NCBI RefSeq assembly: GCF_012516375.2
Contig: NZ_CP051204.2
Coordinates: 4,836,001-4,900,000, forward strand
Origin: Chitinophaga oryzae
GTDB taxonomy: Bacteria; Bacteroidota; Bacteroidia; Chitinophagales; Chitinophagaceae
Length of the DNA: 64,000 nt
Direction of reading: 5' to 3'
Below are positions 1 to 64,000 of the stretch, piece after piece; position 1 is the stretch's first letter; each line of letters opens with the position of its first letter. Position numbers and translations under genes: made by a program. The notes below the pieces were generated by a model. It was given only the letters and a program-made list of their open reading frames with translations. It had not been told where the DNA came from and made no database searches.

Positions 1-1087
1 TATCGATGCTGTCTTTGAAATGAACATACTTTTCCAGGTCGTCGTACGCCTGTCGCAGGTCACCCGTTTTGCGGGAGTACGACGCCATTGCTTCCAGCGA
101 GGATAAAACAAAAGAAGTCGCCTCATCTTCCAGCGCCATTTCATATCTTTTAGCTGCTGCCGCCCTGGCGGCCCGGAGGTCTCCTTTTGCTTCCTGTAAT
201 TTTTCCTGCGCCGTGTAGACATCATACCGGTTCGTCCGCCTGTCAAATTGTTTCAGTTCTTCGAAAGCCTTATCGCACGCGATGGCGGCAGGCCCCGGTT
301 GACCTGCGGCAGTATAGTAACGTGACCGGTAGCTGTAGTACCTTGCCCAAAGTGCATTGGGCCCCAGCGCTTTCAGATGCATGGCCGCCGTATCGAGATA
401 GCGCTCGCCGCGGCTGAGGCTATCCATGTACAACATCAGCAGGGCGCTGCTCAGAAAGGATTCGGCGATCTCCTCCGGCCGCCCCTTTAACTGCATATAC
501 CGAAGGTCTTCCTGCGAATAGGGATAAGCTTTCGTATAATCATGTGTATTAGTAAGCCCGGCTGCTATATTATGTACTGTCGCAGCGTACATAAAAGTAT
601 CTTTCAATGCCAGGATCAATGGCAGGGAACCGATGATCAGCTCCATCGCCTTTTCGGAATAACCGTCATTGGCGTAGGCGAAAGCGATGTTATTATTACA
701 TTTCAGGTACAGGCTTCCCGCACCGGGCGACAGGCTGTCCGGCGCCAGCAAATGCCTGGCGCTGTCATACTGAGCAATGGCGCTGTCATTGACAGCCTGC
801 ATTAAATACACATAACCCATCCGGTAGTGCGCCAGCGCTTTGTAATAGCGGTAAGGCACCTTGCTGCCGATCCGCAACGCACGGGCGCCGAAATCAAAAG
901 CCGCTGCGGGTTTACCCATATTCATGAAGGCAGCGGACAGCTCACCCATCAGCCGGATACGGTCCGTATCGCTTACTGCTTTACCCAGCAAACGCTGTAA
1001 ACTGTCTGTCCGCTGTTGATAGGACTGGGCGGTCCCTGTCAGGGTGTTACAACAGAAAACCAGGCATATAATAAGGAAATGTTTCAC
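1..1087 (-). CDS. TPR-containing sensor histidine kinase, N-terminal sensory part (cut by window edge)
   Basis: An open frame runs from a GTG at 1087 to the window edge without a stop (about 362 residues). The product starts MKHFLIICLVF and has a short hydrophobic signal ending near TAQ, followed by helical tetratricopeptide-like repeats rich in Ala, Tyr and Gly (for example ALAHYRMGYVYL). An in-frame stop lies just upstream (TAG at 1117-1115) and no ATG fits, so GTG is the best start. Order and style match the complete gene at 33539-35497, which has the same signal/TPR front and also begins GTGAAA, so I expect a membrane anchor, HisKA_3 and HATPase domains beyond the window. It is divergent from a beta-propeller lipoprotein whose paralogue sits in an operon with the other kinase. 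The kinase domain is inferred from the paralogue; only the TPR region is visible. Confidence 0.75.
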   Translation of the reverse strand, partial: MKHFLIICLVFCCNTLTGTAQSYQQRTDSLQRLLGKAVSDTDRIRLMGELSAAFMNMGKPAAAFDFGARALRIGSKVPYRYYKALAHYRMGYVYLMQAVNDSAIAQYDSARHLLAPDSLSPGAGSLYLKCNNNIAFAYANDGYSEKAMELIIGSLPLILALKDTFMYAATVHNIAAGLTNTHDYTKAYPYSQEDLRYMQLKGRPEEIAESFLSSALLMLYMDSLSRGERYLDTAAMHLKALGPNALWARYYSYRSRYYTAAGQPGPAAIACDKAFEELKQFDRRTNRYDVYTAQEKLQEAKGDLRAARAAAAKRYEMALEDEATSFVLSSLEAMASYSRKTGDLRQAYDDLEKYVHFKDSID

Positions 1088-1147
1088 ATCCGGGAAGTTA
1101 ATAACAAACAGTACCTAATTTACTACATCTCTCCTTAAAAAATAAAA

Positions 1148-1167
1148 AATACTCCTTTGGGAGTATT
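1148..1167. promoter_or_regulatory. Perfect 8-bp inverted repeat between divergent sensor and lipoprotein genes
   Basis: AATACTCC and GGAGTATT flank a 4-nt TTTG centre. The site lies 61 bp before the kinase start and 78 bp before the lipoprotein start. Read on the minus strand, the stem is followed by a T-rich tract, so it could be a weak terminator or attenuator for the kinase leader. Read as DNA, it has the size of a LuxR-type response-regulator site. The sequence cannot decide between these. Confidence 0.4.
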
Positions 1168-1244
1168 CCGCTGATAGCTGCTTTAGCTCAATTTTGAATC
1201 ATGAAAAAACCATCCTGTCTGACCTTGTAAAAACCTCAAATCAT

Positions 1245-2231
1245 ATGCGACTCTCTTTCCGTCTCCTGATAGCGCTTGCCTTTGTTGGCCTGGCGGCGTG
1301 CAAAAAAGACAATAACAACGATGGCCCCGGCGGTGGGGGTAACTATAACTATGGTCCCGGCGCTGTATTCATCAAACAGGGAACAAGCGGCATCCAGCGG
1401 CTGGACATGTCTTCCGGCGTGGTTTCCCAGCTAATGCCTAACTGGCAGGGAGCCGGCTGGGACATCAGCTGGAACGGTAAAACCGGCGTAAAACAGATGG
1501 ACCCTACCGGCAACGCTGCCAGCAGCGACTATGTATTATTTAACACCAGCGATGCTTCCGTGATAAAGACCATCCATTACAGCGCGCCCAGTGGCGACGA
1601 CCATGACGGCGGGCTGCCCATGATTTCCCCCGATGGCTCGATGCTGGCCCTGCGCCCCACACTGGACGACGGTCTTGTCATCATCGACATGAACGGCCGC
1701 GTGATAAAAAGCATCTCCGGCTACGGCAACTATGATTTTAAATATCTCGACCCCGTCAACTGGGCGCCGGACAATACTGTCCTGTTTAAGATGAACGGCG
1801 CGCTGTACCGCACCAGTAAAGACTTTACGCGTGCCTTCAAAGTAAAGGACATACCTTTTACCGACTGGAGAGGAGAAGCAGTGGCTAGTCCGGACGGTAA
1901 AAAAATCGCCCTCTCCGCGGGCAATCATATCTGGCTTATGAATGCGGACGGCAGCGATTTTCACGTGATCACGGAAAGCACGCAACGGGAAGTGAAGCCT
2001 TCCTTTTCACCGGACAGCAGGTACATCGCCATTGCTGCTAACTCAAGGGCCGGCGCTCCTGGCGACGGTTGGGGCACGGCCGCACATCTTTGCCTGGTGC
2101 CCGCAGACGGCCAGCTGTACAAAGTATATCCCGGCGAAGACAAGCGGGTCATCCAGGTAGTGGAAAGCGGCAGGCATGCTGACTCCGAAGGGTTGGGCTT
2201 CACCATCGTAGGGGATTTTGTATGGAGATAA
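1245..2231 (+). CDS. Lipoprotein with TolB/PD40-like beta-propeller
   Basis: The 328-residue product starts MRLSFRLLIALAFVGLAAC and has a clear lipobox (LAAC) followed by KKDNNN, a Gly/Asn linker and a beta-propeller. An upstream in-frame ATG at 1194 would bury the signal peptide, so 1245 is preferred. Propeller blades show the PD40 pattern ISPDGS, ASPDGKKIA, and AGNHIWLMNADGSDF followed by FSPDSRYIA. It is a clear paralogue of the protein encoded at 35507-36463: both share the GWDIS, DDGL, AGNHIW-MN-DGS and C-terminal WR signatures. The partner kinase is divergent here and co-transcribed in the other copy, so I infer a role as an envelope sensor or ligand-binding partner of the two-component system. 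The ligand is unknown. Confidence 0.8.
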   Translation: MRLSFRLLIALAFVGLAACKKDNNNDGPGGGGNYNYGPGAVFIKQGTSGIQRLDMSSGVVSQLMPNWQGAGWDISWNGKTGVKQMDPTGNAASSDYVLFNTSDASVIKTIHYSAPSGDDHDGGLPMISPDGSMLALRPTLDDGLVIIDMNGRVIKSISGYGNYDFKYLDPVNWAPDNTVLFKMNGALYRTSKDFTRAFKVKDIPFTDWRGEAVASPDGKKIALSAGNHIWLMNADGSDFHVITESTQREVKPSFSPDSRYIAIAANSRAGAPGDGWGTAAHLCLVPADGQLYKVYPGEDKRVIQVVESGRHADSEGLGFTIVGDFVWR

Positions 2232-2246
2232 ATCACCCGTTTGTAA

Positions 2247-2987
2247 TCAGGTATTGTCGAAGGTGATCAACGCCTTTTTTAAAGCAGGGCTGTAAAAAAG
2301 GCTGATCCCCTCCGGCGCGGTATGCTGGAATCCATAGCCATCCATACTACCGATATATTCGAAAGAAGGGTCTAACGCCTCAAAGGGCCAGTCGCCCGGA
2401 AATTCTTCCGGCGACAATGCGGTGAATATGCCCGCAGGGCGCTGCTGGTGCAGCTCCGCCAGGTAATCCGACATAGCATCTTTTTCCAGGTCAGCCGGTG
2501 TTAATGCGCGTAACCGTTCCAGGCGGCGAATATCCGACACCTGTATACCGGGGCGGCTAAAATCACCGGCATACAGTTGGCCATATTGATCGAAATACGC
2601 TTTCTTCAGGCGGTACATGGCCTCATTCATATTATATTCAATTTCCGCTTCCGGAAAACCGTTGGCATACTGATCGGCCGGGATAAGCTGATAGTCGTTG
2701 AAATAACGCCAGTCGGCCTCGAAGCGGTACTTACCTTCCACGACGTCAAAACCAAGCATGTCCGGTTGGGTAAAAGCGGTATGGTATTCTTCTTTCGACT
2801 CACCTACCCTGCCGTCATACATTTCTTTGACAGACACCAGGTGCAGCCATTCGTTACGACCGGGATTTATACAGCGCAGATTGATGGATGCCAGCGGCAG
2901 GAAGTGCTGCCGGTGTAAGGGGATATTATCATAAAAAACATCTTCGTAAGCGGGGAACAGCCTGATATCGTTCTTGTCTATCTGCAT
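2247..2987 (-). CDS. Hypothetical protein, 246 residues, no family recognised
   Basis: An intact reading frame from ATG at 2987 encodes a soluble, acidic protein without signal peptide or membrane segment. It is rich in Tyr, Phe, Glu and Pro. The C-terminal third reads like a small alpha/beta domain (EALDPSFEYIGSMDGYGF). It converges on the lipoprotein gene, with 15 bp between the two stops. The overall look resembles small cytosolic proteins of the SMI1/YwqG type, but I see no diagnostic motif and do not assign it. Coding is supported by the long frame and codon use like its neighbours. Confidence 0.6.
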   Translation of the reverse strand: MQIDKNDIRLFPAYEDVFYDNIPLHRQHFLPLASINLRCINPGRNEWLHLVSVKEMYDGRVGESKEEYHTAFTQPDMLGFDVVEGKYRFEADWRYFNDYQLIPADQYANGFPEAEIEYNMNEAMYRLKKAYFDQYGQLYAGDFSRPGIQVSDIRRLERLRALTPADLEKDAMSDYLAELHQQRPAGIFTALSPEEFPGDWPFEALDPSFEYIGSMDGYGFQHTAPEGISLFYSPALKKALITFDNT

Positions 2988-3055
2988 GGGTTAAAATCGG
3001 TAATGGTCAACGGCAAATGTAAGCATTGCGACGGACTATTCCTGGACAAACGGCA

Positions 3056-3904
3056 TCAGGCCATGATACTTCCCGGCATAATGCCGCACCTGTTACGGTC
3101 TTCATCGAACTGCATTTTCATAAAGCCGGTCATGGCGCCATTGGACCCTGCCTGGCTGAGGAACACTTCATGGTGACGGGCATTGTGCAATACCATGGTG
3201 GAGCGGATAATTTTTTCCTGGTGGCCACCGATGACAAAGTCTATGTGAGTGGAACCCATCGCCAGATCGCGGCTGTCGGCAATATTCTCAGGTTGTTTGT
3301 AACCCAGATGCGAGAGGCATACCACCACATGACAGCCATGCTCCTGTTTAAGGCGGACGGCCACATCATTGGCTGCCTGCACCGGTGACAATACCGTAAC
3401 GCCGCTGCCCGCAGGCAATGCGGGGCCTACGCCTGTAATACCTACTTTTAACGATCCGGCATATACGATTTTATAGGGTAACACCTGTCGTGCGAGGGCT
3501 TTGTCCGTAAAACGGTAATTGCAGTTTACCAACGCAAACTGCATACCAGGGATCAGGGCGGCCAGTGCTGCCTGTCCGCCGGCCAGTTCGCGATTGCCAA
3601 TCGTAGCGGCGTGGTAGCCGGCGCGGTTCATAGCGGCGATTATTTTCCTATGCCCGTCGGCGTTAGTCGTGTCATGAAGGAAGTCGCCTGCGTCCAGCAG
3701 GATACCGGTATCGCCGGAAGGGCGCAGGTCTGTGACCTGTCCATGCATATCATTGGTATGCCAGATGGTGAGTTCACGGTTGTTGCCTGGAAGATATGTA
3801 GCGTTGGCAGTGGCGGCAGCCAGTGAGCGGAAAGGTTGTTGGAGCAATAGTAAACCCGTAGCCAGCGAGGTGTTACGCAGAAAAGCGCGGCGATCTTTGT
3901 TCAT
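3056..3904 (-). CDS. Tat-exported 5'-nucleotidase-like metallophosphatase with altered active site
   Basis: The 282-residue product begins with a twin-arginine type signal (DRRAFLRN followed by a hydrophobic stretch), so it is probably exported folded. The body is the N-terminal metallophosphatase domain of the UshA/5'-nucleotidase family: metal motif HTNDMHG near residue 49, a Gly-Asp metal site (LLDAGDFL), a GNRE site, SHLG, and GGHQEK. Family members normally have GNHE and GGHSH. Here the His of GNHE is Arg and the second His of GGHSH is Glu, so one catalytic residue and one metal ligand appear lost. The C-terminal substrate domain is absent, as in split Bacteroidota versions. It may be a non-catalytic or specialised relative. 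Family assignment is firm, activity doubtful. Confidence 0.8.
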   Translation of the reverse strand: MNKDRRAFLRNTSLATGLLLLQQPFRSLAAATANATYLPGNNRELTIWHTNDMHGQVTDLRPSGDTGILLDAGDFLHDTTNADGHRKIIAAMNRAGYHAATIGNRELAGGQAALAALIPGMQFALVNCNYRFTDKALARQVLPYKIVYAGSLKVGITGVGPALPAGSGVTVLSPVQAANDVAVRLKQEHGCHVVVCLSHLGYKQPENIADSRDLAMGSTHIDFVIGGHQEKIIRSTMVLHNARHHEVFLSQAGSNGAMTGFMKMQFDEDRNRCGIMPGSIMA

Positions 3905-3977
3905 ATACTATAGGGACCAGAAAGAAATTGCGCCCAAAGATATATACATTCCTGTTATTTTTTCCCGGAAATAAATA

Positions 3978-4007
3978 TTGACTGAAAAAAAATATGTAAT
4001 ACTTTTG
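3978..4007 (+). promoter_or_regulatory. Bacteroidota housekeeping-type promoter (TTG-N19-TACTTTTG)
   Basis: TTG at 3978-3980 is followed after 19 nt by TACTTTTG at 4000-4007, an exact match to the TAnnTTTG -7 consensus with normal -33 spacing. It lies about 50 bp before the first tail-collar gene and probably drives the whole collar cluster. Confidence 0.65.
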
Positions 4008-4058
4008 CAGCGGTTTTTCAAACGCGACGAGCACCCTTTACCTAAATCTACCAAAACT

Positions 4059-4624
4059 ATGGACGAGGCATTCCTTGGAGAAATATTCCTTATAGGATTC
4101 CAATTCCTTCCCCCGGATTTGCATACTGCAATGGTCAGTTACTTCAGATCAGTGAGCATTCGACCTTGTATTCCTTAATAGGCACCACCTATGGCGGGGA
4201 TGGCATTGAAACATTTGCATTGCCGAACCTTCAGGGCAGGGTGCCGGTAGGCAGCTACAGTCAGGATTTTAATTATATCCCGGGGGCGATCGGCGGCGAT
4301 GCCACTACCCAGCTGACTGTTGGTCAGATCAGCAACCACACACATAGCATCGTCACCGACATCCGGATGAAAACAGGTACGGCCGCTGACACGCCCGCTC
4401 CTGGCAATGCTTACCCTGCACCAGCTACAGCTGTGCCCCGTTATGATACGCAGAGTGATGAAAAAATGATCGCATTAAATGTAAGTGATATGGTAACACC
4501 CCAGGGAGGGAAGCTTACCACGGAACCCAACACCACCAGTAACTTGCCCGTTGACAATATGATGCCTTTCCTTTGCCTGAATTATGTGATCTCATTGCAG
4601 GGTATTTATCCGTCTCCCATTTAA
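4059..4624 (+). pseudogene. Phage tail collar (MdpB-like) protein 1, interrupted by a -1 frameshift
   Basis: The N-terminus MDEAFLGEIFLIGFQF, from ATG at 4059, leaves frame at a run of five C (4110-4114). Adding one base restores FAYCNGQLLQISEHS and then YSLIGTTYGGDGIETF-LPNLQGRVPVG, giving a normal collar protein of about 188 residues with its usual C-terminal LNYVISLQG ending. This is the tail-collar / microcystin-dependent-protein fold, related to the trimeric tip of phage short tail fibres but widespread outside phages. It is the first of three paralogues in a row. Downstream of the lesion the frame is fully open and conserved, so the break is either very recent or a homopolymer sequencing error. 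If real, the product would be about 40 residues of collar sequence plus an unrelated tail. Confidence 0.8.
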
Positions 4625-4644
4625 TTTTTTATCTACAGGTATAT

Positions 4645-5199
4645 ATGGTAAAAGAGTACCAGTTTATAGGCGACATTATCATGGCCGCTTTTTTGGATGC
4701 CCCCAAAGGGTATGTTCAATGTGCCGGGCAAACGGTGTCCATACAGCAATTTACGGCGTTATATGCCATTCTGGGCAACCGGTATGGCGGCAACGGCGTA
4801 ACGACCTTTCAGCTGCCCGACCTGCGGGGCCGCGTGCCCATAGGCGCCGGCCAGGGCCCTGGTTTAAATCAGCGTACGCTGGCCCAGCCGGGTGGCGAGA
4901 AATCAGTGACACTTACCGCTGCCAACCTGCCACCGCATATCCATAACGTACGGGAAGACAAACTGTCCTTTCCTGCAGGGGCTAATAATGACACCCACAG
5001 CCCTGTAGACGCTTTTGCAGGTACAGCCGTCACTGGTAACCTGTACAGCAGCACTGCCGGAGCAGGGACAACCGCCTCGTTGCAACAGACGCTGACAATG
5101 GATAGCGGCACACCCGCACTTCCTGTTAACAATATGCAGCCATATCTGGCCATACAATTTTTTATCGCGCTGGAAGGTTTCTTTCCATCAAGGGGATAA
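4645..5199 (+). CDS. Phage tail collar (MdpB-like) protein 2
   Basis: The 184-residue product starts MVKEYQFIGDIIMAAF; the ATG at 4645 aligns with the start of its paralogues, whereas longer frames would read back into the preceding gene. Collar motifs are present in order: APKGYVQCAGQ, LYAILGNRYGGNGVTTF, LPDLRGRVPIG, a Gly/Thr-rich variable middle with HIHN, and the conserved end MQPYLAIQFFIALEG. No signal peptide is visible. Collar-fold proteins trimerise, and three adjacent diverged copies could make a heterotrimer; that is inference. It lies 20 bp after collar 1 and 27 bp before collar 3, consistent with one transcript. Confidence 0.9.
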   Translation: MVKEYQFIGDIIMAAFLDAPKGYVQCAGQTVSIQQFTALYAILGNRYGGNGVTTFQLPDLRGRVPIGAGQGPGLNQRTLAQPGGEKSVTLTAANLPPHIHNVREDKLSFPAGANNDTHSPVDAFAGTAVTGNLYSSTAGAGTTASLQQTLTMDSGTPALPVNNMQPYLAIQFFIALEGFFPSRG

Positions 5200-5226
5200 C
5201 TTCCGTCGTACTAATAAATATCCATT

Positions 5227-5772
5227 ATGCCTTACATTGGAGAAATCAGAATATTTGCAGGCACCTTTGCTCCTAATGGCTGGTTTTTATGCAACGGCGC
5301 GTTACTAAGCGTCGCACAATACACCCCGCTGTTTGCCCTGCTGTCCTATACCTATGGTGGTGATGGCAGGAACAGCTTTGCAGTTCCCGACCTGCGGGGA
5401 AGGGTCCCTTTACATGCGGGCGACCTGTTGGGCGCTACCTATACGCCAGGCCAGATGGGCGGCACCGAAAAGAAAAACGTGTACAGTTATCAATTGCCTG
5501 CACATATACATACGATATCAGGCAGCGTATATCAGCCAGTGCTGGGCGAAAACCCCGGACAGCTGACATCCCCCGATAACGCATACATGGCCATTACCAA
5601 CGGGCAACAGGTGTACAGCACTGCCAAACACGCTACCAACCGTATGGCGCCACTAAAAACAACGATACAGGTACAACCTGCAGGGAGCGGCCAGCCTATA
5701 GAGAACATGCAACCCCATCTTCCGCTTAATTTTATCATCTGTGCGCAGGGTAATTTCCCTCCACGCTCCTGA
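5227..5772 (+). CDS. Phage tail collar (MdpB-like) protein 3
   Basis: The 181-residue product starts MPYIGEIRIFAGTFAPNGW and carries the complete collar signature: FLCNGALLSV, LLSYTYGGDGRNSF, VPDLRGRVPLH, and the end MQPHLPLNFIICAQG. It is the best match of the three to the family consensus for the N-terminal GEIR-FAG-FAP-GW segment. There is no signal peptide or membrane segment, so the exit route, if it is surface-exposed, is not evident. The next gene begins 11 bp downstream on the same strand. There are no capsid, terminase, sheath or baseplate genes nearby, so this is not a prophage or an obvious contractile injection system. Confidence 0.92.
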   Translation: MPYIGEIRIFAGTFAPNGWFLCNGALLSVAQYTPLFALLSYTYGGDGRNSFAVPDLRGRVPLHAGDLLGATYTPGQMGGTEKKNVYSYQLPAHIHTISGSVYQPVLGENPGQLTSPDNAYMAITNGQQVYSTAKHATNRMAPLKTTIQVQPAGSGQPIENMQPHLPLNFIICAQGNFPPRS

Positions 5773-5782
5773 TCCACCCTTA

Positions 5783-6925
5783 ATGATGAAAATAGGTACC
5801 CTTTTACCCAAATCAACTTTCAACCTGCTGCTGCAACATGATTTTCAGGCAGGCATGGCCGCTTGTCTCCAACACCGGCAGACAGGCGCCACACTGGTCA
5901 GCAGTAACATCCAATACGGGACCAATGCGGGTCTGGTGCACCAGGAGGCAGAACGATTACTGCTGGAGGAAAAGGCAGACATACTTGTAGTGTATGCAGA
6001 TCAGGCGACACTGAAACAAACGGCCGACCTCGCGCGGGCGCTCAATAAACTGTTGATAGCGGTGCATGGCGGCGCCAAATACCTGCACAACTGGGAACCC
6101 CATCCGGCTATGCTGTCGCATACGCTCAACAGCACTATTCATTGCAGGCTCACAGGCATGTATGCAGCTGCAAAAGCATCTCATGCTGCCATGTGCACTT
6201 CTTTCTACGACGGCGGCTACTCCCATTGCCATGCATTTTCGGAGGCCTATATGAACAATGGCGGCAACCTGACCTATAACTACATCAGCCAGTACAAAGC
6301 AGCGGAATTCAACACGGCACCGTTAGAAGCATTCCTGAACGCTCATCCGGAAACGCGTGCGTTATTGTCTCTTTTCAACGGAGACCTTGCGCACTGTTTT
6401 CTGCAGCATTTACAACGGTCAGGTATCAACGATTTACAGCTGTTTACAGGCCCTATGCTGCCCGACGAATCCCTGCCGGCCGTACACGGGCCGCTGGAGC
6501 TGCCTTTCCGCCTCCAGGGCTATACCCCCTGGGTATCCATACTGGACCTTCCGGCCAATGAATTATTCAAAGCACAATTCCGCCAGCACAGCGGACGTGA
6601 AGCCTCCATGGCGGCACTCCATGGCTGGGACACCGGCGTTATACTGGAACAAATCCTCCGGACAGCAGGCCAGCATCGTTTTCGTGCAGAAACCATACTG
6701 GAAATGCTGAAAGAAGTGCAGCTGGAAAGCCCGCGAGGCATCCTTCATATGGACGCTGCCACCCATCACATACTGGGCCCCTCCTGGCTGGTACAGATGG
6801 ATGAAACGTTTAAACCAGCCATACTGGGCGAGGTAAACAACACTGCACACATCTGGCAGGACATTATCCGGCGAAAACCGGAAGAACAAGCTTCCGGCTG
6901 GATCAACACTTATCTCTGCGCCTGA
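5783..6925 (+). CDS. Type 1 periplasmic-binding-protein fold protein without signal peptide
   Basis: A 380-residue product from the ATG pair at 5783/5786. It reads as the two-lobed Leu/Ile/Val-binding (Peripla_BP_6-like) fold: KIGTLLPKS opening strand, the alternating helix/strand lobe with ADILVVYADQ, a hinge segment, TRALLSLFNGD, and a late HGWDTGVILEQIL that resembles the AYDAxxLL helix of branched-chain amino-acid binding proteins. The N-terminus goes straight into the first strand; there is no signal peptide or lipobox, so it is predicted cytoplasmic. Related leaderless proteins act as ligand sensors (AmiC type). It follows collar 3 by 11 bp and precedes the giant adhesin by 86 bp. No ABC permease or ATPase is adjacent. 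The ligand cannot be named. Confidence 0.72.
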   Translation: MMKIGTLLPKSTFNLLLQHDFQAGMAACLQHRQTGATLVSSNIQYGTNAGLVHQEAERLLLEEKADILVVYADQATLKQTADLARALNKLLIAVHGGAKYLHNWEPHPAMLSHTLNSTIHCRLTGMYAAAKASHAAMCTSFYDGGYSHCHAFSEAYMNNGGNLTYNYISQYKAAEFNTAPLEAFLNAHPETRALLSLFNGDLAHCFLQHLQRSGINDLQLFTGPMLPDESLPAVHGPLELPFRLQGYTPWVSILDLPANELFKAQFRQHSGREASMAALHGWDTGVILEQILRTAGQHRFRAETILEMLKEVQLESPRGILHMDAATHHILGPSWLVQMDETFKPAILGEVNNTAHIWQDIIRRKPEEQASGWINTYLCA

Positions 6926-7011
6926 CAACCGCGCAGCGGATCGCCCAAACACTACATGCTGCATTAAAGGATGCACAACGATATATTTTTTTATACCTAA
7001 GACTTCCCCCT

Positions 7012-10000
7012 ATGAAGTTATTTTTACGCAGGACTGTCATCATAATACTTTTACTGACCGGGATGGCTGCAATTGTTCAGGCGCAAAACCCCGGCGACCT
7101 GGCATTTACCGGCTTTACCACCTTCGATGATGATACCGATGGCAGCATACAGGACGACGCCTTTTCGTTTGTACTGTTCCGTGACCTTCCGGCCAACACC
7201 AATATTTACTTCACAGACCTCGGTTGGACGGGCAGCGACTTTCAATCACTCTCCTGCCCTGCCGGCGGCTCGCAGACGGACGGCATTATCCGGTGGCAGT
7301 CCGGCCCGGCCACGCTCAAAGCCGGTCAGGTGGTCGTCATCACCTGCAAATACAAACTTACCGCCTCCGTCGGCACAGTAACGGGCATACAAGGCACTGT
7401 CGCTTCCGGTAACAAAGAATATATCAGCCTCGGGCTGGCCGGCGATCAGCTGTTCGCCTACACAGGAGTTGCTCCTTTTATCCAGGTCATTGCAGGACTC
7501 AATATTAACCGGTCTGCCTGGGATGCCTCACTGGACCCATGTGAGTTCACTTCCTCCAAATCCATGCTGCCGGGCTCTGTGCCGCAGTCCCCTGGCATCA
7601 CCGCAGTGAATGGCCGCTACAATTGTAACGTTGCTGCAGCCAACTCCGTACCAGCGCTGCAGGCCCTGATACAAGATCCCGCCAACTGGGCTAAAGACAA
7701 CACCATGGCAGCCCCCGTTCCCGCTGCGTACGACCTGAAGAAAACACCGCCCTGCCAGCTGGCCATTGTGAATCCCGGCGCAGGCGGCATCTTATATGTC
7801 AATAATCAATCCGCTTCTTCCGGAGACGGCAGCAGCTGGAGCGCCCCGCTGAAGGAACTTCGCGATGCCCTGTCGGCCGCCGCCAATCCTGCTTACGGCA
7901 TTACACAGATATGGGTGGCGAAAGGCACTTACAAACCCAGCACCACCGATCCCGCTGCGAGCTTTGCGCTCGTCCATAATATCCCGGTATACGGCGGATT
8001 TGCTGGTACAGAGAGCAACGTTGCCGACCGCATTATCAGCGCCCATCCGGTGGTCCTCAGCGGAGACATTGACAACAATGACGTGCTGACCAACGGCATT
8101 GTACTCAAACCAGCCAACATACAGGGGATCAACAGTTATCACGTGGTCACCGCCAACGGCGGAAATATTACGCTGGATGGCGTCACCATTACCGGCGGAA
8201 AGACTTCCAACAGTACCGGCGGTCCGAACGGCGCAGGTTTCTATACAAGCAATTCCAGCACCATTACGATCCGGAATGCCCGCTTTTACGGCAACAAAGC
8301 AGGGACCTCCGGCGGCGCCCTCTACCTTCCTGCTACCAGTAACGCCACCATCACCAACAGCAGCTTCTTTGGCAACGAAGCCGGTACCGACGAAGGGACT
8401 ATCGCCAGCAACGGTACGCTTAAACTCATTAACACCACTATTGCCGGCAACATATCCTCCGGCATCAAACAAAGCGGCGGACAACTGGACATTTACAATA
8501 GCATCGTCACCAATAACACTGTTCCGCTGGATGTTATCCGGACAGGCGGCTTTATCAACTACTACTATACCGTTTTGGGTTTGACCTACTATGCCAACAA
8601 TTCGCCGTCCTCGTTTTTCTTAAACTTGTATTTCACCGATATCAACAACGGAGATCTGACCCTGACAGCCACCAGTCCGGTCATCAATAAAGGTGATCCG
8701 TCTACTAACGCCAACGGGTATCCTGCGCAGGCAGGCAATACCGATCTTGCCGGTCAGCCCCGCATCAGCAACACCAGCATTGATCCTGGCGCCTTTGAAT
8801 ATCAGGCGCAGCCTCAAACCATTACATTTAATCCGATCACGGCACGCACCTACGGCGACAATAATTTCTACCCTTCCGCTACATCCAATGGCGACGGGGC
8901 CATCACCTATACGTCCGGCAATCCGGCAGTAGCTACCATTGTCAATGGCGCAATTAAAATCACCGGTGCGGGCACCACGCAGATCACCGCCACCGCCGGC
9001 GCCAGCAATGGTTACCTGGCCAATACCACCGGCGCCAGCCAGACACTGACAGTCAACAAAAAAACGCTCACTGTAACACCGGTTGACAATACAAGACCGT
9101 ACTACACCGCAGATCCGACCTTCACCGGCACTTACAGCGGATTCGTCTATAATGAAAACGCCTCCGTGGTACACGGCGCCGCTACCTACAGCACCGCTAC
9201 CACCCTTACCAGCCCTGTTGGAGTATATGCCATTACAGCGGATGTGAGCGGGCTTAGCGCCGATAATTACAGTTTTACCGGCGCCACCGGCAACCTTACG
9301 ATCACCCCCACGACACAGAACATTAACTTCTCCGTGCCGGCAGAGGTGACTTATGGCGTTACGCCGATTACCCTGACGAAGCAGACCGATAGCGGTCTTG
9401 ATATCGTATACGCTGTGTCCGGCCCTGCTACGGTAACGGGCAATATGTTGTCCATCACCGGCGCCGGCACCGTTACAATAAATGCCAGCCAGCCGGGCGA
9501 CGTCAATCATTTCCCCGCCGCACCGGTATCAAAAAACCTGACCGTTAAAAAGGCGACACTGACCGCGACAGCGGATGACAAGACGCGTTCATATAAACAG
9601 GCCAATCCCGCGCTCGACTATACCATCACCGGGTTTGTAAATGGAGATAACAGTTCCGTTGTCAGCGGCGTGGCAGACATCAGCACTGCCGCCGACATGT
9701 CCAGCGTGCCCGGCACCTATCCCATCACGATGGACGCCGGCACCCTGTACGCCGATAACTACGATTTCAATGTGGCAAATGGTACCCTCACCGTAACAAA
9801 AGCCATGCAGACCATCAGCTTCCCCGTTATACCCGGCAAAACTTACGGCGCCGCACCGTTTTCCCTGAACGCCACCAGCGATGCCGGGCTTTCGGTAAAT
9901 TATACGGCCACCGGCCCCGGCACCATCAGCGGCGATATGCTCACTATCACCGGTACCGGCACTATCACCGTTACGGCAACACAGGGAGGAGACAACAACT

Positions 10001-13000
10001 ACGATGCAGCGGCTGCAGTACAGACCAGTATCACCGTCTCCAAAGCTCCGCTGAGCCTTGTGGCCGATAACCTGTCAAGGGAATACGGCAGGAACAACCC
10101 CGCACTGACTTATTATTACAACGGTTTTGTGAATGGAGAAGACGCCTCCGTACTGACCGGCAGTGTGGCCCTTGCAACTACCGCCGACCTGAACAGTACG
10201 CCCGGCAGCTATCCCATTCAGTTCACTTCCGTTACCACTTCCAATAATTACAATATCGTCCCTGTTGACGGTATGATGACTATCACCGCTGCGCCGCAAA
10301 CCATCTCCTTCCCCGCTATCAGTGACAAGACCTATGGTGATGGCGGCTTTACGCCCGGCGCCACCAGCAGCAGCGGGCTGCCGGTCACCTATGCTGTTGT
10401 CAGCGGCCCTGCCACGGTTAGCGGCAGCACTATCAACATTACCGGCGCAGGTACCGTTACTATTGCCGCCAAACAAGCAGGAGATGGTAATTATGATCCG
10501 GCGCTACAGGAGACACAAACGTTCCGGATCAGTAAAGCGGTGCTCACAGTCACCGCCAACAACAAAACACGGGCATACAAACAACCCAATCCACTACTGG
10601 ACTATACGATCACCGGGTTCGTGAATGGCGACGGCGGTTCCGTTGTCAACGGCACAGCAGCTATCGCTACCACCGCTGGTCCGTCCAGCGACGCAGGCGT
10701 TTACCCGATCAACATTACCTTGGGCACCCTGCACGCGGACAACTACGACTTCAGCTTTACCGATGGCTCGCTCACCATCACCACATTGCCGCAGACGATC
10801 AGTTTCCCGGCGCTGGCAGACCAGACCTATGGCGTAGCGCCGATCGCGCTGAATGCCACCAGCGATGCAGGGCTTCCGGTAAACTATACTGTTACAGGGC
10901 CAGCCACCGTTACAGGGAACATCCTCACCGTTACCGGTGCCGGTACTGTAGTAGTGACCGCCAGTCAACCGGGCAACAACAACTACGACGCAGCGAATCC
11001 ATCGTCTCAAAGCTTCACCGTCAAAAAAGCCTATCTGACATTCAAGGCAGACAACAAGACCAGGGAATATCGGCAGAACGATCCGCAGTTTACCTATAGC
11101 TTTACCGGCTTCGTGAATGGCGATGACGCTTCCGTGGTAAATGGCGCCAACACGATCCGTCTCTCCACTCCCGCGGACATCCTCAGTATACCCGGTGATT
11201 ATCCGATTATGATCAGTGCTGCCCTCAGCACCGCCAATTATATTATCATTCCTGCAAATGGTACACTGACGGTCACCACTGCGCAGCAGTCCATCAACTT
11301 CCCGGCTATCAGCAGCAAAACCTACGGCGATGCACCGTTTGCGCTCAGCGCCACCAGCAGCAGCGGATTGCCCGTCAGGTATTCGGTTATCAGCGGCCCA
11401 GCCACTGTCAGCGGAAATACCGTGACGATCACCGGCAGCGGCAGCGTGACCATCGGGGCCGATCAGGTGGGCGATAGCAACTATAAACCGGCCGCACAGG
11501 AACAACAAACCTTCCAGGCCGGTAAAGCGCTGCTCACCGTCACAGCTAACGATAAAACAAGGGCTTACAAACAGCCGAATCCGTTATTAGACTATACCAT
11601 CACCGGCTATATCGGCGCCGATAACGGTAACGTTGTCGCCGGCACGGTTACTGCCAGCACCACCGCCGGCATCAACAGTCCGGCCGGTACTTATCCCATC
11701 AGCCTGAGCGATCCGGCTTTCAGCGCTGCCAACTATGACTTTACCTATAAAGCCGGCACGCTGACCGTTACGCCCGCCAGTCAGGTTATAACCTTCGATG
11801 CCATCGCCGATAAAGTTTATGGAGATCCCTCATTTGCCCTCCAGGCCACTTCCGATGCAGGTTTACTCGTTACGTTCGCGGTAACCGGCGGACCGGCGGC
11901 CATCAGTGGCAATATCCTCAGCATCAACGGCACAGGCACAGTAACAGTAACGGCTACACAAAGCGGAGATGTGAACTACAATGCGGCAGCAGCAGTCAGC
12001 AGGAGCTTTAAGGTCACACCTGCCACACTCACCGTCAAAGCCAACGACCTGCAACGGCCGTACGGCAATAATAATCCTCCGTTGACTTATACCGTTACCG
12101 GGTTTGTGTACCAGGAAGACAACCGTGTTTTAACCGGCGCTCCGACCCTCAGCACCACAGCAGATGCCAGCAGCGCCGTAGGTACTTACCCGATCGGAAT
12201 CACCGCTGGTAATCTCAGCGCTGCTAATTATACCTTCCGGCTTACAGACGGAGTGCTGACAGTAGGACAAACCAGCCAGACGATCAGCTTCCCGGCTATC
12301 GGTAACAAGACCTATGGCGACGCCGCCTTTACGCTCAGCGCCACCAGCACCAGCCAATTACCGGTGACTTACACGGTGCTCAGCGGACCTGCCACTATCA
12401 GCGGAAATACCGTTACCATTACCGGCGCCGGCGCCGTGAGCGTCGCTGCTGACCAGGCCGGCGATGCGCGTTATACACCGGCAACACGCGTAATCAATAC
12501 CTTTAACATCAACAAGGCAGTGCTCACCGTTACCGCCGCCGACAAAAACAGGGCTTACGGCGAACCCAACCCGGCACTTACATATACCATCAGTGGTTTT
12601 GTATACAACGATAACAACAGTGTGGTAAATGGTGATGCGAACATCAGCACCGCCGCCCAGGCCACCAGCGCTCCGGGGACATATCCGGTCACCGTTTCCG
12701 CAGGCTCACTGGCTGCCGCTCATTACAGTTTTCGCTTTGAGAACGGCCAACTCACCGTCGCCAAAGCGGCGCAAAACATCCGCTTCAATACGCTGGCGAA
12801 TAAAACCTATGGTGATGTACCGTTTGCGATCAGCGCCACCTCCAACGCGGGCCTGCCCGTCAGCCTTGCTGTAACAGCCGGCCCCGCTACCATCAGTGGC
12901 AACATGCTTCACATCACCGGCGTGGGCACTGTAACGGTAACGGCTACCCAAAATGGTGATGCTAACTATAACGCCGCTGCACCGGTAAGTCAAAGCTTCA

Positions 13001-14748
13001 CCGTATTGCCGGCCGTGTTACAGGTAAAAGCCAATGATCAGCAACGTGACTTTGGTAGTGCTAACCCGGCGCTGACATATACCATAAGCGGTTTTGTGTA
13101 CAACGAAAACCACAGTGTGGTAAGCGGTACGCCGGCGTTAAATACCACTGCCAATATTACCAGCGTCGCCGGCATGTACCCGATCAACATTGCTGCCGGC
13201 AGCCTGCACGCCGCCAACTACCACTTTACGCTGACAGGCGGCACGCTGACCGTTGGCCCGGCAGACCAGTCCATCACCTTCCCGGCGATCAGTGACAGGA
13301 CCTATGGCGATGCCGCATTTACACTCAGTGCCACCGCCAGCAGTACGCTGCCGGTAGGCTACCGTATCGTCAGCGGGCCCGCAACGATCAACGGTAATAC
13401 CGTTACCCTGACCGGCGCCGGTACCGTGACCATCGCTGCCAGTCAGCCAGGCAACAGCGGGTTCAAACCGGCGGCTCCGGTTAACCGCACCTTCAACGTG
13501 GCTAAAGCAGCGTTGACCGTTACCGCGAAAAACGACACGCGTACCTATAACGGCGCCACCTACACCGGTGGTAACGGAGTAGCCTATACGGGATTTGTAA
13601 ATGGCGATAATACAGGCAGGTTAACCGGTACGCTGTCCTATAGCGGTACCTCTCAGGGAGCTGTGAATGCCGGCACGTATAACATCACACCGGGCGGTCT
13701 TAACAGTAACGACTATACGTTGACATATAACAGCGGCACCCTCACCATTCAAAAAGCGTCACAACAGATCAGCTTTACCGCACCGGGCAATAAAAATCAG
13801 GGCGACGCGGATTTTCCGCTGGTGGCAACCGCCAGCTCCGGCTTGCCGGTGAGCTTCAGCAGCAACAATACCACCGTGGTAGCTGTCAGCGGCAGTACTG
13901 CTACCATAGGCAACGCCGGTACCGCCGTGATCACCGCCTCGCAGGCTGGTAACGGCAACTACGAAGCAGCGGCGCCGGTGATGCAGACCATTGTGGTCAC
14001 CGCTTATCCGCTGCCTGTGATCACCGCCCAGGGAGCCACCGTCTTCTGCGAGGCCGGCAGCGTGACCTTACAGTCCACCGCAGCGCCGGCATACGAATGG
14101 TACCGCAACAATATCCGGATCAATGGCGCCGGCAGCCGCACGCTCACCATTACCGAAAGCGGCAGCTATACGGTGAAAGCCATCTATCCCAATAACGCCG
14201 GAGTAACGTCCGCTGCAACGCAGGTTACCGTAAACCCGTTACCGGCAGGCCATCTGCAGGTAAATGGCAATACCACCATCAGCAAAGGCGAAAGCGTGAC
14301 GCTGGTGGCTTCCGGCGGCGCCAGCTACCACTGGGAACCAGCGACCGGCTTAAGCGACGCCACTGCGCCGGCAACTGTAGCAAGGCCCACGGCCACCACT
14401 ACCTACCGGGTTACCATCAGCAACGCAGCAGGCTGCAGCGTGGTCAAAGACGTCACCATCAACGTAAAAGAAGATTATAAGCTGGAGCCTACTAATATTC
14501 TGACGCCCAACGGCGACGGCATCAACGACGTGTGGGTCGTGAAGAATATAGACATGTACCCGCAAAACGAGGTGAAGATCTTCGACCGCACCGGACGAAT
14601 GATCTACCGTCAGCGTGGCTACACCAACAACTGGAAAGGTACCGTCAATGGTCAACGCCTGGCCGAAGGTACTTACTACTACATTATCGATTTGGGCGAA
14701 AACAGACCATTATTCAAAGGCTTTATTACCATTGTACATGAAAATTAA
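7012..14748 (+). CDS. Giant MBG-repeat surface adhesin with T9SS type B C-terminal domain
   Basis: This 2578-residue secreted protein has a signal peptide (residues 1-24, ending VQAQ), an N-terminal beta domain (about 25-250), a right-handed beta-helix/choice-of-anchor-like region (about 260-600, with GGILYVNNQSASSGDGSSW and repeated TI-NS/GN strands), ten MBG repeat pairs of about 165 residues (about 601-2250), a half repeat, two Ig/PKD-like domains (about 2325-2480), and a gliding-motility type C-terminal domain (ILTPNGDGINDVWV to FKGFITI). That C-terminal domain is the type B T9SS sorting signal. The next gene is a PorP/SprF homologue overlapping by 11 bp; SprF-type proteins are known partners for export of SprB-like type B substrates. 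Likely an adhesin or gliding filament. The ligand is unknown. Confidence 0.92.
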   Translation: MKLFLRRTVIIILLLTGMAAIVQAQNPGDLAFTGFTTFDDDTDGSIQDDAFSFVLFRDLPANTNIYFTDLGWTGSDFQSLSCPAGGSQTDGIIRWQSGPATLKAGQVVVITCKYKLTASVGTVTGIQGTVASGNKEYISLGLAGDQLFAYTGVAPFIQVIAGLNINRSAWDASLDPCEFTSSKSMLPGSVPQSPGITAVNGRYNCNVAAANSVPALQALIQDPANWAKDNTMAAPVPAAYDLKKTPPCQLAIVNPGAGGILYVNNQSASSGDGSSWSAPLKELRDALSAAANPAYGITQIWVAKGTYKPSTTDPAASFALVHNIPVYGGFAGTESNVADRIISAHPVVLSGDIDNNDVLTNGIVLKPANIQGINSYHVVTANGGNITLDGVTITGGKTSNSTGGPNGAGFYTSNSSTITIRNARFYGNKAGTSGGALYLPATSNATITNSSFFGNEAGTDEGTIASNGTLKLINTTIAGNISSGIKQSGGQLDIYNSIVTNNTVPLDVIRTGGFINYYYTVLGLTYYANNSPSSFFLNLYFTDINNGDLTLTATSPVINKGDPSTNANGYPAQAGNTDLAGQPRISNTSIDPGAFEYQAQPQTITFNPITARTYGDNNFYPSATSNGDGAITYTSGNPAVATIVNGAIKITGAGTTQITATAGASNGYLANTTGASQTLTVNKKTLTVTPVDNTRPYYTADPTFTGTYSGFVYNENASVVHGAATYSTATTLTSPVGVYAITADVSGLSADNYSFTGATGNLTITPTTQNINFSVPAEVTYGVTPITLTKQTDSGLDIVYAVSGPATVTGNMLSITGAGTVTINASQPGDVNHFPAAPVSKNLTVKKATLTATADDKTRSYKQANPALDYTITGFVNGDNSSVVSGVADISTAADMSSVPGTYPITMDAGTLYADNYDFNVANGTLTVTKAMQTISFPVIPGKTYGAAPFSLNATSDAGLSVNYTATGPGTISGDMLTITGTGTITVTATQGGDNNYDAAAAVQTSITVSKAPLSLVADNLSREYGRNNPALTYYYNGFVNGEDASVLTGSVALATTADLNSTPGSYPIQFTSVTTSNNYNIVPVDGMMTITAAPQTISFPAISDKTYGDGGFTPGATSSSGLPVTYAVVSGPATVSGSTINITGAGTVTIAAKQAGDGNYDPALQETQTFRISKAVLTVTANNKTRAYKQPNPLLDYTITGFVNGDGGSVVNGTAAIATTAGPSSDAGVYPINITLGTLHADNYDFSFTDGSLTITTLPQTISFPALADQTYGVAPIALNATSDAGLPVNYTVTGPATVTGNILTVTGAGTVVVTASQPGNNNYDAANPSSQSFTVKKAYLTFKADNKTREYRQNDPQFTYSFTGFVNGDDASVVNGANTIRLSTPADILSIPGDYPIMISAALSTANYIIIPANGTLTVTTAQQSINFPAISSKTYGDAPFALSATSSSGLPVRYSVISGPATVSGNTVTITGSGSVTIGADQVGDSNYKPAAQEQQTFQAGKALLTVTANDKTRAYKQPNPLLDYTITGYIGADNGNVVAGTVTASTTAGINSPAGTYPISLSDPAFSAANYDFTYKAGTLTVTPASQVITFDAIADKVYGDPSFALQATSDAGLLVTFAVTGGPAAISGNILSINGTGTVTVTATQSGDVNYNAAAAVSRSFKVTPATLTVKANDLQRPYGNNNPPLTYTVTGFVYQEDNRVLTGAPTLSTTADASSAVGTYPIGITAGNLSAANYTFRLTDGVLTVGQTSQTISFPAIGNKTYGDAAFTLSATSTSQLPVTYTVLSGPATISGNTVTITGAGAVSVAADQAGDARYTPATRVINTFNINKAVLTVTAADKNRAYGEPNPALTYTISGFVYNDNNSVVNGDANISTAAQATSAPGTYPVTVSAGSLAAAHYSFRFENGQLTVAKAAQNIRFNTLANKTYGDVPFAISATSNAGLPVSLAVTAGPATISGNMLHITGVGTVTVTATQNGDANYNAAAPVSQSFTVLPAVLQVKANDQQRDFGSANPALTYTISGFVYNENHSVVSGTPALNTTANITSVAGMYPINIAAGSLHAANYHFTLTGGTLTVGPADQSITFPAISDRTYGDAAFTLSATASSTLPVGYRIVSGPATINGNTVTLTGAGTVTIAASQPGNSGFKPAAPVNRTFNVAKAALTVTAKNDTRTYNGATYTGGNGVAYTGFVNGDNTGRLTGTLSYSGTSQGAVNAGTYNITPGGLNSNDYTLTYNSGTLTIQKASQQISFTAPGNKNQGDADFPLVATASSGLPVSFSSNNTTVVAVSGSTATIGNAGTAVITASQAGNGNYEAAAPVMQTIVVTAYPLPVITAQGATVFCEAGSVTLQSTAAPAYEWYRNNIRINGAGSRTLTITESGSYTVKAIYPNNAGVTSAATQVTVNPLPAGHLQVNGNTTISKGESVTLVASGGASYHWEPATGLSDATAPATVARPTATTTYRVTISNAAGCSVVKDVTINVKEDYKLEPTNILTPNGDGINDVWVVKNIDMYPQNEVKIFDRTGRMIYRQRGYTNNWKGTVNGQRLAEGTYYYIIDLGENRPLFKGFITIVHEN
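8813..13762 (+). repeat. Ten tandem MBG repeat units of about 495 bp inside the adhesin gene
   Basis: Each unit encodes about 165 residues opening Q-(T/S)-I-x-F-P, then a K-TYGD-like turn, ATS-SGLPV, a GPAT-SGN segment and GTVT-TA-QxGD-NY, followed by a second half with LTV-A-DKTR, a Y(T/K)ITGFV-GD-SVV turn and AGTYPI-AG-L-A-NY-F. Units begin near 8813 and recur through 13270, with a partial eleventh at about 13763. Copies are diverged but related enough to allow recombination and copy-number change. Confidence 0.85.
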
Positions 14749-15661
14749 ACAGCTAGTCAGATATCTGCTGCTGCCGGGCATGTGGGCGCTCGGCACCCAC
14801 TCCGCCGGCGCACAGACGGCCGGCAACCCGTCGCAGCTGTACGAGCCATTGGGAGCACAGTATTTTCTGAACCCGTACCTCGCCAATCCGGCGATGGCCG
14901 GTATCGACACCGGGCTGCATGTATATCTCGCTTACCAGCGCCCCTGGTCGGATATGCCCGGCGCGCCCGAAGCCAAATCGCTCACAGCTGACTATAAACT
15001 GTTCCACCGGGTAGGCATCGGGATGAATATATACAACGACAAAGCCGGTCTGCTAAACAATACCAAGGTGGCTTTTTCCTATGCCTATCACCTGCCGCTC
15101 ACGGCCGACGAACGCAGCATGCTCCATTTCGGCCTGTCCGGCGCTTTCATTGCCCGGCGGCTGGACACCAAGGCGGTCAATGGCGATATGAACGACCCCA
15201 ACATCAACGCGTTCAACCGGCGGGACAATTACTTCGAAGCAGATTTCGGCATGGCCTTTACCCGAAAAGGGCTAACCTTACAGGGTTCTTTGCCTAACCT
15301 CGTCAGCCTTGTGAAAGACAAATCCTCTGACTTCGGCATCAACAGGAACCTGTTTTTCGCTGCAGCCTCCTACCGGTTCCCGGTCAACGGGCAGCTGACC
15401 TCCATAGAACCGAAAGTATGCCTGCGCGGCATGAAAGGGTACGACGACATCATCGATGCCGGCGCCAATTTTCTGTTCATGGAAAACCTGTTCAACGTAT
15501 TCGGTATGTACCATTCCAGCAAGAGCTTCAGCGCGGGAGCCGGTATCCATTACCGGTCCGTTGCCGGACTTCAGCTGGTGTACCACTCCCAGACCGCAGG
15601 GCTGGCCAACTATACCAACGGTACTTTTGAGCTGGACCTCGTTGTCCATCTGTTTAAATAA
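14738..15661 (+). CDS. PorP/SprF family type IX secretion protein
   Basis: The 307-residue product starts at ATG 14738, inside the last codons of the adhesin gene (11-bp overlap), which argues for translational coupling. A longer frame opening at 14615 would remove the signal peptide MKIKQLVRYLLLPGMWALG. The mature part has the family hallmark near its start, PLGAQYFLNPYLANPAMAG, then a long outer-membrane-like series of beta strands (KAGLLNNTKVAFSYAYHL, ITGPLPDFSW-type turns) and an aromatic C-terminus. PorP/SprF proteins assist export or surface attachment of T9SS type B cargo and are typically encoded directly after their client, exactly as here. Confidence 0.92.
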   Translation: MKIKQLVRYLLLPGMWALGTHSAGAQTAGNPSQLYEPLGAQYFLNPYLANPAMAGIDTGLHVYLAYQRPWSDMPGAPEAKSLTADYKLFHRVGIGMNIYNDKAGLLNNTKVAFSYAYHLPLTADERSMLHFGLSGAFIARRLDTKAVNGDMNDPNINAFNRRDNYFEADFGMAFTRKGLTLQGSLPNLVSLVKDKSSDFGINRNLFFAAASYRFPVNGQLTSIEPKVCLRGMKGYDDIIDAGANFLFMENLFNVFGMYHSSKSFSAGAGIHYRSVAGLQLVYHSQTAGLANYTNGTFELDLVVHLFK

Positions 15662-15681
15662 CCTTCATCATCATCATCTGT

Positions 15682-15709
15682 AAAAAAGGGCGCCCGGGCG
15701 CCCTTTTTT
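15682..15709 (+). terminator. Intrinsic terminator after the adhesin/SprF operon
   Basis: A 16-nt perfect palindrome (GGGCGCCC GGGCGCCC, 15688-15703) is flanked by an A-run and a T6 run. It is strong and works in both directions; it closes the collar/adhesin/SprF transcript. Confidence 0.9.
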
Positions 15710-15784
15710 ATTGTCTGCTGACACGCGGGAGATATTTTCACCGGTTATTTTATATATTCGCTACAGTAGCAGACAAAATTCGAT

Positions 15785-16567
15785 ATGAAAAGACTCGCTT
15801 TATTATTTCTCGTAATGTTTTCTGTGTCCGGGTATGCCCAGAACACCATCAATAACTACAAATACGTGCTGATACCCGAGCGGTTTGATTTCTCGCGGGA
15901 AGACAACCAGTATGGGCTCAACACCCTGGCCAAGATGCTGGTGGAAGAAAAAGGCTTCACCGCCTATTTCGACAATACCCAATTGCCGCAGGAACTGGCC
16001 GGCAACAAATGCAACGCCCTGAAGGCAGAGGTGACCCAACGTAAGGCGCTGTTCGCGACCAACCTGACACTGGTGTTAAAAGACTGCCAGGGTAACATCG
16101 TCTTCAAAAGCAAAGAAGGCAAAAGCCGTGAAAAGGAGTTCAACACTTCATACAATATGGCTTTAAGAGACGCTTTCAGTTCCCTGAAAGATGAGCCGTA
16201 TACATATAACGGTACCACCCATACGCAGGCAGCGGGGCAAACCATGCCGGCAACACCCGCGCCGGCAGCCGTAGCACCCACGCCTGCTCCGGCAGCTTCC
16301 GCTCCGGCTCCTGCGCCCGTTCCCGCCACACCGGCAGTGAAAGACGCCGCCGGCACGCTCTATGCACAGGCTATCGCCAACGGTTACCAGTTGATCGATA
16401 CCTCGCCTAAAATTGTTTTAACCCTGCTGAAGACTTCCGTACAGGATTTCTTTATTGCAGAAAACGGCACACTGCATGGTGTAGTAGTGAAGAAAAACGG
16501 AGACTGGTACTTTGAACATTACAAAGACAACCAGCTGGTAGCAGAGAAACTGCTGATCAAATTTTAA
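15785..16567 (+). CDS. Secreted hypothetical protein with Pro/Ala linker
   Basis: This 260-residue protein has a signal peptide (MKRLALLFLVMFSVSGYAQ). The N-terminal domain (about 20-145) contains YKYVLIPERFDF, a conserved opening seen in Bacteroidota envelope proteins of unknown function, then LVLKDCQGNIVFKSKEGKS and a run suggesting a small alpha/beta fold. A low-complexity Ala/Pro/Thr linker (about 150-190) leads to a second small domain with TLYAQAIANGYQLIDTSPKIV and a C-terminal KNGDWYFEHYKDN-VAEKL strand pair. It sits alone between two strong terminators, so it is probably monocistronic. No enzymatic motif is visible; I give no function. Confidence 0.75.
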   Translation: MKRLALLFLVMFSVSGYAQNTINNYKYVLIPERFDFSREDNQYGLNTLAKMLVEEKGFTAYFDNTQLPQELAGNKCNALKAEVTQRKALFATNLTLVLKDCQGNIVFKSKEGKSREKEFNTSYNMALRDAFSSLKDEPYTYNGTTHTQAAGQTMPATPAPAAVAPTPAPAASAPAPAPVPATPAVKDAAGTLYAQAIANGYQLIDTSPKIVLTLLKTSVQDFFIAENGTLHGVVVKKNGDWYFEHYKDNQLVAEKLLIKF

Positions 16568-16579
16568 GAGAGATAATTT

Positions 16580-16622
16580 AAAAAGCCGGTGGTATCGCTG
16601 TTATGATACCACCGGCTTTTTT
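16580..16622 (+). terminator. Intrinsic terminator between convergent genes
   Basis: The stem AGCCGGTGGTATC / GATACCACCGGCT (16584-16596 and 16605-16617) has an 8-nt loop, a 5' A-run and a 3' T-run of six. It can serve both the + gene ending at 16567 and the - gene ending at 16661. Confidence 0.9.
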
Positions 16623-16660
16623 GTTGCCCGCTGTCACGCATTGTATCCGGCAGGAAAGCG

Positions 16661-17269
16661 TTACACCTTTAGCTTCTTCAGCTGCCCCGCCGCCTTTTTA
16701 TGGCCCAGCGCACCGGCCCGCTGAAAATAATACCTTGCCCAGCGCAATGATTTTCGGACGCCTTCTCCTTCTTTATAACAAAGTCCCAGATTATACAGCG
16801 CCAGCGGATCATTTTTGCAGGCAGCTTTTTTATACCAGTAGACCGCCTTCTGCCAGTCCCGCTGGATACCCTGGCCATAGAAGTAACTATATCCCACTTC
16901 CCGCTGTGAAGGTATGTCTCCGTGACTGGCGGCTTGTGCAAACCATTTCAGGGCTTTCCGGTAGTTCTGTTCCACGCCGTCGCCATTGCGGTAACAGAAG
17001 CCGATGTTAAACTGAGCCGCCGTATGTCCCTGGCGGGCGGCTTTTAAATACCATTCTATGGCTGTAGCCAGACTCCGCTTACATCCCAGGCCATGATCAT
17101 AACAGGTGCCCAGATAAAACTGCGCCCTTTTATGGCCGCTGGTGGCTGCACTCTGCCAGAGGCAGAAAATGTTGTTCCAGTCTTTTTTGCGGGAGGTAGT
17201 TTCGTAGGCAAGGTGGTACCCCAACAGGAAGCGCCTTTGCTGTTCTTTTTTTGAGAGAAACGTGATCAT
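16661..17269 (-). CDS. Sel1-like repeat protein
   Basis: The 202-residue product starts MITFLSKKEQQ from ATG 17269; the frame also opens at a GTG at 17293. It has at least four Sel1-like repeats of about 36 residues, each with the A-x-x-x-LG-x-C/YxxGxG and A-x-x-W-(Y/F)-x-x-A-A pattern: QFYLGTCYDHGLGCKRS, QFNIGFCYRNGDGVEQN, QREVGYSYFYGQGIQRD, LYNLGLCYKEGEGVRKS. Such repeats form alpha-solenoid protein-binding scaffolds. There is no signal peptide, so it is cytosolic. The partner is unknown and the neighbours give no clue. Confidence 0.85.
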   Translation of the reverse strand: MITFLSKKEQQRRFLLGYHLAYETTSRKKDWNNIFCLWQSAATSGHKRAQFYLGTCYDHGLGCKRSLATAIEWYLKAARQGHTAAQFNIGFCYRNGDGVEQNYRKALKWFAQAASHGDIPSQREVGYSYFYGQGIQRDWQKAVYWYKKAACKNDPLALYNLGLCYKEGEGVRKSLRWARYYFQRAGALGHKKAAGQLKKLKV

Positions 17270-17300
17270 GTCTGCAGGATATAAGACCTGCACAAAGGTA

Positions 17301-17927
17301 TTACTTTAATCGCACAGCCTTCACCATTTCATAGACATACAACGGCAGCGCCCATCCCAGCCAGAAAAAAGACGGGCTGATCGAAGCGAAATCGCCCAGC
17401 TGGTAGATCACCGGCATCTTCAGTATCAGGCCGGACACAACGAACGCCAGCGTGACAAGGTAACTTCTGATCATCCAGTCCTTGTGTTGTTTGAATTTTT
17501 GCTTCACGGCCAGCCACCAGGCTATGCCGGTAGTAGTGATCCAGACAGACACCCATATTTGCAGGGAAAAGGCATAGGCCCAGTTAACGGCGTAGGCGGT
17601 AGTGGAGGCCAATACCACGGCGCAGAGGCTACTGGCCAGGATGGCCAGCAGGTAAAGATAACCGACGACACGGTGCAACCGTTTGCTGGACTGCAGCCGC
17701 TTCCAGAACTGCAGCGGTCCCAGTACCAGCGCGCCGCCGCCGGAGGTGATATGCATCAGCAGGAACCACCGCACCGGGAAATACCGTCCCAGCGCTTCGG
17801 GGGTAAGCTGCAGGTAATGGTCGGCGCCGTGCATGAATGTCCACGTGATAAAGAGAATGCCAAGCCACAGCAGTACATAGATACCATCCTTGAAGGAGAA
17901 AGACCTGTCGATAAGAGTTTTATTCAT
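17301..17927 (-). CDS. DUF2306 family membrane protein
   Basis: The 208-residue integral membrane protein has about six hydrophobic segments. Family features include MHITSGGGALVLGPLQFW, LHRVVGYLYLLAILAS and HKDWMIRSYLVTLAFV, that is, the paired His residues in helix ends typical of DUF2306, which resembles haem-binding membrane proteins. Start at ATG 17927 is clear. It lies 74 bp downstream of the HxlR regulator on the same strand, so co-regulation by it is plausible. Biochemical role unknown. Confidence 0.85.
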   Translation of the reverse strand: MNKTLIDRSFSFKDGIYVLLWLGILFITWTFMHGADHYLQLTPEALGRYFPVRWFLLMHITSGGGALVLGPLQFWKRLQSSKRLHRVVGYLYLLAILASSLCAVVLASTTAYAVNWAYAFSLQIWVSVWITTTGIAWWLAVKQKFKQHKDWMIRSYLVTLAFVVSGLILKMPVIYQLGDFASISPSFFWLGWALPLYVYEMVKAVRLK

Positions 17928-18001
17928 GATGCTTACAGATTTACGGCTACAAAACTCCGTATCCGTGCTGCAAGAATCAATAACCGAAAAATTATTCGGT
18001 A

Positions 18002-18364
18002 TCAGGCAGCGGTTTCCGCGATGGCCTGTTTCACCCTTTCGCCGTACTGTTTCCCCCAGTTGTCAAGCGCTTCCACCAGGGGAATGAGCGACTGGCCGAG
18101 GTCTGTAAGGCTGTAATGGGCTTTGAGCGGGAAACCGGAAGAGGCGTTTTTTTCCACCACGCCCATCGCCTCCAGCTCGCGCAGCTGCATATCCAGCACA
18201 CGCGGCGTAGCTTCAGGAATTAGGCGGTGCATTTCGCTGGGCCGCTGATAACCCTTGTTAATCATATCGATCAGGCAGGGTTTCCATTTTGCGCCCAGCA
18301 CCTGCATATATACGGTGATGCCACAGTCCAGGTCCACCGGCGTCTTACGTTCGTATGTAAACAT
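18002..18364 (-). CDS. HxlR-family winged-helix transcriptional regulator
   Basis: The 120-residue product shows the HxlR signature: CGITVYMQVLGAKWKPCLIDMI, then RPSEMHRLIPEATPRVLDMQLRELE as the recognition helix region, and VVEKNASSGFPLKAHYSLTDLGQSLIPL as the wing. The conserved Cys in the DCGI segment is the redox or aldehyde-sensing Cys position of some members. The DUF2306 gene follows on the same strand; the promoter region of this regulator is the short gap 18365-18406. Confidence 0.92.
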   Translation of the reverse strand: MFTYERKTPVDLDCGITVYMQVLGAKWKPCLIDMINKGYQRPSEMHRLIPEATPRVLDMQLRELEAMGVVEKNASSGFPLKAHYSLTDLGQSLIPLVEALDNWGKQYGERVKQAIAETAA

Positions 18365-18406
18365 GTTATAGGTTTTTCCGAAGAAACAAAATAACGGTAT
18401 TCCGGG

Positions 18407-19003
18407 TTATTTCACAAACTGCTTCGATGCCGGATCATACAGCGCAGTATAGTGTTTTCGTATTTTTTTAGACCGGTAATTGCAGTCCACCGTCCAGTGG
18501 TAAGCCACCTCCAGCTGCTTTTTGTCAGGATGATAGATAAAATCGAACACTTCATTGGCGGTCCAGCAATTGTTCAACCCTTTTTTTCGTCCCAACAGCT
18601 TCCTGTCGTCCGCGGGAAATATCTCCTCCATAAACTTTTTCGTTAGCATCTGATAATCGAGCGTTTTATAATCGAGGCCCGACAGGTCAGAGGCGGGAAC
18701 CTTAAAAAACGTCATTAGCAACCCTCCGCTTTTTACCTGCCCATAGTAGGCGAAGGTAGCATCCTGGTATAGCTTTTCCAAGTGCGTATATCCCCATTTC
18801 CGGGACCGGACGGTATCTCCCACGGCTATATACATTTTAACAAACTCCTGTACGGAACACATTTTAGCCCGGTCGAGGTAGCGACCGGCTTTGACGCTAG
18901 CTGTATCGATGCTTCCTTTCACCTTGAAGGCGCCGGCCTGACCATAGGTATAACCGGTACCAAGCAATACCAGTATAGGTATCCACAACAAAAATCTGTA
19001 CAT
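18407..19003 (-). CDS. Secreted hypothetical protein
   Basis: The 198-residue product has a signal peptide (MYRFLLWIPILVLLGTGYTYG). The mature part contains two Cys (KMCSVQEF and NNCWTAN) and a third in VDCNYRSKK, many Tyr/Lys, and a C-terminal strand-rich half (FDFIYHPDKKQLEVAYHWTVDC). I recognise no family. It is separated from the HxlR gene by 42 bp. Likely periplasmic or surface. Confidence 0.6.
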   Translation of the reverse strand: MYRFLLWIPILVLLGTGYTYGQAGAFKVKGSIDTASVKAGRYLDRAKMCSVQEFVKMYIAVGDTVRSRKWGYTHLEKLYQDATFAYYGQVKSGGLLMTFFKVPASDLSGLDYKTLDYQMLTKKFMEEIFPADDRKLLGRKKGLNNCWTANEVFDFIYHPDKKQLEVAYHWTVDCNYRSKKIRKHYTALYDPASKQFVK

Positions 19004-19097
19004 AGCAAAGGGATTGACACCTTTAAATTACAGAAAATTTTACCGTCAGTATTTTTTCGCGGAGGAATCTTTTGGGATAGGAAACCATCCCGGCTGA

Positions 19098-20138
19098 TCA
19101 TTCCGGTCTACCGGCATGATCAGTCATCCATGCGGCGATGCGTGTAGCAGTACGCTCCCTCACCCAGCGACGGTCGGTCTCCTCCAGGTCGGCAAGGATG
19201 TTACCGTTGTCTTCGTTGAAGTCTGTGTACACATCGTCCAGGAATTCCCGCCGGACCTCTTCCAGCCGCTGCTTGTCGGCGGCATCCAGCCGGCCGGTCT
19301 TTGACAGCACACTGTCCAGCCGGTTTTTTGTGATGTAACGGGCCATCTCGTCGACCAGAAAAGAAAGTTGCGCGGAGCGGGAACTCACCTCCGGGATAAA
19401 GGACCATTTTTCCGCTTCGTGGAACTTTTCCTCTTCATCGAACTCGGGATTTTTCAGTTTGATGACCGGGCGCGTGTCCAGGCTGGTGAGCCCGGAATGA
19501 TGCAGCGGTTTGATCACCACCCCTTCTATCAGGTTCGCCGCCAACTCCGGCAGCTGCAGCTGTGCGGGCACCGTGGAAAAAATACGGGTATTGAAATTCA
19601 GCGCTTCGTTCCACTTACCGGTGAAAAGCGCTTTGGCATAGAAGATGTCAAACTGCTGAAAGTAGGCCATGGCGGTATCATAATCGATATAACGCTTAGC
19701 CCCCTCCGTGGTTTCCACAGCAATGTCGAAAGCGCAGAACCGCACCGCCGGACTATAATACACACCGGTTTGAATGGCCTGTACCTGCGGGTCAGGCGCA
19801 ACATCGGGGTGCGGGTATTTCCCGCCGAACAATTCACCGTAGATAATATAGCGCTGCGCCGGGATATCCTGTTGCAGTTGCTCAAACAGGCGGATGATGC
19901 GGTCCTCCATGCCGGCCACCACGGCCTGGAAGCCGAAAAAGTCGTCCGTCCATTGCAGGTAAGCTTTACGTTTGGCGAATAACAACTGATGACCTTCATA
20001 CACAAAGCTGAAATTAGCACCGTGTATTTTTTCTGTCACCACCCATTTTAATTTATTGAGGTCCTGCATGGCTTTCTCTGACAACTGAAGGCCCTTCAGG
20101 CTTTTAGGCATTTTTTCGTATTCGGAGTTCTTGTTCAT
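19098..20138 (-). CDS. T4 Rnl2-type RNA ligase family protein
   Basis: The 346-residue product (start MNKNSEYEKMP at 20138; a frame-extending ATG lies at 20156) carries the nucleotidyltransferase motifs of the Rnl2 family: motif I TEKIHGANFS with the AMP-accepting Lys at residue 37, IYGELFGGKYPH, motif III-like FCAFDIAVE, motif IV EGVVIKP and motif V VIKLKNPEF. The C-terminal about 100 residues form a helical domain of the size seen in Rnl2 proteins. Rnl2 ligases seal nicks in duplex RNA through ligase-adenylate. No RNA-repair partner (Pnkp, RtcB, archease, Hen1) is adjacent, so the in vivo substrate is unclear. Confidence 0.88.
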   Translation of the reverse strand: MNKNSEYEKMPKSLKGLQLSEKAMQDLNKLKWVVTEKIHGANFSFVYEGHQLLFAKRKAYLQWTDDFFGFQAVVAGMEDRIIRLFEQLQQDIPAQRYIIYGELFGGKYPHPDVAPDPQVQAIQTGVYYSPAVRFCAFDIAVETTEGAKRYIDYDTAMAYFQQFDIFYAKALFTGKWNEALNFNTRIFSTVPAQLQLPELAANLIEGVVIKPLHHSGLTSLDTRPVIKLKNPEFDEEEKFHEAEKWSFIPEVSSRSAQLSFLVDEMARYITKNRLDSVLSKTGRLDAADKQRLEEVRREFLDDVYTDFNEDNGNILADLEETDRRWVRERTATRIAAWMTDHAGRPE

Positions 20139-20219
20139 GGCACCTGGGCTTCTCATGTTTACAGCCCTTTTTTTCTGGTTAACAGCTGTAAAAATAAGTA
20201 ATTCCTGTCATAAACGGGG

Positions 20220-21137
20220 TTACTTCAACCGGTAGGTGATCATGGCTTTGCCGTAAGCGGTGTTGTCAACGGAGAAGTTCCGGATGGTATCATGGCCCGG
20301 ACTAAAAAGTTTGTAGCTGCCGGACAGGCTGATGCCGCCCTGCACTCCCAACCACAGATTTTTATAGAGACGCTGATTAAACTGTACGCCGGCGTGAATG
20401 GCTGAGAACCGGGCATAGTCAATCTCCCTGCCTTCAAAATCCGTAAAGTTCTTCAGGTTGTATTTTGTCCAGTCGATAGACCCGGCAATGCCTGCCTGCG
20501 TATTGGGAGATACGTTGTAAACAACATTGAGCCTCGGCCAGTAGAACTGTCCCGTCCATTTGCCGTTGTTGCTTTTGTAATCGACAGATATGCCTGGGGT
20601 GACCAGGAACTCCCTGAAAGAATACATTACATGTACGCCTACCCCCACTTCAAGGTTCGCGCGTTTTCCAAACCGCCTGGCCACGCCGTAGATACCGTCT
20701 GCAATAAGGTCGTCGGCAGAGAGGGAATTTTTAAAGTCCGATGCTGCTGTGGGGATGAGTATTCCCAGTACGGACCATTTTGCCGCAATAGGATGCCGGA
20801 CAATGATGACGGCTTTGATTTCATGTATTTTATCCAGCTGATAGAGATGTTGGGTATTCTCCCTGTCAAAGGAGAAGTCCATCCTGCGGTAGCTGACATT
20901 CGGGAAAAGCTGCGTTTTTCCGATGCGCAGCGGTGGCGCCGACAGCCAGGCATCGAAGGTATTATAGCTGAATTTGTTGCCGGTTAAACCGCTGCCCTCC
21001 GGCAGATCGCTGAACTGGCTTTTTCCGTGCGCAGTCACCGATATGCCCGCCACGTCTTTGATAAATTGTGCAGTAAGATCTTTGGTAAACGATACCAGCA
21101 AGCAGATGAGCACCGGCAGATGCAATAAGCGTTTCAT
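20220..21137 (-). CDS. Outer-membrane beta-barrel protein (DUF6268-like)
   Basis: The 305-residue product from ATG 21137 has a signal peptide (MKRLLHLPVLICLLVSF to LTAQ). The remainder is alternating amphipathic strands: FPNVSYRRMDFSFDRE, AVIIVRHPIAAKWSVLGILIP, LEVGVGVHVMYSFREFLVTPG, WTGQFYWPRLNVVYNVSPN, LWLGVQGGISLSGSYK, ending in YRLK. The layout fits the DUF6268 family of outer-membrane proteins found in Bacteroidota. No TonB box or plug is visible. The neighbouring AraC gene lies upstream on the same strand and may control it. Confidence 0.72.
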   Translation of the reverse strand: MKRLLHLPVLICLLVSFTKDLTAQFIKDVAGISVTAHGKSQFSDLPEGSGLTGNKFSYNTFDAWLSAPPLRIGKTQLFPNVSYRRMDFSFDRENTQHLYQLDKIHEIKAVIIVRHPIAAKWSVLGILIPTAASDFKNSLSADDLIADGIYGVARRFGKRANLEVGVGVHVMYSFREFLVTPGISVDYKSNNGKWTGQFYWPRLNVVYNVSPNTQAGIAGSIDWTKYNLKNFTDFEGREIDYARFSAIHAGVQFNQRLYKNLWLGVQGGISLSGSYKLFSPGHDTIRNFSVDNTAYGKAMITYRLK

Positions 21138-21207
21138 GTTTTCTTTTGTTTGATAACACAAAGGTCGCCGGCGGCTGCCGCTTGCTTTCGAACAGAATCT
21201 ACCTTTA

Positions 21208-22092
21208 TCAGGACAAACTTTGCATCAGGGATGCGCGGTATTCGGAAGGTGTAAGGCGGGTGATCTTCTTAAAAAGACGGCCGAAATAACCTGGATCTTC
21301 ATAGTTCAGTTCAAACGCCACAGCGGCGATGTCTTTGGTGAAATCCTGCAGCAACAGCTGACTGTGCTGGATATTCACTTTATTGATCCACTCCTTCGGC
21401 GCAGTGCCTAATGTTTGCTGCACGCAACGGTTGAGGTAATTCACGGAGACAGCCAGTTTATCTACATAAAAAGCGACAGATCTTTCTTCCACATGGTGTT
21501 TGTATACCAGTTCCTTAAAAGCGAATGTGATTTCGCTGCTGCGGTTGACCGATTTATGCTGTCCTTTGTCGGCAGCGATGATTTTGAGAAGGGCGGCCTG
21601 AAAGAGGGAATAACATATTTCCAAATCGGGGGCAGGCTGGTATATTTCCCGCGCCAGCAGCATAAAAAGCGGGGTAAGCCAGTGGCTGGCCTCATCGGGT
21701 AAGGGAATGACAGTACCGGCGCTGAACAGGCGGACCAGTTTTTCTTTGGACAACAGATGACGGAGGGTACTGTCTTCAAAGATCACTACATATCCTTCCA
21801 CGTCGTCGCTGGTTTCCAGCAGGGCAGTCACATTACCGTTTTTTACAAAGAGCACATCATGAGGGGAGATGTGTTTTACCGCGGCATCTACCTGTTGACT
21901 GGCAGTGCCTTTGGTGAGGTGAACGATAAAGTTGTAGTCCGGCCGGTAGAGCGGCGTAGGCAGGCTGATGAATGCAGCTGTTTCCCGGATATCGAATATT
22001 TGCAGCGGCGTGTCCCTTGTTTTGAAGACCGGCGGCACGGCCGTCATATACCGGCATTCAAAATCAGCGGGGGCGATCCTTTTTATTTTCAT
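21208..22092 (-). CDS. AraC-family transcriptional regulator
   Basis: A 294-residue product from ATG 22092 (MKIKRIAPADF). The N-terminal half is a cupin-like sensing domain (RPDYNFIVHLTKGTASQQV, ISPHDVLFVKNGNVTALLE). The C-terminal 100 residues hold two HTH motifs: VAFYVDKLAVSVNYLNRCVQ and IAAVAFELNYEDPGYFGRLFKK followed by LTPSEYR, a classical AraC ending. It is probably an activator responding to a small ligand. Targets may be the barrel gene downstream or the divergent neighbourhood. Confidence 0.92.
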   Translation of the reverse strand: MKIKRIAPADFECRYMTAVPPVFKTRDTPLQIFDIRETAAFISLPTPLYRPDYNFIVHLTKGTASQQVDAAVKHISPHDVLFVKNGNVTALLETSDDVEGYVVIFEDSTLRHLLSKEKLVRLFSAGTVIPLPDEASHWLTPLFMLLAREIYQPAPDLEICYSLFQAALLKIIAADKGQHKSVNRSSEITFAFKELVYKHHVEERSVAFYVDKLAVSVNYLNRCVQQTLGTAPKEWINKVNIQHSQLLLQDFTKDIAAVAFELNYEDPGYFGRLFKKITRLTPSEYRASLMQSLS

Positions 22093-22140
22093 ATGGCAGA
22101 TGCTGTTACTTCGATACGACACCTGAGCCCCGTCTTACCC

Positions 22141-22569
22141 CTATTCTTCTTCCTTCAGCACGTCTACTACTTTCCGCAGGATGCGGGTAAACTGTTCCAG
22201 TTCATTTTTGGGAAGCATGCTGCTGATGCGGGTGGTGACGCTGTGGCGCTGGTTTTCCGACCCGTCGACCAGGTGTTTTCCTTTGGCGGTCACTTCCAGC
22301 AGGAAGAGGCGGCGGTCCTGCGGACTTTGTTGCTGGACGATCAGTTTTTTTTCCAGCAGTATTTTTACATGGCGGGAGATGGCGGGGGCGCTGATATGGA
22401 ATTTCTGCGCCAGTGTTTTGCCCGTGGCGGGACCGTTGCGGTAGAGGTATTCCACCATGTTGTAGTGCGTAGCCCCTATACCGTTATAGTCGCCGTTGTT
22501 GACCTGAGCGATCACGTAACATTGGAAATCGGTATAGGTATCAAAAAAGGCTTTTTGCGCTTTCTCCAT
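22141..22569 (-). CDS. MarR-family transcriptional regulator
   Basis: The 142-residue product has the MarR winged-helix core: GIGATHYNMVEYLYRNGPATGKTLAQKF, then ISAPAISRHVKILLEKKLI and the beta-wing QQSPQDRRLFLLEVTAKG. It is divergent from the UvrA2-like ATPase, and the 56-bp gap between starts holds a perfect inverted repeat. It therefore probably represses itself and the uvrA-like gene and is relieved by a DNA-damaging or hydrophobic drug-like ligand; the ligand is inference. Confidence 0.93.
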   Translation of the reverse strand: MEKAQKAFFDTYTDFQCYVIAQVNNGDYNGIGATHYNMVEYLYRNGPATGKTLAQKFHISAPAISRHVKILLEKKLIVQQQSPQDRRLFLLEVTAKGKHLVDGSENQRHSVTTRISSMLPKNELEQFTRILRKVVDVLKEEE

Positions 22570-22582
22570 TGCCTGAAATTAT

Positions 22583-22611
22583 TTAACTTTGTTAACTATT
22601 CACAAAGTTAA
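22583..22611. promoter_or_regulatory. Candidate MarR operator overlapping divergent -7 elements
   Basis: TTAACTTTGT (22583-22592) and ACAAAGTTAA (22602-22611) form a perfect 10-bp inverted repeat with a 9-nt spacer. Each half-site contains TAACTTTG, an exact TAnnTTTG -7 element on one strand, so a bound regulator would cover both divergent promoters. I see no good -33 TTG for either promoter. Confidence 0.75.
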
Positions 22612-22625
22612 TAAAAATTTTAACC

Positions 22626-24902
22626 ATGTATCCGCTAAAAATCACCGGCGCCCGCCAGCACAATCTGAAGAACCTGACACTGGAGATCCCTAAAAACACC
22701 ATCACCGTTTTTACAGGTGTGTCCGGATCGGGCAAATCGTCGCTCGTATTCCGGACCATCGGGGCGGAAGCGCAGCGGCAGATGAGCGAGATGCAGCACA
22801 GCTTTGTGCGCAGCAGGATGGAGCACCTGGGCGTGCCGGACGTGGACAGCATCGAACACCTGAATGTGCCGGTGATCATCAACCAGAAGCGGCTGGGCGG
22901 TAATGTCCGCTCCACCGTAGGGACCGCCACGGATATTTATACGTCGCTGCGGCTGTTGTTTTCCCGCATAGGCAAGCCTTTCGTAGGGTATGCCAATACA
23001 TTTTCGTTCAACCATCCGCAAGGCATGTGCCCGGTCTGTAGCGGCATCGGGCAAACGCGGCAGATAGACATCGGTCAGTTAATAGATAAAAGCAAATCGC
23101 TGAATGAAGGAGCTATCCTCTTCCCGACCTTTCAGCCGGGCGGCTTCCGCTGGCTGCGTTACACGGAATCGGGGTATTTCGACAACGATAAAAAACTCGC
23201 CGACTATACGAAAGACGAATGGGAGATGCTGCTCCATGCGGAAGAGCATGTTCCGCCGCACCCATCTCCCCAATGGGGCAAAACCGTGCGTTACACCGGT
23301 ATTATTCCCCGGCTGGAAAGGGATATCCTGAAAAAAGACACCAAAGAACTGCGGCTGCGGGAAAAAGAGATCAGCAGGATCGTCCGGGAACAGCCCTGCC
23401 CCTCCTGCCATGGTAAAAGGCTCAATGAAAAGATACTTTCCTGCAAGATAAACGGCCTGGATATCGCCGACTGCGCCGCCATGCCGGCAGACGAGCTGCT
23501 GGCCTTTATCCGTCCCGTGAAAGCCGCCGGGTACGACACCATTGTCGCCGAACTGGTAAAAAAGCTGCAACATATGATCACCATCGGGCTGGGTTATCTC
23601 ACACTGGACCGGGTAACGCCCACGCTCTCCGGCGGCGAATCGCAACGGATTAAAATGGTGCGGCATCTTGACAGCAGCCTGGAGAACCTGCTTTACATTT
23701 TCGACGAGCCCAGCATAGGATTACACCCCGCCGACCTGGACAACCTCTCCCGCATCATTCAGAAGATCCGCGATAAAGGCAACACGGTGTTACTGGTGGA
23801 ACATGACCCTGACCTGATCCGCATTGCCGATCATGTGATCGACATGGGGCCGGGTTCAGGCACTCATGGCGGCGAAATCGTTTACCAGGGCACTTTTAAG
23901 GGCCTGCGCAAAAGCACCGGCAAAACAGGCCGTTACTTCGCCCGGCAGCAAACCTACAATCAGCATCCACGCACATTTACCGACACGCTGACCATCCGTC
24001 ATGCAAAGCTGCATAACCTGAAAGACATCACGGTAGAAATTCCCCGTGGCGTGCTGACCGTCGTTACCGGCGTGGCCGGCTCCGGCAAAAGCACGCTGAT
24101 CAGCGACGTGCTGCCGTTGCAACACCCGGAGATCACGCTGATAGACCAGTCCGGCATCGCCGGACATTCCAAATCCAACCTGCTGACCTACCTCGGTATT
24201 TCCGATATTATCCGCAACCTCTTCGCTCATGCCAATGACGTCAGCAATAAGCTCTTCAGCCGCAACAGCGAGGGCGCCTGCCCCAACTGCAAAGGCCTCG
24301 GCATCGAAAAAATTGACCTGGCGTTTATGGACGATGTGGAGATACCCTGCGAAGTATGTGGCGGCAGCGGCTTCCGACCCGAAGTGCTGGCATATCGCTA
24401 TCATCAGAAATCCATCGCTGACGTGATGGACCTCACCGTGGAGGAAGCGGCCGTATTTTTCCCGGAGCAACCACAGCTCCGCCGCCATTTCGCGATGCTG
24501 CACGACCTGGGCATGGGTTACCTCACGCTGGGCCAACGGCTGGACACCTTCTCCGGCGGAGAACTGCAGCGACTGAAACTCGCCACGCAACTGAAAGAAC
24601 AACACAGCATAGTGGTACTGGACGAACCCAGTACGGGCCTGCATCCCGCCGATACAGAAAGACTGCTCGCGCTTTTTAACAAACTCGTCAACGCCGGGCA
24701 CACGCTGATTGTCATTGAACATAATTTAGACATCATCGCCTGCGCCGACTGGATCATCGATATGGGACCCGGCGCCGGCAAAGACGGCGGTCAGCTTACC
24801 TTCGAAGGGACTGTGTCCGACCTCCTGCAACAGGCACATACGCCTACAGCCGATTATCTGCGCAAATACCTGGAACGCGGCAACAAAAAAACATCGCAAT
24901 AA
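22626..24902 (+). CDS. Class II UvrA-like ABC ATPase (UvrA2/DrrC type)
   Basis: The 758-residue product contains two ABC ATPase units: Walker A GVSGSGKSS (about residue 32) and GVAGSGKST (about 475), signature motifs TLSGGESQRI and TFSGGELQRL, and Walker B segments FDEPSIGLHP and LDEPSTGLHP. Zinc-finger Cys pairs are present (CPVC, CPSC, CPNC, CEVC). At 758 residues it is about 180 shorter than housekeeping UvrA and appears to lack the UvrB-binding insertion, as in class II UvrA proteins linked to resistance to DNA-intercalating drugs (DrrC type). Divergent MarR control supports an inducible resistance role. It lies directly upstream of the halogenase operon but 359 bp apart, so I do not assign it to that pathway. 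Confidence 0.93.
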   Translation: MYPLKITGARQHNLKNLTLEIPKNTITVFTGVSGSGKSSLVFRTIGAEAQRQMSEMQHSFVRSRMEHLGVPDVDSIEHLNVPVIINQKRLGGNVRSTVGTATDIYTSLRLLFSRIGKPFVGYANTFSFNHPQGMCPVCSGIGQTRQIDIGQLIDKSKSLNEGAILFPTFQPGGFRWLRYTESGYFDNDKKLADYTKDEWEMLLHAEEHVPPHPSPQWGKTVRYTGIIPRLERDILKKDTKELRLREKEISRIVREQPCPSCHGKRLNEKILSCKINGLDIADCAAMPADELLAFIRPVKAAGYDTIVAELVKKLQHMITIGLGYLTLDRVTPTLSGGESQRIKMVRHLDSSLENLLYIFDEPSIGLHPADLDNLSRIIQKIRDKGNTVLLVEHDPDLIRIADHVIDMGPGSGTHGGEIVYQGTFKGLRKSTGKTGRYFARQQTYNQHPRTFTDTLTIRHAKLHNLKDITVEIPRGVLTVVTGVAGSGKSTLISDVLPLQHPEITLIDQSGIAGHSKSNLLTYLGISDIIRNLFAHANDVSNKLFSRNSEGACPNCKGLGIEKIDLAFMDDVEIPCEVCGGSGFRPEVLAYRYHQKSIADVMDLTVEEAAVFFPEQPQLRRHFAMLHDLGMGYLTLGQRLDTFSGGELQRLKLATQLKEQHSIVVLDEPSTGLHPADTERLLALFNKLVNAGHTLIVIEHNLDIIACADWIIDMGPGAGKDGGQLTFEGTVSDLLQQAHTPTADYLRKYLERGNKKTSQ

Positions 24903-25261
24903 AGTTCTGACCCCTTACTAAAAAATAAAATACTGCAAGATAATTGCCGCTACCTGACTTATCTTTAAAGACGCGACCATATCGTCCTCAATTTGACCTT
25001 TTAAATATCCACTATGAAAATCTGTTTATCACCCGGCAAATTAAGGGCTGGCAGTCTCGGCTGATTGCCTTTCACCATTGTTGCCTATGCCCGCAACACT
25101 GCCAACTGATTTCCAGGAGAAACACCATCCTTCAACCGGTGTTCCCTCTCAATAAAAAACCGGAAAAGCACCGGCGCCGACTTCATGGCGCCTGCCATCC
25201 TGTTATTGCCTTGTATTAAGGACGGCACATGCTAAGACGATAACCATTAAAGCGAACAACT
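24903..25261 (+). other. 359-bp gene-free leader before the halogenase operon
   Basis: No supported gene. A 91-codon open frame (24944-25219) has no recognisable features and poor composition. Only very short frames are present otherwise. A hairpin GGCGCC / GGCGCC (25173-25178 and 25187-25192, 8-nt loop) is the only clear structure. The region presumably holds the operon promoter and leader, but I could not find a convincing TTG-N19-TAnnTTTG pair, which may mean a regulated promoter. Confidence 0.4.
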
Positions 25262-27028
25262 ATGTTTACTCAGGACACTCCCTCCTCCGACTACCTGTTT
25301 GATGTAATCATCTGCGGTGGCGGACTAGCCGGACAAACACTGGCACGGCAACTCAAACTAAGCCACCCCTCCCTTTCCGTGCTGATGATCATCAAGTCAG
25401 CAATGCCGCTTGCCGCAAACGACTTTAAAGTAGGCGAATCTACCGTAGAGGTTTCCGCCTTCTATCTCAGTGAAACATTAAGGTTAACCGACTATTTCCG
25501 GAACAACCACTACCGGAAATTCGGGTTCCGCTACTTTCTCGGAAACGGCAGCGACATTCCCGCTAACAGGCCCGAGGTAGGGCTCTCCTCCTATCCGCCA
25601 TACGATTCCTACCAGATAGACAGAGGCGTCCTTGAGAATGACCTCTATTATATGAATCTGCATGCGGATGTCCATATTATCACCAACGCTACCGTAAAAT
25701 CTATCCAGCTGTCAGATGAGGGCACACCGCACACGGTTGTTTATCAAACGGAAAAAGAACAGCTGACAAAAGAAATAAAAGGCCGTTGGGTGGTGGACGC
25801 CAGCGGAAGAAGGCAGCTTATTCAACGGGCGCTTCAATTGAGCGAGCCTCCCGAAACCGTCTGCAGCTCCACCTGGTGGCGCGTAAAAGGCAGACTGGAC
25901 ATAGACGACCTGGTACCTAAGACCCACCGTGAATACTACACGCGCGTAGCCCGCAGGTCCCGCTTTTTCTCCACCACGCACCTGCACAACCAAGGGTACT
26001 GGGTATGGCTGATCCCGCTGTCTTCCGCCAATACCAGCGTGGGAATCGTGACGACCGAATCCATTCATCCATTTGAAACCTACAACACTTTTGATAAATC
26101 CATGCAATGGCTCAGTATACATGAGCCGGTATTATACCAACATATGAAACAATTCGAAGTACTGGATTTTCTCAAAATGAGGAACTACAGTTATGGGTCA
26201 AGGCAGCTGTTTTCAGTCAACCGCTGGGCCTGTACCGGAGAAGCAGGGCTCTTTACAGATCCTTACTATTCTCCCGGTTCCAACTTTATCGCTTTTGAAA
26301 ACACGATGATCACGAAAATGATCACAGATGATGTCAACAACGATGATAGCTGGAAAACACAGGTAGATGCCTACAACGATTTTTTAATCAATATGAATAA
26401 ATGGCTCACAAAGTCTATTCAGTCATCCTACACTTACTTCCATCTGGATATTGTGATGGCACTCAGTTTCATATGGGATGTAGCAGCAGGATGGTCATTT
26501 ATCAGTCCCAGGATGTTTAACAGCATCTACCTCGACACTACTGCCACCGCCTATCTGAAAGCGACCTCGCTCCGCTTTTTCACCATTGCCTACAACGTGG
26601 AAAATTTCTTCAATGAATGGAAAACGCAGACACCGGACACGTATACCTTTGATTTCATCAACTACCTCTCTGTTCCTTTCCTGCGGGACATATACAACCG
26701 TAACCTGAAATCGGGGAAGACCACTACCCAGCTAAAAGCCGAGTTCGAGCAAAACCTGCGCGACCTGGAAATGTTTGCGCAAGTGCTGTTCTGGATAGCC
26801 CTGGAAGACGTACATCCGGAGATGACGGCCTTAATAAAAGAAAAGCCCTGGCTAAATGCTTCGGCCATCAGCCTCGACACAGCCTCATGGAAAGAACGGC
26901 GGCTGTTTGAGCCGGATACGCCTCCGGCAGACATTACCGGCGTTTACCACCAGTTGAAATCATTGTTCCGTAAAAGGGAACAGGACAACAGCAGCATTGA
27001 GGAAGATTTTAATTATTCATTCAGATAA
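25262..27028 (+). CDS. Flavin-dependent halogenase (tryptophan-halogenase superfamily)
   Basis: The 588-residue product has a FAD-binding GxGxxG start (CGGGLAGQTLARQL, residues 18-31), FKVGEST at 55-61, the halogenase-specific WxWxIP motif as WVWLIP at 247-252, and the late FAD site GEAGLFTDPYYSPG at 326-339. Lys86 in YRKFGFRYF is well placed to be the catalytic lysine that carries the haloamine. Enzymes of this class chlorinate or brominate electron-rich rings using FADH2, oxygen and halide; a reductase must come from elsewhere, as none is encoded here. The next gene, an NRPS with a carrier domain, starts 9 bp later, suggesting a carrier-bound substrate (PltA/CndH mode). The long C-terminal extension (about 400-588) is also typical of carrier-acting members. 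Halide preference cannot be read from sequence. Confidence 0.92.
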   Translation: MFTQDTPSSDYLFDVIICGGGLAGQTLARQLKLSHPSLSVLMIIKSAMPLAANDFKVGESTVEVSAFYLSETLRLTDYFRNNHYRKFGFRYFLGNGSDIPANRPEVGLSSYPPYDSYQIDRGVLENDLYYMNLHADVHIITNATVKSIQLSDEGTPHTVVYQTEKEQLTKEIKGRWVVDASGRRQLIQRALQLSEPPETVCSSTWWRVKGRLDIDDLVPKTHREYYTRVARRSRFFSTTHLHNQGYWVWLIPLSSANTSVGIVTTESIHPFETYNTFDKSMQWLSIHEPVLYQHMKQFEVLDFLKMRNYSYGSRQLFSVNRWACTGEAGLFTDPYYSPGSNFIAFENTMITKMITDDVNNDDSWKTQVDAYNDFLINMNKWLTKSIQSSYTYFHLDIVMALSFIWDVAAGWSFISPRMFNSIYLDTTATAYLKATSLRFFTIAYNVENFFNEWKTQTPDTYTFDFINYLSVPFLRDIYNRNLKSGKTTTQLKAEFEQNLRDLEMFAQVLFWIALEDVHPEMTALIKEKPWLNASAISLDTASWKERRLFEPDTPPADITGVYHQLKSLFRKREQDNSSIEEDFNYSFR

Positions 27029-27037
27029 GGACGATGT

Positions 27038-29539
27038 ATGAAAAATGTAGATCCATTGCAGTTCACAGATCCTAAGTATGTATCTTTCTTTCAGTACTGG
27101 CGGGCGGCGGAAGACGCCCCCACTAATTTCACCTTCCGGCTGCAGTTTACCCGTCAACCACTTGTAAAAACTTCCACCCGCGTGTTCCGCCTGCCTGGCA
27201 GCGCTGCTATACCGCTGTTACGCCTGGTCCCGGGAGAAAAAAGTGCGTTGTTCACAGCATTCATCGCAGCCGTAGCATGGTTGCTGGACCGCTATTGCGG
27301 CCAGAAAGATATTATTTTACATACGCCGCTGCTGCAAACATCCAGGCCTGCGATTGTATACGAACCATTTGTTCCCATCAGGATCCGCATTGATCCTTCC
27401 GCTGATCTGCAAACACATCTCGAGCATTGCCGGACAGCTGTCAAAACAGCGTACCGGCATCAGAATTTTCCTTTATCGCTCGTTAGCCGGCGCCAGCAGG
27501 ATTACCTCAGCAGCAACATCCTGCTCTGTATGGAAGGTCTTCATCAGCCACAGCAAGCAACGCAGCATGATCTGATTTACCATATTGAAAATACAGGTCA
27601 GGACATTGTCCTCCGTGTCACCTGGCAGGAAGCCTATTTTCCATCCTGGTTTATCGACAACATGCTGAGCCACCTGATGAATACTTTTGGCGGCCTGGAG
27701 AACATCACTACCCGCCTGTCTGACGTGCGGATACTCGGCGAGCATGAGCGGCAGCAGTTAAGGCGCTTCAGCTCTTCCCGGAACGACACGTTGCCGGCAG
27801 CAACCATCCACGGATTTTTTGAAGAAAAAGCGGAACAGTTTCCAGACCATGTGGCATTGGTCCACCATGCTGCCATGTACACCTATCGGGCACTGAACGA
27901 AAAAGTCAACCAGCTGTCGCACCGGCTGCGTATGGTTCATAACATCACGCAGGGATCGATGATCGGCATTTGTATGCAGCGGTCGGCCTGGCAGGTGATT
28001 GCCATGTTGGCCATCCTCAAAGCGGGTGCGGTGTATGTACCTTTCGATATTCATCTCCCTGATGCCAGAGCGCAGTTTATGCTTGCCGACGCCAATATCC
28101 GGCTGATGATCACAGATGCCACCACGCAGGCCCGGTTTGATCCGGCAGTGCCCACTATTGGTATTGAACAGAATATCCTGCCGGCATCCGGCAATTTCCC
28201 CGTAAGTAATCCTTCACCGGTAGCAACACCTCAGGACCTGGCCTATGTCATCTACACTTCCGGCACCACCGGCCAGCCTAAAGGCGTTCCCATCAAACAT
28301 GCCGGCGTAGTGAATATGGCGACAGACCAGGTGCTGCGCTTTGGCATCCGGAACACCGACCGGGTGGCAGCCTTTGCGAATGTGACCTTTGACGCGGCTG
28401 TTTCGGAGGTACTGATGGCTTTATATGCGGGCGCCGGCATCGTAGTGACAGACGAGGCGTTGATTAAAGACACCACCCGGCTGCTGGACGAATGGCGTCT
28501 GCAACGGGTGAGCGTCGTCACTCTTCCGCCTGCCTACCTGCGCATCCTGCCACCGGATGCCCTGCGTTTCCTGCGGGTGCTGATCACGGCAGGCGAACCT
28601 GCCAATCCTGAAACGGCCAGGTATTGCAGCGGTTTCCTGGAATACTATAACGCTTACGGGCCTACGGAAAACACCGTCTGCACCAGCATCTACAAGGCCA
28701 CGCCTGACGGTCCCTGCCCCCGGCGGCTACCCGTTGGCACCCCCATCGCCAATACACAGGTATACATTCTGGATGAACGGTACCAGCCAACACCCGTCGG
28801 CATCACCGGCAGGCTGTACATTGCCGGTATGGGCCTGTCACCCGGGTACCTCAACCGGCCCGATCTTAACCGCGAAAAATTTATACGGCTGCCGGAACAT
28901 ACGGATACGCTGCTGTACGACAGTGGCGATCTGGCAAGATGGCTTCCCGACGGAAACCTCGACTTTACCGGCAGAGCCGATGACCTGATCAAGGTAGATG
29001 GCATCCGGATAGAGCCCGAAGAAATCAGTAACCTGCTGCTGCAGCATCCGCAGGTGAAGTTGTGCGAGGTATTGGCTGTCGGAACAACAGCGGAAAAGCG
29101 GCTGGTGGCATTTGTACAGCCAACACCGGGTACGCCTGCTGTAACGGAACAAATGTTTGCTGATTTTCTATATGAGCGCCTGCCGGCATACATGTGCCCC
29201 TCCCGCATTATCCTTACGTCCCATATTCCGGTCAACAGCAACGGAAAAACCGACAAACAGGCGTTGACTGCGTTACTGGATCATCAGACAAGCTACGCTG
29301 CTCCGGTCAACGAAGCGGAAGCCCATATGCAGGGCATCTGGCAGCAGGCACTTAATCTGCCCCGTATCAGCAGGGATGGACATTTCTTCCAGCTGGGCGC
29401 AACGTCCATCAATGTAATATCGCTGCACACCCTGCTTAAACAGGAGCATCCCGGCTTTGACATCCGGATGATATTCCGTTTTCCTGTACTCAGTGAGTTT
29501 ACTGCCGCATTTCTGGAAGACAAAAAACGATATACATGA
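27038..29539 (+). CDS. Single-module NRPS: partial C domain, tyrosine-type A domain, carrier
   Basis: An 833-residue protein. Residues 1-235 match only the C-terminal lobe of a condensation domain (starts SFFQYWR, ends with the bridge to the A domain); the HHxxxDG-bearing N-lobe is missing, so no condensation is expected. The A domain (about 255-745) has YTSGTTGQPKG (406-416), NAYGPTE (538-544), YDSGDLARW and the catalytic Lys737 in NGKTDK. The specificity positions read D452 A453 S456 T495 I516 A518 A539 V547 C548 K737 (DASTIAAVCK), one conservative change from a published tyrosine code (DASTVAAVCK) and close to phenylalanine DAWTIAAICK. The carrier (about 760-825) has LGATS with Ser790. There is no internal thioesterase; the next gene overlaps by 4 bp and supplies one. 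Likely loads Tyr for the halogenase. Confidence 0.92.
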   Translation: MKNVDPLQFTDPKYVSFFQYWRAAEDAPTNFTFRLQFTRQPLVKTSTRVFRLPGSAAIPLLRLVPGEKSALFTAFIAAVAWLLDRYCGQKDIILHTPLLQTSRPAIVYEPFVPIRIRIDPSADLQTHLEHCRTAVKTAYRHQNFPLSLVSRRQQDYLSSNILLCMEGLHQPQQATQHDLIYHIENTGQDIVLRVTWQEAYFPSWFIDNMLSHLMNTFGGLENITTRLSDVRILGEHERQQLRRFSSSRNDTLPAATIHGFFEEKAEQFPDHVALVHHAAMYTYRALNEKVNQLSHRLRMVHNITQGSMIGICMQRSAWQVIAMLAILKAGAVYVPFDIHLPDARAQFMLADANIRLMITDATTQARFDPAVPTIGIEQNILPASGNFPVSNPSPVATPQDLAYVIYTSGTTGQPKGVPIKHAGVVNMATDQVLRFGIRNTDRVAAFANVTFDAAVSEVLMALYAGAGIVVTDEALIKDTTRLLDEWRLQRVSVVTLPPAYLRILPPDALRFLRVLITAGEPANPETARYCSGFLEYYNAYGPTENTVCTSIYKATPDGPCPRRLPVGTPIANTQVYILDERYQPTPVGITGRLYIAGMGLSPGYLNRPDLNREKFIRLPEHTDTLLYDSGDLARWLPDGNLDFTGRADDLIKVDGIRIEPEEISNLLLQHPQVKLCEVLAVGTTAEKRLVAFVQPTPGTPAVTEQMFADFLYERLPAYMCPSRIILTSHIPVNSNGKTDKQALTALLDHQTSYAAPVNEAEAHMQGIWQQALNLPRISRDGHFFQLGATSINVISLHTLLKQEHPGFDIRMIFRFPVLSEFTAAFLEDKKRYT

Positions 29540-30237
29540 TTAACCTGTTTTGTTTCCCCTTTGTTGGCGGGGATGCCGGCGCCTATGAAAGCCTGCGTGT
29601 ACATGCAGGCGATGAGGTGAATATTATTACCCTTGAGCTGCCGGGAAGAGGCGCCCGTTATGCTGACCCACTCATTGATGACATACAGCTGCTGGCGGAA
29701 GACTGCTACCGGCAACTGTCCGGAAAGCTGTCCGCGCCATTCGCTTTTTTCGGGCACAGCATGGGCGCCCTGCTGGCCTACCTGCTTACAAGGAAACTGG
29801 CAGCGATGCGCCAACCACCGCCTGCATATCTTTTTGTATCGGGCTTCGGAGGACCTTCCGTGGCCATGACGGCCGCCCGCAGGCAAGTCGCCGTTGGCGA
29901 AGAGTGGAAGCGAAAAATGTATGAGGTAATGCAGGTCCCCCTGTCTGTTTTAAACAGCGAAACGTTCTGGGCGGTATATGAGCCCATCATTCGCACCGAC
30001 CTTCTCATGTTTAAAAAATATGACTATGAACCAGACGTTCCGTTCAACATTCCGATTTCGGTTTTCATTGGTACCGAAGATGACGTTACCATCGCGGAAG
30101 CTGGCGCCTGGCAACGGGAAACCGGCAGCCCTGTAACAATACATCTTTTCAGCGGCAAGCATCATTTCTGGAAAGACCACACCGGTGAAATCATGACCAT
30201 GATCCGGCAAAAGCTAATGGAAATAAAACAGCATTAA
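29536..30237 (+). CDS. Stand-alone type II thioesterase (alpha/beta hydrolase, GrsT-like)
   Basis: The 233-residue protein overlaps the NRPS stop through ATGA, so it is translationally coupled. It has the NRPS thioesterase hallmarks: CFPFVGGDAGAY near the start (oxyanion region), ELPGRGAR, nucleophile elbow GHSMG with Ser75, an Asp in IGTEDD, and a catalytic His in GKHHFW. Family members hydrolyse acyl groups off carrier proteins. With no TE domain in the NRPS and only one module, this enzyme may be the productive releasing step rather than an editing enzyme, liberating free (halo)tyrosine; that is inference. Confidence 0.93.
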   Translation: MINLFCFPFVGGDAGAYESLRVHAGDEVNIITLELPGRGARYADPLIDDIQLLAEDCYRQLSGKLSAPFAFFGHSMGALLAYLLTRKLAAMRQPPPAYLFVSGFGGPSVAMTAARRQVAVGEEWKRKMYEVMQVPLSVLNSETFWAVYEPIIRTDLLMFKKYDYEPDVPFNIPISVFIGTEDDVTIAEAGAWQRETGSPVTIHLFSGKHHFWKDHTGEIMTMIRQKLMEIKQH

Positions 30238-30258
30238 ATCACCCTCAATTTATTTCTT

Positions 30259-31638
30259 ATGCAAAAATCCCATCGGGCGGAGCCCTACAAAATTAAAATG
30301 GTAGAACCCATAAAAAAACTTACCCGCAGTGAGCGCGAACGGCTGATTGCCGCCGCAGGGTACAATGCTTTCCAGTTAAAGGCGGAAGAGGTATATATCG
30401 ATTTGCTGACCGACAGCGGTACCGGCGCAATGAGCGACCGCCAGTGGGCGGGCCTGATGATGGGTGATGAATCTTATTCGGGGAGCCGTAACTTCTACAA
30501 CCTGGAAGCCGCTGTGCAGCAATACTACGGTTACCGGTTTGTAGTGCCTACCCACCAGGGCCGTGGTGCAGAGCACCTCATTTCCCGTATGCTTATCCGG
30601 CCGGGAATGTACGTTCCGGGAAACATGTACTTTGCTTCCACCCGTTTGCACCAGGAGCTGGCCGGTGGCATTTTTAAAGATGTGATCGTCGATGAAGCCC
30701 ATGACCCTTATAGTACACATCCCTTTAAAGGTGATGTAGACCTGCTGAAACTTGAAAAGCTTATCCTTGAAACAGGCGCCGGCAACATTGCTTACCTGAG
30801 CCTCGCTACTACGGTCAACATGGCTGGCGGACAACCGATATCCCTTGGCAACCTGCAGCAGGTCAGGCAGCTCACTCTGCAACACGGGGTCCGCATCATA
30901 CACGATATGGCGCGCGTAGCTGAGAATGCCTATATGATACAACAACATGAACCGGGTCACCAGCATAAGACGGTGGCTGCTATCGTAAAAGAAATCTGCG
31001 CACTCACAGACGGAGCTGTTATGAGCGGCAAGAAAGACGCGCTTGTAAATATCGGCGGATTCCTGGCATTAAATGATCAGGGGCTTTATGAAGAAGCCAA
31101 AAATCTCGTGATCGTATATGAAGGCATGCATACCTACGGCGGCATGGCCGGACGTGATATGGAAGCCATGGCCATCGGCATAGCCGAGTCTGTGGAAGAA
31201 GAACATATTGCTTACCGTGTGCACCAGGTACATTATCTCGGTGATCAGCTGAAGGATGCAGGCATCCCTGTGGTAAATCCCATCGGTACCCATGGCGTAT
31301 ATCTCAATGCTGCTGCTTTTCTCCCGCATATTCCCCAGGTTCAGTTTCCCGCACAGGCGCTGACCGTGGCACTTTACCAGGAAGGCGGTATCCGTTCCGT
31401 GGAAAGGGGTATTTTATCAGCAGGCCGCAACAAAGAAACCGGAGATCATCATTATCCCAAACTGGAACTCGTTCGCCTCGCAATACCAAGACGGGTATAC
31501 ACGCTCGCACATTTGGATATGGTAGCGGAAGCGATCATGGCGACCTTCAAAAACAAGGATAACATCAGGGGCCTTGAGATGGTTTTTGAGCCCAAATACA
31601 TGCGCTTCTTCCAGGCCCGCTTCCAACAGGTACAATAG
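30259..31638 (+). CDS. Tyrosine phenol-lyase (beta-eliminating lyase) with altered ring pocket
   Basis: The 459-residue PLP enzyme is aligned by eye with Citrobacter freundii tyrosine phenol-lyase at a constant +2 offset. PLP Lys259 (SGKKD), Asp216, Tyr73, and Phe450-Phe451 are all conserved. Arg383, which holds the phenol hydroxyl and separates this family from tryptophanase (Ile there), is present, and the tryptophanase-specific insertion is absent. Reaction: tyrosine to phenol, pyruvate and ammonia, reversible. Two ring-pocket positions differ: Val381 (Met379 in Citrobacter) and Ala126 (Thr124). The Met-to-Val change is the one engineered in the Citrobacter enzyme to accept ortho-substituted phenols such as chlorophenol. 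Location 21 bp after the thioesterase suggests that a ring-halogenated tyrosine is the natural substrate. Confidence 0.93.
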   Translation: MQKSHRAEPYKIKMVEPIKKLTRSERERLIAAAGYNAFQLKAEEVYIDLLTDSGTGAMSDRQWAGLMMGDESYSGSRNFYNLEAAVQQYYGYRFVVPTHQGRGAEHLISRMLIRPGMYVPGNMYFASTRLHQELAGGIFKDVIVDEAHDPYSTHPFKGDVDLLKLEKLILETGAGNIAYLSLATTVNMAGGQPISLGNLQQVRQLTLQHGVRIIHDMARVAENAYMIQQHEPGHQHKTVAAIVKEICALTDGAVMSGKKDALVNIGGFLALNDQGLYEEAKNLVIVYEGMHTYGGMAGRDMEAMAIGIAESVEEEHIAYRVHQVHYLGDQLKDAGIPVVNPIGTHGVYLNAAAFLPHIPQVQFPAQALTVALYQEGGIRSVERGILSAGRNKETGDHHYPKLELVRLAIPRRVYTLAHLDMVAEAIMATFKNKDNIRGLEMVFEPKYMRFFQARFQQVQ

Positions 31639-31663
31639 TCATTCACTCAGCGTTTATTTCCCT

Positions 31664-32905
31664 ATGAATAACCAGGAAACATTTATCGGCCTGTTAATTT
31701 CGATCATTATTATCCTCATGTCCGCAAAGTTATTCGGACATCTGTTTACTTTCCTGCGGCAACCCAAAGTAGTGGGAGAAATGCTGGCTGGGGTGCTATT
31801 GGGGCCAACGTGCCTGGGATACTTTTTCCCCGCCCTGGCCAGCGAAATATTCCCTAAATCCCAGCTTCCGTTCCTCTTTATATTGGGCAACCTGGGGCTG
31901 TCCTTTTACATGTTTATTGTTGCACTGGAACTTGATTTCTCTTTGGTAGACAAAAAAATGCTGAAGCAGTCAGGCTGGCTTTCCTTTTTTATCATCGTTG
32001 CTCCATTTGCCCTGGGGCTGCTCTTCGGCGTCATTTATTTCGATCTGCTCAAAGGCGCTGCCGGCACTTTATCCTTTGGCATTTTCCTGGGAGCTTCCCT
32101 GGCTATCACCGCCTTCCCTATCCTGGCCAGGATACTGCAGGAAAACGGCCTGTTAAAAACAAGGATGGGCACTATCGTTACGCTCTCTGCCAGCATACAG
32201 GACGTGGTATCATGGATAATGCTGGCAGTAGTGCTCATGATGATAAAAGGTTCCTCCGCCTCCGGTTTTAAAACAATCATTGGCGCGCCGGTATACCTGT
32301 TGTTGATGTTCCTGTTGATAAAGCCGCTCTTAGCGGCAATATGCCGAAGGTTTTTCAGGAAGGAAGGGGATTTTTCAGGCTTTTTCTCTTTTACTGTCAT
32401 ACTCATTCTGGCGAGCGCCCTGGCCTCAGATTACCTGGACCTGCATTCAGTTTTTGGCGGTTTTGTGCTGGGCCTGATTTTTCCCAGGGATAAAAAAATG
32501 GTAGAGCCTCTGATCATCAGGATAAAAGATATGATCATTACCCTTTTACTTCCCCTATTCTTCTGCTTTTCAGGTCTGAATGCCAATCTGCTGATCCTGC
32601 AGGACCTGGGGTATCTGGTCCCCTGCATGGTGCTGGTTGTTTTTTCCTTTATCGGGAAATATCTTCCTTCGCTGATTATCATGCGCATGAATCATTTTTC
32701 ATTGCGGGAAGCTTCTGCCGTCGGTGGGCTGATGAATGCCAGGGGGCTGATGGAACTCATTATCGCCAATATCGGGCTGACTTACAACATCATCTCAAAA
32801 GAGCTGTATTCCATGATCATTCTGGTGGCGTTGCTTTCCACCATCATTGCTATGCCGATTTACAACATATCCATGCGCAGGCGATTTAGTTATTTCATTA
32901 TTTGA
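31664..32905 (+). CDS. CPA2-type cation:proton antiporter
   Basis: The 413-residue membrane protein has about 12 hydrophobic segments, starting MNNQETFIGLLISIIIIL at ATG 31664 (longer frames read back into the lyase gene). Family motifs: LLGPTCLGYFFP in the second helix, the crossed-helix region SLAITAFPILARILQENGLL, and SIQDVVSW in the following helix. CPA2 exchangers usually have Asp-Asp at the last site; here it is Gln-Asp, suggesting electroneutral or altered transport. Exporters of this type recur in natural-product clusters. It ends the operon, 25 bp after the lyase, and converges on the response-regulator gene. It could move phenolate or balance charge during ammonia release; neither is shown. 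Confidence 0.85.
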   Translation: MNNQETFIGLLISIIIILMSAKLFGHLFTFLRQPKVVGEMLAGVLLGPTCLGYFFPALASEIFPKSQLPFLFILGNLGLSFYMFIVALELDFSLVDKKMLKQSGWLSFFIIVAPFALGLLFGVIYFDLLKGAAGTLSFGIFLGASLAITAFPILARILQENGLLKTRMGTIVTLSASIQDVVSWIMLAVVLMMIKGSSASGFKTIIGAPVYLLLMFLLIKPLLAAICRRFFRKEGDFSGFFSFTVILILASALASDYLDLHSVFGGFVLGLIFPRDKKMVEPLIIRIKDMIITLLLPLFFCFSGLNANLLILQDLGYLVPCMVLVVFSFIGKYLPSLIIMRMNHFSLREASAVGGLMNARGLMELIIANIGLTYNIISKELYSMIILVALLSTIIAMPIYNISMRRRFSYFII

Positions 32906-32910
32906 TTATT

Positions 32911-33564
32911 TTATTTTTCAGACCGTATCAAGCCCAGCTCCATTGCTTTCTTGACCAGCACCACTGCATTGGGCACCTGAAACTTCTGCAGCAGGTTATA
33001 ACGATGGCTCTCCACCGTCTGAACACTGATAAAGAGCTTGGCCGCCATCGCGGAGGTGGTCAGCCCCTCGCTGATCCAATACAGGACTTCCTTTTCACGG
33101 GAAGTGAGCCGTGGTATGCTTTTTAAAGAAGTGTTAGCGGTAAAGACAATGTTTCGTACCTCTTCGCTCATCACACACTGGCCCATCATCACCTGGTCGA
33201 TGGCGTTTTGCAGATCGGGCAGGGAGGCGTTCTTCAGGAGGTATCCGTTGGCGCCATTGTTCAGCATGTCACTGACGATCTCCCTTTCTGTGTGATTACT
33301 GAGCGCAATGACTTTCGTCGCCTTATGGCTGCGGCGGATCAACCGGCATATCTCAACGCCTGACAGGCTTCCCGGCAGGCTGATGTCCAGAAACACGATG
33401 TCCGCAGGCTGCTGTTGCAGGTAATCCAACACCTCCTCTCCTGCGCTGAAGGTAGCCATCACCGTTACATTTTCGATCTTCCGCAGCACGCTTTGCAGGC
33501 CTTCCACGAAGATGCTGTGGTCTTCCACCAATACGATACTAATTTTTTCCGTTTGCTGTGACAT
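32911..33564 (-). CDS. NarL/FixJ-family response regulator
   Basis: The 217-residue product from ATG 33564 (MSQQTEKIS) overlaps the kinase gene by 26 bp. Receiver domain: VLVEDHSIFVEGL (acidic pocket), phospho-acceptor Asp in FLDISLPG, Lys in NASLP-region/LLKNA. C-terminal LuxR HTH: RLTSREKEVLYWISEGLTTSAMAAKLFISVQTVESHR. It is the cytosolic output of the adjacent kinase. Targets may include the inverted repeats upstream of the operon at 36558-36613. Confidence 0.94.
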   Translation of the reverse strand: MSQQTEKISIVLVEDHSIFVEGLQSVLRKIENVTVMATFSAGEEVLDYLQQQPADIVFLDISLPGSLSGVEICRLIRRSHKATKVIALSNHTEREIVSDMLNNGANGYLLKNASLPDLQNAIDQVMMGQCVMSEEVRNIVFTANTSLKSIPRLTSREKEVLYWISEGLTTSAMAAKLFISVQTVESHRYNLLQKFQVPNAVVLVKKAMELGLIRSEK

Positions 33565-35497
33565 TGATTTCGATATTAATGATCGTTCCTTCTCCCGCGC
33601 GGCTGTCCAGCTCCATTTTCCCATGCATATACGCTACCCTGCTACGAATATTGGCCAGTCCCATTCCTTCCCCGCCTTGTTTTCCTTGCATGCCGGTTCC
33701 GTTATCTTCTATGGTAATATAAAAACGGTTTTCCCTTCCGCTGCATTGGAGAAACACCTCCCGCGCGCCGGAGTGCCTGGCTGCATTAGCCAGCAATTCC
33801 TGTACGATCCGGTAAATGTCCATCTTCTGGCTGTGTGACATCTCTTCCGGTATGTCCAGCAACGTGTATTCCACATGCATCCGGTCATTGTCCATCCACT
33901 TACAGAGATCTTCCAGCGCCCGGGCAAGGCCGGAACGCAGCAGGGTTTCCGGCATCATATTACGGGCGATGCGCCGGAGCTCATGAACGGAATCATCCAG
34001 TTGGCCGATAACCTTTTGCAGATCGGCCTGCTGGCCTTCTTCTTTATCGTGGCCGAAAGCAGATAAATTTAGCTTCACCCCTGCCAGCATGCCTCCCAGT
34101 CCGTCGTGCAGGTCACGCGCCAGGCGGCGCCGCTCTCTTTCTTCCCCTTCCAGCTGGGCGCGGGCGATCTGTATCTGCAATTGTTGCGCCTCGCGCTTTT
34201 TCCGCTGCCGGTAAATATACAGGAAGAAGGCGGCCAGCAGTACCACCACAGCACCGCCGAAGTACAGCAACAGTTGTTGCAACTGGCTTCTGTTTTGCAG
34301 GCGCAATAGCTTTTTTTCATTCTCTGCCGCCTGGTGCCTGGCCTCCAGCGTGGCTATTTCTTTGGCCGTCCGTTTTTCAAACAGGGTATCTGAAAGCAGG
34401 GCGTATTCCATCAGCCGGTTATAAGCCGGTTTGTAATTCCCCAATGCAGCTTCTGTTTTAGCCAGTTCGTACAGGATCGTTTTACGGTTGGCAGCCAGCG
34501 GAAACCGCTGGTAACTGAGATATGCTTTTTCCAGCGCGGCTTTAGCCATATCCGGTTTGCCCTGTTGCTGATAAGCCTCGTAAATCTGATATTGCAGGCT
34601 CAGTACATCATACGTCCTCTGCTGCCGCTCCGCTATATTTAACCCGGTGTGAAGGTCTGCCAGCGCCTGGTCCCATTGTTTCATGCGGATATGGTACATG
34701 CCGCTGATAGTGTAGTAAGAGGGCAGATAGGAAGAATCACCTGCTGTGGTTAAGATCCGGAACGCTTCTTTCAGCGGAGGCTCCGCTTCCAGGGCACGGT
34801 CTTCAAAAAGACGTGCTTTGGCCAGATTGATATAACACTCCGCCAGCACGGGTTTGGCTTCCAGATAGTTGTTACGGAGGATACCGATGGCTTTGGTGAA
34901 GTAATAGCCTGCTTTTGAATAGTCCTTATAGTTCATGAATACGGAGCCGACGTCCATATACCCCCAGGCCACCCGTTCATTATCACCGGCTGCCTGTGCC
35001 AGCGGTATGGCTTTGGTCAGCAGAATATTGACAAAAGACCGGTTATCGTCCATATACTGGTCCAGCGCGCCATAGTTATGCCAGGCCCGGGAACGGTATT
35101 GCAGGGCTTCCGGCGTGGTAAAGGGTCCCAGCCACTTATCCGCCAGCAGATATTCCTGCTGGCTTCTTTTTTTATCGTAGCTGAAATAAGCCCCGGCCAG
35201 GTAAAAATGGGCTAACCCACGGAAGAAAGGCCTATGTTCTGTATAGTCAAAGGATTTGTTGGCGTAATCTACCGCCCGGGCGCTGTCTTTATCTGCCCAA
35301 TAATCGGAAAGCAGAAACAGGACACGCGCCCGGGCAGTATCCTCTGCGGCGGTGTCCAGCTTCCGGAGCAGGCTATCTGTGTAACGGTCCTGCTGACCAT
35401 TTGCGTCAAAACCGGCGAAGCTTAGCCACAAAAAACATACAATGGTAACTGTTCTCAAACGATGGATAATTGATCCTAAAAATACGGCATATTTCAC
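33539..35497 (-). CDS. TPR-containing membrane sensor histidine kinase (HisKA_3 type)
   Basis: The 652-residue protein starts at GTG 35497. It has a signal sequence (ending ANGQQ), about eight TPR-like repeats in the periplasm (residues about 40-385), one membrane helix (LLLYFGGAVVVLLAAFFLYIY, about 408-428), a coiled segment, the HisKA_3 phosphorylation site ARDLHDGLGGMLAGVKLNL, and an HATPase domain (EELLANAARHSGA is the N-box region; EDNGTG and GMGLANIRSR are nucleotide sites). This is the Bacteroidota YdfH/TPR sensor class. It is flanked by a beta-propeller lipoprotein upstream (9-bp gap) and the LuxR-type regulator downstream (overlap), giving a three-gene signalling operon. The left-edge gene (1-1087) is its paralogue. 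Confidence 0.93.
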   Translation of the reverse strand: MKYAVFLGSIIHRLRTVTIVCFLWLSFAGFDANGQQDRYTDSLLRKLDTAAEDTARARVLFLLSDYWADKDSARAVDYANKSFDYTEHRPFFRGLAHFYLAGAYFSYDKKRSQQEYLLADKWLGPFTTPEALQYRSRAWHNYGALDQYMDDNRSFVNILLTKAIPLAQAAGDNERVAWGYMDVGSVFMNYKDYSKAGYYFTKAIGILRNNYLEAKPVLAECYINLAKARLFEDRALEAEPPLKEAFRILTTAGDSSYLPSYYTISGMYHIRMKQWDQALADLHTGLNIAERQQRTYDVLSLQYQIYEAYQQQGKPDMAKAALEKAYLSYQRFPLAANRKTILYELAKTEAALGNYKPAYNRLMEYALLSDTLFEKRTAKEIATLEARHQAAENEKKLLRLQNRSQLQQLLLYFGGAVVVLLAAFFLYIYRQRKKREAQQLQIQIARAQLEGEERERRRLARDLHDGLGGMLAGVKLNLSAFGHDKEEGQQADLQKVIGQLDDSVHELRRIARNMMPETLLRSGLARALEDLCKWMDNDRMHVEYTLLDIPEEMSHSQKMDIYRIVQELLANAARHSGAREVFLQCSGRENRFYITIEDNGTGMQGKQGGEGMGLANIRSRVAYMHGKMELDSRAGEGTIINIEINVTANGKN

Positions 35498-35506
35498 GGA
35501 AAGACA

Positions 35507-36463
35507 TCAGCGCCAGCACACACCGCCATCACAGGCTTCCGGCAGGGTCTCTCCTTTTTTGACCAGGCGTATTACATTTCCGTCCGCACCGGGATCGAGG
35601 TTGTATTTTCTACCGTCCGCCGGCACCACCACCAGGCGCCATATATGGCCGAAAGGGCCGGTGGTCTGGTAGTCTGTGCCCAGTACCAGCCACTTCCCGT
35701 CCGGCGAAAATTCCGGCAGCACCTCCGTTTTGCTGCTGGTAGTGACCTGCACCAGATTGCTGCCGTCGATATTCATCATCCAGATATGGTTCCCGGCCGC
35801 GAAGACTAATTTGCTGCCATCCGGACTTACGGTCAGATCACCCCATGCCGCAAAATTCAGCTCCTTTATTACCGACGCCTGCGTAAAAGCGGTATTGGTG
35901 CGGCAGATCTTTTTACCGATGCTAAAGAGCAACGTGTTGTCGGGCATCCAGTTGACATTGCCCTTGTCTATTTTAACTCCCTGGAAGCTGCTCAGGTTAT
36001 GTAATATCCGGCCCTGGAGGTCCAGCACCATCAGTCCGTCGTCGAAAGTGGGCGGCACGGCGATGCGCGTCACGTCGTGGGACAGCTTTGGAAAGGTATG
36101 ATTGGCATAACCCGACTCTTTTTCAAAACGGCTGATGATCGTTCCGTCGGCAAGGTTAGTCAGCGTATAGATTTCCTTGTCATAACCGTCGCCGTTTTTA
36201 TCTTCTGCCTGCAAATACTTCGTGCCGTCCAGGCTGATGTCCCACCCGTTGCGGCCTACATCGTCCTGCTGAGCAGTAGCGACGGTGCCCGCAGCGAGAT
36301 TAAACCGAAGGATACCCTCATTGGCCCAGTTGTAGTAAATAACACCGCCGCCCAGCGGAGTGTAGCCGCCCCCGTTATCCGGACCGGGACCGTTGTTTTT
36401 GTCCTTACTGCAGGAAACGAAAAAGAACAAAGCTGCCAGGAGCTGTAATACACGTATTTTCAT
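35507..36463 (-). CDS. Lipoprotein with TolB/PD40-like beta-propeller (paralogue of 1245-2231)
   Basis: The 318-residue product from ATG 36463 starts MKIRVLQLLAALFFFVSC, a lipobox with Cys18 followed by SKDKNNGPGPDNGGG. Longer frames add unlikely residues before the signal. Propeller blades: NGWDISLDGTKYLQ, FPKLSHDVTRIAV, LTVSPDGSKLVFAAGNHIWMMNIDGSNL, PEFSPDGKWLVLG. It is 9 bp upstream of the kinase and probably its extracytoplasmic partner. The C-terminal CDGGVCWR has two Cys that could form a disulphide. Confidence 0.85.
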   Translation of the reverse strand: MKIRVLQLLAALFFFVSCSKDKNNGPGPDNGGGYTPLGGGVIYYNWANEGILRFNLAAGTVATAQQDDVGRNGWDISLDGTKYLQAEDKNGDGYDKEIYTLTNLADGTIISRFEKESGYANHTFPKLSHDVTRIAVPPTFDDGLMVLDLQGRILHNLSSFQGVKIDKGNVNWMPDNTLLFSIGKKICRTNTAFTQASVIKELNFAAWGDLTVSPDGSKLVFAAGNHIWMMNIDGSNLVQVTTSSKTEVLPEFSPDGKWLVLGTDYQTTGPFGHIWRLVVVPADGRKYNLDPGADGNVIRLVKKGETLPEACDGGVCWR

Positions 36464-36505
36464 ATGGTTAATGATTACAGGGGTGAAACAATGATTTTCC
36501 TCCGG

Positions 36506-36536
36506 CAAAGTAAAATGATGGACCAAGGCGGAACAA
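36506..36536 (-). promoter_or_regulatory. Candidate promoter of the lipoprotein/kinase/regulator operon
   Basis: On the minus strand TTG (36536-36534) is followed after 20 nt by TTACTTTG (36513-36506), one mismatch from TAnnTTTG. It lies about 45 bp before the lipoprotein ATG, with the inverted repeat at 36558-36579 just upstream of the -33 element, the normal place for an activator. Confidence 0.4.
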
Positions 36537-36557
36537 CCGGGCAAAACGCTGCTTTTT

Positions 36558-36579
36558 TTCTCAGGGAAAACCCTGAGAA
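36558..36579. promoter_or_regulatory. Perfect 9-bp inverted repeat upstream of the sensor operon
   Basis: TTCTCAGGG and CCCTGAGAA flank AAAA. The symmetric 22-bp site lies about 22 bp upstream of the putative -33 element of the sensor operon. Size and position fit a LuxR-type response-regulator site. Together with the next repeat it fills part of the 392-bp gene-free gap 36464-36855; the rest of that gap shows no gene. Confidence 0.5.
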
Positions 36580-36582
36580 CAT

Positions 36583-36613
36583 GGATCTGCCGCGGCAAAG
36601 CCTGGGCAGATCC
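36583..36613. promoter_or_regulatory. Second inverted repeat in the same divergent gap
   Basis: GGATCTGCC (36583-36591) and GGCAGATCC (36605-36613) are perfect 9-bp arms with a 13-nt spacer, beginning 4 bp after the previous repeat. It could be a second operator or an RNA hairpin; no T-run follows in either direction, so it is not a terminator. Confidence 0.45.
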
Positions 36614-36855
36614 AATATCATCGTCAATATTCCAATGCTGCTTTCGGCTCTTTTTCAGGGGAGAGGTCAGTCTTCCCTAAAACGCCCAAAAATCTAAGGT
36701 AAGGCTGAAGGCCCCTTTATTTATCATCGGCGGCCCCGATACCGGCAGATATGCCCCGGAAAATTAAGTTCCCGTTTTTGACTACAAGATGCCCCGTTCC
36801 GGCTACAAATACCTTTTCGTTTGTGCTCAATTTTGTGAGACAAAACACATAAAGC

Positions 36856-37758
36856 ATGAAAGTATTTGTAACCGGCGCGACCGGGTTCGTTGGCACCGCT
36901 GTCGTGAAAGAGCTGCTGGCAGCTGGCCACCAGGTAGCAGGGCTGGCCCGCTCGGAAGCAGCCGCGCAAAAATTGATCGCTCTCGGTGCAGAAGCGCACC
37001 GGGGCGACCTTACCGACCTCGAAAGCCTGAAAGCAGGCGCAGCAAACGCCGATGGTGTTATTCACCTCGGTTTCATCCATGATTTTTCACGCTTCAAAGA
37101 GATGTGCGCCGTCGATGAAAAAGTGATCGAGGCTATCGGGGAAGCGTTGGCAGGTACCGCACGCCCTTTTATTGTCACCTCCGCTACCGGCGTGCTGGCG
37201 AAAAACGGCATCATCACAGAGGAAGACCGTAGCGAAAGCGACGCTAATCCGCGGGTGGCCACGGAAAAAGCAGTAGATAAAGTAGCGGCCAAAGGGGTCC
37301 GGGTGTCTGTGGTGCGACTTCCTCCCAGCGTGCATGGAGAAGAAGATAAAGGTGGTTTTATTCCCATCCTGATCCGCCTTGCCCGGGAAAAGGGCCAGTC
37401 CGTGATGATCAATGACGGCGCCAATGTATGGCCTGCAGTGCATCAGCGGGATGCGGCCCGCTTGTACCGGCTGGCGCTGGAAAAGAATGCAGACGGGGGC
37501 ACCCGTTATCATGCCGTAGCTGAACAGGGGGTTTCTTTTAATATCATTGCAACCACCATCGGTGAGAAGCTTGGCGTACCCGTGGTGTCACTGGGCCCGG
37601 ATGAAGCGGCAGCACACTTTACCTGGTTTGCACACTTCGCCAGGTTCAACAACCGGTCCTCTTCCGAGGCCACCAAAGCTGCGTTGGGATGGAATCCCAC
37701 ACATGCCACCTTACCGGAAGACCTGGCGGGAAATGCGTATTTCCCGGCGGAACACTAA
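36856..37758 (+). CDS. NAD(P)-dependent epimerase/SDR-family oxidoreductase
   Basis: The 300-residue product begins MKVFVTGATGFVGTAVVKELL, the extended-SDR dinucleotide motif GATGFVG, then a GDLTD adenine-site segment (AHRGDLTDLESL) and GVIHLGFIHDF. The canonical YxxxK is not obvious; the corresponding stretch reads RVATEKAVDKVA with Thr/Glu-Lys, as in the atypical SDR subgroup that includes many oxidoreductases of unknown substrate. HGEEDKGGFIP and NVWPAVHQRDAARLYRLAL are typical. Monocistronic, followed by a terminator. Confidence 0.88.
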   Translation: MKVFVTGATGFVGTAVVKELLAAGHQVAGLARSEAAAQKLIALGAEAHRGDLTDLESLKAGAANADGVIHLGFIHDFSRFKEMCAVDEKVIEAIGEALAGTARPFIVTSATGVLAKNGIITEEDRSESDANPRVATEKAVDKVAAKGVRVSVVRLPPSVHGEEDKGGFIPILIRLAREKGQSVMINDGANVWPAVHQRDAARLYRLALEKNADGGTRYHAVAEQGVSFNIIATTIGEKLGVPVVSLGPDEAAAHFTWFAHFARFNNRSSSEATKAALGWNPTHATLPEDLAGNAYFPAEH

Positions 37759-37765
37759 ACGGTAA

Positions 37766-37800
37766 AATACCTGCAGGTGACACAGCCGCCTGCAGGTATT
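37766..37800 (+). terminator. Bidirectional terminator between convergent genes
   Basis: A 12-bp perfect stem AATACCTGCAGG / CCTGCAGGTATT (37766-37777, 37789-37800) with an 11-nt loop lies between the SDR stop and the nucleoside-hydrolase stop. The T-tract is weak (TATTTATT). Confidence 0.7.
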
Positions 37801-37802
37801 TA

Positions 37803-38798
37803 TTAACGCCCCTGTGGCGCCATCCACTCGTTGAACTTTTCAGCGATTTTGCCGGGATCAACACCTTCCGCAAACGCACTGATCAAATAATGCCGGTCAT
37901 TCCTCGGCGCTAACCGCCACACATTTGTCCCGTCTTCGAAAATATGATTATAACCACGTTCTTCTGTTTTGAAATAAGACAAGTACCCTTTCACTGCCAC
38001 ATACACCGCAATAATGTCGGCGCTGTGATGCCACTTCCTGTTCCATCCTTTGAGGAAAAGCTGGTAAGCGTGCGCCATCGGCGTATGCCGGTATTTCTCC
38101 TGAAAAAAAATGTTCCCGGTGGGAATACTATCGGCAAAAGCGCCGCCCCCGGTGAAATAAATGCGGGTGGGCCATTCGGCAGCAACATGCCGGGTAGCGT
38201 CGGGGTCCGGTTTGAAATTTCCCCACGGCTGAGGATCGGTGTCAGCCGGGTAGCGGCCACCCATGCAAACAAGGTGTTTCACCTTCTTTTTTACGAGGGC
38301 GATACCCTTTAATCCACTGAACTGGTCCGGCGCTGATTTTAATAGGTTAGAGAGATTGGTCAGATCGCCTACCGTCACCACCACCACGCTCGTATCCTGC
38401 TGAGCCGCCAATATTTTGCGGTACAGCATCGTCGCATCCGGCATATTCCCCTCCGGCAGCGTATTATGCTTAAACTGCTCACAAAGCGCCCTGGCGTATC
38501 TGGATGTATGATATACGCCAAACCGCTGCACGGCGCCGATGGGAATGTCCGGCCTGCCGTAAAAGGTATTGATCACATCTACCGCTCCGGGCGACCAGGG
38601 ATTAAGGCTGGATACCATCACTGCCAGTACGGCCGCGTCTCCCCGGTCGGCAAATCCGTGGAGCATGGCCAGCGCGCCTACGTCATCTACATCGGAATCC
38701 ATATCTGTATCAAAAATAATTTTTACCTGTTGCGCTAAGGCAACATGACATATCAAGAGGTGAATTACGAGTACACCGACATACTTCATTCGTTTCAT
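37803..38798 (-). CDS. Exported inosine/uridine-preferring nucleoside hydrolase-like protein
   Basis: The 331-residue product from ATG 38798 (MKRMKYVGVLVIHLLIC to ALAQ signal peptide). The calcium-binding motif FDTDMDSDVDDVGALAML matches DTDxxxDxDD of nucleoside hydrolases, and further sites are present: VVTVGDLTNLSNLL, CMGGRYP, the central Asn/Asp region and HSADIIAVYVAV (the late Asp near DxxA). Hydrolyses nucleosides or a related N-glycoside in the periplasm. It is separated from GH16 by a hairpin. The start is set by the signal peptide; the ORF extends to a TTG inside the hairpin. Confidence 0.88.
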   Translation of the reverse strand: MKRMKYVGVLVIHLLICHVALAQQVKIIFDTDMDSDVDDVGALAMLHGFADRGDAAVLAVMVSSLNPWSPGAVDVINTFYGRPDIPIGAVQRFGVYHTSRYARALCEQFKHNTLPEGNMPDATMLYRKILAAQQDTSVVVVTVGDLTNLSNLLKSAPDQFSGLKGIALVKKKVKHLVCMGGRYPADTDPQPWGNFKPDPDATRHVAAEWPTRIYFTGGGAFADSIPTGNIFFQEKYRHTPMAHAYQLFLKGWNRKWHHSADIIAVYVAVKGYLSYFKTEERGYNHIFEDGTNVWRLAPRNDRHYLISAFAEGVDPGKIAEKFNEWMAPQGR

Positions 38799-38810
38799 GT
38801 AGACGATAAC

Positions 38811-38838
38811 AGCCGTCCCACGCAAGCGTGGGACGGCT
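38811..38838 (+). terminator. Perfect 13-bp hairpin between GH16 and nucleoside hydrolase
   Basis: AGCCGTCCCACGC and GCGTGGGACGGCT (38811-38823, 38826-38838) are perfect arms. On the + strand the stem is followed by TCTGTTTTTT, giving a terminator for antisense transcripts; on the minus (coding) strand the A-run precedes the stem, so there it acts at most as an intercistronic hairpin. Confidence 0.6.
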
Positions 38839-38846
38839 TCTGTTTT

Positions 38847-41800
38847 TTAGATTTTAATAATCCGGAAGGTTTTGTTGTTTTTATCACCTTCCAGTATCAG
38901 CATATAGGTCCCTGCCGGCAACGCGCTGATGTCCCTGCTGATGCGCCGTTCCCCTTTCTGAATGTACCATTGCCGCAACAGGTTGCCGCGGATATCCAGC
39001 ACCGTGAGCCGCCGGTACGATTGACCGCGCAGGTCGAGGGTCAGCTGTCCGTTCGTAGGATTGGGATAAAGGACAGGCCCTTTCGTGTCTGTTTCTTTCG
39101 CGGGATACTCCGCTTTTGCATAAGCCGTAGCAGCAGCCTGCTCGTTTACGGCGCAATTATCGATACTGAACCAGTTAAACTTCGGACTGCCGGTCAGGAT
39201 ATGCACGCCGGTATAATTGAGCGCCGGCAGGCGGATGGTGTCTGTAATGGTCTTCCACACCCCGCCGGTAGACGGCACAGAGATGGTGTCGAACTTATAG
39301 GTGCTGTGGCCTATCCATATTTTGGACGCGGCGGTAGACAATACTCTGAAACTGATCGTGTATCTACCTGCCACCGGTACATTCAGGGTATTGTACGCAA
39401 ACCAGTCACCCGCTTTCAGGCCGGTGAAATTCTGTCCTCCGCCTGTATCTGTACAGGCTTCCAGCACCGGCCCGGGAGCACGGTTGGAAGCGCTTTCGGC
39501 TTCGTACTTATCATTCACCGTGCAGGTGTAGCCTACCATTACCGTGTTGCTGACAGACAGGGAGCCGCTGGCGGCGGTCACCGTATAGCTACCCGGTGTG
39601 ATGCCCGCGGTGAATACGCCGTTGGTGTCGATGGTATTTCCTGAGCCGGTTGTACTCCATACCGGTTTAAAGGTGAAGGGATTGTCCCGCTGATCGTACC
39701 CTTTGGCGACAAACTGCTGCGATGCGCTGAGCGGCACCGTCGCGGAATCCGGTGTCAGGACGATACGCGTCAGTACCGGCGGCGTGACAACATGCACGAT
39801 AGCGGTATCACCCACCGCTCCGGCTGTTGCCAACACCTGGTAATCACCGTCAACAGTGCCGGTAAACAATCCGCCGGTAGTAATATTGGCGCCGGTACCC
39901 GACACCGACCATACCGGCGTGATGGCTATCAGGCTGCTGTCCTGCCCATAGCCGGTAGCGGTGAACTGTTGCGCCTGGCCAACATTGACCGTTGCGCTGT
40001 CGGGTTTGATCACCACACGGGCGAGCGGTATGGAATCGGCCCGGATAATGCTCAGCCAGTTGAAATTCCAGCCATCTTTATTAGCGACGATCTTAATGGT
40101 TTGCTGCCCCTGTTCCAATCGTACAGGCGCAGACGTTACCGTAACCCATTTCTGCCATCCGCCGCTGGCCGGCAGGTTGACGGTCTGCAGCGTGGTAGTG
40201 TCCAGTTGTATACGAAGACTGGAAGTGCTGTTGACCGCTACGCGGAACTGTATCCGGTAAGTATCGGCGCGCGGCACATCGAGATCATATTCAAACCAGT
40301 TGCCGGTACCGATGAAGCTGACATCCAGGCCGCCGCCTATATCGGAGCATGGCTCTGTATGGGTGTTATTACTGTTGTCAAAACTTTCGGCCTGTATTTT
40401 CACCGGCACCGGTTTATAGTTTGCCGGCCGCCGGGTAACAAACGCGACACCCGTTTTGGTGGTCGTATCCACGGTAGCAGTCACCGTTACCTGCCCGGAA
40501 TTATTCAGCGTGGCCAGCCCGGCAGGCGTAATACTGTTGCCCGTACCGGTGATGCCCCATTGTGGCGTAATGGTAATGGGATACCCGTTCTGGTCCAGCG
40601 CCTTCACCGTATACTGCTGTTGTTTTCCCGGCAGGAATGACAGGTCCGACGGCGTAACGATGATAGTATCCAGCACCGGCGTGCCCAGTCCTTTCTGATA
40701 CACGCGGGCATAGTCCACCTGCATACTGTCGGGCCAGTCGGCTTCTACGATGGAGCCGCCCATGCCCCCGCCGATGGCCAGGTTCAGGATAAGATGGAAC
40801 TTCTGGTCGAAGGGCCAGTCTTTCCAGTCCGTATGCGGGTTGGCGAAAGTAAGCACCTGCATCGTATCGAAGGTAAACCGGAGCGTGTCCGGCGCCCATT
40901 CCATAGCATACACATGATACACCGTATCTGCGTCCATCAGTTTTTTACTGCCGCTAATGCCTCCCCCGTTGGTCCAGTTATGGTTCTGTGAATGAATGGT
41001 AGACAACACCGTTCCGAAGTTATTGCCCACATGTTCCATTATGTCCAGCTCACCGCTCTTAGGCCATCCGCCGTAGGCGCTGGAGGTAGGCATCAGCCAG
41101 ATGGCCGGCCAGGAGCCGCGCGCACGGGGAAGCTTAGCCCGTACTTCTACTTTGCCGTACAGGAAATCAAATTTACCCTGTGTGATGAGGCGACCGGAAG
41201 ACCATGGTTCTGTAGTGTTGCCGGTCGGGAAATCTTTTTTCCCGGTGATGACCAGCCGGCCGTTTCTCACGCGGGCATTATCATGCGTGGTGTCGGTATA
41301 TACCTGTTGCTCGCCGTTGATCCATCCTTTGGGGCGGGGATCTACGATCCATTTGGAGCGGTCCGGCTTTCCGTCGGTATTAAACTCATCTGCGAACACT
41401 AATGTCCAGTTGGGATTGCCTTCAAACACCACGTTGCCTTTCGCCGTATAGCTGGCCACGTTAGCCGTGGTCAGCTCTGCGCCGGCGACGCTGAGCTTCA
41501 GGGCTGTCCTGGAATAGTTGGCCGGGGAATTACCGCTGAGCGTAATACGCGCCGTGGTGTCGTTCAACCGCTGTACGCCGCTGATGGTAACGCCGGGGGG
41601 GAAATTGGCGGCCGTCCAGTTAGCGGCGGCCAGTGCCGGCTTGAGGGTCCCCCCTTTTACCTGGGCTGTCAGCACTGCTCCGTTTTCGTGCCCCATCAGG
41701 ATGGTAGTATCTTTCAGCACAATGGCCGTGGGGTTGGGCCCCTGCACGAGGTCGAAATAGAGGATGCCGTTAGCCTTCTTACCATCGATATACTGGATGG

Positions 41801-42356
41801 CGATGGTGTTGAAGTCCGTTCTGTTCTTTACGCTCTGGAAATTGTAGGTGGCCTCTTCCCAGTGGTTGATACGGGAAGGCTTGAAGGTAAAGAAGACCGC
41901 CTTGCTGTAGTTATTGCCGGGCTGCAGTTTGAACATGATCTCATCCAGCGTGCTGGCATACACCAGCATTTTAAACGTGCTGTTGGTGGCGAGATCAAAA
42001 GAATCTGTCAGTTGACACGACGCGCTCATGTACTCGAAGCTGCTGGTGTCTTTGGTGAATTTGGCCACCAGCGGGCTGGTATTCAGTCCTGACGGGTTGG
42101 GGTTGGGCACGCCGAACTCCACTTTGCCGGTGGTGGTGTTGCCGGCGTAATACGTCCACCTGCCGGAACAGGGGCCATGGCCTTCCATGTCATCCAGCAG
42201 CAGGTATTGCGCGTGGAGCGTACTGCATAACAGGCATAGCGGCAGTAGTAATACAGGAATAATTTTCAGCCGGTTGTAATGCATTTGCAGCAACCGGGCG
42301 ATACGTCGCAAAGCGGTCCCTTTGCGAGCGTCAGATGTTGGTGTGCTCGTTTTCAT
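38847..42356 (-). CDS. GH16 beta-glucanase (laminarinase-like) with two CBM6, Ig-like domains and T9SS type A signal
   Basis: A 1169-residue secreted protein. Signal peptide ends at TLHAQ (residue 50; a shorter start at Met25 is possible). Residues 50-210: beta-sandwich carbohydrate-binding-like domain. About 310-560: GH16 catalytic domain with ELDIMEHVG, nucleophile Glu436 and acid/base Glu441, and NWTLVFADEFN, GSWPAIWLMP. Then a bacterial Ig-like domain, CBM6 (KIQAESFD to FNWLSII), two more Ig-like domains, a second CBM6 (KYEAESAS to NWFSIDN), and the type A C-terminal domain (LYPNPTNGQLTL, TYMLILEGD). It cuts beta-1,3 or mixed beta-1,3/1,4-glucans at the cell surface. Last structural gene of the SusCD operon; the divergent GH30 would add beta-1,6-glucan activity. 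Confidence 0.95.
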   Translation of the reverse strand: MKTSTPTSDARKGTALRRIARLLQMHYNRLKIIPVLLLPLCLLCSTLHAQYLLLDDMEGHGPCSGRWTYYAGNTTTGKVEFGVPNPNPSGLNTSPLVAKFTKDTSSFEYMSASCQLTDSFDLATNSTFKMLVYASTLDEIMFKLQPGNNYSKAVFFTFKPSRINHWEEATYNFQSVKNRTDFNTIAIQYIDGKKANGILYFDLVQGPNPTAIVLKDTTILMGHENGAVLTAQVKGGTLKPALAAANWTAANFPPGVTISGVQRLNDTTARITLSGNSPANYSRTALKLSVAGAELTTANVASYTAKGNVVFEGNPNWTLVFADEFNTDGKPDRSKWIVDPRPKGWINGEQQVYTDTTHDNARVRNGRLVITGKKDFPTGNTTEPWSSGRLITQGKFDFLYGKVEVRAKLPRARGSWPAIWLMPTSSAYGGWPKSGELDIMEHVGNNFGTVLSTIHSQNHNWTNGGGISGSKKLMDADTVYHVYAMEWAPDTLRFTFDTMQVLTFANPHTDWKDWPFDQKFHLILNLAIGGGMGGSIVEADWPDSMQVDYARVYQKGLGTPVLDTIIVTPSDLSFLPGKQQQYTVKALDQNGYPITITPQWGITGTGNSITPAGLATLNNSGQVTVTATVDTTTKTGVAFVTRRPANYKPVPVKIQAESFDNSNNTHTEPCSDIGGGLDVSFIGTGNWFEYDLDVPRADTYRIQFRVAVNSTSSLRIQLDTTTLQTVNLPASGGWQKWVTVTSAPVRLEQGQQTIKIVANKDGWNFNWLSIIRADSIPLARVVIKPDSATVNVGQAQQFTATGYGQDSSLIAITPVWSVSGTGANITTGGLFTGTVDGDYQVLATAGAVGDTAIVHVVTPPVLTRIVLTPDSATVPLSASQQFVAKGYDQRDNPFTFKPVWSTTGSGNTIDTNGVFTAGITPGSYTVTAASGSLSVSNTVMVGYTCTVNDKYEAESASNRAPGPVLEACTDTGGGQNFTGLKAGDWFAYNTLNVPVAGRYTISFRVLSTAASKIWIGHSTYKFDTISVPSTGGVWKTITDTIRLPALNYTGVHILTGSPKFNWFSIDNCAVNEQAAATAYAKAEYPAKETDTKGPVLYPNPTNGQLTLDLRGQSYRRLTVLDIRGNLLRQWYIQKGERRISRDISALPAGTYMLILEGDKNNKTFRIIKI

Positions 42357-42380
42357 AACGTTTCATTTTAGGGTGGAAGA

Positions 42381-42405
42381 CCGGTACAGCTAAAAGCTGT
42401 ACCGG
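42381..42405. other. Perfect 11-bp hairpin between SusD and GH16 genes
   Basis: CCGGTACAGCT and AGCTGTACCGG (42381-42391, 42395-42405) with a 3-nt loop. In the coding (minus) direction no T-tract follows, so it is an intercistronic RNA hairpin; in the + direction a run of eight T starts 5 nt after the stem. Confidence 0.65.
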
Positions 42406-42466
42406 CAGGGTTTTTTTTCGGGTTTTGAAGTTTAACGGGAAAACAGGAGCTTCATTCGTCTGTCGA

Positions 42467-43939
42467 TCATAAATTAGGGTTCACCGCCGCGTCTGCGCCG
42501 GGAACAGGCATCCAGTACTTTGCTTTGGTGATAACGGTTCCAACCGGCTGCAGGTCGCCCTCCGCCTTATTGGCATTGGCGGCTTCTACCAGTTCCAGTC
42601 TTACAAGGTCGAACCAACGGTTCCATTCCCCGGCAAACTCCCAGGCGCGCTCGTTTACCACGGCGGTCGCAAAAGCAGCGCCTGTCATGCCTCCCGGCAG
42701 TTCAGGCAAACCGGCACGCTGCCGTACGGCGTTAGCAGCCGTATAGGCGTCGCTGTTAGGTGCGCCGGCCGAGCGGGCCTGCGCTTCCGCATAGATCAGC
42801 AGCACATGTGCATACCGCATCATAATAACCGGATTGTTGGACATGTACACATCTTTCTGACCTGACTGGATAGTGAACTTTTTATAATAAGGGTGATGGG
42901 TAGTGGTCTCCTGCCAGGGAATCGTGGTGCCATCTTTCTTTTTGAACTCCGTGCTAAAAGTGGCGTCTTTCCTTGGGCCTGCGGGGAAGTTATTGAAGAA
43001 ATTCAGCTCGGGGAAAAAGTCGCTCCACCCTCCTTCATCTTCCGGCATGGTAGACAGCCCGTAAAAAGAATTATAGGTGATCCAGCTCCCGCGGGTGAAA
43101 AGGGTGAATACATCTTCTACCGTGCCCCCTGCAAAGATTTTCAGGTAGTCGCCTGTGTAAAGATCAAACCCATACAGCGCTTTGTTGTCGATGACTTCTT
43201 TCGCTTTGGCCGCCGCCTGCGCATATTTCGCCTGGTTCTTCAGAGGCCATCCCGCTTCGGTGAGGTATACATCCGCCAACAGCGCTTTTACTGCTCCCTT
43301 GTTCATCCGGCCGGAACTACGTTTGCCATTGGGTACCCATTCCTCCGCACGTTTAAGGTCCTCCTCTATCAGCTGGTATATCTCCGCCGGCTTGCTTTTC
43401 TTCAGGTTAAGATATTCCGGTATGTACTTCGCGGACGGAAGGATGGGCACTTCGCCCCACAGCCGTGTCAGCCAGTAATAGGACAGCGCGCGCAGATAAC
43501 TGGCTTCGCCCACGATCGCGTGAACAGTGTCTTTGTTGCCATCCAGCACTTTGTCGTAATTGCTGATGATGTTGGTGGTGGACTGTATCGTCCGGTAGCA
43601 TCCCAACCAGATGGGGTTCATCCTGCTATTCAGCGAGGATACGGTAAACAGGTCAAACTCCCTGAATTCCTCCTTGTTGGAGCCGGGATGCGTGGTGAGA
43701 TCGTCGCTGCCCATCGTCATGGCTATCTGTGACACCGTAGTAAAACCGCTGGTCCAGGGCACCATCATGGTGCCATACGCGCCGGTCAGTACGGTCTCAA
43801 GGCCGGCCTGACTGGTCAACGCATCGTCGCCGGCCACCAGCCCCCTCGGGCTCTCTGTCAGCTCTTTGTTGCACCCGGCAGCCAGCATCAGGCAGAGTAA
43901 CAAGTATATCGTATATCTCAATTCGTAACGTATAGTCAT
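42467..43939 (-). CDS. SusD/RagB-family surface glycan-binding lipoprotein
   Basis: The 490-residue lipoprotein (MLAAGCNKEL, Cys23) has the SusD TPR fold: SYLRALSYYWLTRLWGEVPI near residue 150, RAEEWVPNGKRSSGRMNKGAVKALLADVYL, RYAHVLLIYAEAQAR, AANAVRQRAGLPELP, and the C-terminal NERAWEFAGEWNRWFDLVR box. It captures oligosaccharides and acts as a lid on the SusC channel encoded 11 bp upstream in the same operon. Substrate is inferred from GH16 and GH30 to be beta-1,3/1,6-glucan. Confidence 0.95.
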   Translation of the reverse strand: MTIRYELRYTIYLLLCLMLAAGCNKELTESPRGLVAGDDALTSQAGLETVLTGAYGTMMVPWTSGFTTVSQIAMTMGSDDLTTHPGSNKEEFREFDLFTVSSLNSRMNPIWLGCYRTIQSTTNIISNYDKVLDGNKDTVHAIVGEASYLRALSYYWLTRLWGEVPILPSAKYIPEYLNLKKSKPAEIYQLIEEDLKRAEEWVPNGKRSSGRMNKGAVKALLADVYLTEAGWPLKNQAKYAQAAAKAKEVIDNKALYGFDLYTGDYLKIFAGGTVEDVFTLFTRGSWITYNSFYGLSTMPEDEGGWSDFFPELNFFNNFPAGPRKDATFSTEFKKKDGTTIPWQETTTHHPYYKKFTIQSGQKDVYMSNNPVIMMRYAHVLLIYAEAQARSAGAPNSDAYTAANAVRQRAGLPELPGGMTGAAFATAVVNERAWEFAGEWNRWFDLVRLELVEAANANKAEGDLQPVGTVITKAKYWMPVPGADAAVNPNL

Positions 43940-43950
43940 AACTGTTATTT

Positions 43951-46900
43951 TTAGAAGCTTAGTGTCGCTCCTCCGGTGATGGTTTTAGCATTTGGGTAAG
44001 TTCCATAATCAATACCCTGGCGGATATCACCTGCCGATGAATTGCTTTCAGGGTCTATACCCGAATAGTTGGTCCATGTCAGGAGATTGGTAGCACTCAC
44101 AAATAGTTTGATGCCAACAATATTCTTTAACCTGGATTTAGGAAAATCATAGGACAGGCTGATGTTTTTCAGCCGGAGGAAATCTCCTTTTTCCAGGAAG
44201 CGGGTACTCTGCGTGATATTCTTGTTGGTAGAACTGAAGGCTGGTATATCCGACGTTTCATTCACGCCCGGGATATAGCGGTCTTTGATATCCACAGCGG
44301 TGGCCTCGCGGGCGTCCGCGCCTAAATACATGGCGGCCGCTTTGTTATAATTCAGCCTGTCAAACCCAAAGAGGCCCTGGAACAACAGGTTCAGCGTGAA
44401 AGCCTTGTAGGTGATGGTATTGTTCCAGCCAATGGATGTTTTCGGCATACCGGAACCGATAATGTGATAGTCGTTGCCATCTATTTTTCCATCGTTATTG
44501 AGGTCTTCGTAGCGGGCATCACCTGGCCTGGCGCCATAGTCGGCGGCTTTCGCATCTCCCGGTTTCCACGTACCGAGGTAAGTGATCCCCCAGATGGAAC
44601 CCAGTGACTGCCCGGGCATCACTACAAATTCAGACTGGGGAGACAGACCGCCGCCGATCTTGCGGGTATTGGGGTCGAAAATCCTTGTCTTGCCTTCGCC
44701 CAGGGAAACCACGCTGTTTTTGATGAACGACACGTTGAACCCTGTGTTCCACCCGACAGCTCCTTTGCCAGGCACGTCGCCTTCGATGGAAAACTCCCAG
44801 CCTTTATTCTGCACAGCGCCTACATTCCGGGTGATAACATTGCCGCCGAGGAACATAGGAAGCGTCTCCTCCAACAGCAGGTCACGGGTGTCTTTGATAA
44901 AATAATCCGCGCTGACAGACAATCGTCCTTTTAAGAAGCCAATGTCAATGCCCACATCTTTTTGTTCTGTGGTTTCCCACTTCAGGTCCGGGTTACCGAT
45001 GTTGCCAATCACCAATCCTACCTGGCTGGTACTGTTGTTAAACGATGCTGGTATATTTGAATAGGATGAAATAGTGCTGTAAGGACTGATCCCCTGATTA
45101 CCGGTGAGTCCCCAGCTGCCGCGCAATTTTAAATAGTTGACAGCGCTGACCTGTTGCATAAACGGTTCATTGCTTACCACCCATCCTGCCGATACAGACG
45201 GGAAATAGCTGAACCTGTTGCTGCCACGGAACTTGGAAGAGCCGTCCCGCCGGATGGCAGCAGATAAAAGATACTTGTCATTATAGCCGTAGTTGACACG
45301 TCCCACCAGCGAAAACAGCGCCCATTTGGAGTAGCCGGAGCCGGGGTTGCCCGGCGTGCCCAATGCCAGGTTATACCACTGGAAGTTTTCGTAAGTGAGC
45401 TTGGAAGAGCCGGCATAAGAGTAGTTGTAGCTAGACTGTTGATATTCCATCACTGCCGTAGCGTCGAGGCTATGCACTTTATTGAACACCTTGCTATAGT
45501 TCAGGGTATTGGTGTTTTGAAGCACAATTTCCTTACTGGACCTTATATTGGCGGTAGATGTGCCATTGTTGGTGATTTTTCCGCCGAAAGCTTTGTCTTC
45601 GTATTGCAGGTAGTTGGCGCCGTATTGCATATTAAACGTCAGTCCCGGCAGGATGCCGAACTTAAACCCGCCGATAAGGTTGGCCAGCATCCTGTCTCTT
45701 ACCGCCAGCCTGTTGACCGTCAGCGCCAGGGGATTATAGGACACTGAACCAACAGGATCGCTCACTACAAAGGAGCCGTCTGCATTGTACACCGGCGTTG
45801 TGGGGGCCCAGATGATGGCTTGTGCCAGCGGGCTGCTGGCGCCATCTGCAGGAATGTCCACGTTTTGCGCCGTGCTGTACGATCCGGTAATATTCAGAAA
45901 AGTAGAGATGCTGTTGGTCAGGTTCGCATTGATATTGGAACGTAACGTATACCGTTTGTAAAAGGAATTATTGATGACACCGTCCTGGTTGAGATAATTG
46001 CCGGAAATAAAGTAGCCGCCTTTATCGGTGCCGCCGGAGAGGCTCAGCATATACTCCTGCGCCGGCGATCTTCTGAAAATCTCATCCTGCCAGTCAGTAC
46101 CTCCGTTAGTACGGAAACCGGCGATTTGTGCGTCCGTGAATTTAGGTGTGGTGCCTACCGCTTTAGCGCGTGCATTCACCGTCTCCGCAAAGTCGGCAGC
46201 GTTCAGCAGGTCCATCTTCTTAATAACGGTAGAAGTGGACTGCCGGGTGGTGAAGTTTACTTTCAAGCCGCCTTTGCTGCCTTTGCGGGTAGTGATCAGG
46301 ATAACGCCGTTAGCGCCCCGGCTGCCGTAGATAGCAGTAGCTGCGGCATCTTTCAGTACCTGTATAGACGCAATATCGTCGGGGTTGATAGCAAAAAACT
46401 CCGCCCCTACGAAACCGTCTACCACATATAGCGGGTCGTTACCACCATTGACCGAATTGGACCCACGGATGCGGATACGGGCGGCGCCGCCGGGAGAGCC
46501 GGCGGAATTGGTCACCTGCACCCCTGTGGCCCGGCCCTGCAACACCTGGTCGAGACGGTTCACCGGTGCGTCCTGGAAATCTTTGGCCGTGATGGAGGAG
46601 ATAGCGTTTGTCAGGGAACCTTTCTTCTGCTCTCCATATCCCACGACTACCAGCTCATTGATATTGGAGGCGGAAGGCTGTAAGGCGAGCGACAATTCCC
46701 GCCTCCCGTTCAGCGGCACCTCTGTTTTGTTGTAGCCTACCGAAGAGATGATGAGTACTGCGTTACCGTCAGGCACGGTGATGGCATATTCGCCGTTCAC
46801 GTTGGTGACCACGCCTTTGGCCGTGCCTTTCACCTGGATGGTGACGCCGGGCAGCGGACTTCCTTTTTCATCGGTGATTTTCCCGCGCACCTCCTGCTCA

Positions 46901-47307
46901 GGCGGGGCGACGCTCACCTCTGCGGGTTTGCGTTTCACGATGACGATCTTGTCGGAAATGCTGTAAGAGAAAGGCAGCCCCCGGAAGCAGGCTTCCAGCG
47001 CCTCTTTCAGGGAAGCGTCTTTCAGTTGCAGGCTTACCTTGCGTTCCTGCAGCATTTGTTCATCGGTATACAGGAAGGTGTACCCTGTCTGTTTTCTGAT
47101 CTCCCGGAAGATTTTGTCGAGCGGCGTATTGCTCCGGGAGATGGTGACTGTCTGAGAATACCCGGCAGCGTGTACCTGCAGCAGGGCAACGGTCAGTAAG
47201 AGTACCGTTAGTTTCATCATCAGCAATATTTTTTTCGATAACCGTGGATATTTTTTATCCCACGCAGCACGAAGCTGCCTGCTTTGGGAATAAAGCATCA
47301 ATTGCAT
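43951..47307 (-). CDS. SusC/RagA-family TonB-dependent outer-membrane transporter with STN domain
   Basis: About 1118 residues from ATG 47307 (MQLMLYSQSRQLRAAW); an upstream ATG at 47373 would begin inside the predicted antisense RNA and the leader hairpin. Order: signal (ILLMMKLTVLLLTVALLQ), STN domain (DKIFREIRKQTGYTFLYTDEQ), carboxypeptidase-regulatory-like domain (VRGKITDEKGSPLPGVTIQVKG), TonB-box region and plug (ELVVVGYGEQKKGS, IRIRGSNSVNGGNDPLYVVDG), and a 22-strand barrel ending in TGGATLSF. The STN domain means that it signals through the FecR/ECF pair encoded immediately upstream. Imports glucan oligosaccharides. Confidence 0.95.
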   Translation of the reverse strand: MQLMLYSQSRQLRAAWDKKYPRLSKKILLMMKLTVLLLTVALLQVHAAGYSQTVTISRSNTPLDKIFREIRKQTGYTFLYTDEQMLQERKVSLQLKDASLKEALEACFRGLPFSYSISDKIVIVKRKPAEVSVAPPEQEVRGKITDEKGSPLPGVTIQVKGTAKGVVTNVNGEYAITVPDGNAVLIISSVGYNKTEVPLNGRRELSLALQPSASNINELVVVGYGEQKKGSLTNAISSITAKDFQDAPVNRLDQVLQGRATGVQVTNSAGSPGGAARIRIRGSNSVNGGNDPLYVVDGFVGAEFFAINPDDIASIQVLKDAAATAIYGSRGANGVILITTRKGSKGGLKVNFTTRQSTSTVIKKMDLLNAADFAETVNARAKAVGTTPKFTDAQIAGFRTNGGTDWQDEIFRRSPAQEYMLSLSGGTDKGGYFISGNYLNQDGVINNSFYKRYTLRSNINANLTNSISTFLNITGSYSTAQNVDIPADGASSPLAQAIIWAPTTPVYNADGSFVVSDPVGSVSYNPLALTVNRLAVRDRMLANLIGGFKFGILPGLTFNMQYGANYLQYEDKAFGGKITNNGTSTANIRSSKEIVLQNTNTLNYSKVFNKVHSLDATAVMEYQQSSYNYSYAGSSKLTYENFQWYNLALGTPGNPGSGYSKWALFSLVGRVNYGYNDKYLLSAAIRRDGSSKFRGSNRFSYFPSVSAGWVVSNEPFMQQVSAVNYLKLRGSWGLTGNQGISPYSTISSYSNIPASFNNSTSQVGLVIGNIGNPDLKWETTEQKDVGIDIGFLKGRLSVSADYFIKDTRDLLLEETLPMFLGGNVITRNVGAVQNKGWEFSIEGDVPGKGAVGWNTGFNVSFIKNSVVSLGEGKTRIFDPNTRKIGGGLSPQSEFVVMPGQSLGSIWGITYLGTWKPGDAKAADYGARPGDARYEDLNNDGKIDGNDYHIIGSGMPKTSIGWNNTITYKAFTLNLLFQGLFGFDRLNYNKAAAMYLGADAREATAVDIKDRYIPGVNETSDIPAFSSTNKNITQSTRFLEKGDFLRLKNISLSYDFPKSRLKNIVGIKLFVSATNLLTWTNYSGIDPESNSSAGDIRQGIDYGTYPNAKTITGGATLSF

Positions 47308-47314
47308 ACTTTTG
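47283..47314 (+). promoter_or_regulatory. Consensus promoter antisense to susC start
   Basis: TTTG (47283-47286), 20-nt spacer, TACTTTTG (47307-47314) on the + strand: an exact match to the Bacteroidota -33/-7 elements, with the same -7 octamer as the collar promoter. It points away from susC into its leader. Confidence 0.65.
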
Positions 47315-47319
47315 TATGG

Positions 47320-47408
47320 TTTGGGTAAATAATGAATAATTGCCGCAAGCGATTGAGCATACAGGCCCGACATTCACCGGGAGCGGTACGAACGCTTCCG
47401 GTTTTTTG
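47320..47408 (+). ncRNA. Predicted cis-antisense small RNA in the susC leader (DonS-like)
   Basis: Starting about 6 nt after the TACTTTTG element and ending at an intrinsic terminator: arms ACCGGGAGCG (47376-47385) and CGCTTCCGGT (47393-47402), 7-nt loop, one G-U pair, then T6 (47402-47407). The transcript would be about 85-90 nt and fully antisense to the mRNA leader of susC, just upstream of its start codon. Bacteroides PULs with ECF/anti-sigma control carry antisense RNAs of this kind (DonS family) at the same place. No protein frame explains the hairpin. The 5' end is estimated. Confidence 0.55.
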
Positions 47409-47483
47409 TTGCCTGTATGGGTAAAGGGATTCGTGGAACGCTAAGGACCCATAGTGTATCAGTTTTTAAACAACGCGAATTTA

Positions 47484-48695
47484 TCAGGGCGATACGATGA
47501 TCTGCCTGTCTCTTATTTCAAAATGTACTTCTCCTGTCATCTCCAGTATTTTCAGCACCTGTGACACCGGCACGTTGCGGGGGATGATACCGTGGAAGTG
47601 GGCGGCTACCGGCGCGGTGAACACTACCTCCACGTTGTACCAACGGGCGATCATGCGCATCACGGAGGCGATGTCTTTTCCTTCCAGCTGCATGAGGCCG
47701 TTTTTCCAGGCCACTGCTTCTTCCGTATTCGCCTGTGGCTGAAACGTCAGCTGGTCTTGCTGTTTGTCCAGCTGCGCGCCCTGTCCCGGCGCCAGTTGGC
47801 GGCTGTTGCCGTGGCTGCTGACTTTCACGGCGCCTTCCAGCAGGGTGGTTTTCACCACCGCTTCATCGGCATAGGCCATGATGTTGAACTGCGTGCCCAG
47901 TACGGCCACTTCCATGCTGTCGTTTTGCTGTCCTGTACGCACGGTCACTTTAAAAGGCATGGCAGCGTGGCGGGCCACTTCAAAATAGGCTTCGCCTGTC
48001 AGCTCCACCTGTCTCACGGCGCCATTGAAGGCCACGGGATACTTCAGCGCGCTTTCGGCGTTCAGCCATACTTTGGTGCCATCGGGCAGCGTCACCTGGA
48101 ACTGCCCGCCCCGGGGCGTACGCAGCGTATTGTATTGCAGGACAGTAGCGTTTCCGGAGGAATTGTATACCAGTTGTCCGCCCGCCGGCTGCAGAATATT
48201 AGTATTGCCCTGTTGTGCCAGCGCGCCGCTGGCGGCGCTGTCGAGCGGCAGCTCCGTGCCGTCTGCCAGGGTAAGCACGGCTTTGTTGCCGCCGGGCGCC
48301 ACATCTTTTTGCACCGGCGTGGCCGCTATGGCAGCCGGTGGCGGGGCGGCCGGCTTCCATAGCCAGTATGCACCGACGGCCAGCAGTACCACGGCGGCCG
48401 CGGCAGCGGGCATCCAGCGTAAACGACGGAGCGGCGTCACCCGCGGGGCGACTTCGGCCTGCTCCGGGCGGTCGGCGGCCAGAATCCGGCCGGCAACGTC
48501 ATCCCAGTAGGCGACGTCATAGCCGTCGGCAGTATTGTCGGGCAGCTCCTGCAGCAGCCGTGATTCCACCTGCTGCGTAACAGCACCGCTGGCATCTTCC
48601 CGGATCAGCGTGGAAAGCTCCTGTAGCTCCGCCGCAGTAGCGACGCGTTGCAATGCCTGCCCCAGCAGGTAGGTAAGACGGTCTTGTGTTGACAA
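47484..48695 (-). CDS. FecR-family anti-sigma factor
   Basis: The 403-residue product starts at a TTG codon (48695): the upstream frame closes at a stop and has no ATG or GTG. Cytosolic N-terminal anti-sigma domain (about 1-90, with a conserved YWDDVAGRIL), one membrane helix (MPAAAAAVVLLAVGAYWLW, about 94-112), a periplasmic FecR domain (LRTPRGGQFQVTLPDGTKVWLNAESALKYP, GEAYFEVA, VLGTQFNIMAY) and a C-terminal DUF4974-like STN-receiving part (IIPRNVPVSQVLKILEMTG). Transmits the substrate signal from SusC to the sigma factor encoded just upstream. Confidence 0.95.
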   Translation of the reverse strand: MSTQDRLTYLLGQALQRVATAAELQELSTLIREDASGAVTQQVESRLLQELPDNTADGYDVAYWDDVAGRILAADRPEQAEVAPRVTPLRRLRWMPAAAAAVVLLAVGAYWLWKPAAPPPAAIAATPVQKDVAPGGNKAVLTLADGTELPLDSAASGALAQQGNTNILQPAGGQLVYNSSGNATVLQYNTLRTPRGGQFQVTLPDGTKVWLNAESALKYPVAFNGAVRQVELTGEAYFEVARHAAMPFKVTVRTGQQNDSMEVAVLGTQFNIMAYADEAVVKTTLLEGAVKVSSHGNSRQLAPGQGAQLDKQQDQLTFQPQANTEEAVAWKNGLMQLEGKDIASVMRMIARWYNVEVVFTAPVAAHFHGIIPRNVPVSQVLKILEMTGEVHFEIRDRQIIVSP

Positions 48696-48820
48696 TGGTC
48701 GATTGTTTTGACAGTTTTGAACGGGACGATTTTGGTCTATTCTTCAAACGTGAAATACCCCTTCTGCTTAAACAGACGCGCGAGCAGACATTTAGGACCT
48801 ATCAGTCAGAAATTTTTTTT

Positions 48821-49405
48821 TTACACCCGCAACAGCCAGAGGACCAGCATCGGAAACAGCAGCCCGGATTGCTCCAGGTGCGCGCGGATGGCGTGGAGGG
48901 AACGCACCAGCGAATTTTTGACGGTATTGGGCGACAGAGAAAGTTGGGCGGCGATCTCCGGTATTTTCAGGCCCTGCCCGCGGCTTAATAAATAAATCCG
49001 TTTGGCCTGCGGTGGGAGTTGTTGTACCGCGAGGGCCACCTGTTCGTGCATAAAAGCATAGGCCATATCTTCTTCCGGGCTGAAAACCGGCTCCTCCGGC
49101 GCCAGCGTCGCCATCGCCTTGTGATGCACCGCCTGCCTGCGCAGATAGGTAAAACACTGGTAGAAAACAATACGCAGCAGCCAGGAACGGGGCTGCTCAA
49201 TCTCTTTCAGCTTATCCCGGCTGAGCCATAAACGGAGAAAAGTCTCCTGGAGAATATCTTCCGTCACCGCCGCCGTTTTGGTGATATGCAGCGCCATGGC
49301 CCTGAACTCAGGTGCGTACTGATGAAACAGCTGCCGAAAGGCTGTTTCATCGCCTTCGGAGATCAGTTCAAAAAGTTTTTTGTTATCATGTGTGTACGCA
49401 TGCAT
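48821..49405 (-). CDS. ECF RNA polymerase sigma factor (FecI-like)
   Basis: The 194-residue product shows sigma region 2 (FRQLFHQYAPEFRAMALHIT, VTEDILQETFLRLWLSRDKL, PRSWLLRIVFYQCF) and region 4 (LPPQAKRIYLLSRGQGLKIPEIAAQLSLSPNTVKNSLVRSLHAIRAHL). A hydrophobic tail (LLFPMLVLWLL) follows, common in Bacteroidota FecI-like proteins. First gene of the minus-strand beta-glucan operon, divergent from GH30, so the 119-bp gap (49406-49524) probably carries both promoters. Confidence 0.95.
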   Translation of the reverse strand: MHAYTHDNKKLFELISEGDETAFRQLFHQYAPEFRAMALHITKTAAVTEDILQETFLRLWLSRDKLKEIEQPRSWLLRIVFYQCFTYLRRQAVHHKAMATLAPEEPVFSPEEDMAYAFMHEQVALAVQQLPPQAKRIYLLSRGQGLKIPEIAAQLSLSPNTVKNSLVRSLHAIRAHLEQSGLLFPMLVLWLLRV

Positions 49406-49524
49406 GGAGGACAGCCTTCCCGCTAAAGTAGCAAAATAATTGATAGTTGCTCCACAGACACAGAAACACTATCTTCTTTCGCCGTTTAAATTCTTTTTAT
49501 AATTTTCCCGCCTGAAATGTATAT

Positions 49525-50946
49525 ATGAAAAGATTCTCCACGTTAGTGTTTTACTGCCTCGCCGCCACCTTTTCCGCCTGCACGGGCAGCAGACACGCCG
49601 CCGGTCCCAAAGCCGGCGCCACTGCTTTTATCACCAGCAGCGACCAACAGCAACTGCTGAAAGAGCAGGATGGGCTCCGCTTTTCCGGCACTAACGCCAA
49701 CGGTTACACTACTATCGAAGTCAATGGCAAACAGACATTCCAGCAAGTGGAAGGCTTCGGCTATACGCTTACCGGCGGCAGCGCGCAACTGATCAACGCG
49801 ATGGAAGCCACCGCCAAAGAGCAGCTGCTGCAGGAAATTTTCGGCAACGGTCCTCAGCAACTCGGCGTCAGCTACCTCCGTATCAGCATCGGCGCATCGG
49901 ACCTGAACGCCACCGTTTTTTCCTACGATGACATGCCGTCGGGGAAAACAGACGTTCCGCTGGCGCATTTCTCACTGGCGCCCGACATGGCCGGCGGCAC
50001 CGGTCTCATTCCGCTGCTGCAGGAGATACTGCAGCGCTCCCCGAAACTGAAAATAATGGCCGCGCCCTGGAGCCCGCCCGCATGGATGAAAGACAACGAC
50101 TCCTCCAAAGGAGGATCGCTCCTTCCGCAATATTACCCCGTGTATGCGCAGTACTTCGTGAAATACATCCAGACCATGAAAGCGGCCGGCATCCCGATAG
50201 ACGCTATTACACCACAGAACGAGCCACTGCATCCCGGCAACAATCCCAGCCTGAAAATGGTGGCGGAAGAGCAGCGCGATTTCATTAAATATCACCTCGG
50301 ACCGGCATTCGCAGCCGCCGGCATCCGCACGAAAATCGTTGTCTACGATCACAACTGCGACCGCCCGGACTATCCCCTGACCATACTCGGAGACACGGCA
50401 GCAGCCAGGTACGTACATGGCAGCGCCTTTCACCTCTACGCCGGCGATATCAGCGCGCTGACGACCGTACACAATGCAGAACCCGACAAGGCCATCTACT
50501 TCACCGAACAATGGACCGGCTCCAAGGAAACGTTCGACAACAACCTGCGCTGGCATATCAAAAATGTGATCATCGGCGCCATGCGCAACTACAGCCGCAC
50601 TGCGCTGGAATGGAACCTCGCCAATGACCCCGGATACAAACCGCATACGCCCGGCGGATGCACCCAGTGCAAAGGCGCTTTCACGATCAACGGCAACCAG
50701 GTGGCCCGCAACGTGGCCTATTATATTATCGCACATGCCTCCCGCTTTGTGCCGGCCGGCGCTGTCAGGATCGGCAGCAACAGCGAAGGCAAACTCCACA
50801 GCGTCGCCTTCAAAAGACCCGATGGCCGCAAAGTACTGATCGTTTTAAACGACCATGACACCGAAGCGTATTTTAATGTACGCTACGAAGGAAAACAAGC
50901 CGTCACCGTACTGCCGGCGGCCAGCGTAGGTACCTATATTTTTTAA
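49525..50946 (+). CDS. GH30 glycosidase (beta-1,6-glucanase/glucosylceramidase family), lipoprotein
   Basis: The 473-residue product has a lipobox (LAATFSAC, Cys19). TIM-barrel GH30 signatures: FQQVEGFGYTLTGGSAQLI at the start, LRISIGASDL, MAAPWSPPAWMK, acid/base Glu233 in TPQNEP, nucleophile Glu328 in YFTEQW, and LEWNLANDP. The C-terminal beta-sandwich ends with a KVLIVLNDHDTEAYF-type strand set. The sequence type (AAPWSPPAWMK, subfamily 3-like) is the one that hydrolyses beta-1,6-glucan linkages. Divergent from the ECF sigma gene. Together with GH16 it points to laminarin- or fungal-wall-type glucan as substrate. Confidence 0.93.
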   Translation: MKRFSTLVFYCLAATFSACTGSRHAAGPKAGATAFITSSDQQQLLKEQDGLRFSGTNANGYTTIEVNGKQTFQQVEGFGYTLTGGSAQLINAMEATAKEQLLQEIFGNGPQQLGVSYLRISIGASDLNATVFSYDDMPSGKTDVPLAHFSLAPDMAGGTGLIPLLQEILQRSPKLKIMAAPWSPPAWMKDNDSSKGGSLLPQYYPVYAQYFVKYIQTMKAAGIPIDAITPQNEPLHPGNNPSLKMVAEEQRDFIKYHLGPAFAAAGIRTKIVVYDHNCDRPDYPLTILGDTAAARYVHGSAFHLYAGDISALTTVHNAEPDKAIYFTEQWTGSKETFDNNLRWHIKNVIIGAMRNYSRTALEWNLANDPGYKPHTPGGCTQCKGAFTINGNQVARNVAYYIIAHASRFVPAGAVRIGSNSEGKLHSVAFKRPDGRKVLIVLNDHDTEAYFNVRYEGKQAVTVLPAASVGTYIF

Positions 50947-51070
50947 ATGATTTGTTGTAGCTTTGGAACTATGAGGATGACACCCACACTTTAATACTTC
51001 ACCGATAAACTATCGTTCACGCCTGCTTCCAGGCGTGCTTTCTGCTATTTTTCACCCTCATCATTTTTTT

Positions 51071-51850
51071 ATGGAAGAAGTATTAAATCCCACTCAGATA
51101 AAACAATTTATGGAAGAAGGCTATGTCCGTCTTGATCATGCCTTCCCCGAAACGCTCGCCGCCGATGTCCGCAGCATCTTATGGAAAGAGATGGCCATCG
51201 ATCGTGATGATCCATCTACGTGGACGAAGCCCGTTATCCGGCTGGGCATGTACTCCCAGCCACCGTTTGTGGCATCTGCCAATACGCCGCTGCTGCACGC
51301 TGCCTTCGACCAGCTGGTGGGAAAAGACCGGTGGCTCCCCTGCCGGAGCATGGGCACCTTCCCCATCCGTTTTCCCTCCAGCGAAGATCCCGGCGATACC
51401 GGCTGGCATGTAGACGCCAGCTTCGGCGACAACCCGGCCAACTACCTCGAATGGCGCGTTAACTGGCGCTCTAAAAACAGGGCGCTGCTGATGCTGTTCC
51501 TTTACTCCGACATCGGGGAAAATGACGCCCCCACGAGGATACTGGCAGGATCCCATAGAGATGTGGCGCGACTGTTAAAACCCGCAGGAGAAGCAGGCAT
51601 GACCATCCTCGAGCTGGCAGCGGCTTTCCCGTCTTTACCATCGCGGCCGGTCGTCAACGCTACCGGTAAGGCGGGCACAGTATACCTGTGTCATCCTTTC
51701 CTGGTACACGCCGCACAGCCGCATCAGGGAACGGAACCCCGTTTTCTGGCGCAACCGCCGCTGCTGCTGAAAGATGAACTGATGAAAGCCGGCACGGAGA
51801 TCACCTACACGCCCGTGGAAGAAGCCATCCGGCAAAGCCTTCACGAATAA
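51071..51850 (+). CDS. PhyH-type Fe(II)/2-oxoglutarate dioxygenase
   Basis: The 259-residue product from ATG 51071 (MEEVLNPTQIKQFMEEGYVRL, the usual PhyH opening in which the N-terminal helix leads into the beta-helix core). Iron ligands His113 and Asp115 in GWHVDASFG and His213 in FLVHAAQPH, with Arg224 in EPR for 2-oxoglutarate. Typical length for the phytanoyl-CoA hydroxylase superfamily. Hydroxylates an unknown small substrate. It lies alone between two carbohydrate loci and is closed by a terminator; no neighbour suggests the substrate. Confidence 0.9.
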   Translation: MEEVLNPTQIKQFMEEGYVRLDHAFPETLAADVRSILWKEMAIDRDDPSTWTKPVIRLGMYSQPPFVASANTPLLHAAFDQLVGKDRWLPCRSMGTFPIRFPSSEDPGDTGWHVDASFGDNPANYLEWRVNWRSKNRALLMLFLYSDIGENDAPTRILAGSHRDVARLLKPAGEAGMTILELAAAFPSLPSRPVVNATGKAGTVYLCHPFLVHAAQPHQGTEPRFLAQPPLLLKDELMKAGTEITYTPVEEAIRQSLHE

Positions 51851-51855
51851 ATACG

Positions 51856-51892
51856 CAGCGGACCGCTTCCTGACGGACGGCCCGCTGTTTTT
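51856..51892 (+). terminator. Intrinsic terminator after the dioxygenase
   Basis: CAGCGGACCG pairs with CGGCCCGCTG with one A/C mismatch (51856-51865, 51878-51887), followed by T5. The remaining gap to 52145 holds no gene that I can support. Confidence 0.75.
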
Positions 51893-52145
51893 CATTAGTT
51901 TGTTCTGCTGCGTCCATCCTCATTGCCGAAATCACACTGCTTTGCTTTCTTCGTATAGCAGTCACCGTTATACCCCTTCATAAAATTGATAAAAACCGGT
52001 TTCGGACTTCAGCCCTGCGTCGCAAACAACCCTTTTAAGAAACAATCCGAATCCTAACTAAATCCCTCACAGATATTATATTTTCCCCCTGTGATGGCAG
52101 AACGCTATTTTTTGTTATTTTAGTAATAGTGTTAATCGTTGTCCA

Positions 52146-52739
52146 TTGCCTGAATCCAGATATCATGATGAATCCGACCTGCTGCTGAGGGTCGCAGCGG
52201 GTGATGAGCATGCTTACAAATTTCTTTTCGACCGTCACTGGAACCGTATTTACCAGGTTGCGCTTTCTTTTCTGAAAGACGCAGAAGAAAGCCGGGAAGC
52301 GGTACAACTTGTTTTCATCCGGTTATGGGAGAAGCGTAGCCATTTACCGGGGGTGGAAAATTTTGACGCCTGGCTGTTCATTATGGCCAGGAATACTATT
52401 TTAAACAAGTTGAACCGAAAAGCGACCGAAGCAATGATGCTGACGGACGATCTTCCTTTGGAGGACCAGCTGACCCCGGAGATGGCCATAGAATATAAGC
52501 AGACGGCCCTGTTGGTACAGGAGGCCCTTACCAGGCTTCCGCCGCAGCAATTGCAGGTATTCAGGCTCAGCCGGGAGCAGGGGCTCACCCATGCCCAGAT
52601 CGCCCGGCAAATGAATATTTCCCAGGCGACCGTCAAAAGCCATATCATCAGGGCGTTACATACACTGAGGGCCTATATTCGCGAACGGGACGGTAATATG
52701 TTACTGGCGCTTTGGCTATTGACCAGAATCATCGATTAA
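52146..52739 (+). CDS. ECF RNA polymerase sigma factor (second locus)
   Basis: The 197-residue product begins at a TTG codon at 52146; no ATG or GTG occurs in the open frame before it, and the nearby ATGs are out of frame. Region 2: YKFLFDRHWNRIYQVALSFL, ESREAVQLVFIRLWEKRSHL, FDAWLFIMARNTILNKLNR. Region 4: LPPQQLQVFRLSREQGLTHAQIARQMNISQATVKSHIIRALHTLRAYI. Hydrophobic tail (LLALWLLTRI). Starts the second sigma/FecR/SusCD operon. Confidence 0.94.
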   Translation: MPESRYHDESDLLLRVAAGDEHAYKFLFDRHWNRIYQVALSFLKDAEESREAVQLVFIRLWEKRSHLPGVENFDAWLFIMARNTILNKLNRKATEAMMLTDDLPLEDQLTPEMAIEYKQTALLVQEALTRLPPQQLQVFRLSREQGLTHAQIARQMNISQATVKSHIIRALHTLRAYIRERDGNMLLALWLLTRIID

Positions 52740-52815
52740 AAAATTTTTTTCCGGCTGCACCTATCATCTTTTTTCTGTGTCTTATATAGTATAAGGCATA
52801 CATTTTTTACCAGTT

Positions 52816-53970
52816 ATGCATGATACACCAGCATTTTTCCGCCAGTTGACCGACAAGTATCTTACTGATACGATCACAGCCTCTGAAAAAGAGCTGTTGT
52901 TCAGTATGATCAGCGAAGGCGCCTATCAGTCCGAACTGGAGCAGCTACTAGCTGAGGTTTGGGAGCGTCCGGTGACCGGCGGGGAAGACATTGCGGTGCG
53001 TGAGCAGATCTTTGATAATATAAGAACACAGCAGAAGAAAGTAAGGCAGCTGCGTATCCGGCGATGGAGCGCCGCTGCCGCTATTGCACTTGTACTGGGC
53101 GCGGCCGGAACGGTGTTTTTCCTTCAAAGGGAACACCGGTCCCCTCAGCCGCTGGCTGCCGTACAACCGGGAAGCCAGAAAGCCGTGCTGATACTGGGGG
53201 ACCAGTCGCAGGTGCCGCTCGACAGCAGCTTTTCCCGTACCCTGCAGCAGGGCGGGGCCACCGTGTCCCAAAAGGGAGGACAGCTGATATATACGGCCAA
53301 CAGCCAGCCTTCCGGCGCCGTTACCTTTAACACGTTGCAGACAGCCCGCGGCGGCCAATTCCGGCTGCAGTTGCCGGACGGCACCCGGGTATGGGTGAAC
53401 GCCGGTTCTACGGTCCGGTATCCGGCTGTTTTTCCGGCCAACGAAAGACATATAACGGTTACCGGGGAAGCGTATATGGAAGTGCAGGCAGACAAACGCC
53501 CGTTCCTGGTATCCACCCAACATGAAACTGTACAGGTGTTAGGCACCGCCTTTAATATCAATGCCTACGAGGAAGAACCATCAACACTCACGACCCTCCT
53601 CTCCGGCAAAATCAGAATAGTGAACAATCACCAGACAGCCGTTGTCCTGGCGCCGGGCCAGCAGGCAGCTGTCAGCCATCAGGCTTCCACGGAGATACCG
53701 GTAGCGGAGGCAGACCCGGACCAAGCCATCGCATGGAAAAATGGCTATTTCGATTTCGAGAATGAGCGGCTGGACGTGATATTCCGGTTGCTGTCCCGAT
53801 GGTATGACGTACAATTTGTAGCCGAAGGAAAAGCCGCCGGTCTGCAATTCAGCGCGGTAGTTACCCGGACTTCCTCCCTGGAGGAGGTGTTATCTGTACT
53901 GTCTGCCACCGGGGCTGTTAACTTTTCCCGGGAAGGCAACACCATCAGGGCCCGTGTAATCACACCGTAG
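52816..53970 (+). CDS. FecR-family anti-sigma factor (second locus)
   Basis: The 384-residue product has the N-terminal anti-sigma domain (about 1-80), a membrane helix (SAAAAIALVLGAAGTVFFL, about 85-103), a periplasmic FecR domain (LQTARGGQFRLQLPDGTRVWVNAGSTVRYP, GEAYMEV, VLGTAFNINAYEEE) and a DUF4974-like tail (FRLLSRWYDVQFV, LEEVLSVLSATGAVNF). Functions with the sigma factor upstream and the STN-bearing SusC downstream. Confidence 0.95.
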   Translation: MHDTPAFFRQLTDKYLTDTITASEKELLFSMISEGAYQSELEQLLAEVWERPVTGGEDIAVREQIFDNIRTQQKKVRQLRIRRWSAAAAIALVLGAAGTVFFLQREHRSPQPLAAVQPGSQKAVLILGDQSQVPLDSSFSRTLQQGGATVSQKGGQLIYTANSQPSGAVTFNTLQTARGGQFRLQLPDGTRVWVNAGSTVRYPAVFPANERHITVTGEAYMEVQADKRPFLVSTQHETVQVLGTAFNINAYEEEPSTLTTLLSGKIRIVNNHQTAVVLAPGQQAAVSHQASTEIPVAEADPDQAIAWKNGYFDFENERLDVIFRLLSRWYDVQFVAEGKAAGLQFSAVVTRTSSLEEVLSVLSATGAVNFSREGNTIRARVITP

Positions 53971-54037
53971 GTGTCATAACGATATGATCAACCAAAAGAG
54001 CCGTTTAATTGGATATGGTATACAAGGGTAAAGGCAG

Positions 54038-54058
54038 CGCCCTGCTAGCGGGCGTTTT
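54038..54058 (+). terminator. Weak terminator-like hairpin between FecR and SusC genes
   Basis: CGCCC (54038-54042) and GGGCG (54050-54054), 7-nt loop, then TTTT. In the sense direction it could attenuate read-through from the regulatory genes into susC, leaving susC to its own promoter. Confidence 0.4.
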
Positions 54059-54082
54059 CCTTAATACCGCACCGAATCACTC

Positions 54083-57000
54083 ATGTTGGTAAGGATCAAC
54101 AACCAACCGACATTATTTTTACTGCTTATGCGATCCCATGTTGTGATTTTACTGACGTGTTGTCTGCTGGCATCCACTTGTTATGCCCAGGTCACCATGT
54201 CGGAAAAGGGCGTCACGTTCACCCGGCTCTTTAAACAAATCAGGAAGCAAACGGGCTATAAATTCGTCTACAACAATGATATGCTGCCAAAAGACAGCCA
54301 CTTTGATGTGGACGTAAAAGACGCGCCGGTGAGCGCCGTGCTCGACAAATACCTGCGCCCGGTCATGCTCACCTATGAGATACGCGCCGACAAAACGATT
54401 ATTATCCGGCAGGCAAAACAGCCCGCGCCGGCACCCGCCAAAGCAGTGTCCCGTTTACAGGGACAGGTAACGAATGAAAGCGGGCAACCACTGCCGGGCG
54501 CCACCATCGCAGTGAAAGGTACCCTGCTGGGCGTCGCTGCCGACCAGGACGGCCGTTTTACACTGGAAGTGCCCGACGGCAATGCCACGCTCACCATCTC
54601 CTCCGTAGGGCATGAACCCAGGGAGTTGCAGCCATGGGAAGGCATGCTGGTGGTCCGGCTGCAGATGGCCATCAGGACGATCCGGGATGTCACTATCAGC
54701 ACCGGGATGTTCAGAAGGAATAAAACAACGTTCTCCGGGGCGACAACAACTTTCACGGGAAAAGAACTGCGGCAGGCGGGCACGCTTAATGTGCTCGAAA
54801 GCCTGAAAACGCTGGACCCTTCTTTCGTGATCGTGCGTGATAATATCGCGGGTTCCAACCCTAACCAAATGCCGAAAATTGAAGTAAGGGGAAAAACAGG
54901 CCTTTCATCCAACACCGTGAGAGACCAGTTCTCCACCGATCCCAATCAACCCTTATTTATTCTCAATGGAATGGAAACCACCCTGCAACAGATCATCGAT
55001 CTGGATATGAACAGGGTGGCTTCCATTACCCTGCTGAAGGATGCCGCCTCTACCGCCCTGTATGGCTCCCGGGCGGCCAACGGCGTAGTGGTGGTGGAAA
55101 CCGTCAAACCCCAACCGGGAGAATTGCAGGTATCCTATACCTTTACCACACGGTTTGAAACACCCGCCCTGCGGGACTATAACCTGATGAATGCCGCTGA
55201 ACTGCTGGAGTTCCAAAGGCTGGCGGGCATGTACGACCCCGGGCATTTCGGAGGCAATCTCGCCAACGATAACCTGTACAACCAGCGGCTGGCGGAAGTG
55301 GCCAGCGGCGTTAACAGCTACTGGCTTTCCAGTCCCGTGCAACAGCGCTTTACACATGGTCACTCCCTGTACGTGAACGGCGGGAACAACGATTTTCAAT
55401 ACGGCGTTGGTTTGAACTACCGCGACCTGAAAGGCGTGATGAAAAACTCCAATCGCAAAACATGGGGCGCCACCATAGACCTGAACTACCGGAAAGGAAA
55501 AGTCAACGTTGCCAATTCACTGTACATCAATGGTACCGATGCCAACGAATCACCTTACGGCGCTTTCGCCGACTTCGTAAAACTCAGCCCCTACTACCGT
55601 AAAAAAAAAGCCGATGGCAGTCTGAATACAGACCGCTACCTGGAGGTCTTCACTGTTGAAACGGATCAGTTCTTTCCTGACACTTTCCGGGTAGGCAACC
55701 CTTTGTACAATGCCAGGCTGGGCCGGAAAAACAACAGCAATAATTTGCTGGTGCAGGACCAGCTCAACCTGATCTATGACATCTCGCCACACTGGCGCCT
55801 CTCCGGTGGCTTCCAGCTGGCGCGGAACAACGGCTCCTCTATCCTCTTCATTTCATCTGACGACACGCGGTTTGACGGGAAACCCGCCTCTCAAAAGGGG
55901 TTGTATACCGAAACCCGGATGGATGCACACTCTTACCAGGGAAACGGGATGCTGACCTATCGGAACGTACTGCATGAAGTACATAGCATCAACGGCAACC
56001 TCCGCTCAGAAATACAGGAACAGGGACAAACCATATCGGGCTATTCCGCTGTTGGCTTTCCGGCAGACGTAAGGCCTAACCCGGCTTTTGCGTCACAGTA
56101 CCCTCCCGGCTCCAAACCTGTCTTTCAAAAAACAAAAGTCAGGCGGGTCAACGCGCTGGCCAGCGTCAACTACACCTATAAAAACCGTTATTACGCAGAT
56201 GCTACCTACCGCCTGGACGGCTCCACCGTCTTCGGTTCCGGTAAAAGATACTCCTCCTTCTGGTCAGTAGGCGGCGGCTGGAATATCAGCAGTGAACCGG
56301 GCATGAAAAACCATCCTTCCCTGGACCTGCTGCGCATCAGGGCCAATATCGGCACCACGGGCAACCAGTCCCTGGGCTCCTATGCTTCCTCCTCCGTATT
56401 CGGCTTCGAGAACGATCCCAACATTTTCGGGCAGGGCATATATATGACACAACTGGGCAATCCTCTGCTGCAATGGCAACATACCCGTAACGCCAATATC
56501 GGCCTGGATATCAGCCTGTGGAACAACAGGCTGCTGGCCGCCTTTGATATTTATGAAAAGTATTCAGACCCGCTGGTGGTGAACGGCGCCAGACCTCCGT
56601 CAACCGGCGTTTCTACCTATGCCTTCAACGTAGGCGCACTGCGGACAAAAGGCGCCGAAGCCATTATCCGCTTCTTCCCCATCTACCTCCCGGAGAAAAA
56701 AATCATGTGGACCGTTGGCGTAACGGGCGCCTACTACAAAAGCAGGTATGAAGGGCTTTCCAACGTTCTCGGCAACCTCAACGACTCCGCGCTCAAATCC
56801 GGTTCCCTGCTACGTTACGTGGATGGCTACAGCCCCGATGAGCTATGGGCCGTACGCTCCCTGGGGATAGATCCGGCATCCGGACAGGAACTGTTTCTGA
56901 AAAAGGACGGTAGTCAAACGTTCACCTACGACGTGGCAGACATCGTGCCTCTTGGCGACAGCAGGCCCGTAGTGCAAGGCATTATCAGCTCCGGCTTCAC

Positions 57001-57433
57001 CTGGAAAGGTTTCCGCTTAGGCGTCAGCCTTCGCTATAGTTTGGGGCAACGGACGATGAACCAGGCCTTATATTCCAAAGTGGAAAACATCAGCCTGGCA
57101 GACCTGGCCAACAACCAGGACAAACGGGCATTAACGCTGCGCTGGAAACAACCGGGCGACCAGGCGGAATTCAGGGGCATCAGCATCACCGATGAAACGC
57201 CCATCTCTTCGCGCTTCATTCAGAAAGAGAACTACCTCTCGGGGGAATCCATCGGCGCGGGATACGAAATGGACGCCGCCCAACACCCGTGGCTGCAACG
57301 TCTGAAGCTGCAGACCATCCGGCTGGACGCCATTATGAACGACGTCTTCCGGCTGTCCACCATCCAGTCTGAAAGAGGTATAGATTATCCCTTCAGCAAG
57401 GCCGTGTCATTGAACCTGAATGTTTTCTTTTAA
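54083..57433 (+). CDS. SusC/RagA-family TonB-dependent transporter with STN domain (second locus)
   Basis: A 1116-residue product; the start at 54083 or the in-frame Met16 (54128) both give a signal peptide (HVVILLTCCLLASTCYAQ). STN domain: FTRLFKQIRKQTGYKFVYNNDML. Regulatory-like domain: LQGQVTNESGQPLPGATIAVKG. Plug: DQPLFILNGMETTLQQI-region with LLKDAASTALYGSRAANGVVVVET; the usual VVVGYG is replaced by VTISTGMFRRN. Barrel ends AVSLNLNVFF. The substrate is not indicated by any neighbouring hydrolase. Confidence 0.95.
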   Translation: MLVRINNQPTLFLLLMRSHVVILLTCCLLASTCYAQVTMSEKGVTFTRLFKQIRKQTGYKFVYNNDMLPKDSHFDVDVKDAPVSAVLDKYLRPVMLTYEIRADKTIIIRQAKQPAPAPAKAVSRLQGQVTNESGQPLPGATIAVKGTLLGVAADQDGRFTLEVPDGNATLTISSVGHEPRELQPWEGMLVVRLQMAIRTIRDVTISTGMFRRNKTTFSGATTTFTGKELRQAGTLNVLESLKTLDPSFVIVRDNIAGSNPNQMPKIEVRGKTGLSSNTVRDQFSTDPNQPLFILNGMETTLQQIIDLDMNRVASITLLKDAASTALYGSRAANGVVVVETVKPQPGELQVSYTFTTRFETPALRDYNLMNAAELLEFQRLAGMYDPGHFGGNLANDNLYNQRLAEVASGVNSYWLSSPVQQRFTHGHSLYVNGGNNDFQYGVGLNYRDLKGVMKNSNRKTWGATIDLNYRKGKVNVANSLYINGTDANESPYGAFADFVKLSPYYRKKKADGSLNTDRYLEVFTVETDQFFPDTFRVGNPLYNARLGRKNNSNNLLVQDQLNLIYDISPHWRLSGGFQLARNNGSSILFISSDDTRFDGKPASQKGLYTETRMDAHSYQGNGMLTYRNVLHEVHSINGNLRSEIQEQGQTISGYSAVGFPADVRPNPAFASQYPPGSKPVFQKTKVRRVNALASVNYTYKNRYYADATYRLDGSTVFGSGKRYSSFWSVGGGWNISSEPGMKNHPSLDLLRIRANIGTTGNQSLGSYASSSVFGFENDPNIFGQGIYMTQLGNPLLQWQHTRNANIGLDISLWNNRLLAAFDIYEKYSDPLVVNGARPPSTGVSTYAFNVGALRTKGAEAIIRFFPIYLPEKKIMWTVGVTGAYYKSRYEGLSNVLGNLNDSALKSGSLLRYVDGYSPDELWAVRSLGIDPASGQELFLKKDGSQTFTYDVADIVPLGDSRPVVQGIISSGFTWKGFRLGVSLRYSLGQRTMNQALYSKVENISLADLANNQDKRALTLRWKQPGDQAEFRGISITDETPISSRFIQKENYLSGESIGAGYEMDAAQHPWLQRLKLQTIRLDAIMNDVFRLSTIQSERGIDYPFSKAVSLNLNVFF

Positions 57434-57443
57434 ACCGTCATTT

Positions 57444-58883
57444 ATGCAACATAAAGCCTCCGTTCACCTGCTGATTTTTGTACTGACGATGACCGCTACG
57501 GCATCCTGCAATAAGTACCTGGACGTGCAACCCGAAGACCGTCTCCTGGAGGAAACTGTTTACAGCGACCGTAAATCCATCCGGAATGCGCTGAACGGCA
57601 TCTACCTGAACCTTGCGAAGCCGGGCCTGTACGGTGAAAACCTGTCCTCCACCACTGTGGACGTGATGGCACAATACTTTGATGTGCCCGCCTATACCGG
57701 GCGGCCATTCCTGCAGCTCAGCCGGTACGATTATAACGACGCCGGCGTAAGAGAATATATGACCACCATATGGAGCGATAGCTACTCCGCGATACTGAAC
57801 ATCAATATCTTTATCCGGCAGCTGGAGTCCGACAGCAGCATCGTATCCGGTGAAGAGAGGCGCCTGATGCTGGGCGAAGCCTACGGTCTCCGGGGACTGC
57901 TGGCCTTTGACCTGCTCCGCCTGTTCGGACCAGTATACCAAACCGATTCCACTAAAGCGGCCATTCCCTACCCTGTCAAGCCGCAATCGGAGGTACAGCC
58001 ACAGCTTCCTGCCACGCAGGTAATGGCAAACGTGCTGGACGACCTTACCCATGCAGCTGCCTTTCTGGCAAAAGATCCCGTACGTACGCAAGGGGCAAAC
58101 GCCGGGGCCCCGGAAGGAGACGCCTACTTCAGTTGGCGCAACCGGCGGATGAACTACTTCGCCGTACAAGGGCTCCTGGCCAGGGCGCTGCTGTACCAGG
58201 GTAACACCAATAACGCCAAAACCATTGCCGCCGCGGTAATAAATGAAGCCGGCCGCTGGTTCCCATGGAGCCCTGCCGACGCGAGCGCCCCCGGCATCTC
58301 CAACCCGGACAGGGTATTTTCTTCCGAAATACTGTTCGGCCTGGATAACAACCACATGTACCAGACACAGCAAAACTGGTTCGCCGCCATTAACGGGCCG
58401 CTGCAGATACTGATCCCGGCAGCCTCCCGGCTGGACAATATCTACGAAAGCAATCCCGATGATTACCGCTATCGCTCCTGGTTTGCCGTAGACCTTACCA
58501 CCAACAGGATCGACAAGGTTTTCCAGAAGTATAGGGACGTGAAAGACCTCAGCAAGGCTTTCCGACGCCTGCAACCCCTCCTGCGGATGTCTGAAATGTA
58601 TTACATTGCAGCGGAAGGTACGCCGGATGATAACGAAGCCGCCGCACTGCTGAATACGGTACGGACTAACAGAGGCCTCCCTCCCCTGACACTGCACGGC
58701 GATAAACGGGATCAACTGACACTGGAATACCAAAAGGAATGCTGGGGAGAGGGACAGCTTTTCTTTTACTATAAACGTATCAACCGGCAAAGTATTCCCA
58801 GGGCTACCGGCAGCGGCGTCATCAGGATGAACAGCACAAAATACGTGGTACCGTTACCGTTATCCGAAACCACCTTACGTTAA
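57444..58883 (+). CDS. SusD/RagB-family lipoprotein (second locus)
   Basis: The 479-residue product from ATG 57444, a few bases after the SusC stop. Lipobox TATASCNKYLDVQPEDRL with Cys22. SusD core: EAYGLRGLLAFDLLRLFGPVY, AVQGLLARALLYQGN, RMSEMYYIAAEGTPDDNEAAALLNTVRTNRGLPPL and the EYQKECWGEGQLFFYYKR C-terminal box. A long antisense frame covers it but is a shadow. Confidence 0.95.
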   Translation: MQHKASVHLLIFVLTMTATASCNKYLDVQPEDRLLEETVYSDRKSIRNALNGIYLNLAKPGLYGENLSSTTVDVMAQYFDVPAYTGRPFLQLSRYDYNDAGVREYMTTIWSDSYSAILNINIFIRQLESDSSIVSGEERRLMLGEAYGLRGLLAFDLLRLFGPVYQTDSTKAAIPYPVKPQSEVQPQLPATQVMANVLDDLTHAAAFLAKDPVRTQGANAGAPEGDAYFSWRNRRMNYFAVQGLLARALLYQGNTNNAKTIAAAVINEAGRWFPWSPADASAPGISNPDRVFSSEILFGLDNNHMYQTQQNWFAAINGPLQILIPAASRLDNIYESNPDDYRYRSWFAVDLTTNRIDKVFQKYRDVKDLSKAFRRLQPLLRMSEMYYIAAEGTPDDNEAAALLNTVRTNRGLPPLTLHGDKRDQLTLEYQKECWGEGQLFFYYKRINRQSIPRATGSGVIRMNSTKYVVPLPLSETTLR

Positions 58884-58899
58884 AAGCCGGCAAGACCGC

Positions 58900-59646
58900 A
58901 TGAAAACAAGCTGCCTGTACATTTTTCTTCTCGCGTTGGGAAGTTCCTGCACCAAAGAAAAGCTGCTGCGCTATGAAGGCGGCAACAACATTTATATGTA
59001 TATACAAGGACTCGGCCCATTTGTAAGTGATACCAGTCAAATCGACTTCTCCAGGAAAGTTTCGCAAGATTCCACCCTGGCATTAGCTTTCAATGTGGTA
59101 GGTCAGGTGGCGGCAGTTAACAGGACATTTAAACTGGTCGTATCTGACAGCTCCACCGCTGTAGCCGACCGGGACTTTATACTGCCGCCGGCAGACAGCT
59201 GTTATATTCCGGCTAACGAGACGCATACCTATCTGCCGCTTAAAATCCTCCGGTCTGCCGCCCTGTATGAACAATCGTTCAGGCTTATCCTGAAATTGCA
59301 GCCTAATGAAAATTTCGCCACCAGTGTGCCCGTTTATACGCCACCCCAGCAGGAGCCCCGGAGCGGCATCGTTCTGAGGATCACCATCGCCGATATACTG
59401 CAACAGCCGGACATATGGAACAACAACGTCCATGTATTGGGCATTTATACCAGGAAGAAAATTACTTTAATGGTAAAGCAGCTCTCACTGGACCTGAACA
59501 GGTTTTATAGCAGCCCGTATTCAGCTGCCCAGCTGAAAAACTTCTCCCTGGAGTTTCAATCCTACCTGGACCAGCAAAAAGCAGCAGGTAATATCATTCG
59601 CGAAGAAGACGGAACAGTGATGGTAATGGGACCGGATGTGCAATAA
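58900..59646 (+). CDS. DUF4843-family lipoprotein
   Basis: The 248-residue product: signal MKTSCLYIFLLALGSSCTKEK with Cys17 as lipid site. It opens with the family pattern IYMYIQGLGPF, then an IDFSRKVSQDSTLALAFNVVG strand set, DRDFILP and a C-terminal helical part. DUF4843 proteins are regularly encoded after SusC/SusD and are thought to be accessory surface lipoproteins of the transporter. 16 bp after SusD. Confidence 0.85.
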   Translation: MKTSCLYIFLLALGSSCTKEKLLRYEGGNNIYMYIQGLGPFVSDTSQIDFSRKVSQDSTLALAFNVVGQVAAVNRTFKLVVSDSSTAVADRDFILPPADSCYIPANETHTYLPLKILRSAALYEQSFRLILKLQPNENFATSVPVYTPPQQEPRSGIVLRITIADILQQPDIWNNNVHVLGIYTRKKITLMVKQLSLDLNRFYSSPYSAAQLKNFSLEFQSYLDQQKAAGNIIREEDGTVMVMGPDVQ

Positions 59647-59669
59647 TTATTTATTTTTGCCTCAGTCAT

Positions 59670-61172
59670 ATGCATACCTACCTCCATATATTGCTGCTTT
59701 CGGTCCTTGTGCTGCTGGGAGGCTCCTGTATGAAAGACCCCGGCAACTATCAGTACGATCCCATCAACAGGATATCCATTACCGGAATCGACAGCTCCTA
59801 CACCATAAATTATGGAAACAAACTGCAAATAAAGCCAGTTCTGTCATTTACCCGCGACCGGCAGCAGGACACCGCCAACTACTCCTACCTGTGGGTGGCA
59901 GATCATGTGGTAGGATACGTCCCGCGTCCCAAAACCATCTCCACCGCCCGGTACCTGGATCAGACTATCAGCCTGGATTTCGGGACCTACTACATGTACT
60001 ACCGCGTTACGGATAAAAGAACCAATGTATTTACCGACGCCTACTTTTATCTTACCGTTGGGGCGCCCAGCTTTGAGGGCTGGCTGTTACTCTGCGACAT
60101 GGAGAACGGCAACAGCCGTTTGGATATGGTATCCCACCAGGGCAACAAAGACACTGTATATCCCGACATTCTCAAAACCGTCTCCTCTTCTTTCGTTCCT
60201 GCCGGCAAACCGGTATTCGTAGAAACAGGCACCACTGATTTTGCTGACCCGAGAGGACAGCTGCTTACACCATTTATCGCTACCAGCCAACAGTTTGTCT
60301 TTCTGGGTTCAGATACACTGGATTATAAACCGGCTAATGATATGCAGAGCAGGATACCCGGGGCGGTGACAGACTGGAGCCATTCCAGGCTATACATGGG
60401 CCAGCAACAAACGGGGCTGTTCGCGCTTGACAACGATGTGTTTTTACAATACCTCGGAACTTTTACCGGCCCTGTTAATAATGCCGGCAACCAACGGTTC
60501 AACGCCTCCCGCTGGCTGACGTTCAACAGGAGCGCTCCCACGCTCAGCGCCGTTGTATTATTTGATACCGACAAGGGTGCCTTCTACCGTTATCCCGGCC
60601 AGGGCACCGCCTGTGTTCCTTATACCGACGGTACCCTTTTTGATTTTACTACGGGCAAAGAACTGCTTTACCTGCAACATGTGCCCTTCAATGGCGGGGA
60701 AGTGTTTGCGGTGTTACAGGATAAAACAGACGGCAAAAGATATCTTGCCCGCTTCACTATCATCGGGACGCAGCGGTATTACGGGGAAATCACCGGTGAT
60801 GGCATTGCTGCCGCCACACAGTTTGCCGTCAGCCCGGATAAAGGCTATCTCTTTTACGCTGTCGGCGGAAAGCTCTACGAGTATGACGTCATTAACAACC
60901 GTTGTATCCTGATAAAAGACTATGGCGCCCGCATGATATCGGTAATAAAATTCCAGCAATTCACCTACATATTCGATGCCGCAGGCAATAAAGACAGGTA
61001 TCTGGCACTGGCAAAAAAACTGGTCGTATGCACCTATACGCCGGGAGCTCCCACCAACTCCGGCATGCTCGACATCTACAATGTACCGGATAACAATGCC
61101 CCGTTGCAACTGTACCAATCCTTCTCCGGCGGAATCGGTAAAGTGGCCAGCGTTTCCTACCGCGACCGGTAA
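59670..61172 (+). CDS. PKD-like family lipoprotein
   Basis: The 500-residue product: signal MHTYLHILLLSVLVLLGGSCMKDPGNYQYD, lipid Cys20. Residues about 30-130 read as one or two PKD-like beta-sandwiches (LQIKPVLSFT, YSYLWVAD, DFGTYYMYYRVTDKRTNVFTDAYFYLTV). The rest resembles a beta-propeller-like repeat region (WLLLCDMENGNSRLDMVS, FVFLGSDTLDY, KGAFYRYPGQGT). This family regularly follows DUF4843 in SusCD operons and is probably a surface ligand-binding component. Last gene of the second operon. Confidence 0.82.
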   Translation: MHTYLHILLLSVLVLLGGSCMKDPGNYQYDPINRISITGIDSSYTINYGNKLQIKPVLSFTRDRQQDTANYSYLWVADHVVGYVPRPKTISTARYLDQTISLDFGTYYMYYRVTDKRTNVFTDAYFYLTVGAPSFEGWLLLCDMENGNSRLDMVSHQGNKDTVYPDILKTVSSSFVPAGKPVFVETGTTDFADPRGQLLTPFIATSQQFVFLGSDTLDYKPANDMQSRIPGAVTDWSHSRLYMGQQQTGLFALDNDVFLQYLGTFTGPVNNAGNQRFNASRWLTFNRSAPTLSAVVLFDTDKGAFYRYPGQGTACVPYTDGTLFDFTTGKELLYLQHVPFNGGEVFAVLQDKTDGKRYLARFTIIGTQRYYGEITGDGIAAATQFAVSPDKGYLFYAVGGKLYEYDVINNRCILIKDYGARMISVIKFQQFTYIFDAAGNKDRYLALAKKLVVCTYTPGAPTNSGMLDIYNVPDNNAPLQLYQSFSGGIGKVASVSYRDR

Positions 61173-61180
61173 GACCGTGA

Positions 61181-61984
61181 TTATAATTCTGAAGTGGTCA
61201 TACCATACTTCTGTTTGAAAGCGAAATAAAAATGGGACAGGTTTTCGAAGCCGAGGTCCAGATAAAAGTCAGCCGGTTTTTGCTGCTTGTGTTTGATGAG
61301 GTAATGCGCTTCTTCCAGGCGCCTTTCTTTCAGCCATACTTTGGGGGTGGCGCCAAATGTTTTGGTGAAATCGCGCTTAAAGCCGGAAAGGCTGCGGCCG
61401 GTAAGCCGGGCCAGCGTGGCCACGGGAACATTAAACATGTAATGCTGACGCATAAACGCCTGCAGGTCTATTTTATGAGGTTCCGAAAAGTCAAACAGCA
61501 GGTTGTTGAAATCGGGCTGGCTTTGCAACAGTAATTCTATCGCCTCCCTGATCTTGAGATCTGCCAGTTTGGGCGTGGTTTCTTTTGTGCGGTTGATATA
61601 GGGCGTCAGGGAGATAAAAAAGCTTTTGAGAAACAAATCTGCTTTAAAGAACAGTTTTGGGCCACCCGGGTAGCGTTGGCTGACATTGATTTTGTTTTCG
61701 GCAGCATAGCGTCTTAATGTTTCCGTATCCAGTGTGATCGCAAGGAACTGATAGTTGCCCTCTTTAGAGGGGTATTTGATGGTACGGATCAATTGATTCT
61801 TTGGCACGAAAACGACTGTATTTTCGCGGATAACGGCTTCGCCGTCCGCATGAAAGGCATGCGTTTCCCCTGAGAGCTGAAACCCTAAAAAATGTTCGGG
61901 TATAAACTCCTCGTGTCCCCTGTACTTTTCAAAAGCGCAGGAATAGACAAACCTGTCAAATATGATTGCTGCTTTTGCTTCCAT
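61181..61984 (-). CDS. AraC-family transcriptional regulator
   Basis: The 267-residue product has an N-terminal cupin-like domain (EHFLGFQLSGETHAFHADGEAVI, NTVVFVPKNQLI) and C-terminal AraC HTHs: VPVATLARLTGRSLSGFKRDFTK and PADFYLDLGFENLSHFYFAFKQKYGMTTSE. The stop lies 8 bp from the stop of the convergent PKD-like gene. It is 21 bp downstream of the GlcG-like gene on the same strand, so the three minus-strand genes SDR, GlcG-like and AraC may be one unit, apart from the hairpin at 62440-62465. Confidence 0.93.
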   Translation of the reverse strand: MEAKAAIIFDRFVYSCAFEKYRGHEEFIPEHFLGFQLSGETHAFHADGEAVIRENTVVFVPKNQLIRTIKYPSKEGNYQFLAITLDTETLRRYAAENKINVSQRYPGGPKLFFKADLFLKSFFISLTPYINRTKETTPKLADLKIREAIELLLQSQPDFNNLLFDFSEPHKIDLQAFMRQHYMFNVPVATLARLTGRSLSGFKRDFTKTFGATPKVWLKERRLEEAHYLIKHKQQKPADFYLDLGFENLSHFYFAFKQKYGMTTSEL

Positions 61985-62005
61985 ATGACGAATATCGCGG
62001 AAAAA

Positions 62006-62407
62006 TCAATCACCTCCATGCGCGCCCGCCATAGCTATTTCCTTGTCCTGTTCCGGAGTACCGCCGGATGAGGCGATAGCCCCGATGACGTTCCCGTTTT
62101 TATCTTTTATGGTCACCCCGCCGGCAATGGTCAGCAGGCCGCCGTTGGCGTTGATCATACCATAACCGTTCAGTCCTGCGCCGGCAATGATATTGCCCAT
62201 AACGTCGCTGTCAACGCCGAACATGGCAGCTGTCTTTGCCTTTTTCACGGCAAAGTCCGCCACTCCGTATACGCTGTTCCATCTGCCGAAGGCCACGGGA
62301 TGGCCACCTGCATCCACCACCGCAACGCTTACGGGGATATTCAGTTCCTTTGCTTTTGCTATCGCTGCCGACAATGCCCTGGCAGCCTGATCGTATGTAA
62401 TGTTCAT
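62006..62407 (-). CDS. GlcG/HbpS-family protein
   Basis: The 133-residue product from ATG 62407 (MNITYDQAARALSAAIAKAKEL); the longer frame opens inside the upstream hairpin and is rejected. Family core: NIPVSVAVVDAGGHPVAFGRW, FAVKKAKTAAMFG, GGLLTIAGGVTIKDKNGNVIGAIASSGGTPEQDKEIAMAG, the HbpS/GlcG fold that binds haem or small cofactors in some members. No signal peptide. Function in this operon unknown. Confidence 0.9.
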   Translation of the reverse strand: MNITYDQAARALSAAIAKAKELNIPVSVAVVDAGGHPVAFGRWNSVYGVADFAVKKAKTAAMFGVDSDVMGNIIAGAGLNGYGMINANGGLLTIAGGVTIKDKNGNVIGAIASSGGTPEQDKEIAMAGAHGGD

Positions 62408-62439
62408 TTTTTTTAAATTTTTTAGCGGGATGATAAAAG

Positions 62440-62465
62440 AATGCACAGGCGTAAGCCTGTGCATT
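62440..62465 (-). terminator. Hairpin between SDR and GlcG-like genes
   Basis: ATGCACAGGC and GCCTGTGCAT (62441-62450, 62455-62464) with loop GTAA and one extra A-T pair. On the minus strand it is followed by TCTTTTATC, so it is a modest intrinsic terminator or attenuator in the operon. Confidence 0.65.
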
Positions 62466-62469
62466 TCGC

Positions 62470-63257
62470 CTAACTTTTAGCGGACCAGGCTTCACTTTGC
62501 AATTGTTTCACAAAATCTTCTGTTTCTTTCGGGTGCACGTTTCTGAAGTTAGGTTGCGCATCCAGCGCCACATTCACGATCACATCTGCCATGGATTCGG
62601 GGTCTAATTGATTGGCGAGAGCGTCGGCGACGCCATCAAATGCGCTGGCCGGTGTGAAATTCACTTCCGGGTCGTACCAACGGCCGATGGAGTCCGCCCC
62701 ACGGTCGTTGAAACCGGTACCGAAAACACCGGGGTTACAGGTGGCTATTTTAATATTGAAAGGGGCCAATTCGGTTTTCAGTCCCTCTGCAATGGCTTCC
62801 AGCGCGTGCTTGGAGGCGCAATAGGCCGCCACGTAGGGAACCGTCCACAAGCCTCCCATTGACGAGGTGAACACTATCTTCCCCTTTTTCTGTTTTACGA
62901 ATTTTTTGATGAAGCCTTGTGCCAGCTCCAGCCCGCCGAAAACATTAACATCAAACATGGCGCGAATGAGGTCCAGCGGCTGCTCTGCGATGGGCCCCCC
63001 CTCCATTACACCAGCGTTGCTGATCAAAATGTCGATGTCGTATTTTTTAAGAATGTAGGCGATATCGCGGGAATCAGTCACGTCGAGCTTATCCGCGGTG
63101 AGTTCGACTCCCTTTTCTTTGGCCTCCCGGATCAGATCACTCATCTGGGGTATACCTGCGTGGTGGCGATAACGTTATGTCCCATCGACGCCAGCTTAAA
63201 TGCAGCTATTTTTCCGAAGCCGCTGGCAGCTCCTGTTATCAAAATGGTTTTGCTCAT
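62470..63257 (-). pseudogene. SDR-family oxidoreductase with single-base frameshift
   Basis: ATG at 63257 starts MSKTILITGAASGFGKIAAF, the classical SDR GxxxGxG motif, through IATTQVYP, then hits a stop. Adding one base to the G run at 63147-63150 (C run on the coding strand) reads QMSDLIREA and continues through LDVTDSRDI, ISNAGVMEGG (NAG motif), SSMGGLWTVPYVAAYCASKHALE (catalytic Ser, Tyr and Lys of YxxxK) and a normal end; the repaired protein is about 262 residues. An internal ATG right after the lesion lets the rest be translated alone, but without the nucleotide-binding start it would be inactive. Either a fresh mutation or a homopolymer error. Confidence 0.85.
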
Positions 63258-63467
63258 CTGTCAAGAAAATTAGTACACCACAAATTTGGACAAACCAGCG
63301 ATAAAATAGCTTGCCAGGAAGTCCAAAAATATATTGGTGGAAAGTTCAGCGCGGGAGCTGGCCCGGTCAACACCGTTCCTGCTCCGGGAGAGAAATATAC
63401 CTGGAAGCCGGCATGCATGAAGTATACGGGAATAATATTGTACTTTGGCAAAAAGCGTTACCACCTT

Positions 63468-64000
63468 ATGAAAACAAACTACTTCCTGTTTTTCCTGTTG
63501 TTCCTTCTGTATCTGCAACCGGCAGGTGCACAGACACGTTCCAAAGCAGCCGCTCTTCAACAATTTATGAACGACCGCTTTGGCATGTTCATCCACTGGG
63601 GGCCGGTAAGCCTGCGTGGCACCGAAATCGGCTGGAGCCGCGACAAGGAAGTTCCCACCAGCGACTATGACAGCTTATACAAAGAATTCAATCCCGTGCT
63701 CTTTGACGCTGACACATGGGTAAAAACAGCCAAAGACGCCGGAATGAAGTATCTCACCATCACGGCAAGACATCATGATGGATTTTGTTTATGGCCTACA
63801 AAATACACCGGCTACAACATCGCCAACACGCCCTACCGGAAAGATATCTTACGAGCCTTACAGGTGGCATGTAAGAAACAAGGCATCAAATTCTGTATTT
63901 ATTATTCGGTGCTGGACTGGCATCACCCGGACTACCCTATCCATTCTGCACACAACAGCCAGGCAGACCCCAACTCCGACATGGGGAAATATTTCACTTT
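63468..64000 (+). CDS. GH29 alpha-L-fucosidase, N-terminal part (cut by window edge)
   Basis: An open frame from ATG 63468 to the edge (177 residues seen). Signal peptide MKTNYFLFFLLFLLYLQPAGAQ. GH29 features: FMNDRFGMFIHWGPVSLRG, NPVLFDADTWVKTAKDAGMKYLTITARHHDGFCLW, and YNIANTPYRKDILRALQVACKKQGIKFCIYYSVLDWHHPDY. The catalytic Asp lies beyond the window. It releases alpha-L-fucose from glycans in the periplasm. Divergent from the SDR gene. Confidence 0.93.
   Translation, partial: MKTNYFLFFLLFLLYLQPAGAQTRSKAAALQQFMNDRFGMFIHWGPVSLRGTEIGWSRDKEVPTSDYDSLYKEFNPVLFDADTWVKTAKDAGMKYLTITARHHDGFCLWPTKYTGYNIANTPYRKDILRALQVACKKQGIKFCIYYSVLDWHHPDYPIHSAHNSQADPNSDMGKYFT

Follow-up and report, generated by a model that had tools for sequence, protein, structure and literature searches.

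A Chitinophaga operon that may turn tyrosine into a halogenated phenol by way of a tyrosine phenol-lyase

Introduction

Why would a bacterium encode a tyrosine phenol-lyase (TPL) in one operon with a flavin halogenase and an NRPS? TPL converts tyrosine to phenol, pyruvate and ammonia, and flavin enzymes of this kind halogenate aromatic residues bound to a carrier. Both are encoded in a five-gene operon of Chitinophaga oryzae, for which an initial annotation proposed that halotyrosine is made and then cleaved to a halophenol. Judging from comparisons of sequence and gene order, we put the probability that the product of the operon is a halogenated phenol derived from tyrosine at slightly better than even, about 0.55.

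Results

The window is the whole 64,000-nt stretch analysed here (NZ_CP051204.2, 4,836,001-4,900,000, forward strand), and all coordinates are positions within it. The operon comprises five intact genes on the + strand, with intergenic gaps of 9, -4, 21 and 25 bp; both the gene set and the spacing given by the initial annotation agree with the open reading frames and with Pfam/NCBIfam.

25262..27028, + strand: FAD-dependent halogenase, 588 aa (Pfam PF04820 Trp_halogenase/FAD_binding_3; profile matches; AF2 model)
27038..29539, + strand: one-module NRPS with half condensation domain, adenylation domain and carrier (Pfam; no HHxxxDG)
27164..27760, + strand: condensation domain, C-terminal half only (PF00668 profile positions 223-455 of 456)
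27818..29248, + strand: adenylation domain, code DASTIAAVCK (PF00501, PF13193; TIGR01733 above cut-off)
29330..29509, + strand: carrier domain, phosphopantetheine Ser of LGATS at 29405-29407 (PF00550; motif)
29536..30237, + strand: type II thioesterase, GHSMG serine at 29758-29760 (PF00975; motif)
30259..31638, + strand: TPL, PLP Lys at 31033-31035 (Pfam Beta_elim_lyase; TIGR02618 above cut-off)
31664..32905, + strand: CPA2-like cation:proton antiporter, accessory (PF00999 Na_H_Exchanger; TIGR00932 below cut-off)

The antiporter ORF was listed with a TTG start at 31574; we used the 413-aa protein that begins at the ATG at 31664. In a promoter and terminator scan, promoter-like sites were about as frequent as expected by chance (12 versus 10.1 +/- 3.1). 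Terminator-like sites exceeded chance (16 versus 8.6 +/- 2.9), mostly on the opposite strand, with none at the operon end.

Genes 1-4 recur in identical order in Chitinophaga sp. Ak27, where the halogenase, NRPS, thioesterase and TPL are 71, 50, 52 and 81 % identical to those of the window. The -4 overlap between the NRPS and thioesterase genes is also kept, and this recurrence of order and overlap indicates that the arrangement is not due to chance. The pN/pS values between the two strains (0.24, 0.46, 0.40 and 0.17, respectively) point to constraint, with synonymous changes at or close to saturation. We found the gene set in these two strains only, and TPL is absent from all 17 of the other family halogenase loci examined, several of which lie amid carrier, ketosynthase-like or PKS genes. 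The initial annotation had named relatives without a lyase beside the halogenase/NRPS pair as evidence against its reading; in the one case found, Ak27, the lyase is present.

The fifth gene is not fixed. In Ak27 it encodes an O-methyltransferase (Methyltransf_2 domain) in place of the antiporter. We therefore rejected the antiporter as a core component, and the earlier view of it as part of the pathway is not supported. The window protein has a Na_H_Exchanger domain (PF00999, 180.2 bits) and is named CPA2-like only because it scores 126 bits against a TIGR00932 cut-off of 238.3. Antiporter genes also adjoin family halogenases at two other loci (L148 and L070), where the antiporters share 26 % and 34 % identity with the window protein. 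Since identity is low and 66 of the 79 genus genomes, that of C. oryzae included, hold an antiporter homologue of some sort, this recurrence is weak evidence.

Homologues of the Ak27 O-methyltransferase adjoin 9 of the 10 TPL genes of the genus. The C. oryzae genome has one far from the operon, beside a second lyase. The methyltransferase tree differs from the lyase tree in placing the Ak27 copy, weakly supported, outside the G483/G458 copies and those linked to lyases with Val379 (see below).

What kind of halogenase is encoded? The FAD-binding GxGxxG motif is GGGLAG at residues 19-24, with all but Leu22 invariant across 10 family rows. The WxWxIP motif is WVWLIP at residues 247-252 (26000-26017), and W247, W249, I251 and P252 are invariant in 10 rows. 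K86 (25517-25519), invariant in 10/10, aligns to Lys 76 of the PltA chain and Lys 91 of the CmlS chain, which we take to be the catalytic lysines (K73 and K71 without tags). The profile matched PltA, Mpy16, CmlS, ChlB4 and 8zop (FasV), among others; it scored 100.2 bits for PltA versus 33.7 for PltM, and its second-best match was 3nix, a flavoprotein with no activity stated. The AF2 model (pLDDT 84.5) has mostly flavin halogenases as its top PDB fold matches; among its fold matches is PltM, which was crystallised with phloroglucinol. Profile and predicted fold resemble those of both carrier-dependent and phenolic halogenases, and comparison of the two supports a carrier-type halogenase.

In the tree, the halogenase groups (100/99) with Xenococcus and Gloeothece enzymes. 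The former, the nearest relative found outside Chitinophaga, carries a fused AMP ligase and carrier. That ligase resembles a fatty acyl-AMP ligase and missed the amino-acid adenylation cut-off (140.6 versus 317.4 bits), so this relative probably acts on an acid and not an amino acid. The Gloeothece gene adjoins one annotated as 4-hydroxyphenylacetate 3-monooxygenase. A FAS/PKS-type role, drawn from the relatives, was set aside because the operon contains no such gene.

The window NRPS exceeds that same adenylation cut-off (TIGR01733, 397.8 versus 317.4 bits). The HHxxxDG motif of a condensation domain is absent from both the window and Ak27 proteins, and the window retains only half a domain. 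No peptide is expected from an NRPS without a complete condensation domain, and we rejected peptide synthesis on this ground. Visual reading of the standard positions gives the adenylation code DASTIAAVCK in both strains, though the two NRPSs are only 50 % identical. We take this code to be Tyr-like, resembling the Tyr/beta-hydroxytyrosine codes of glycopeptides; presumably it lies near both Phe and Tyr/beta-hydroxytyrosine codes. A search of the open-access literature found no paper on such Tyr code strings.

The window lyase scores above the TPL equivalog cut-off (TIGR02618, 724.9 versus 720.7 bits), as does that of Ak27. It is 57 % identical to Citrobacter TPL and keeps Tyr71, Arg100, Asp214, Arg217, Lys257, Arg381, Arg404 and Phe448 (Citrobacter numbering throughout); score and catalytic residues together argue for its assignment as a TPL. 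The window and Ak27 lyases are sisters in the tree (98/94). Both have Ser125 and Met446; position 125 is Thr in all 41 other non-genus rows.

Two pocket positions differ in the window lyase: Met379 is Val (31399-31401) and Thr124 is Ala (30634-30636). Ak27, the 8 remaining TPLs of the genus and all 34 non-genus TPL rows (33 distinct genes) keep Thr124, which we treated as a conserved pocket residue and did not count as family-defining. Thr124 binds the substrate OH (PMC9262865), and its replacement by Ala could weaken activity. Phenol-lyase activity is described for an evolved E. coli lyase that has Pro at position 124 (PMC5805759). PMC9262865 also reports that wild-type Citrobacter TPL is very weak with 3-chloro-Tyr, that the M379A variant is far more active on it than on Tyr and less active than wild type on L-DOPA, and that TPL is reversible, with Met379 variants serving for the synthesis of 3-substituted tyrosines. 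Val379 occurs in 8 of the 10 TPL genes of the genus, and a window-type halogenase was found in only 2 of the 7 genomes holding them. Because this clade comes mostly from genomes without that halogenase, we do not accept that Val379 proves a role in cleaving halotyrosine; it seems older than the operon and is not a halotyrosine-specific adaptation.

Discussion

From gene content, order, conservation and motifs, which are observed directly, we infer every chemical step. The adenylation domain, given its code, would load L-Tyr on the carrier. The FADH2-dependent halogenase, by analogy with its family and relatives, would halogenate the carrier-bound residue once or twice, ortho to its phenol OH. 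The thioesterase would free 3-halo- or 3,5-dihalotyrosine, and the lyase, whose class is assigned by sequence, would split it to a 2-halo- or 2,6-dihalophenol, pyruvate and ammonia. In Ak27, O-methylation would convert the halophenol to a haloanisole. The antiporter would be accessory; perhaps it shields membrane potential or cytoplasmic pH against a phenolic uncoupler. A 2-halo- or 2,6-dihalophenol is the most likely product, with a haloanisole in Ak27.

The proposal in the initial annotation that halotyrosine is cleaved to halophenol is strengthened by the shared code, which we take to be Tyr-like, the carrier-type halogenase, the four-gene order in Ak27, the Val379 pocket and the Ak27 O-methyltransferase. 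It is weakened in that the antiporter is not fixed and Val379 seems to predate the link to the halogenase. The complete route, in which a tyrosine-degrading lyase serves as bond cutter, its pocket admitting 3-halo-Tyr (in the window perhaps 3,5-dihalo-Tyr, via Val379 and Ala124), and one strain O-methylates the product to a volatile haloanisole, we hold more tentatively, at a little under even odds. The operon may have arisen when a halogenase-NRPS-thioesterase cassette joined an older Chitinophaga lyase/O-methyltransferase pair.

What else might these genes do? Halotyrosine could be the end product or be passed to another enzyme, with the lyase running in reverse to supply a substituted tyrosine or only recycling excess. 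The reversibility of TPL and the synthetic use of Met379 variants (PMC9262865) favour this idea; however, an NRPS without a complete condensation domain or second module offers no sink for the amino acid. Moreover, the O-methyltransferase of Ak27 and its homologues beside halogenase-free TPL genes point to a phenol as the next substrate. We consider this explanation unlikely overall, and reverse operation less likely than forward cleavage. Slightly less probable still is a route that starts with cleavage of plain Tyr by the lyase and leaves the halogenase to modify free phenol or another small phenolic; the NRPS and thioesterase would then handle a different acyl group. The phloroglucinol-bound PltM is among the fold matches, but the profile prefers PltA, the Xenococcus relative is fused to a ligase and carrier, and the adenylation code is, we presume, Tyr-like. 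The preference of the M379A variant for substituted Tyr (PMC9262865) also argues against a lyase-first order.

The two remaining alternatives change the identity of a substrate or an enzyme. The adenylation domain could load another aromatic amino acid, such as Phe, beta-hydroxytyrosine or hydroxyphenylglycine, in which case the product would differ and the lyase would be a passenger. Code predictions err, and this code is presumably close to those for Phe and Tyr/beta-hydroxytyrosine; yet it is common to two NRPSs at 50 % protein identity, and in each operon the lyase scores above the TPL cut-off, so we judge this improbable, more so than either alternative above. Least likely of all, the flavoprotein may not halogenate in practice and might, for example, hydroxylate, with the lyase yielding catechol, guaiacol or phenol. 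Its second-best profile match is the 3nix protein, and Val379 lyases adjoining O-methyltransferases occur in genomes without a window-type halogenase. On the other hand, the Lys and WxWxIP are kept, and M379A TPL falls below wild type on L-DOPA (PMC9262865).

If cleavage of halotyrosine to a halophenol is correct, the operon would be a short, dedicated bacterial route from tyrosine to halophenols, and in one strain to haloanisoles, which are musty-smelling volatiles. It would provide a genetic marker for both classes of compound. The lyase would be a natural enzyme handling halogenated tyrosine, parallel to the Met379 mutants made by engineers, and TPL would have a new role that is biosynthetic instead of degradative.

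How does this proposed route compare with known systems? The initial annotation knew of no described pathway with this combination, and we likewise found none in the open-access literature, to which our search for a tyrosine-halotyrosine-halophenol route was confined, so the absence is weak; searches there for TPL with an O-methyltransferase and anisole, a chloroanisole cluster with a halogenase, or anisole from Chitinophaga also found none. The halogenase shares its fold, FAD motif, aligned Lys and WxWxIP with PltA, Mpy16, CmlS, ChlB4, CtcP, FasV (8zop), PltM and Bmp2, but is only about 16-22 % identical to known flavin halogenases in structural alignments and groups with cyanobacterial enzymes. 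The lyase resembles Citrobacter freundii TPL in overall identity and in the catalytic residues checked, and differs in Val379, Ala124 and its operon with a halogenase and an NRPS. The Bmp bromophenol pathway of marine bacteria also uses flavin enzymes to make halogenated phenols, but proceeds from chorismate via 4-hydroxybenzoate, without an amino acid, NRPS or lyase. Cassettes that tailor carrier-tethered tyrosine are found in C-1027 (SgcC1/C2/C3) and balhimycin (BpsD/OxyD/Bhp) biosynthesis. In both, a free-standing adenylation-carrier protein loads an aromatic amino acid, which a tailoring enzyme alters while it is tethered; balhimycin biosynthesis also has a hydrolase that frees the modified amino acid. 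The products of those cassettes enter a larger antibiotic assembly, whereas in the window operon the lyase would come next and remove the side chain.

The operon and its counterpart in Chitinophaga sp. Ak27

The host genome is a single contig of 8.36 Mb, from a genus that includes Chitinophaga sp. Ak27. The ORF listing gives the following feature in the window.

25262-32905, + strand: five-gene operon with intergenic gaps of 9, -4, 21 and 25 bp

Domain searches found a flavin halogenase, a half-C/A/T NRPS, a type II thioesterase, a tyrosine phenol-lyase (TPL) and a CPA2-like antiporter; the TPL scores above its curated cut-off and the antiporter below its subfamily cut-off. Together with the ORF coordinates, these searches bear out the gene types and gaps of the initial annotation.

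A halogenase profile made from four sequences and run against 84,980 species genomes detected at least 15 loci, and Ak27 held the best among the matches listed. In this strain the halogenase, NRPS, thioesterase and TPL (71, 50, 52 and 81 % identical to those of the window) follow one another in the same order. The lyase expected beside the halogenase/NRPS pair in relatives is therefore present in one case. The expected five-gene order extends to these four genes, as the fifth in Ak27, after TPL, is an O-methyltransferase (Methyltransf_2). Gaps in Ak27 are 8, -4, 33 and 93 bp, and the immediate flanking genes differ from those of the window on both sides. All four shared reading frames are intact. 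Their pN/pS values (halogenase 0.24, NRPS 0.46, thioesterase 0.40, TPL 0.17) point to constraint and are rough because synonymous sites are saturated in the halogenase and thioesterase genes and nearly so in the others. Halogenase GC is 48 %, versus 53 % for the window. Upstream of the operon lies a gene for a 758-aa UvrA-like ABC protein (22626-24902), which we take to resemble UvrA-type self-resistance proteins, with divergent MarR and AraC regulators beside it (21208-22569).

The halogenase and its relatives

The window halogenase has the motifs GGGLAG and WVWLIP as well as K86, which is invariant in all 10 aligned family members and, in a profile alignment, matches a Lys of PltA and of CmlS. 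Profile searching ranks PltA first (100.2 bits) and then 3nix (a Cytophaga flavoprotein of unstated activity), Mpy16, CmlS and ChlB4. An AF2 model from 10 input sequences (pLDDT 84.5, pTM 0.88) matches the folds of FasV, CtcP, PltM, 3nix, PltA, ChlB4, Bmp2, CndH and others, the halogenases among them being 16-22 % identical to the window enzyme.

Matches to the window halogenase at E <= 1e-20 occur in 72 of 79 genus genomes, the window type only in the window's own and Ak27; the rest are much weaker (22-28 % identity, 35 same-genus relatives searched). Among 395 sampled phylum genomes none besides the window's own reached E <= 1e-30, and four other genomes of 344 sampled from the family have a 33-34 % relative. 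We viewed 18 family loci (L062-L070, L140-L142, L147-L152; some on short contigs), leaving out the six weakest of the profile scan (L071-L076), and found no TPL near a family halogenase except in Ak27. Several of the other loci have carrier genes, genes that look ketosynthase-like by eye, or PKS genes around them. At four loci from other Bacteroidota (L140, L141, L151, L152) a branch of the family adjoins carrier and/or ketosynthase-like genes (by eye), which suggests halogenated fatty-acid-like or aryl-polyene products.

In a 15-row tree the window enzyme clusters with those of Xenococcus and Gloeothece (support 100/99). The Xenococcus sp. relative (L063 9887-13744) joins halogenase, AMP ligase and carrier in one polypeptide. 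Its ligase resembles fatty acyl-AMP ligases and falls below the amino-acid adenylation cut-off, so this relative speaks for a carrier-bound substrate but not for an amino acid as that substrate. Among the genes near it are those for an FMN-dependent dehydrogenase and for a protein of glyoxalase fold that is weakly, and equally, like 4-hydroxyphenylpyruvate dioxygenase and methylmalonyl-CoA epimerase. The same contig encodes a radical SAM protein, as well as small peptides whose ends look by eye like Gly-Gly leaders. The Gloeothece halogenase adjoins a gene annotated 4-hydroxyphenylacetate 3-monooxygenase.

The NRPS and the antiporter

The window NRPS scores above the cut-off of the amino-acid adenylation model. 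In both strains only the C-terminal part of a condensation domain is present and HHxxxDG is absent, so the protein should load but not condense. The ten A-domain code positions, read by eye from an alignment, are D A S T I A A V C K in both, presumably one residue off the Tyr/beta-hydroxytyrosine codes of glycopeptide synthetases, which would make the code Tyr-like. A literature search on such code strings found no paper.

Within the genus, the protein closest to the antiporter (48 %; L136 7987-9273) belongs to a polyketide-like cluster (by eye) in genome G493, where it is flanked by a 673-aa protein with no Pfam match on one side and a transporter-like protein on the other. Antiporters also adjoin family halogenases in Janthinobacterium (26 % identical to the window's) and a Chthoniobacteraceae genome (34 %). 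On the Janthinobacterium lividum plasmid (L148 8422-9723) a cation:proton antiporter directly precedes the halogenase, and a type I PKS follows at some distance. For the window protein we guess at an accessory function in protection or export.

Tyrosine phenol-lyases of the genus and the adjoining O-methyltransferase

The window lyase retains PLP-binding and catalytic residues at all such positions examined. Relative to Citrobacter TPL, its pocket carries Val for Met379 and Ala for Thr124. According to one study (PMC9262865), wild-type Citrobacter TPL acts only very weakly on 3-chloro-Tyr; M379A lowers kcat/Km for Tyr more than 100-fold and acts much better on 3-fluoro- and 3-chloro-Tyr, and the study names M379V as an older variant that performed well with tyrosines carrying bulky 3-substituents.

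Twelve of 79 genus genomes match the window lyase: nine with 10 TPL genes, and three with a tryptophanase-like gene (46-47 % identity). Val379 occurs in 8 of the 10 TPL genes (Met379 in genomes G027 and G483), and Met379 in all 34 non-genus TPL rows (33 distinct genes). The non-genus rows, 41 when seven tryptophanase-like ones (tallied separately) are included, come from four fetched regions and from the 30 best-scoring loci of a search in which 80 of 395 genomes exceeded the threshold. Because only two of the seven genomes with Val379 genes have the halogenase, Val379 is at best a pre-adaptation and does not count as a halotyrosine-specific sign. The window and Ak27 lyases pair (98/94) within the Val379 clade and have Ser125 and Met446 in common; Ala124 is limited to the window lyase among aligned TPL rows.

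An O-methyltransferase adjoins 9 of the 10 genus TPL genes (L077, L095-L102), the exception being the window copy. Outside the genus it adjoined none of 34 TPL loci; for 30 of these the flank was limited to 1.5 kb, and one gene is represented twice. About 2.6 Mb from the operon, the window genome carries another lyase, 79 % identical to the first, and here an O-methyltransferase is adjacent. At E <= 1e-70 the methyltransferase occurs in 15 of 79 genus genomes, six times with no adjoining TPL (surroundings viewed for four). The pairs lie mostly in genomes lacking the window-type halogenase. They are possibly a tyrosine-to-anisole type volatile pathway of their own.

On the simplest reading, an old lyase/O-methyltransferase pair would have converted Tyr to phenol and its methyl ether, and a halogenase-NRPS-thioesterase cassette would have joined it in one lineage; next to the window copy the methyltransferase would have disappeared or would never have been present, and an antiporter is found there. 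The Ak27 methyltransferase branches outside the G483, G458 and Val379-linked copies (80/83, weak) and its lyase does not, a disagreement that counts against simple joint descent.

The proposed pathway

The analysis establishes which genes are present, their order and conservation, and their motifs and residue changes. A halophenol route from Tyr, with a probability of roughly 0.55, is the reading that we put on them. The NRPS would load Tyr on its carrier, the flavin halogenase would halogenate it, the thioesterase would release the product, and the lyase would cleave it to a halophenol; in Ak27 the O-methyltransferase may then methylate the phenol. Each component belongs to a known class. The route would differ from known Tyr-tailoring cassettes in that a lyase cuts the amino acid after its release.
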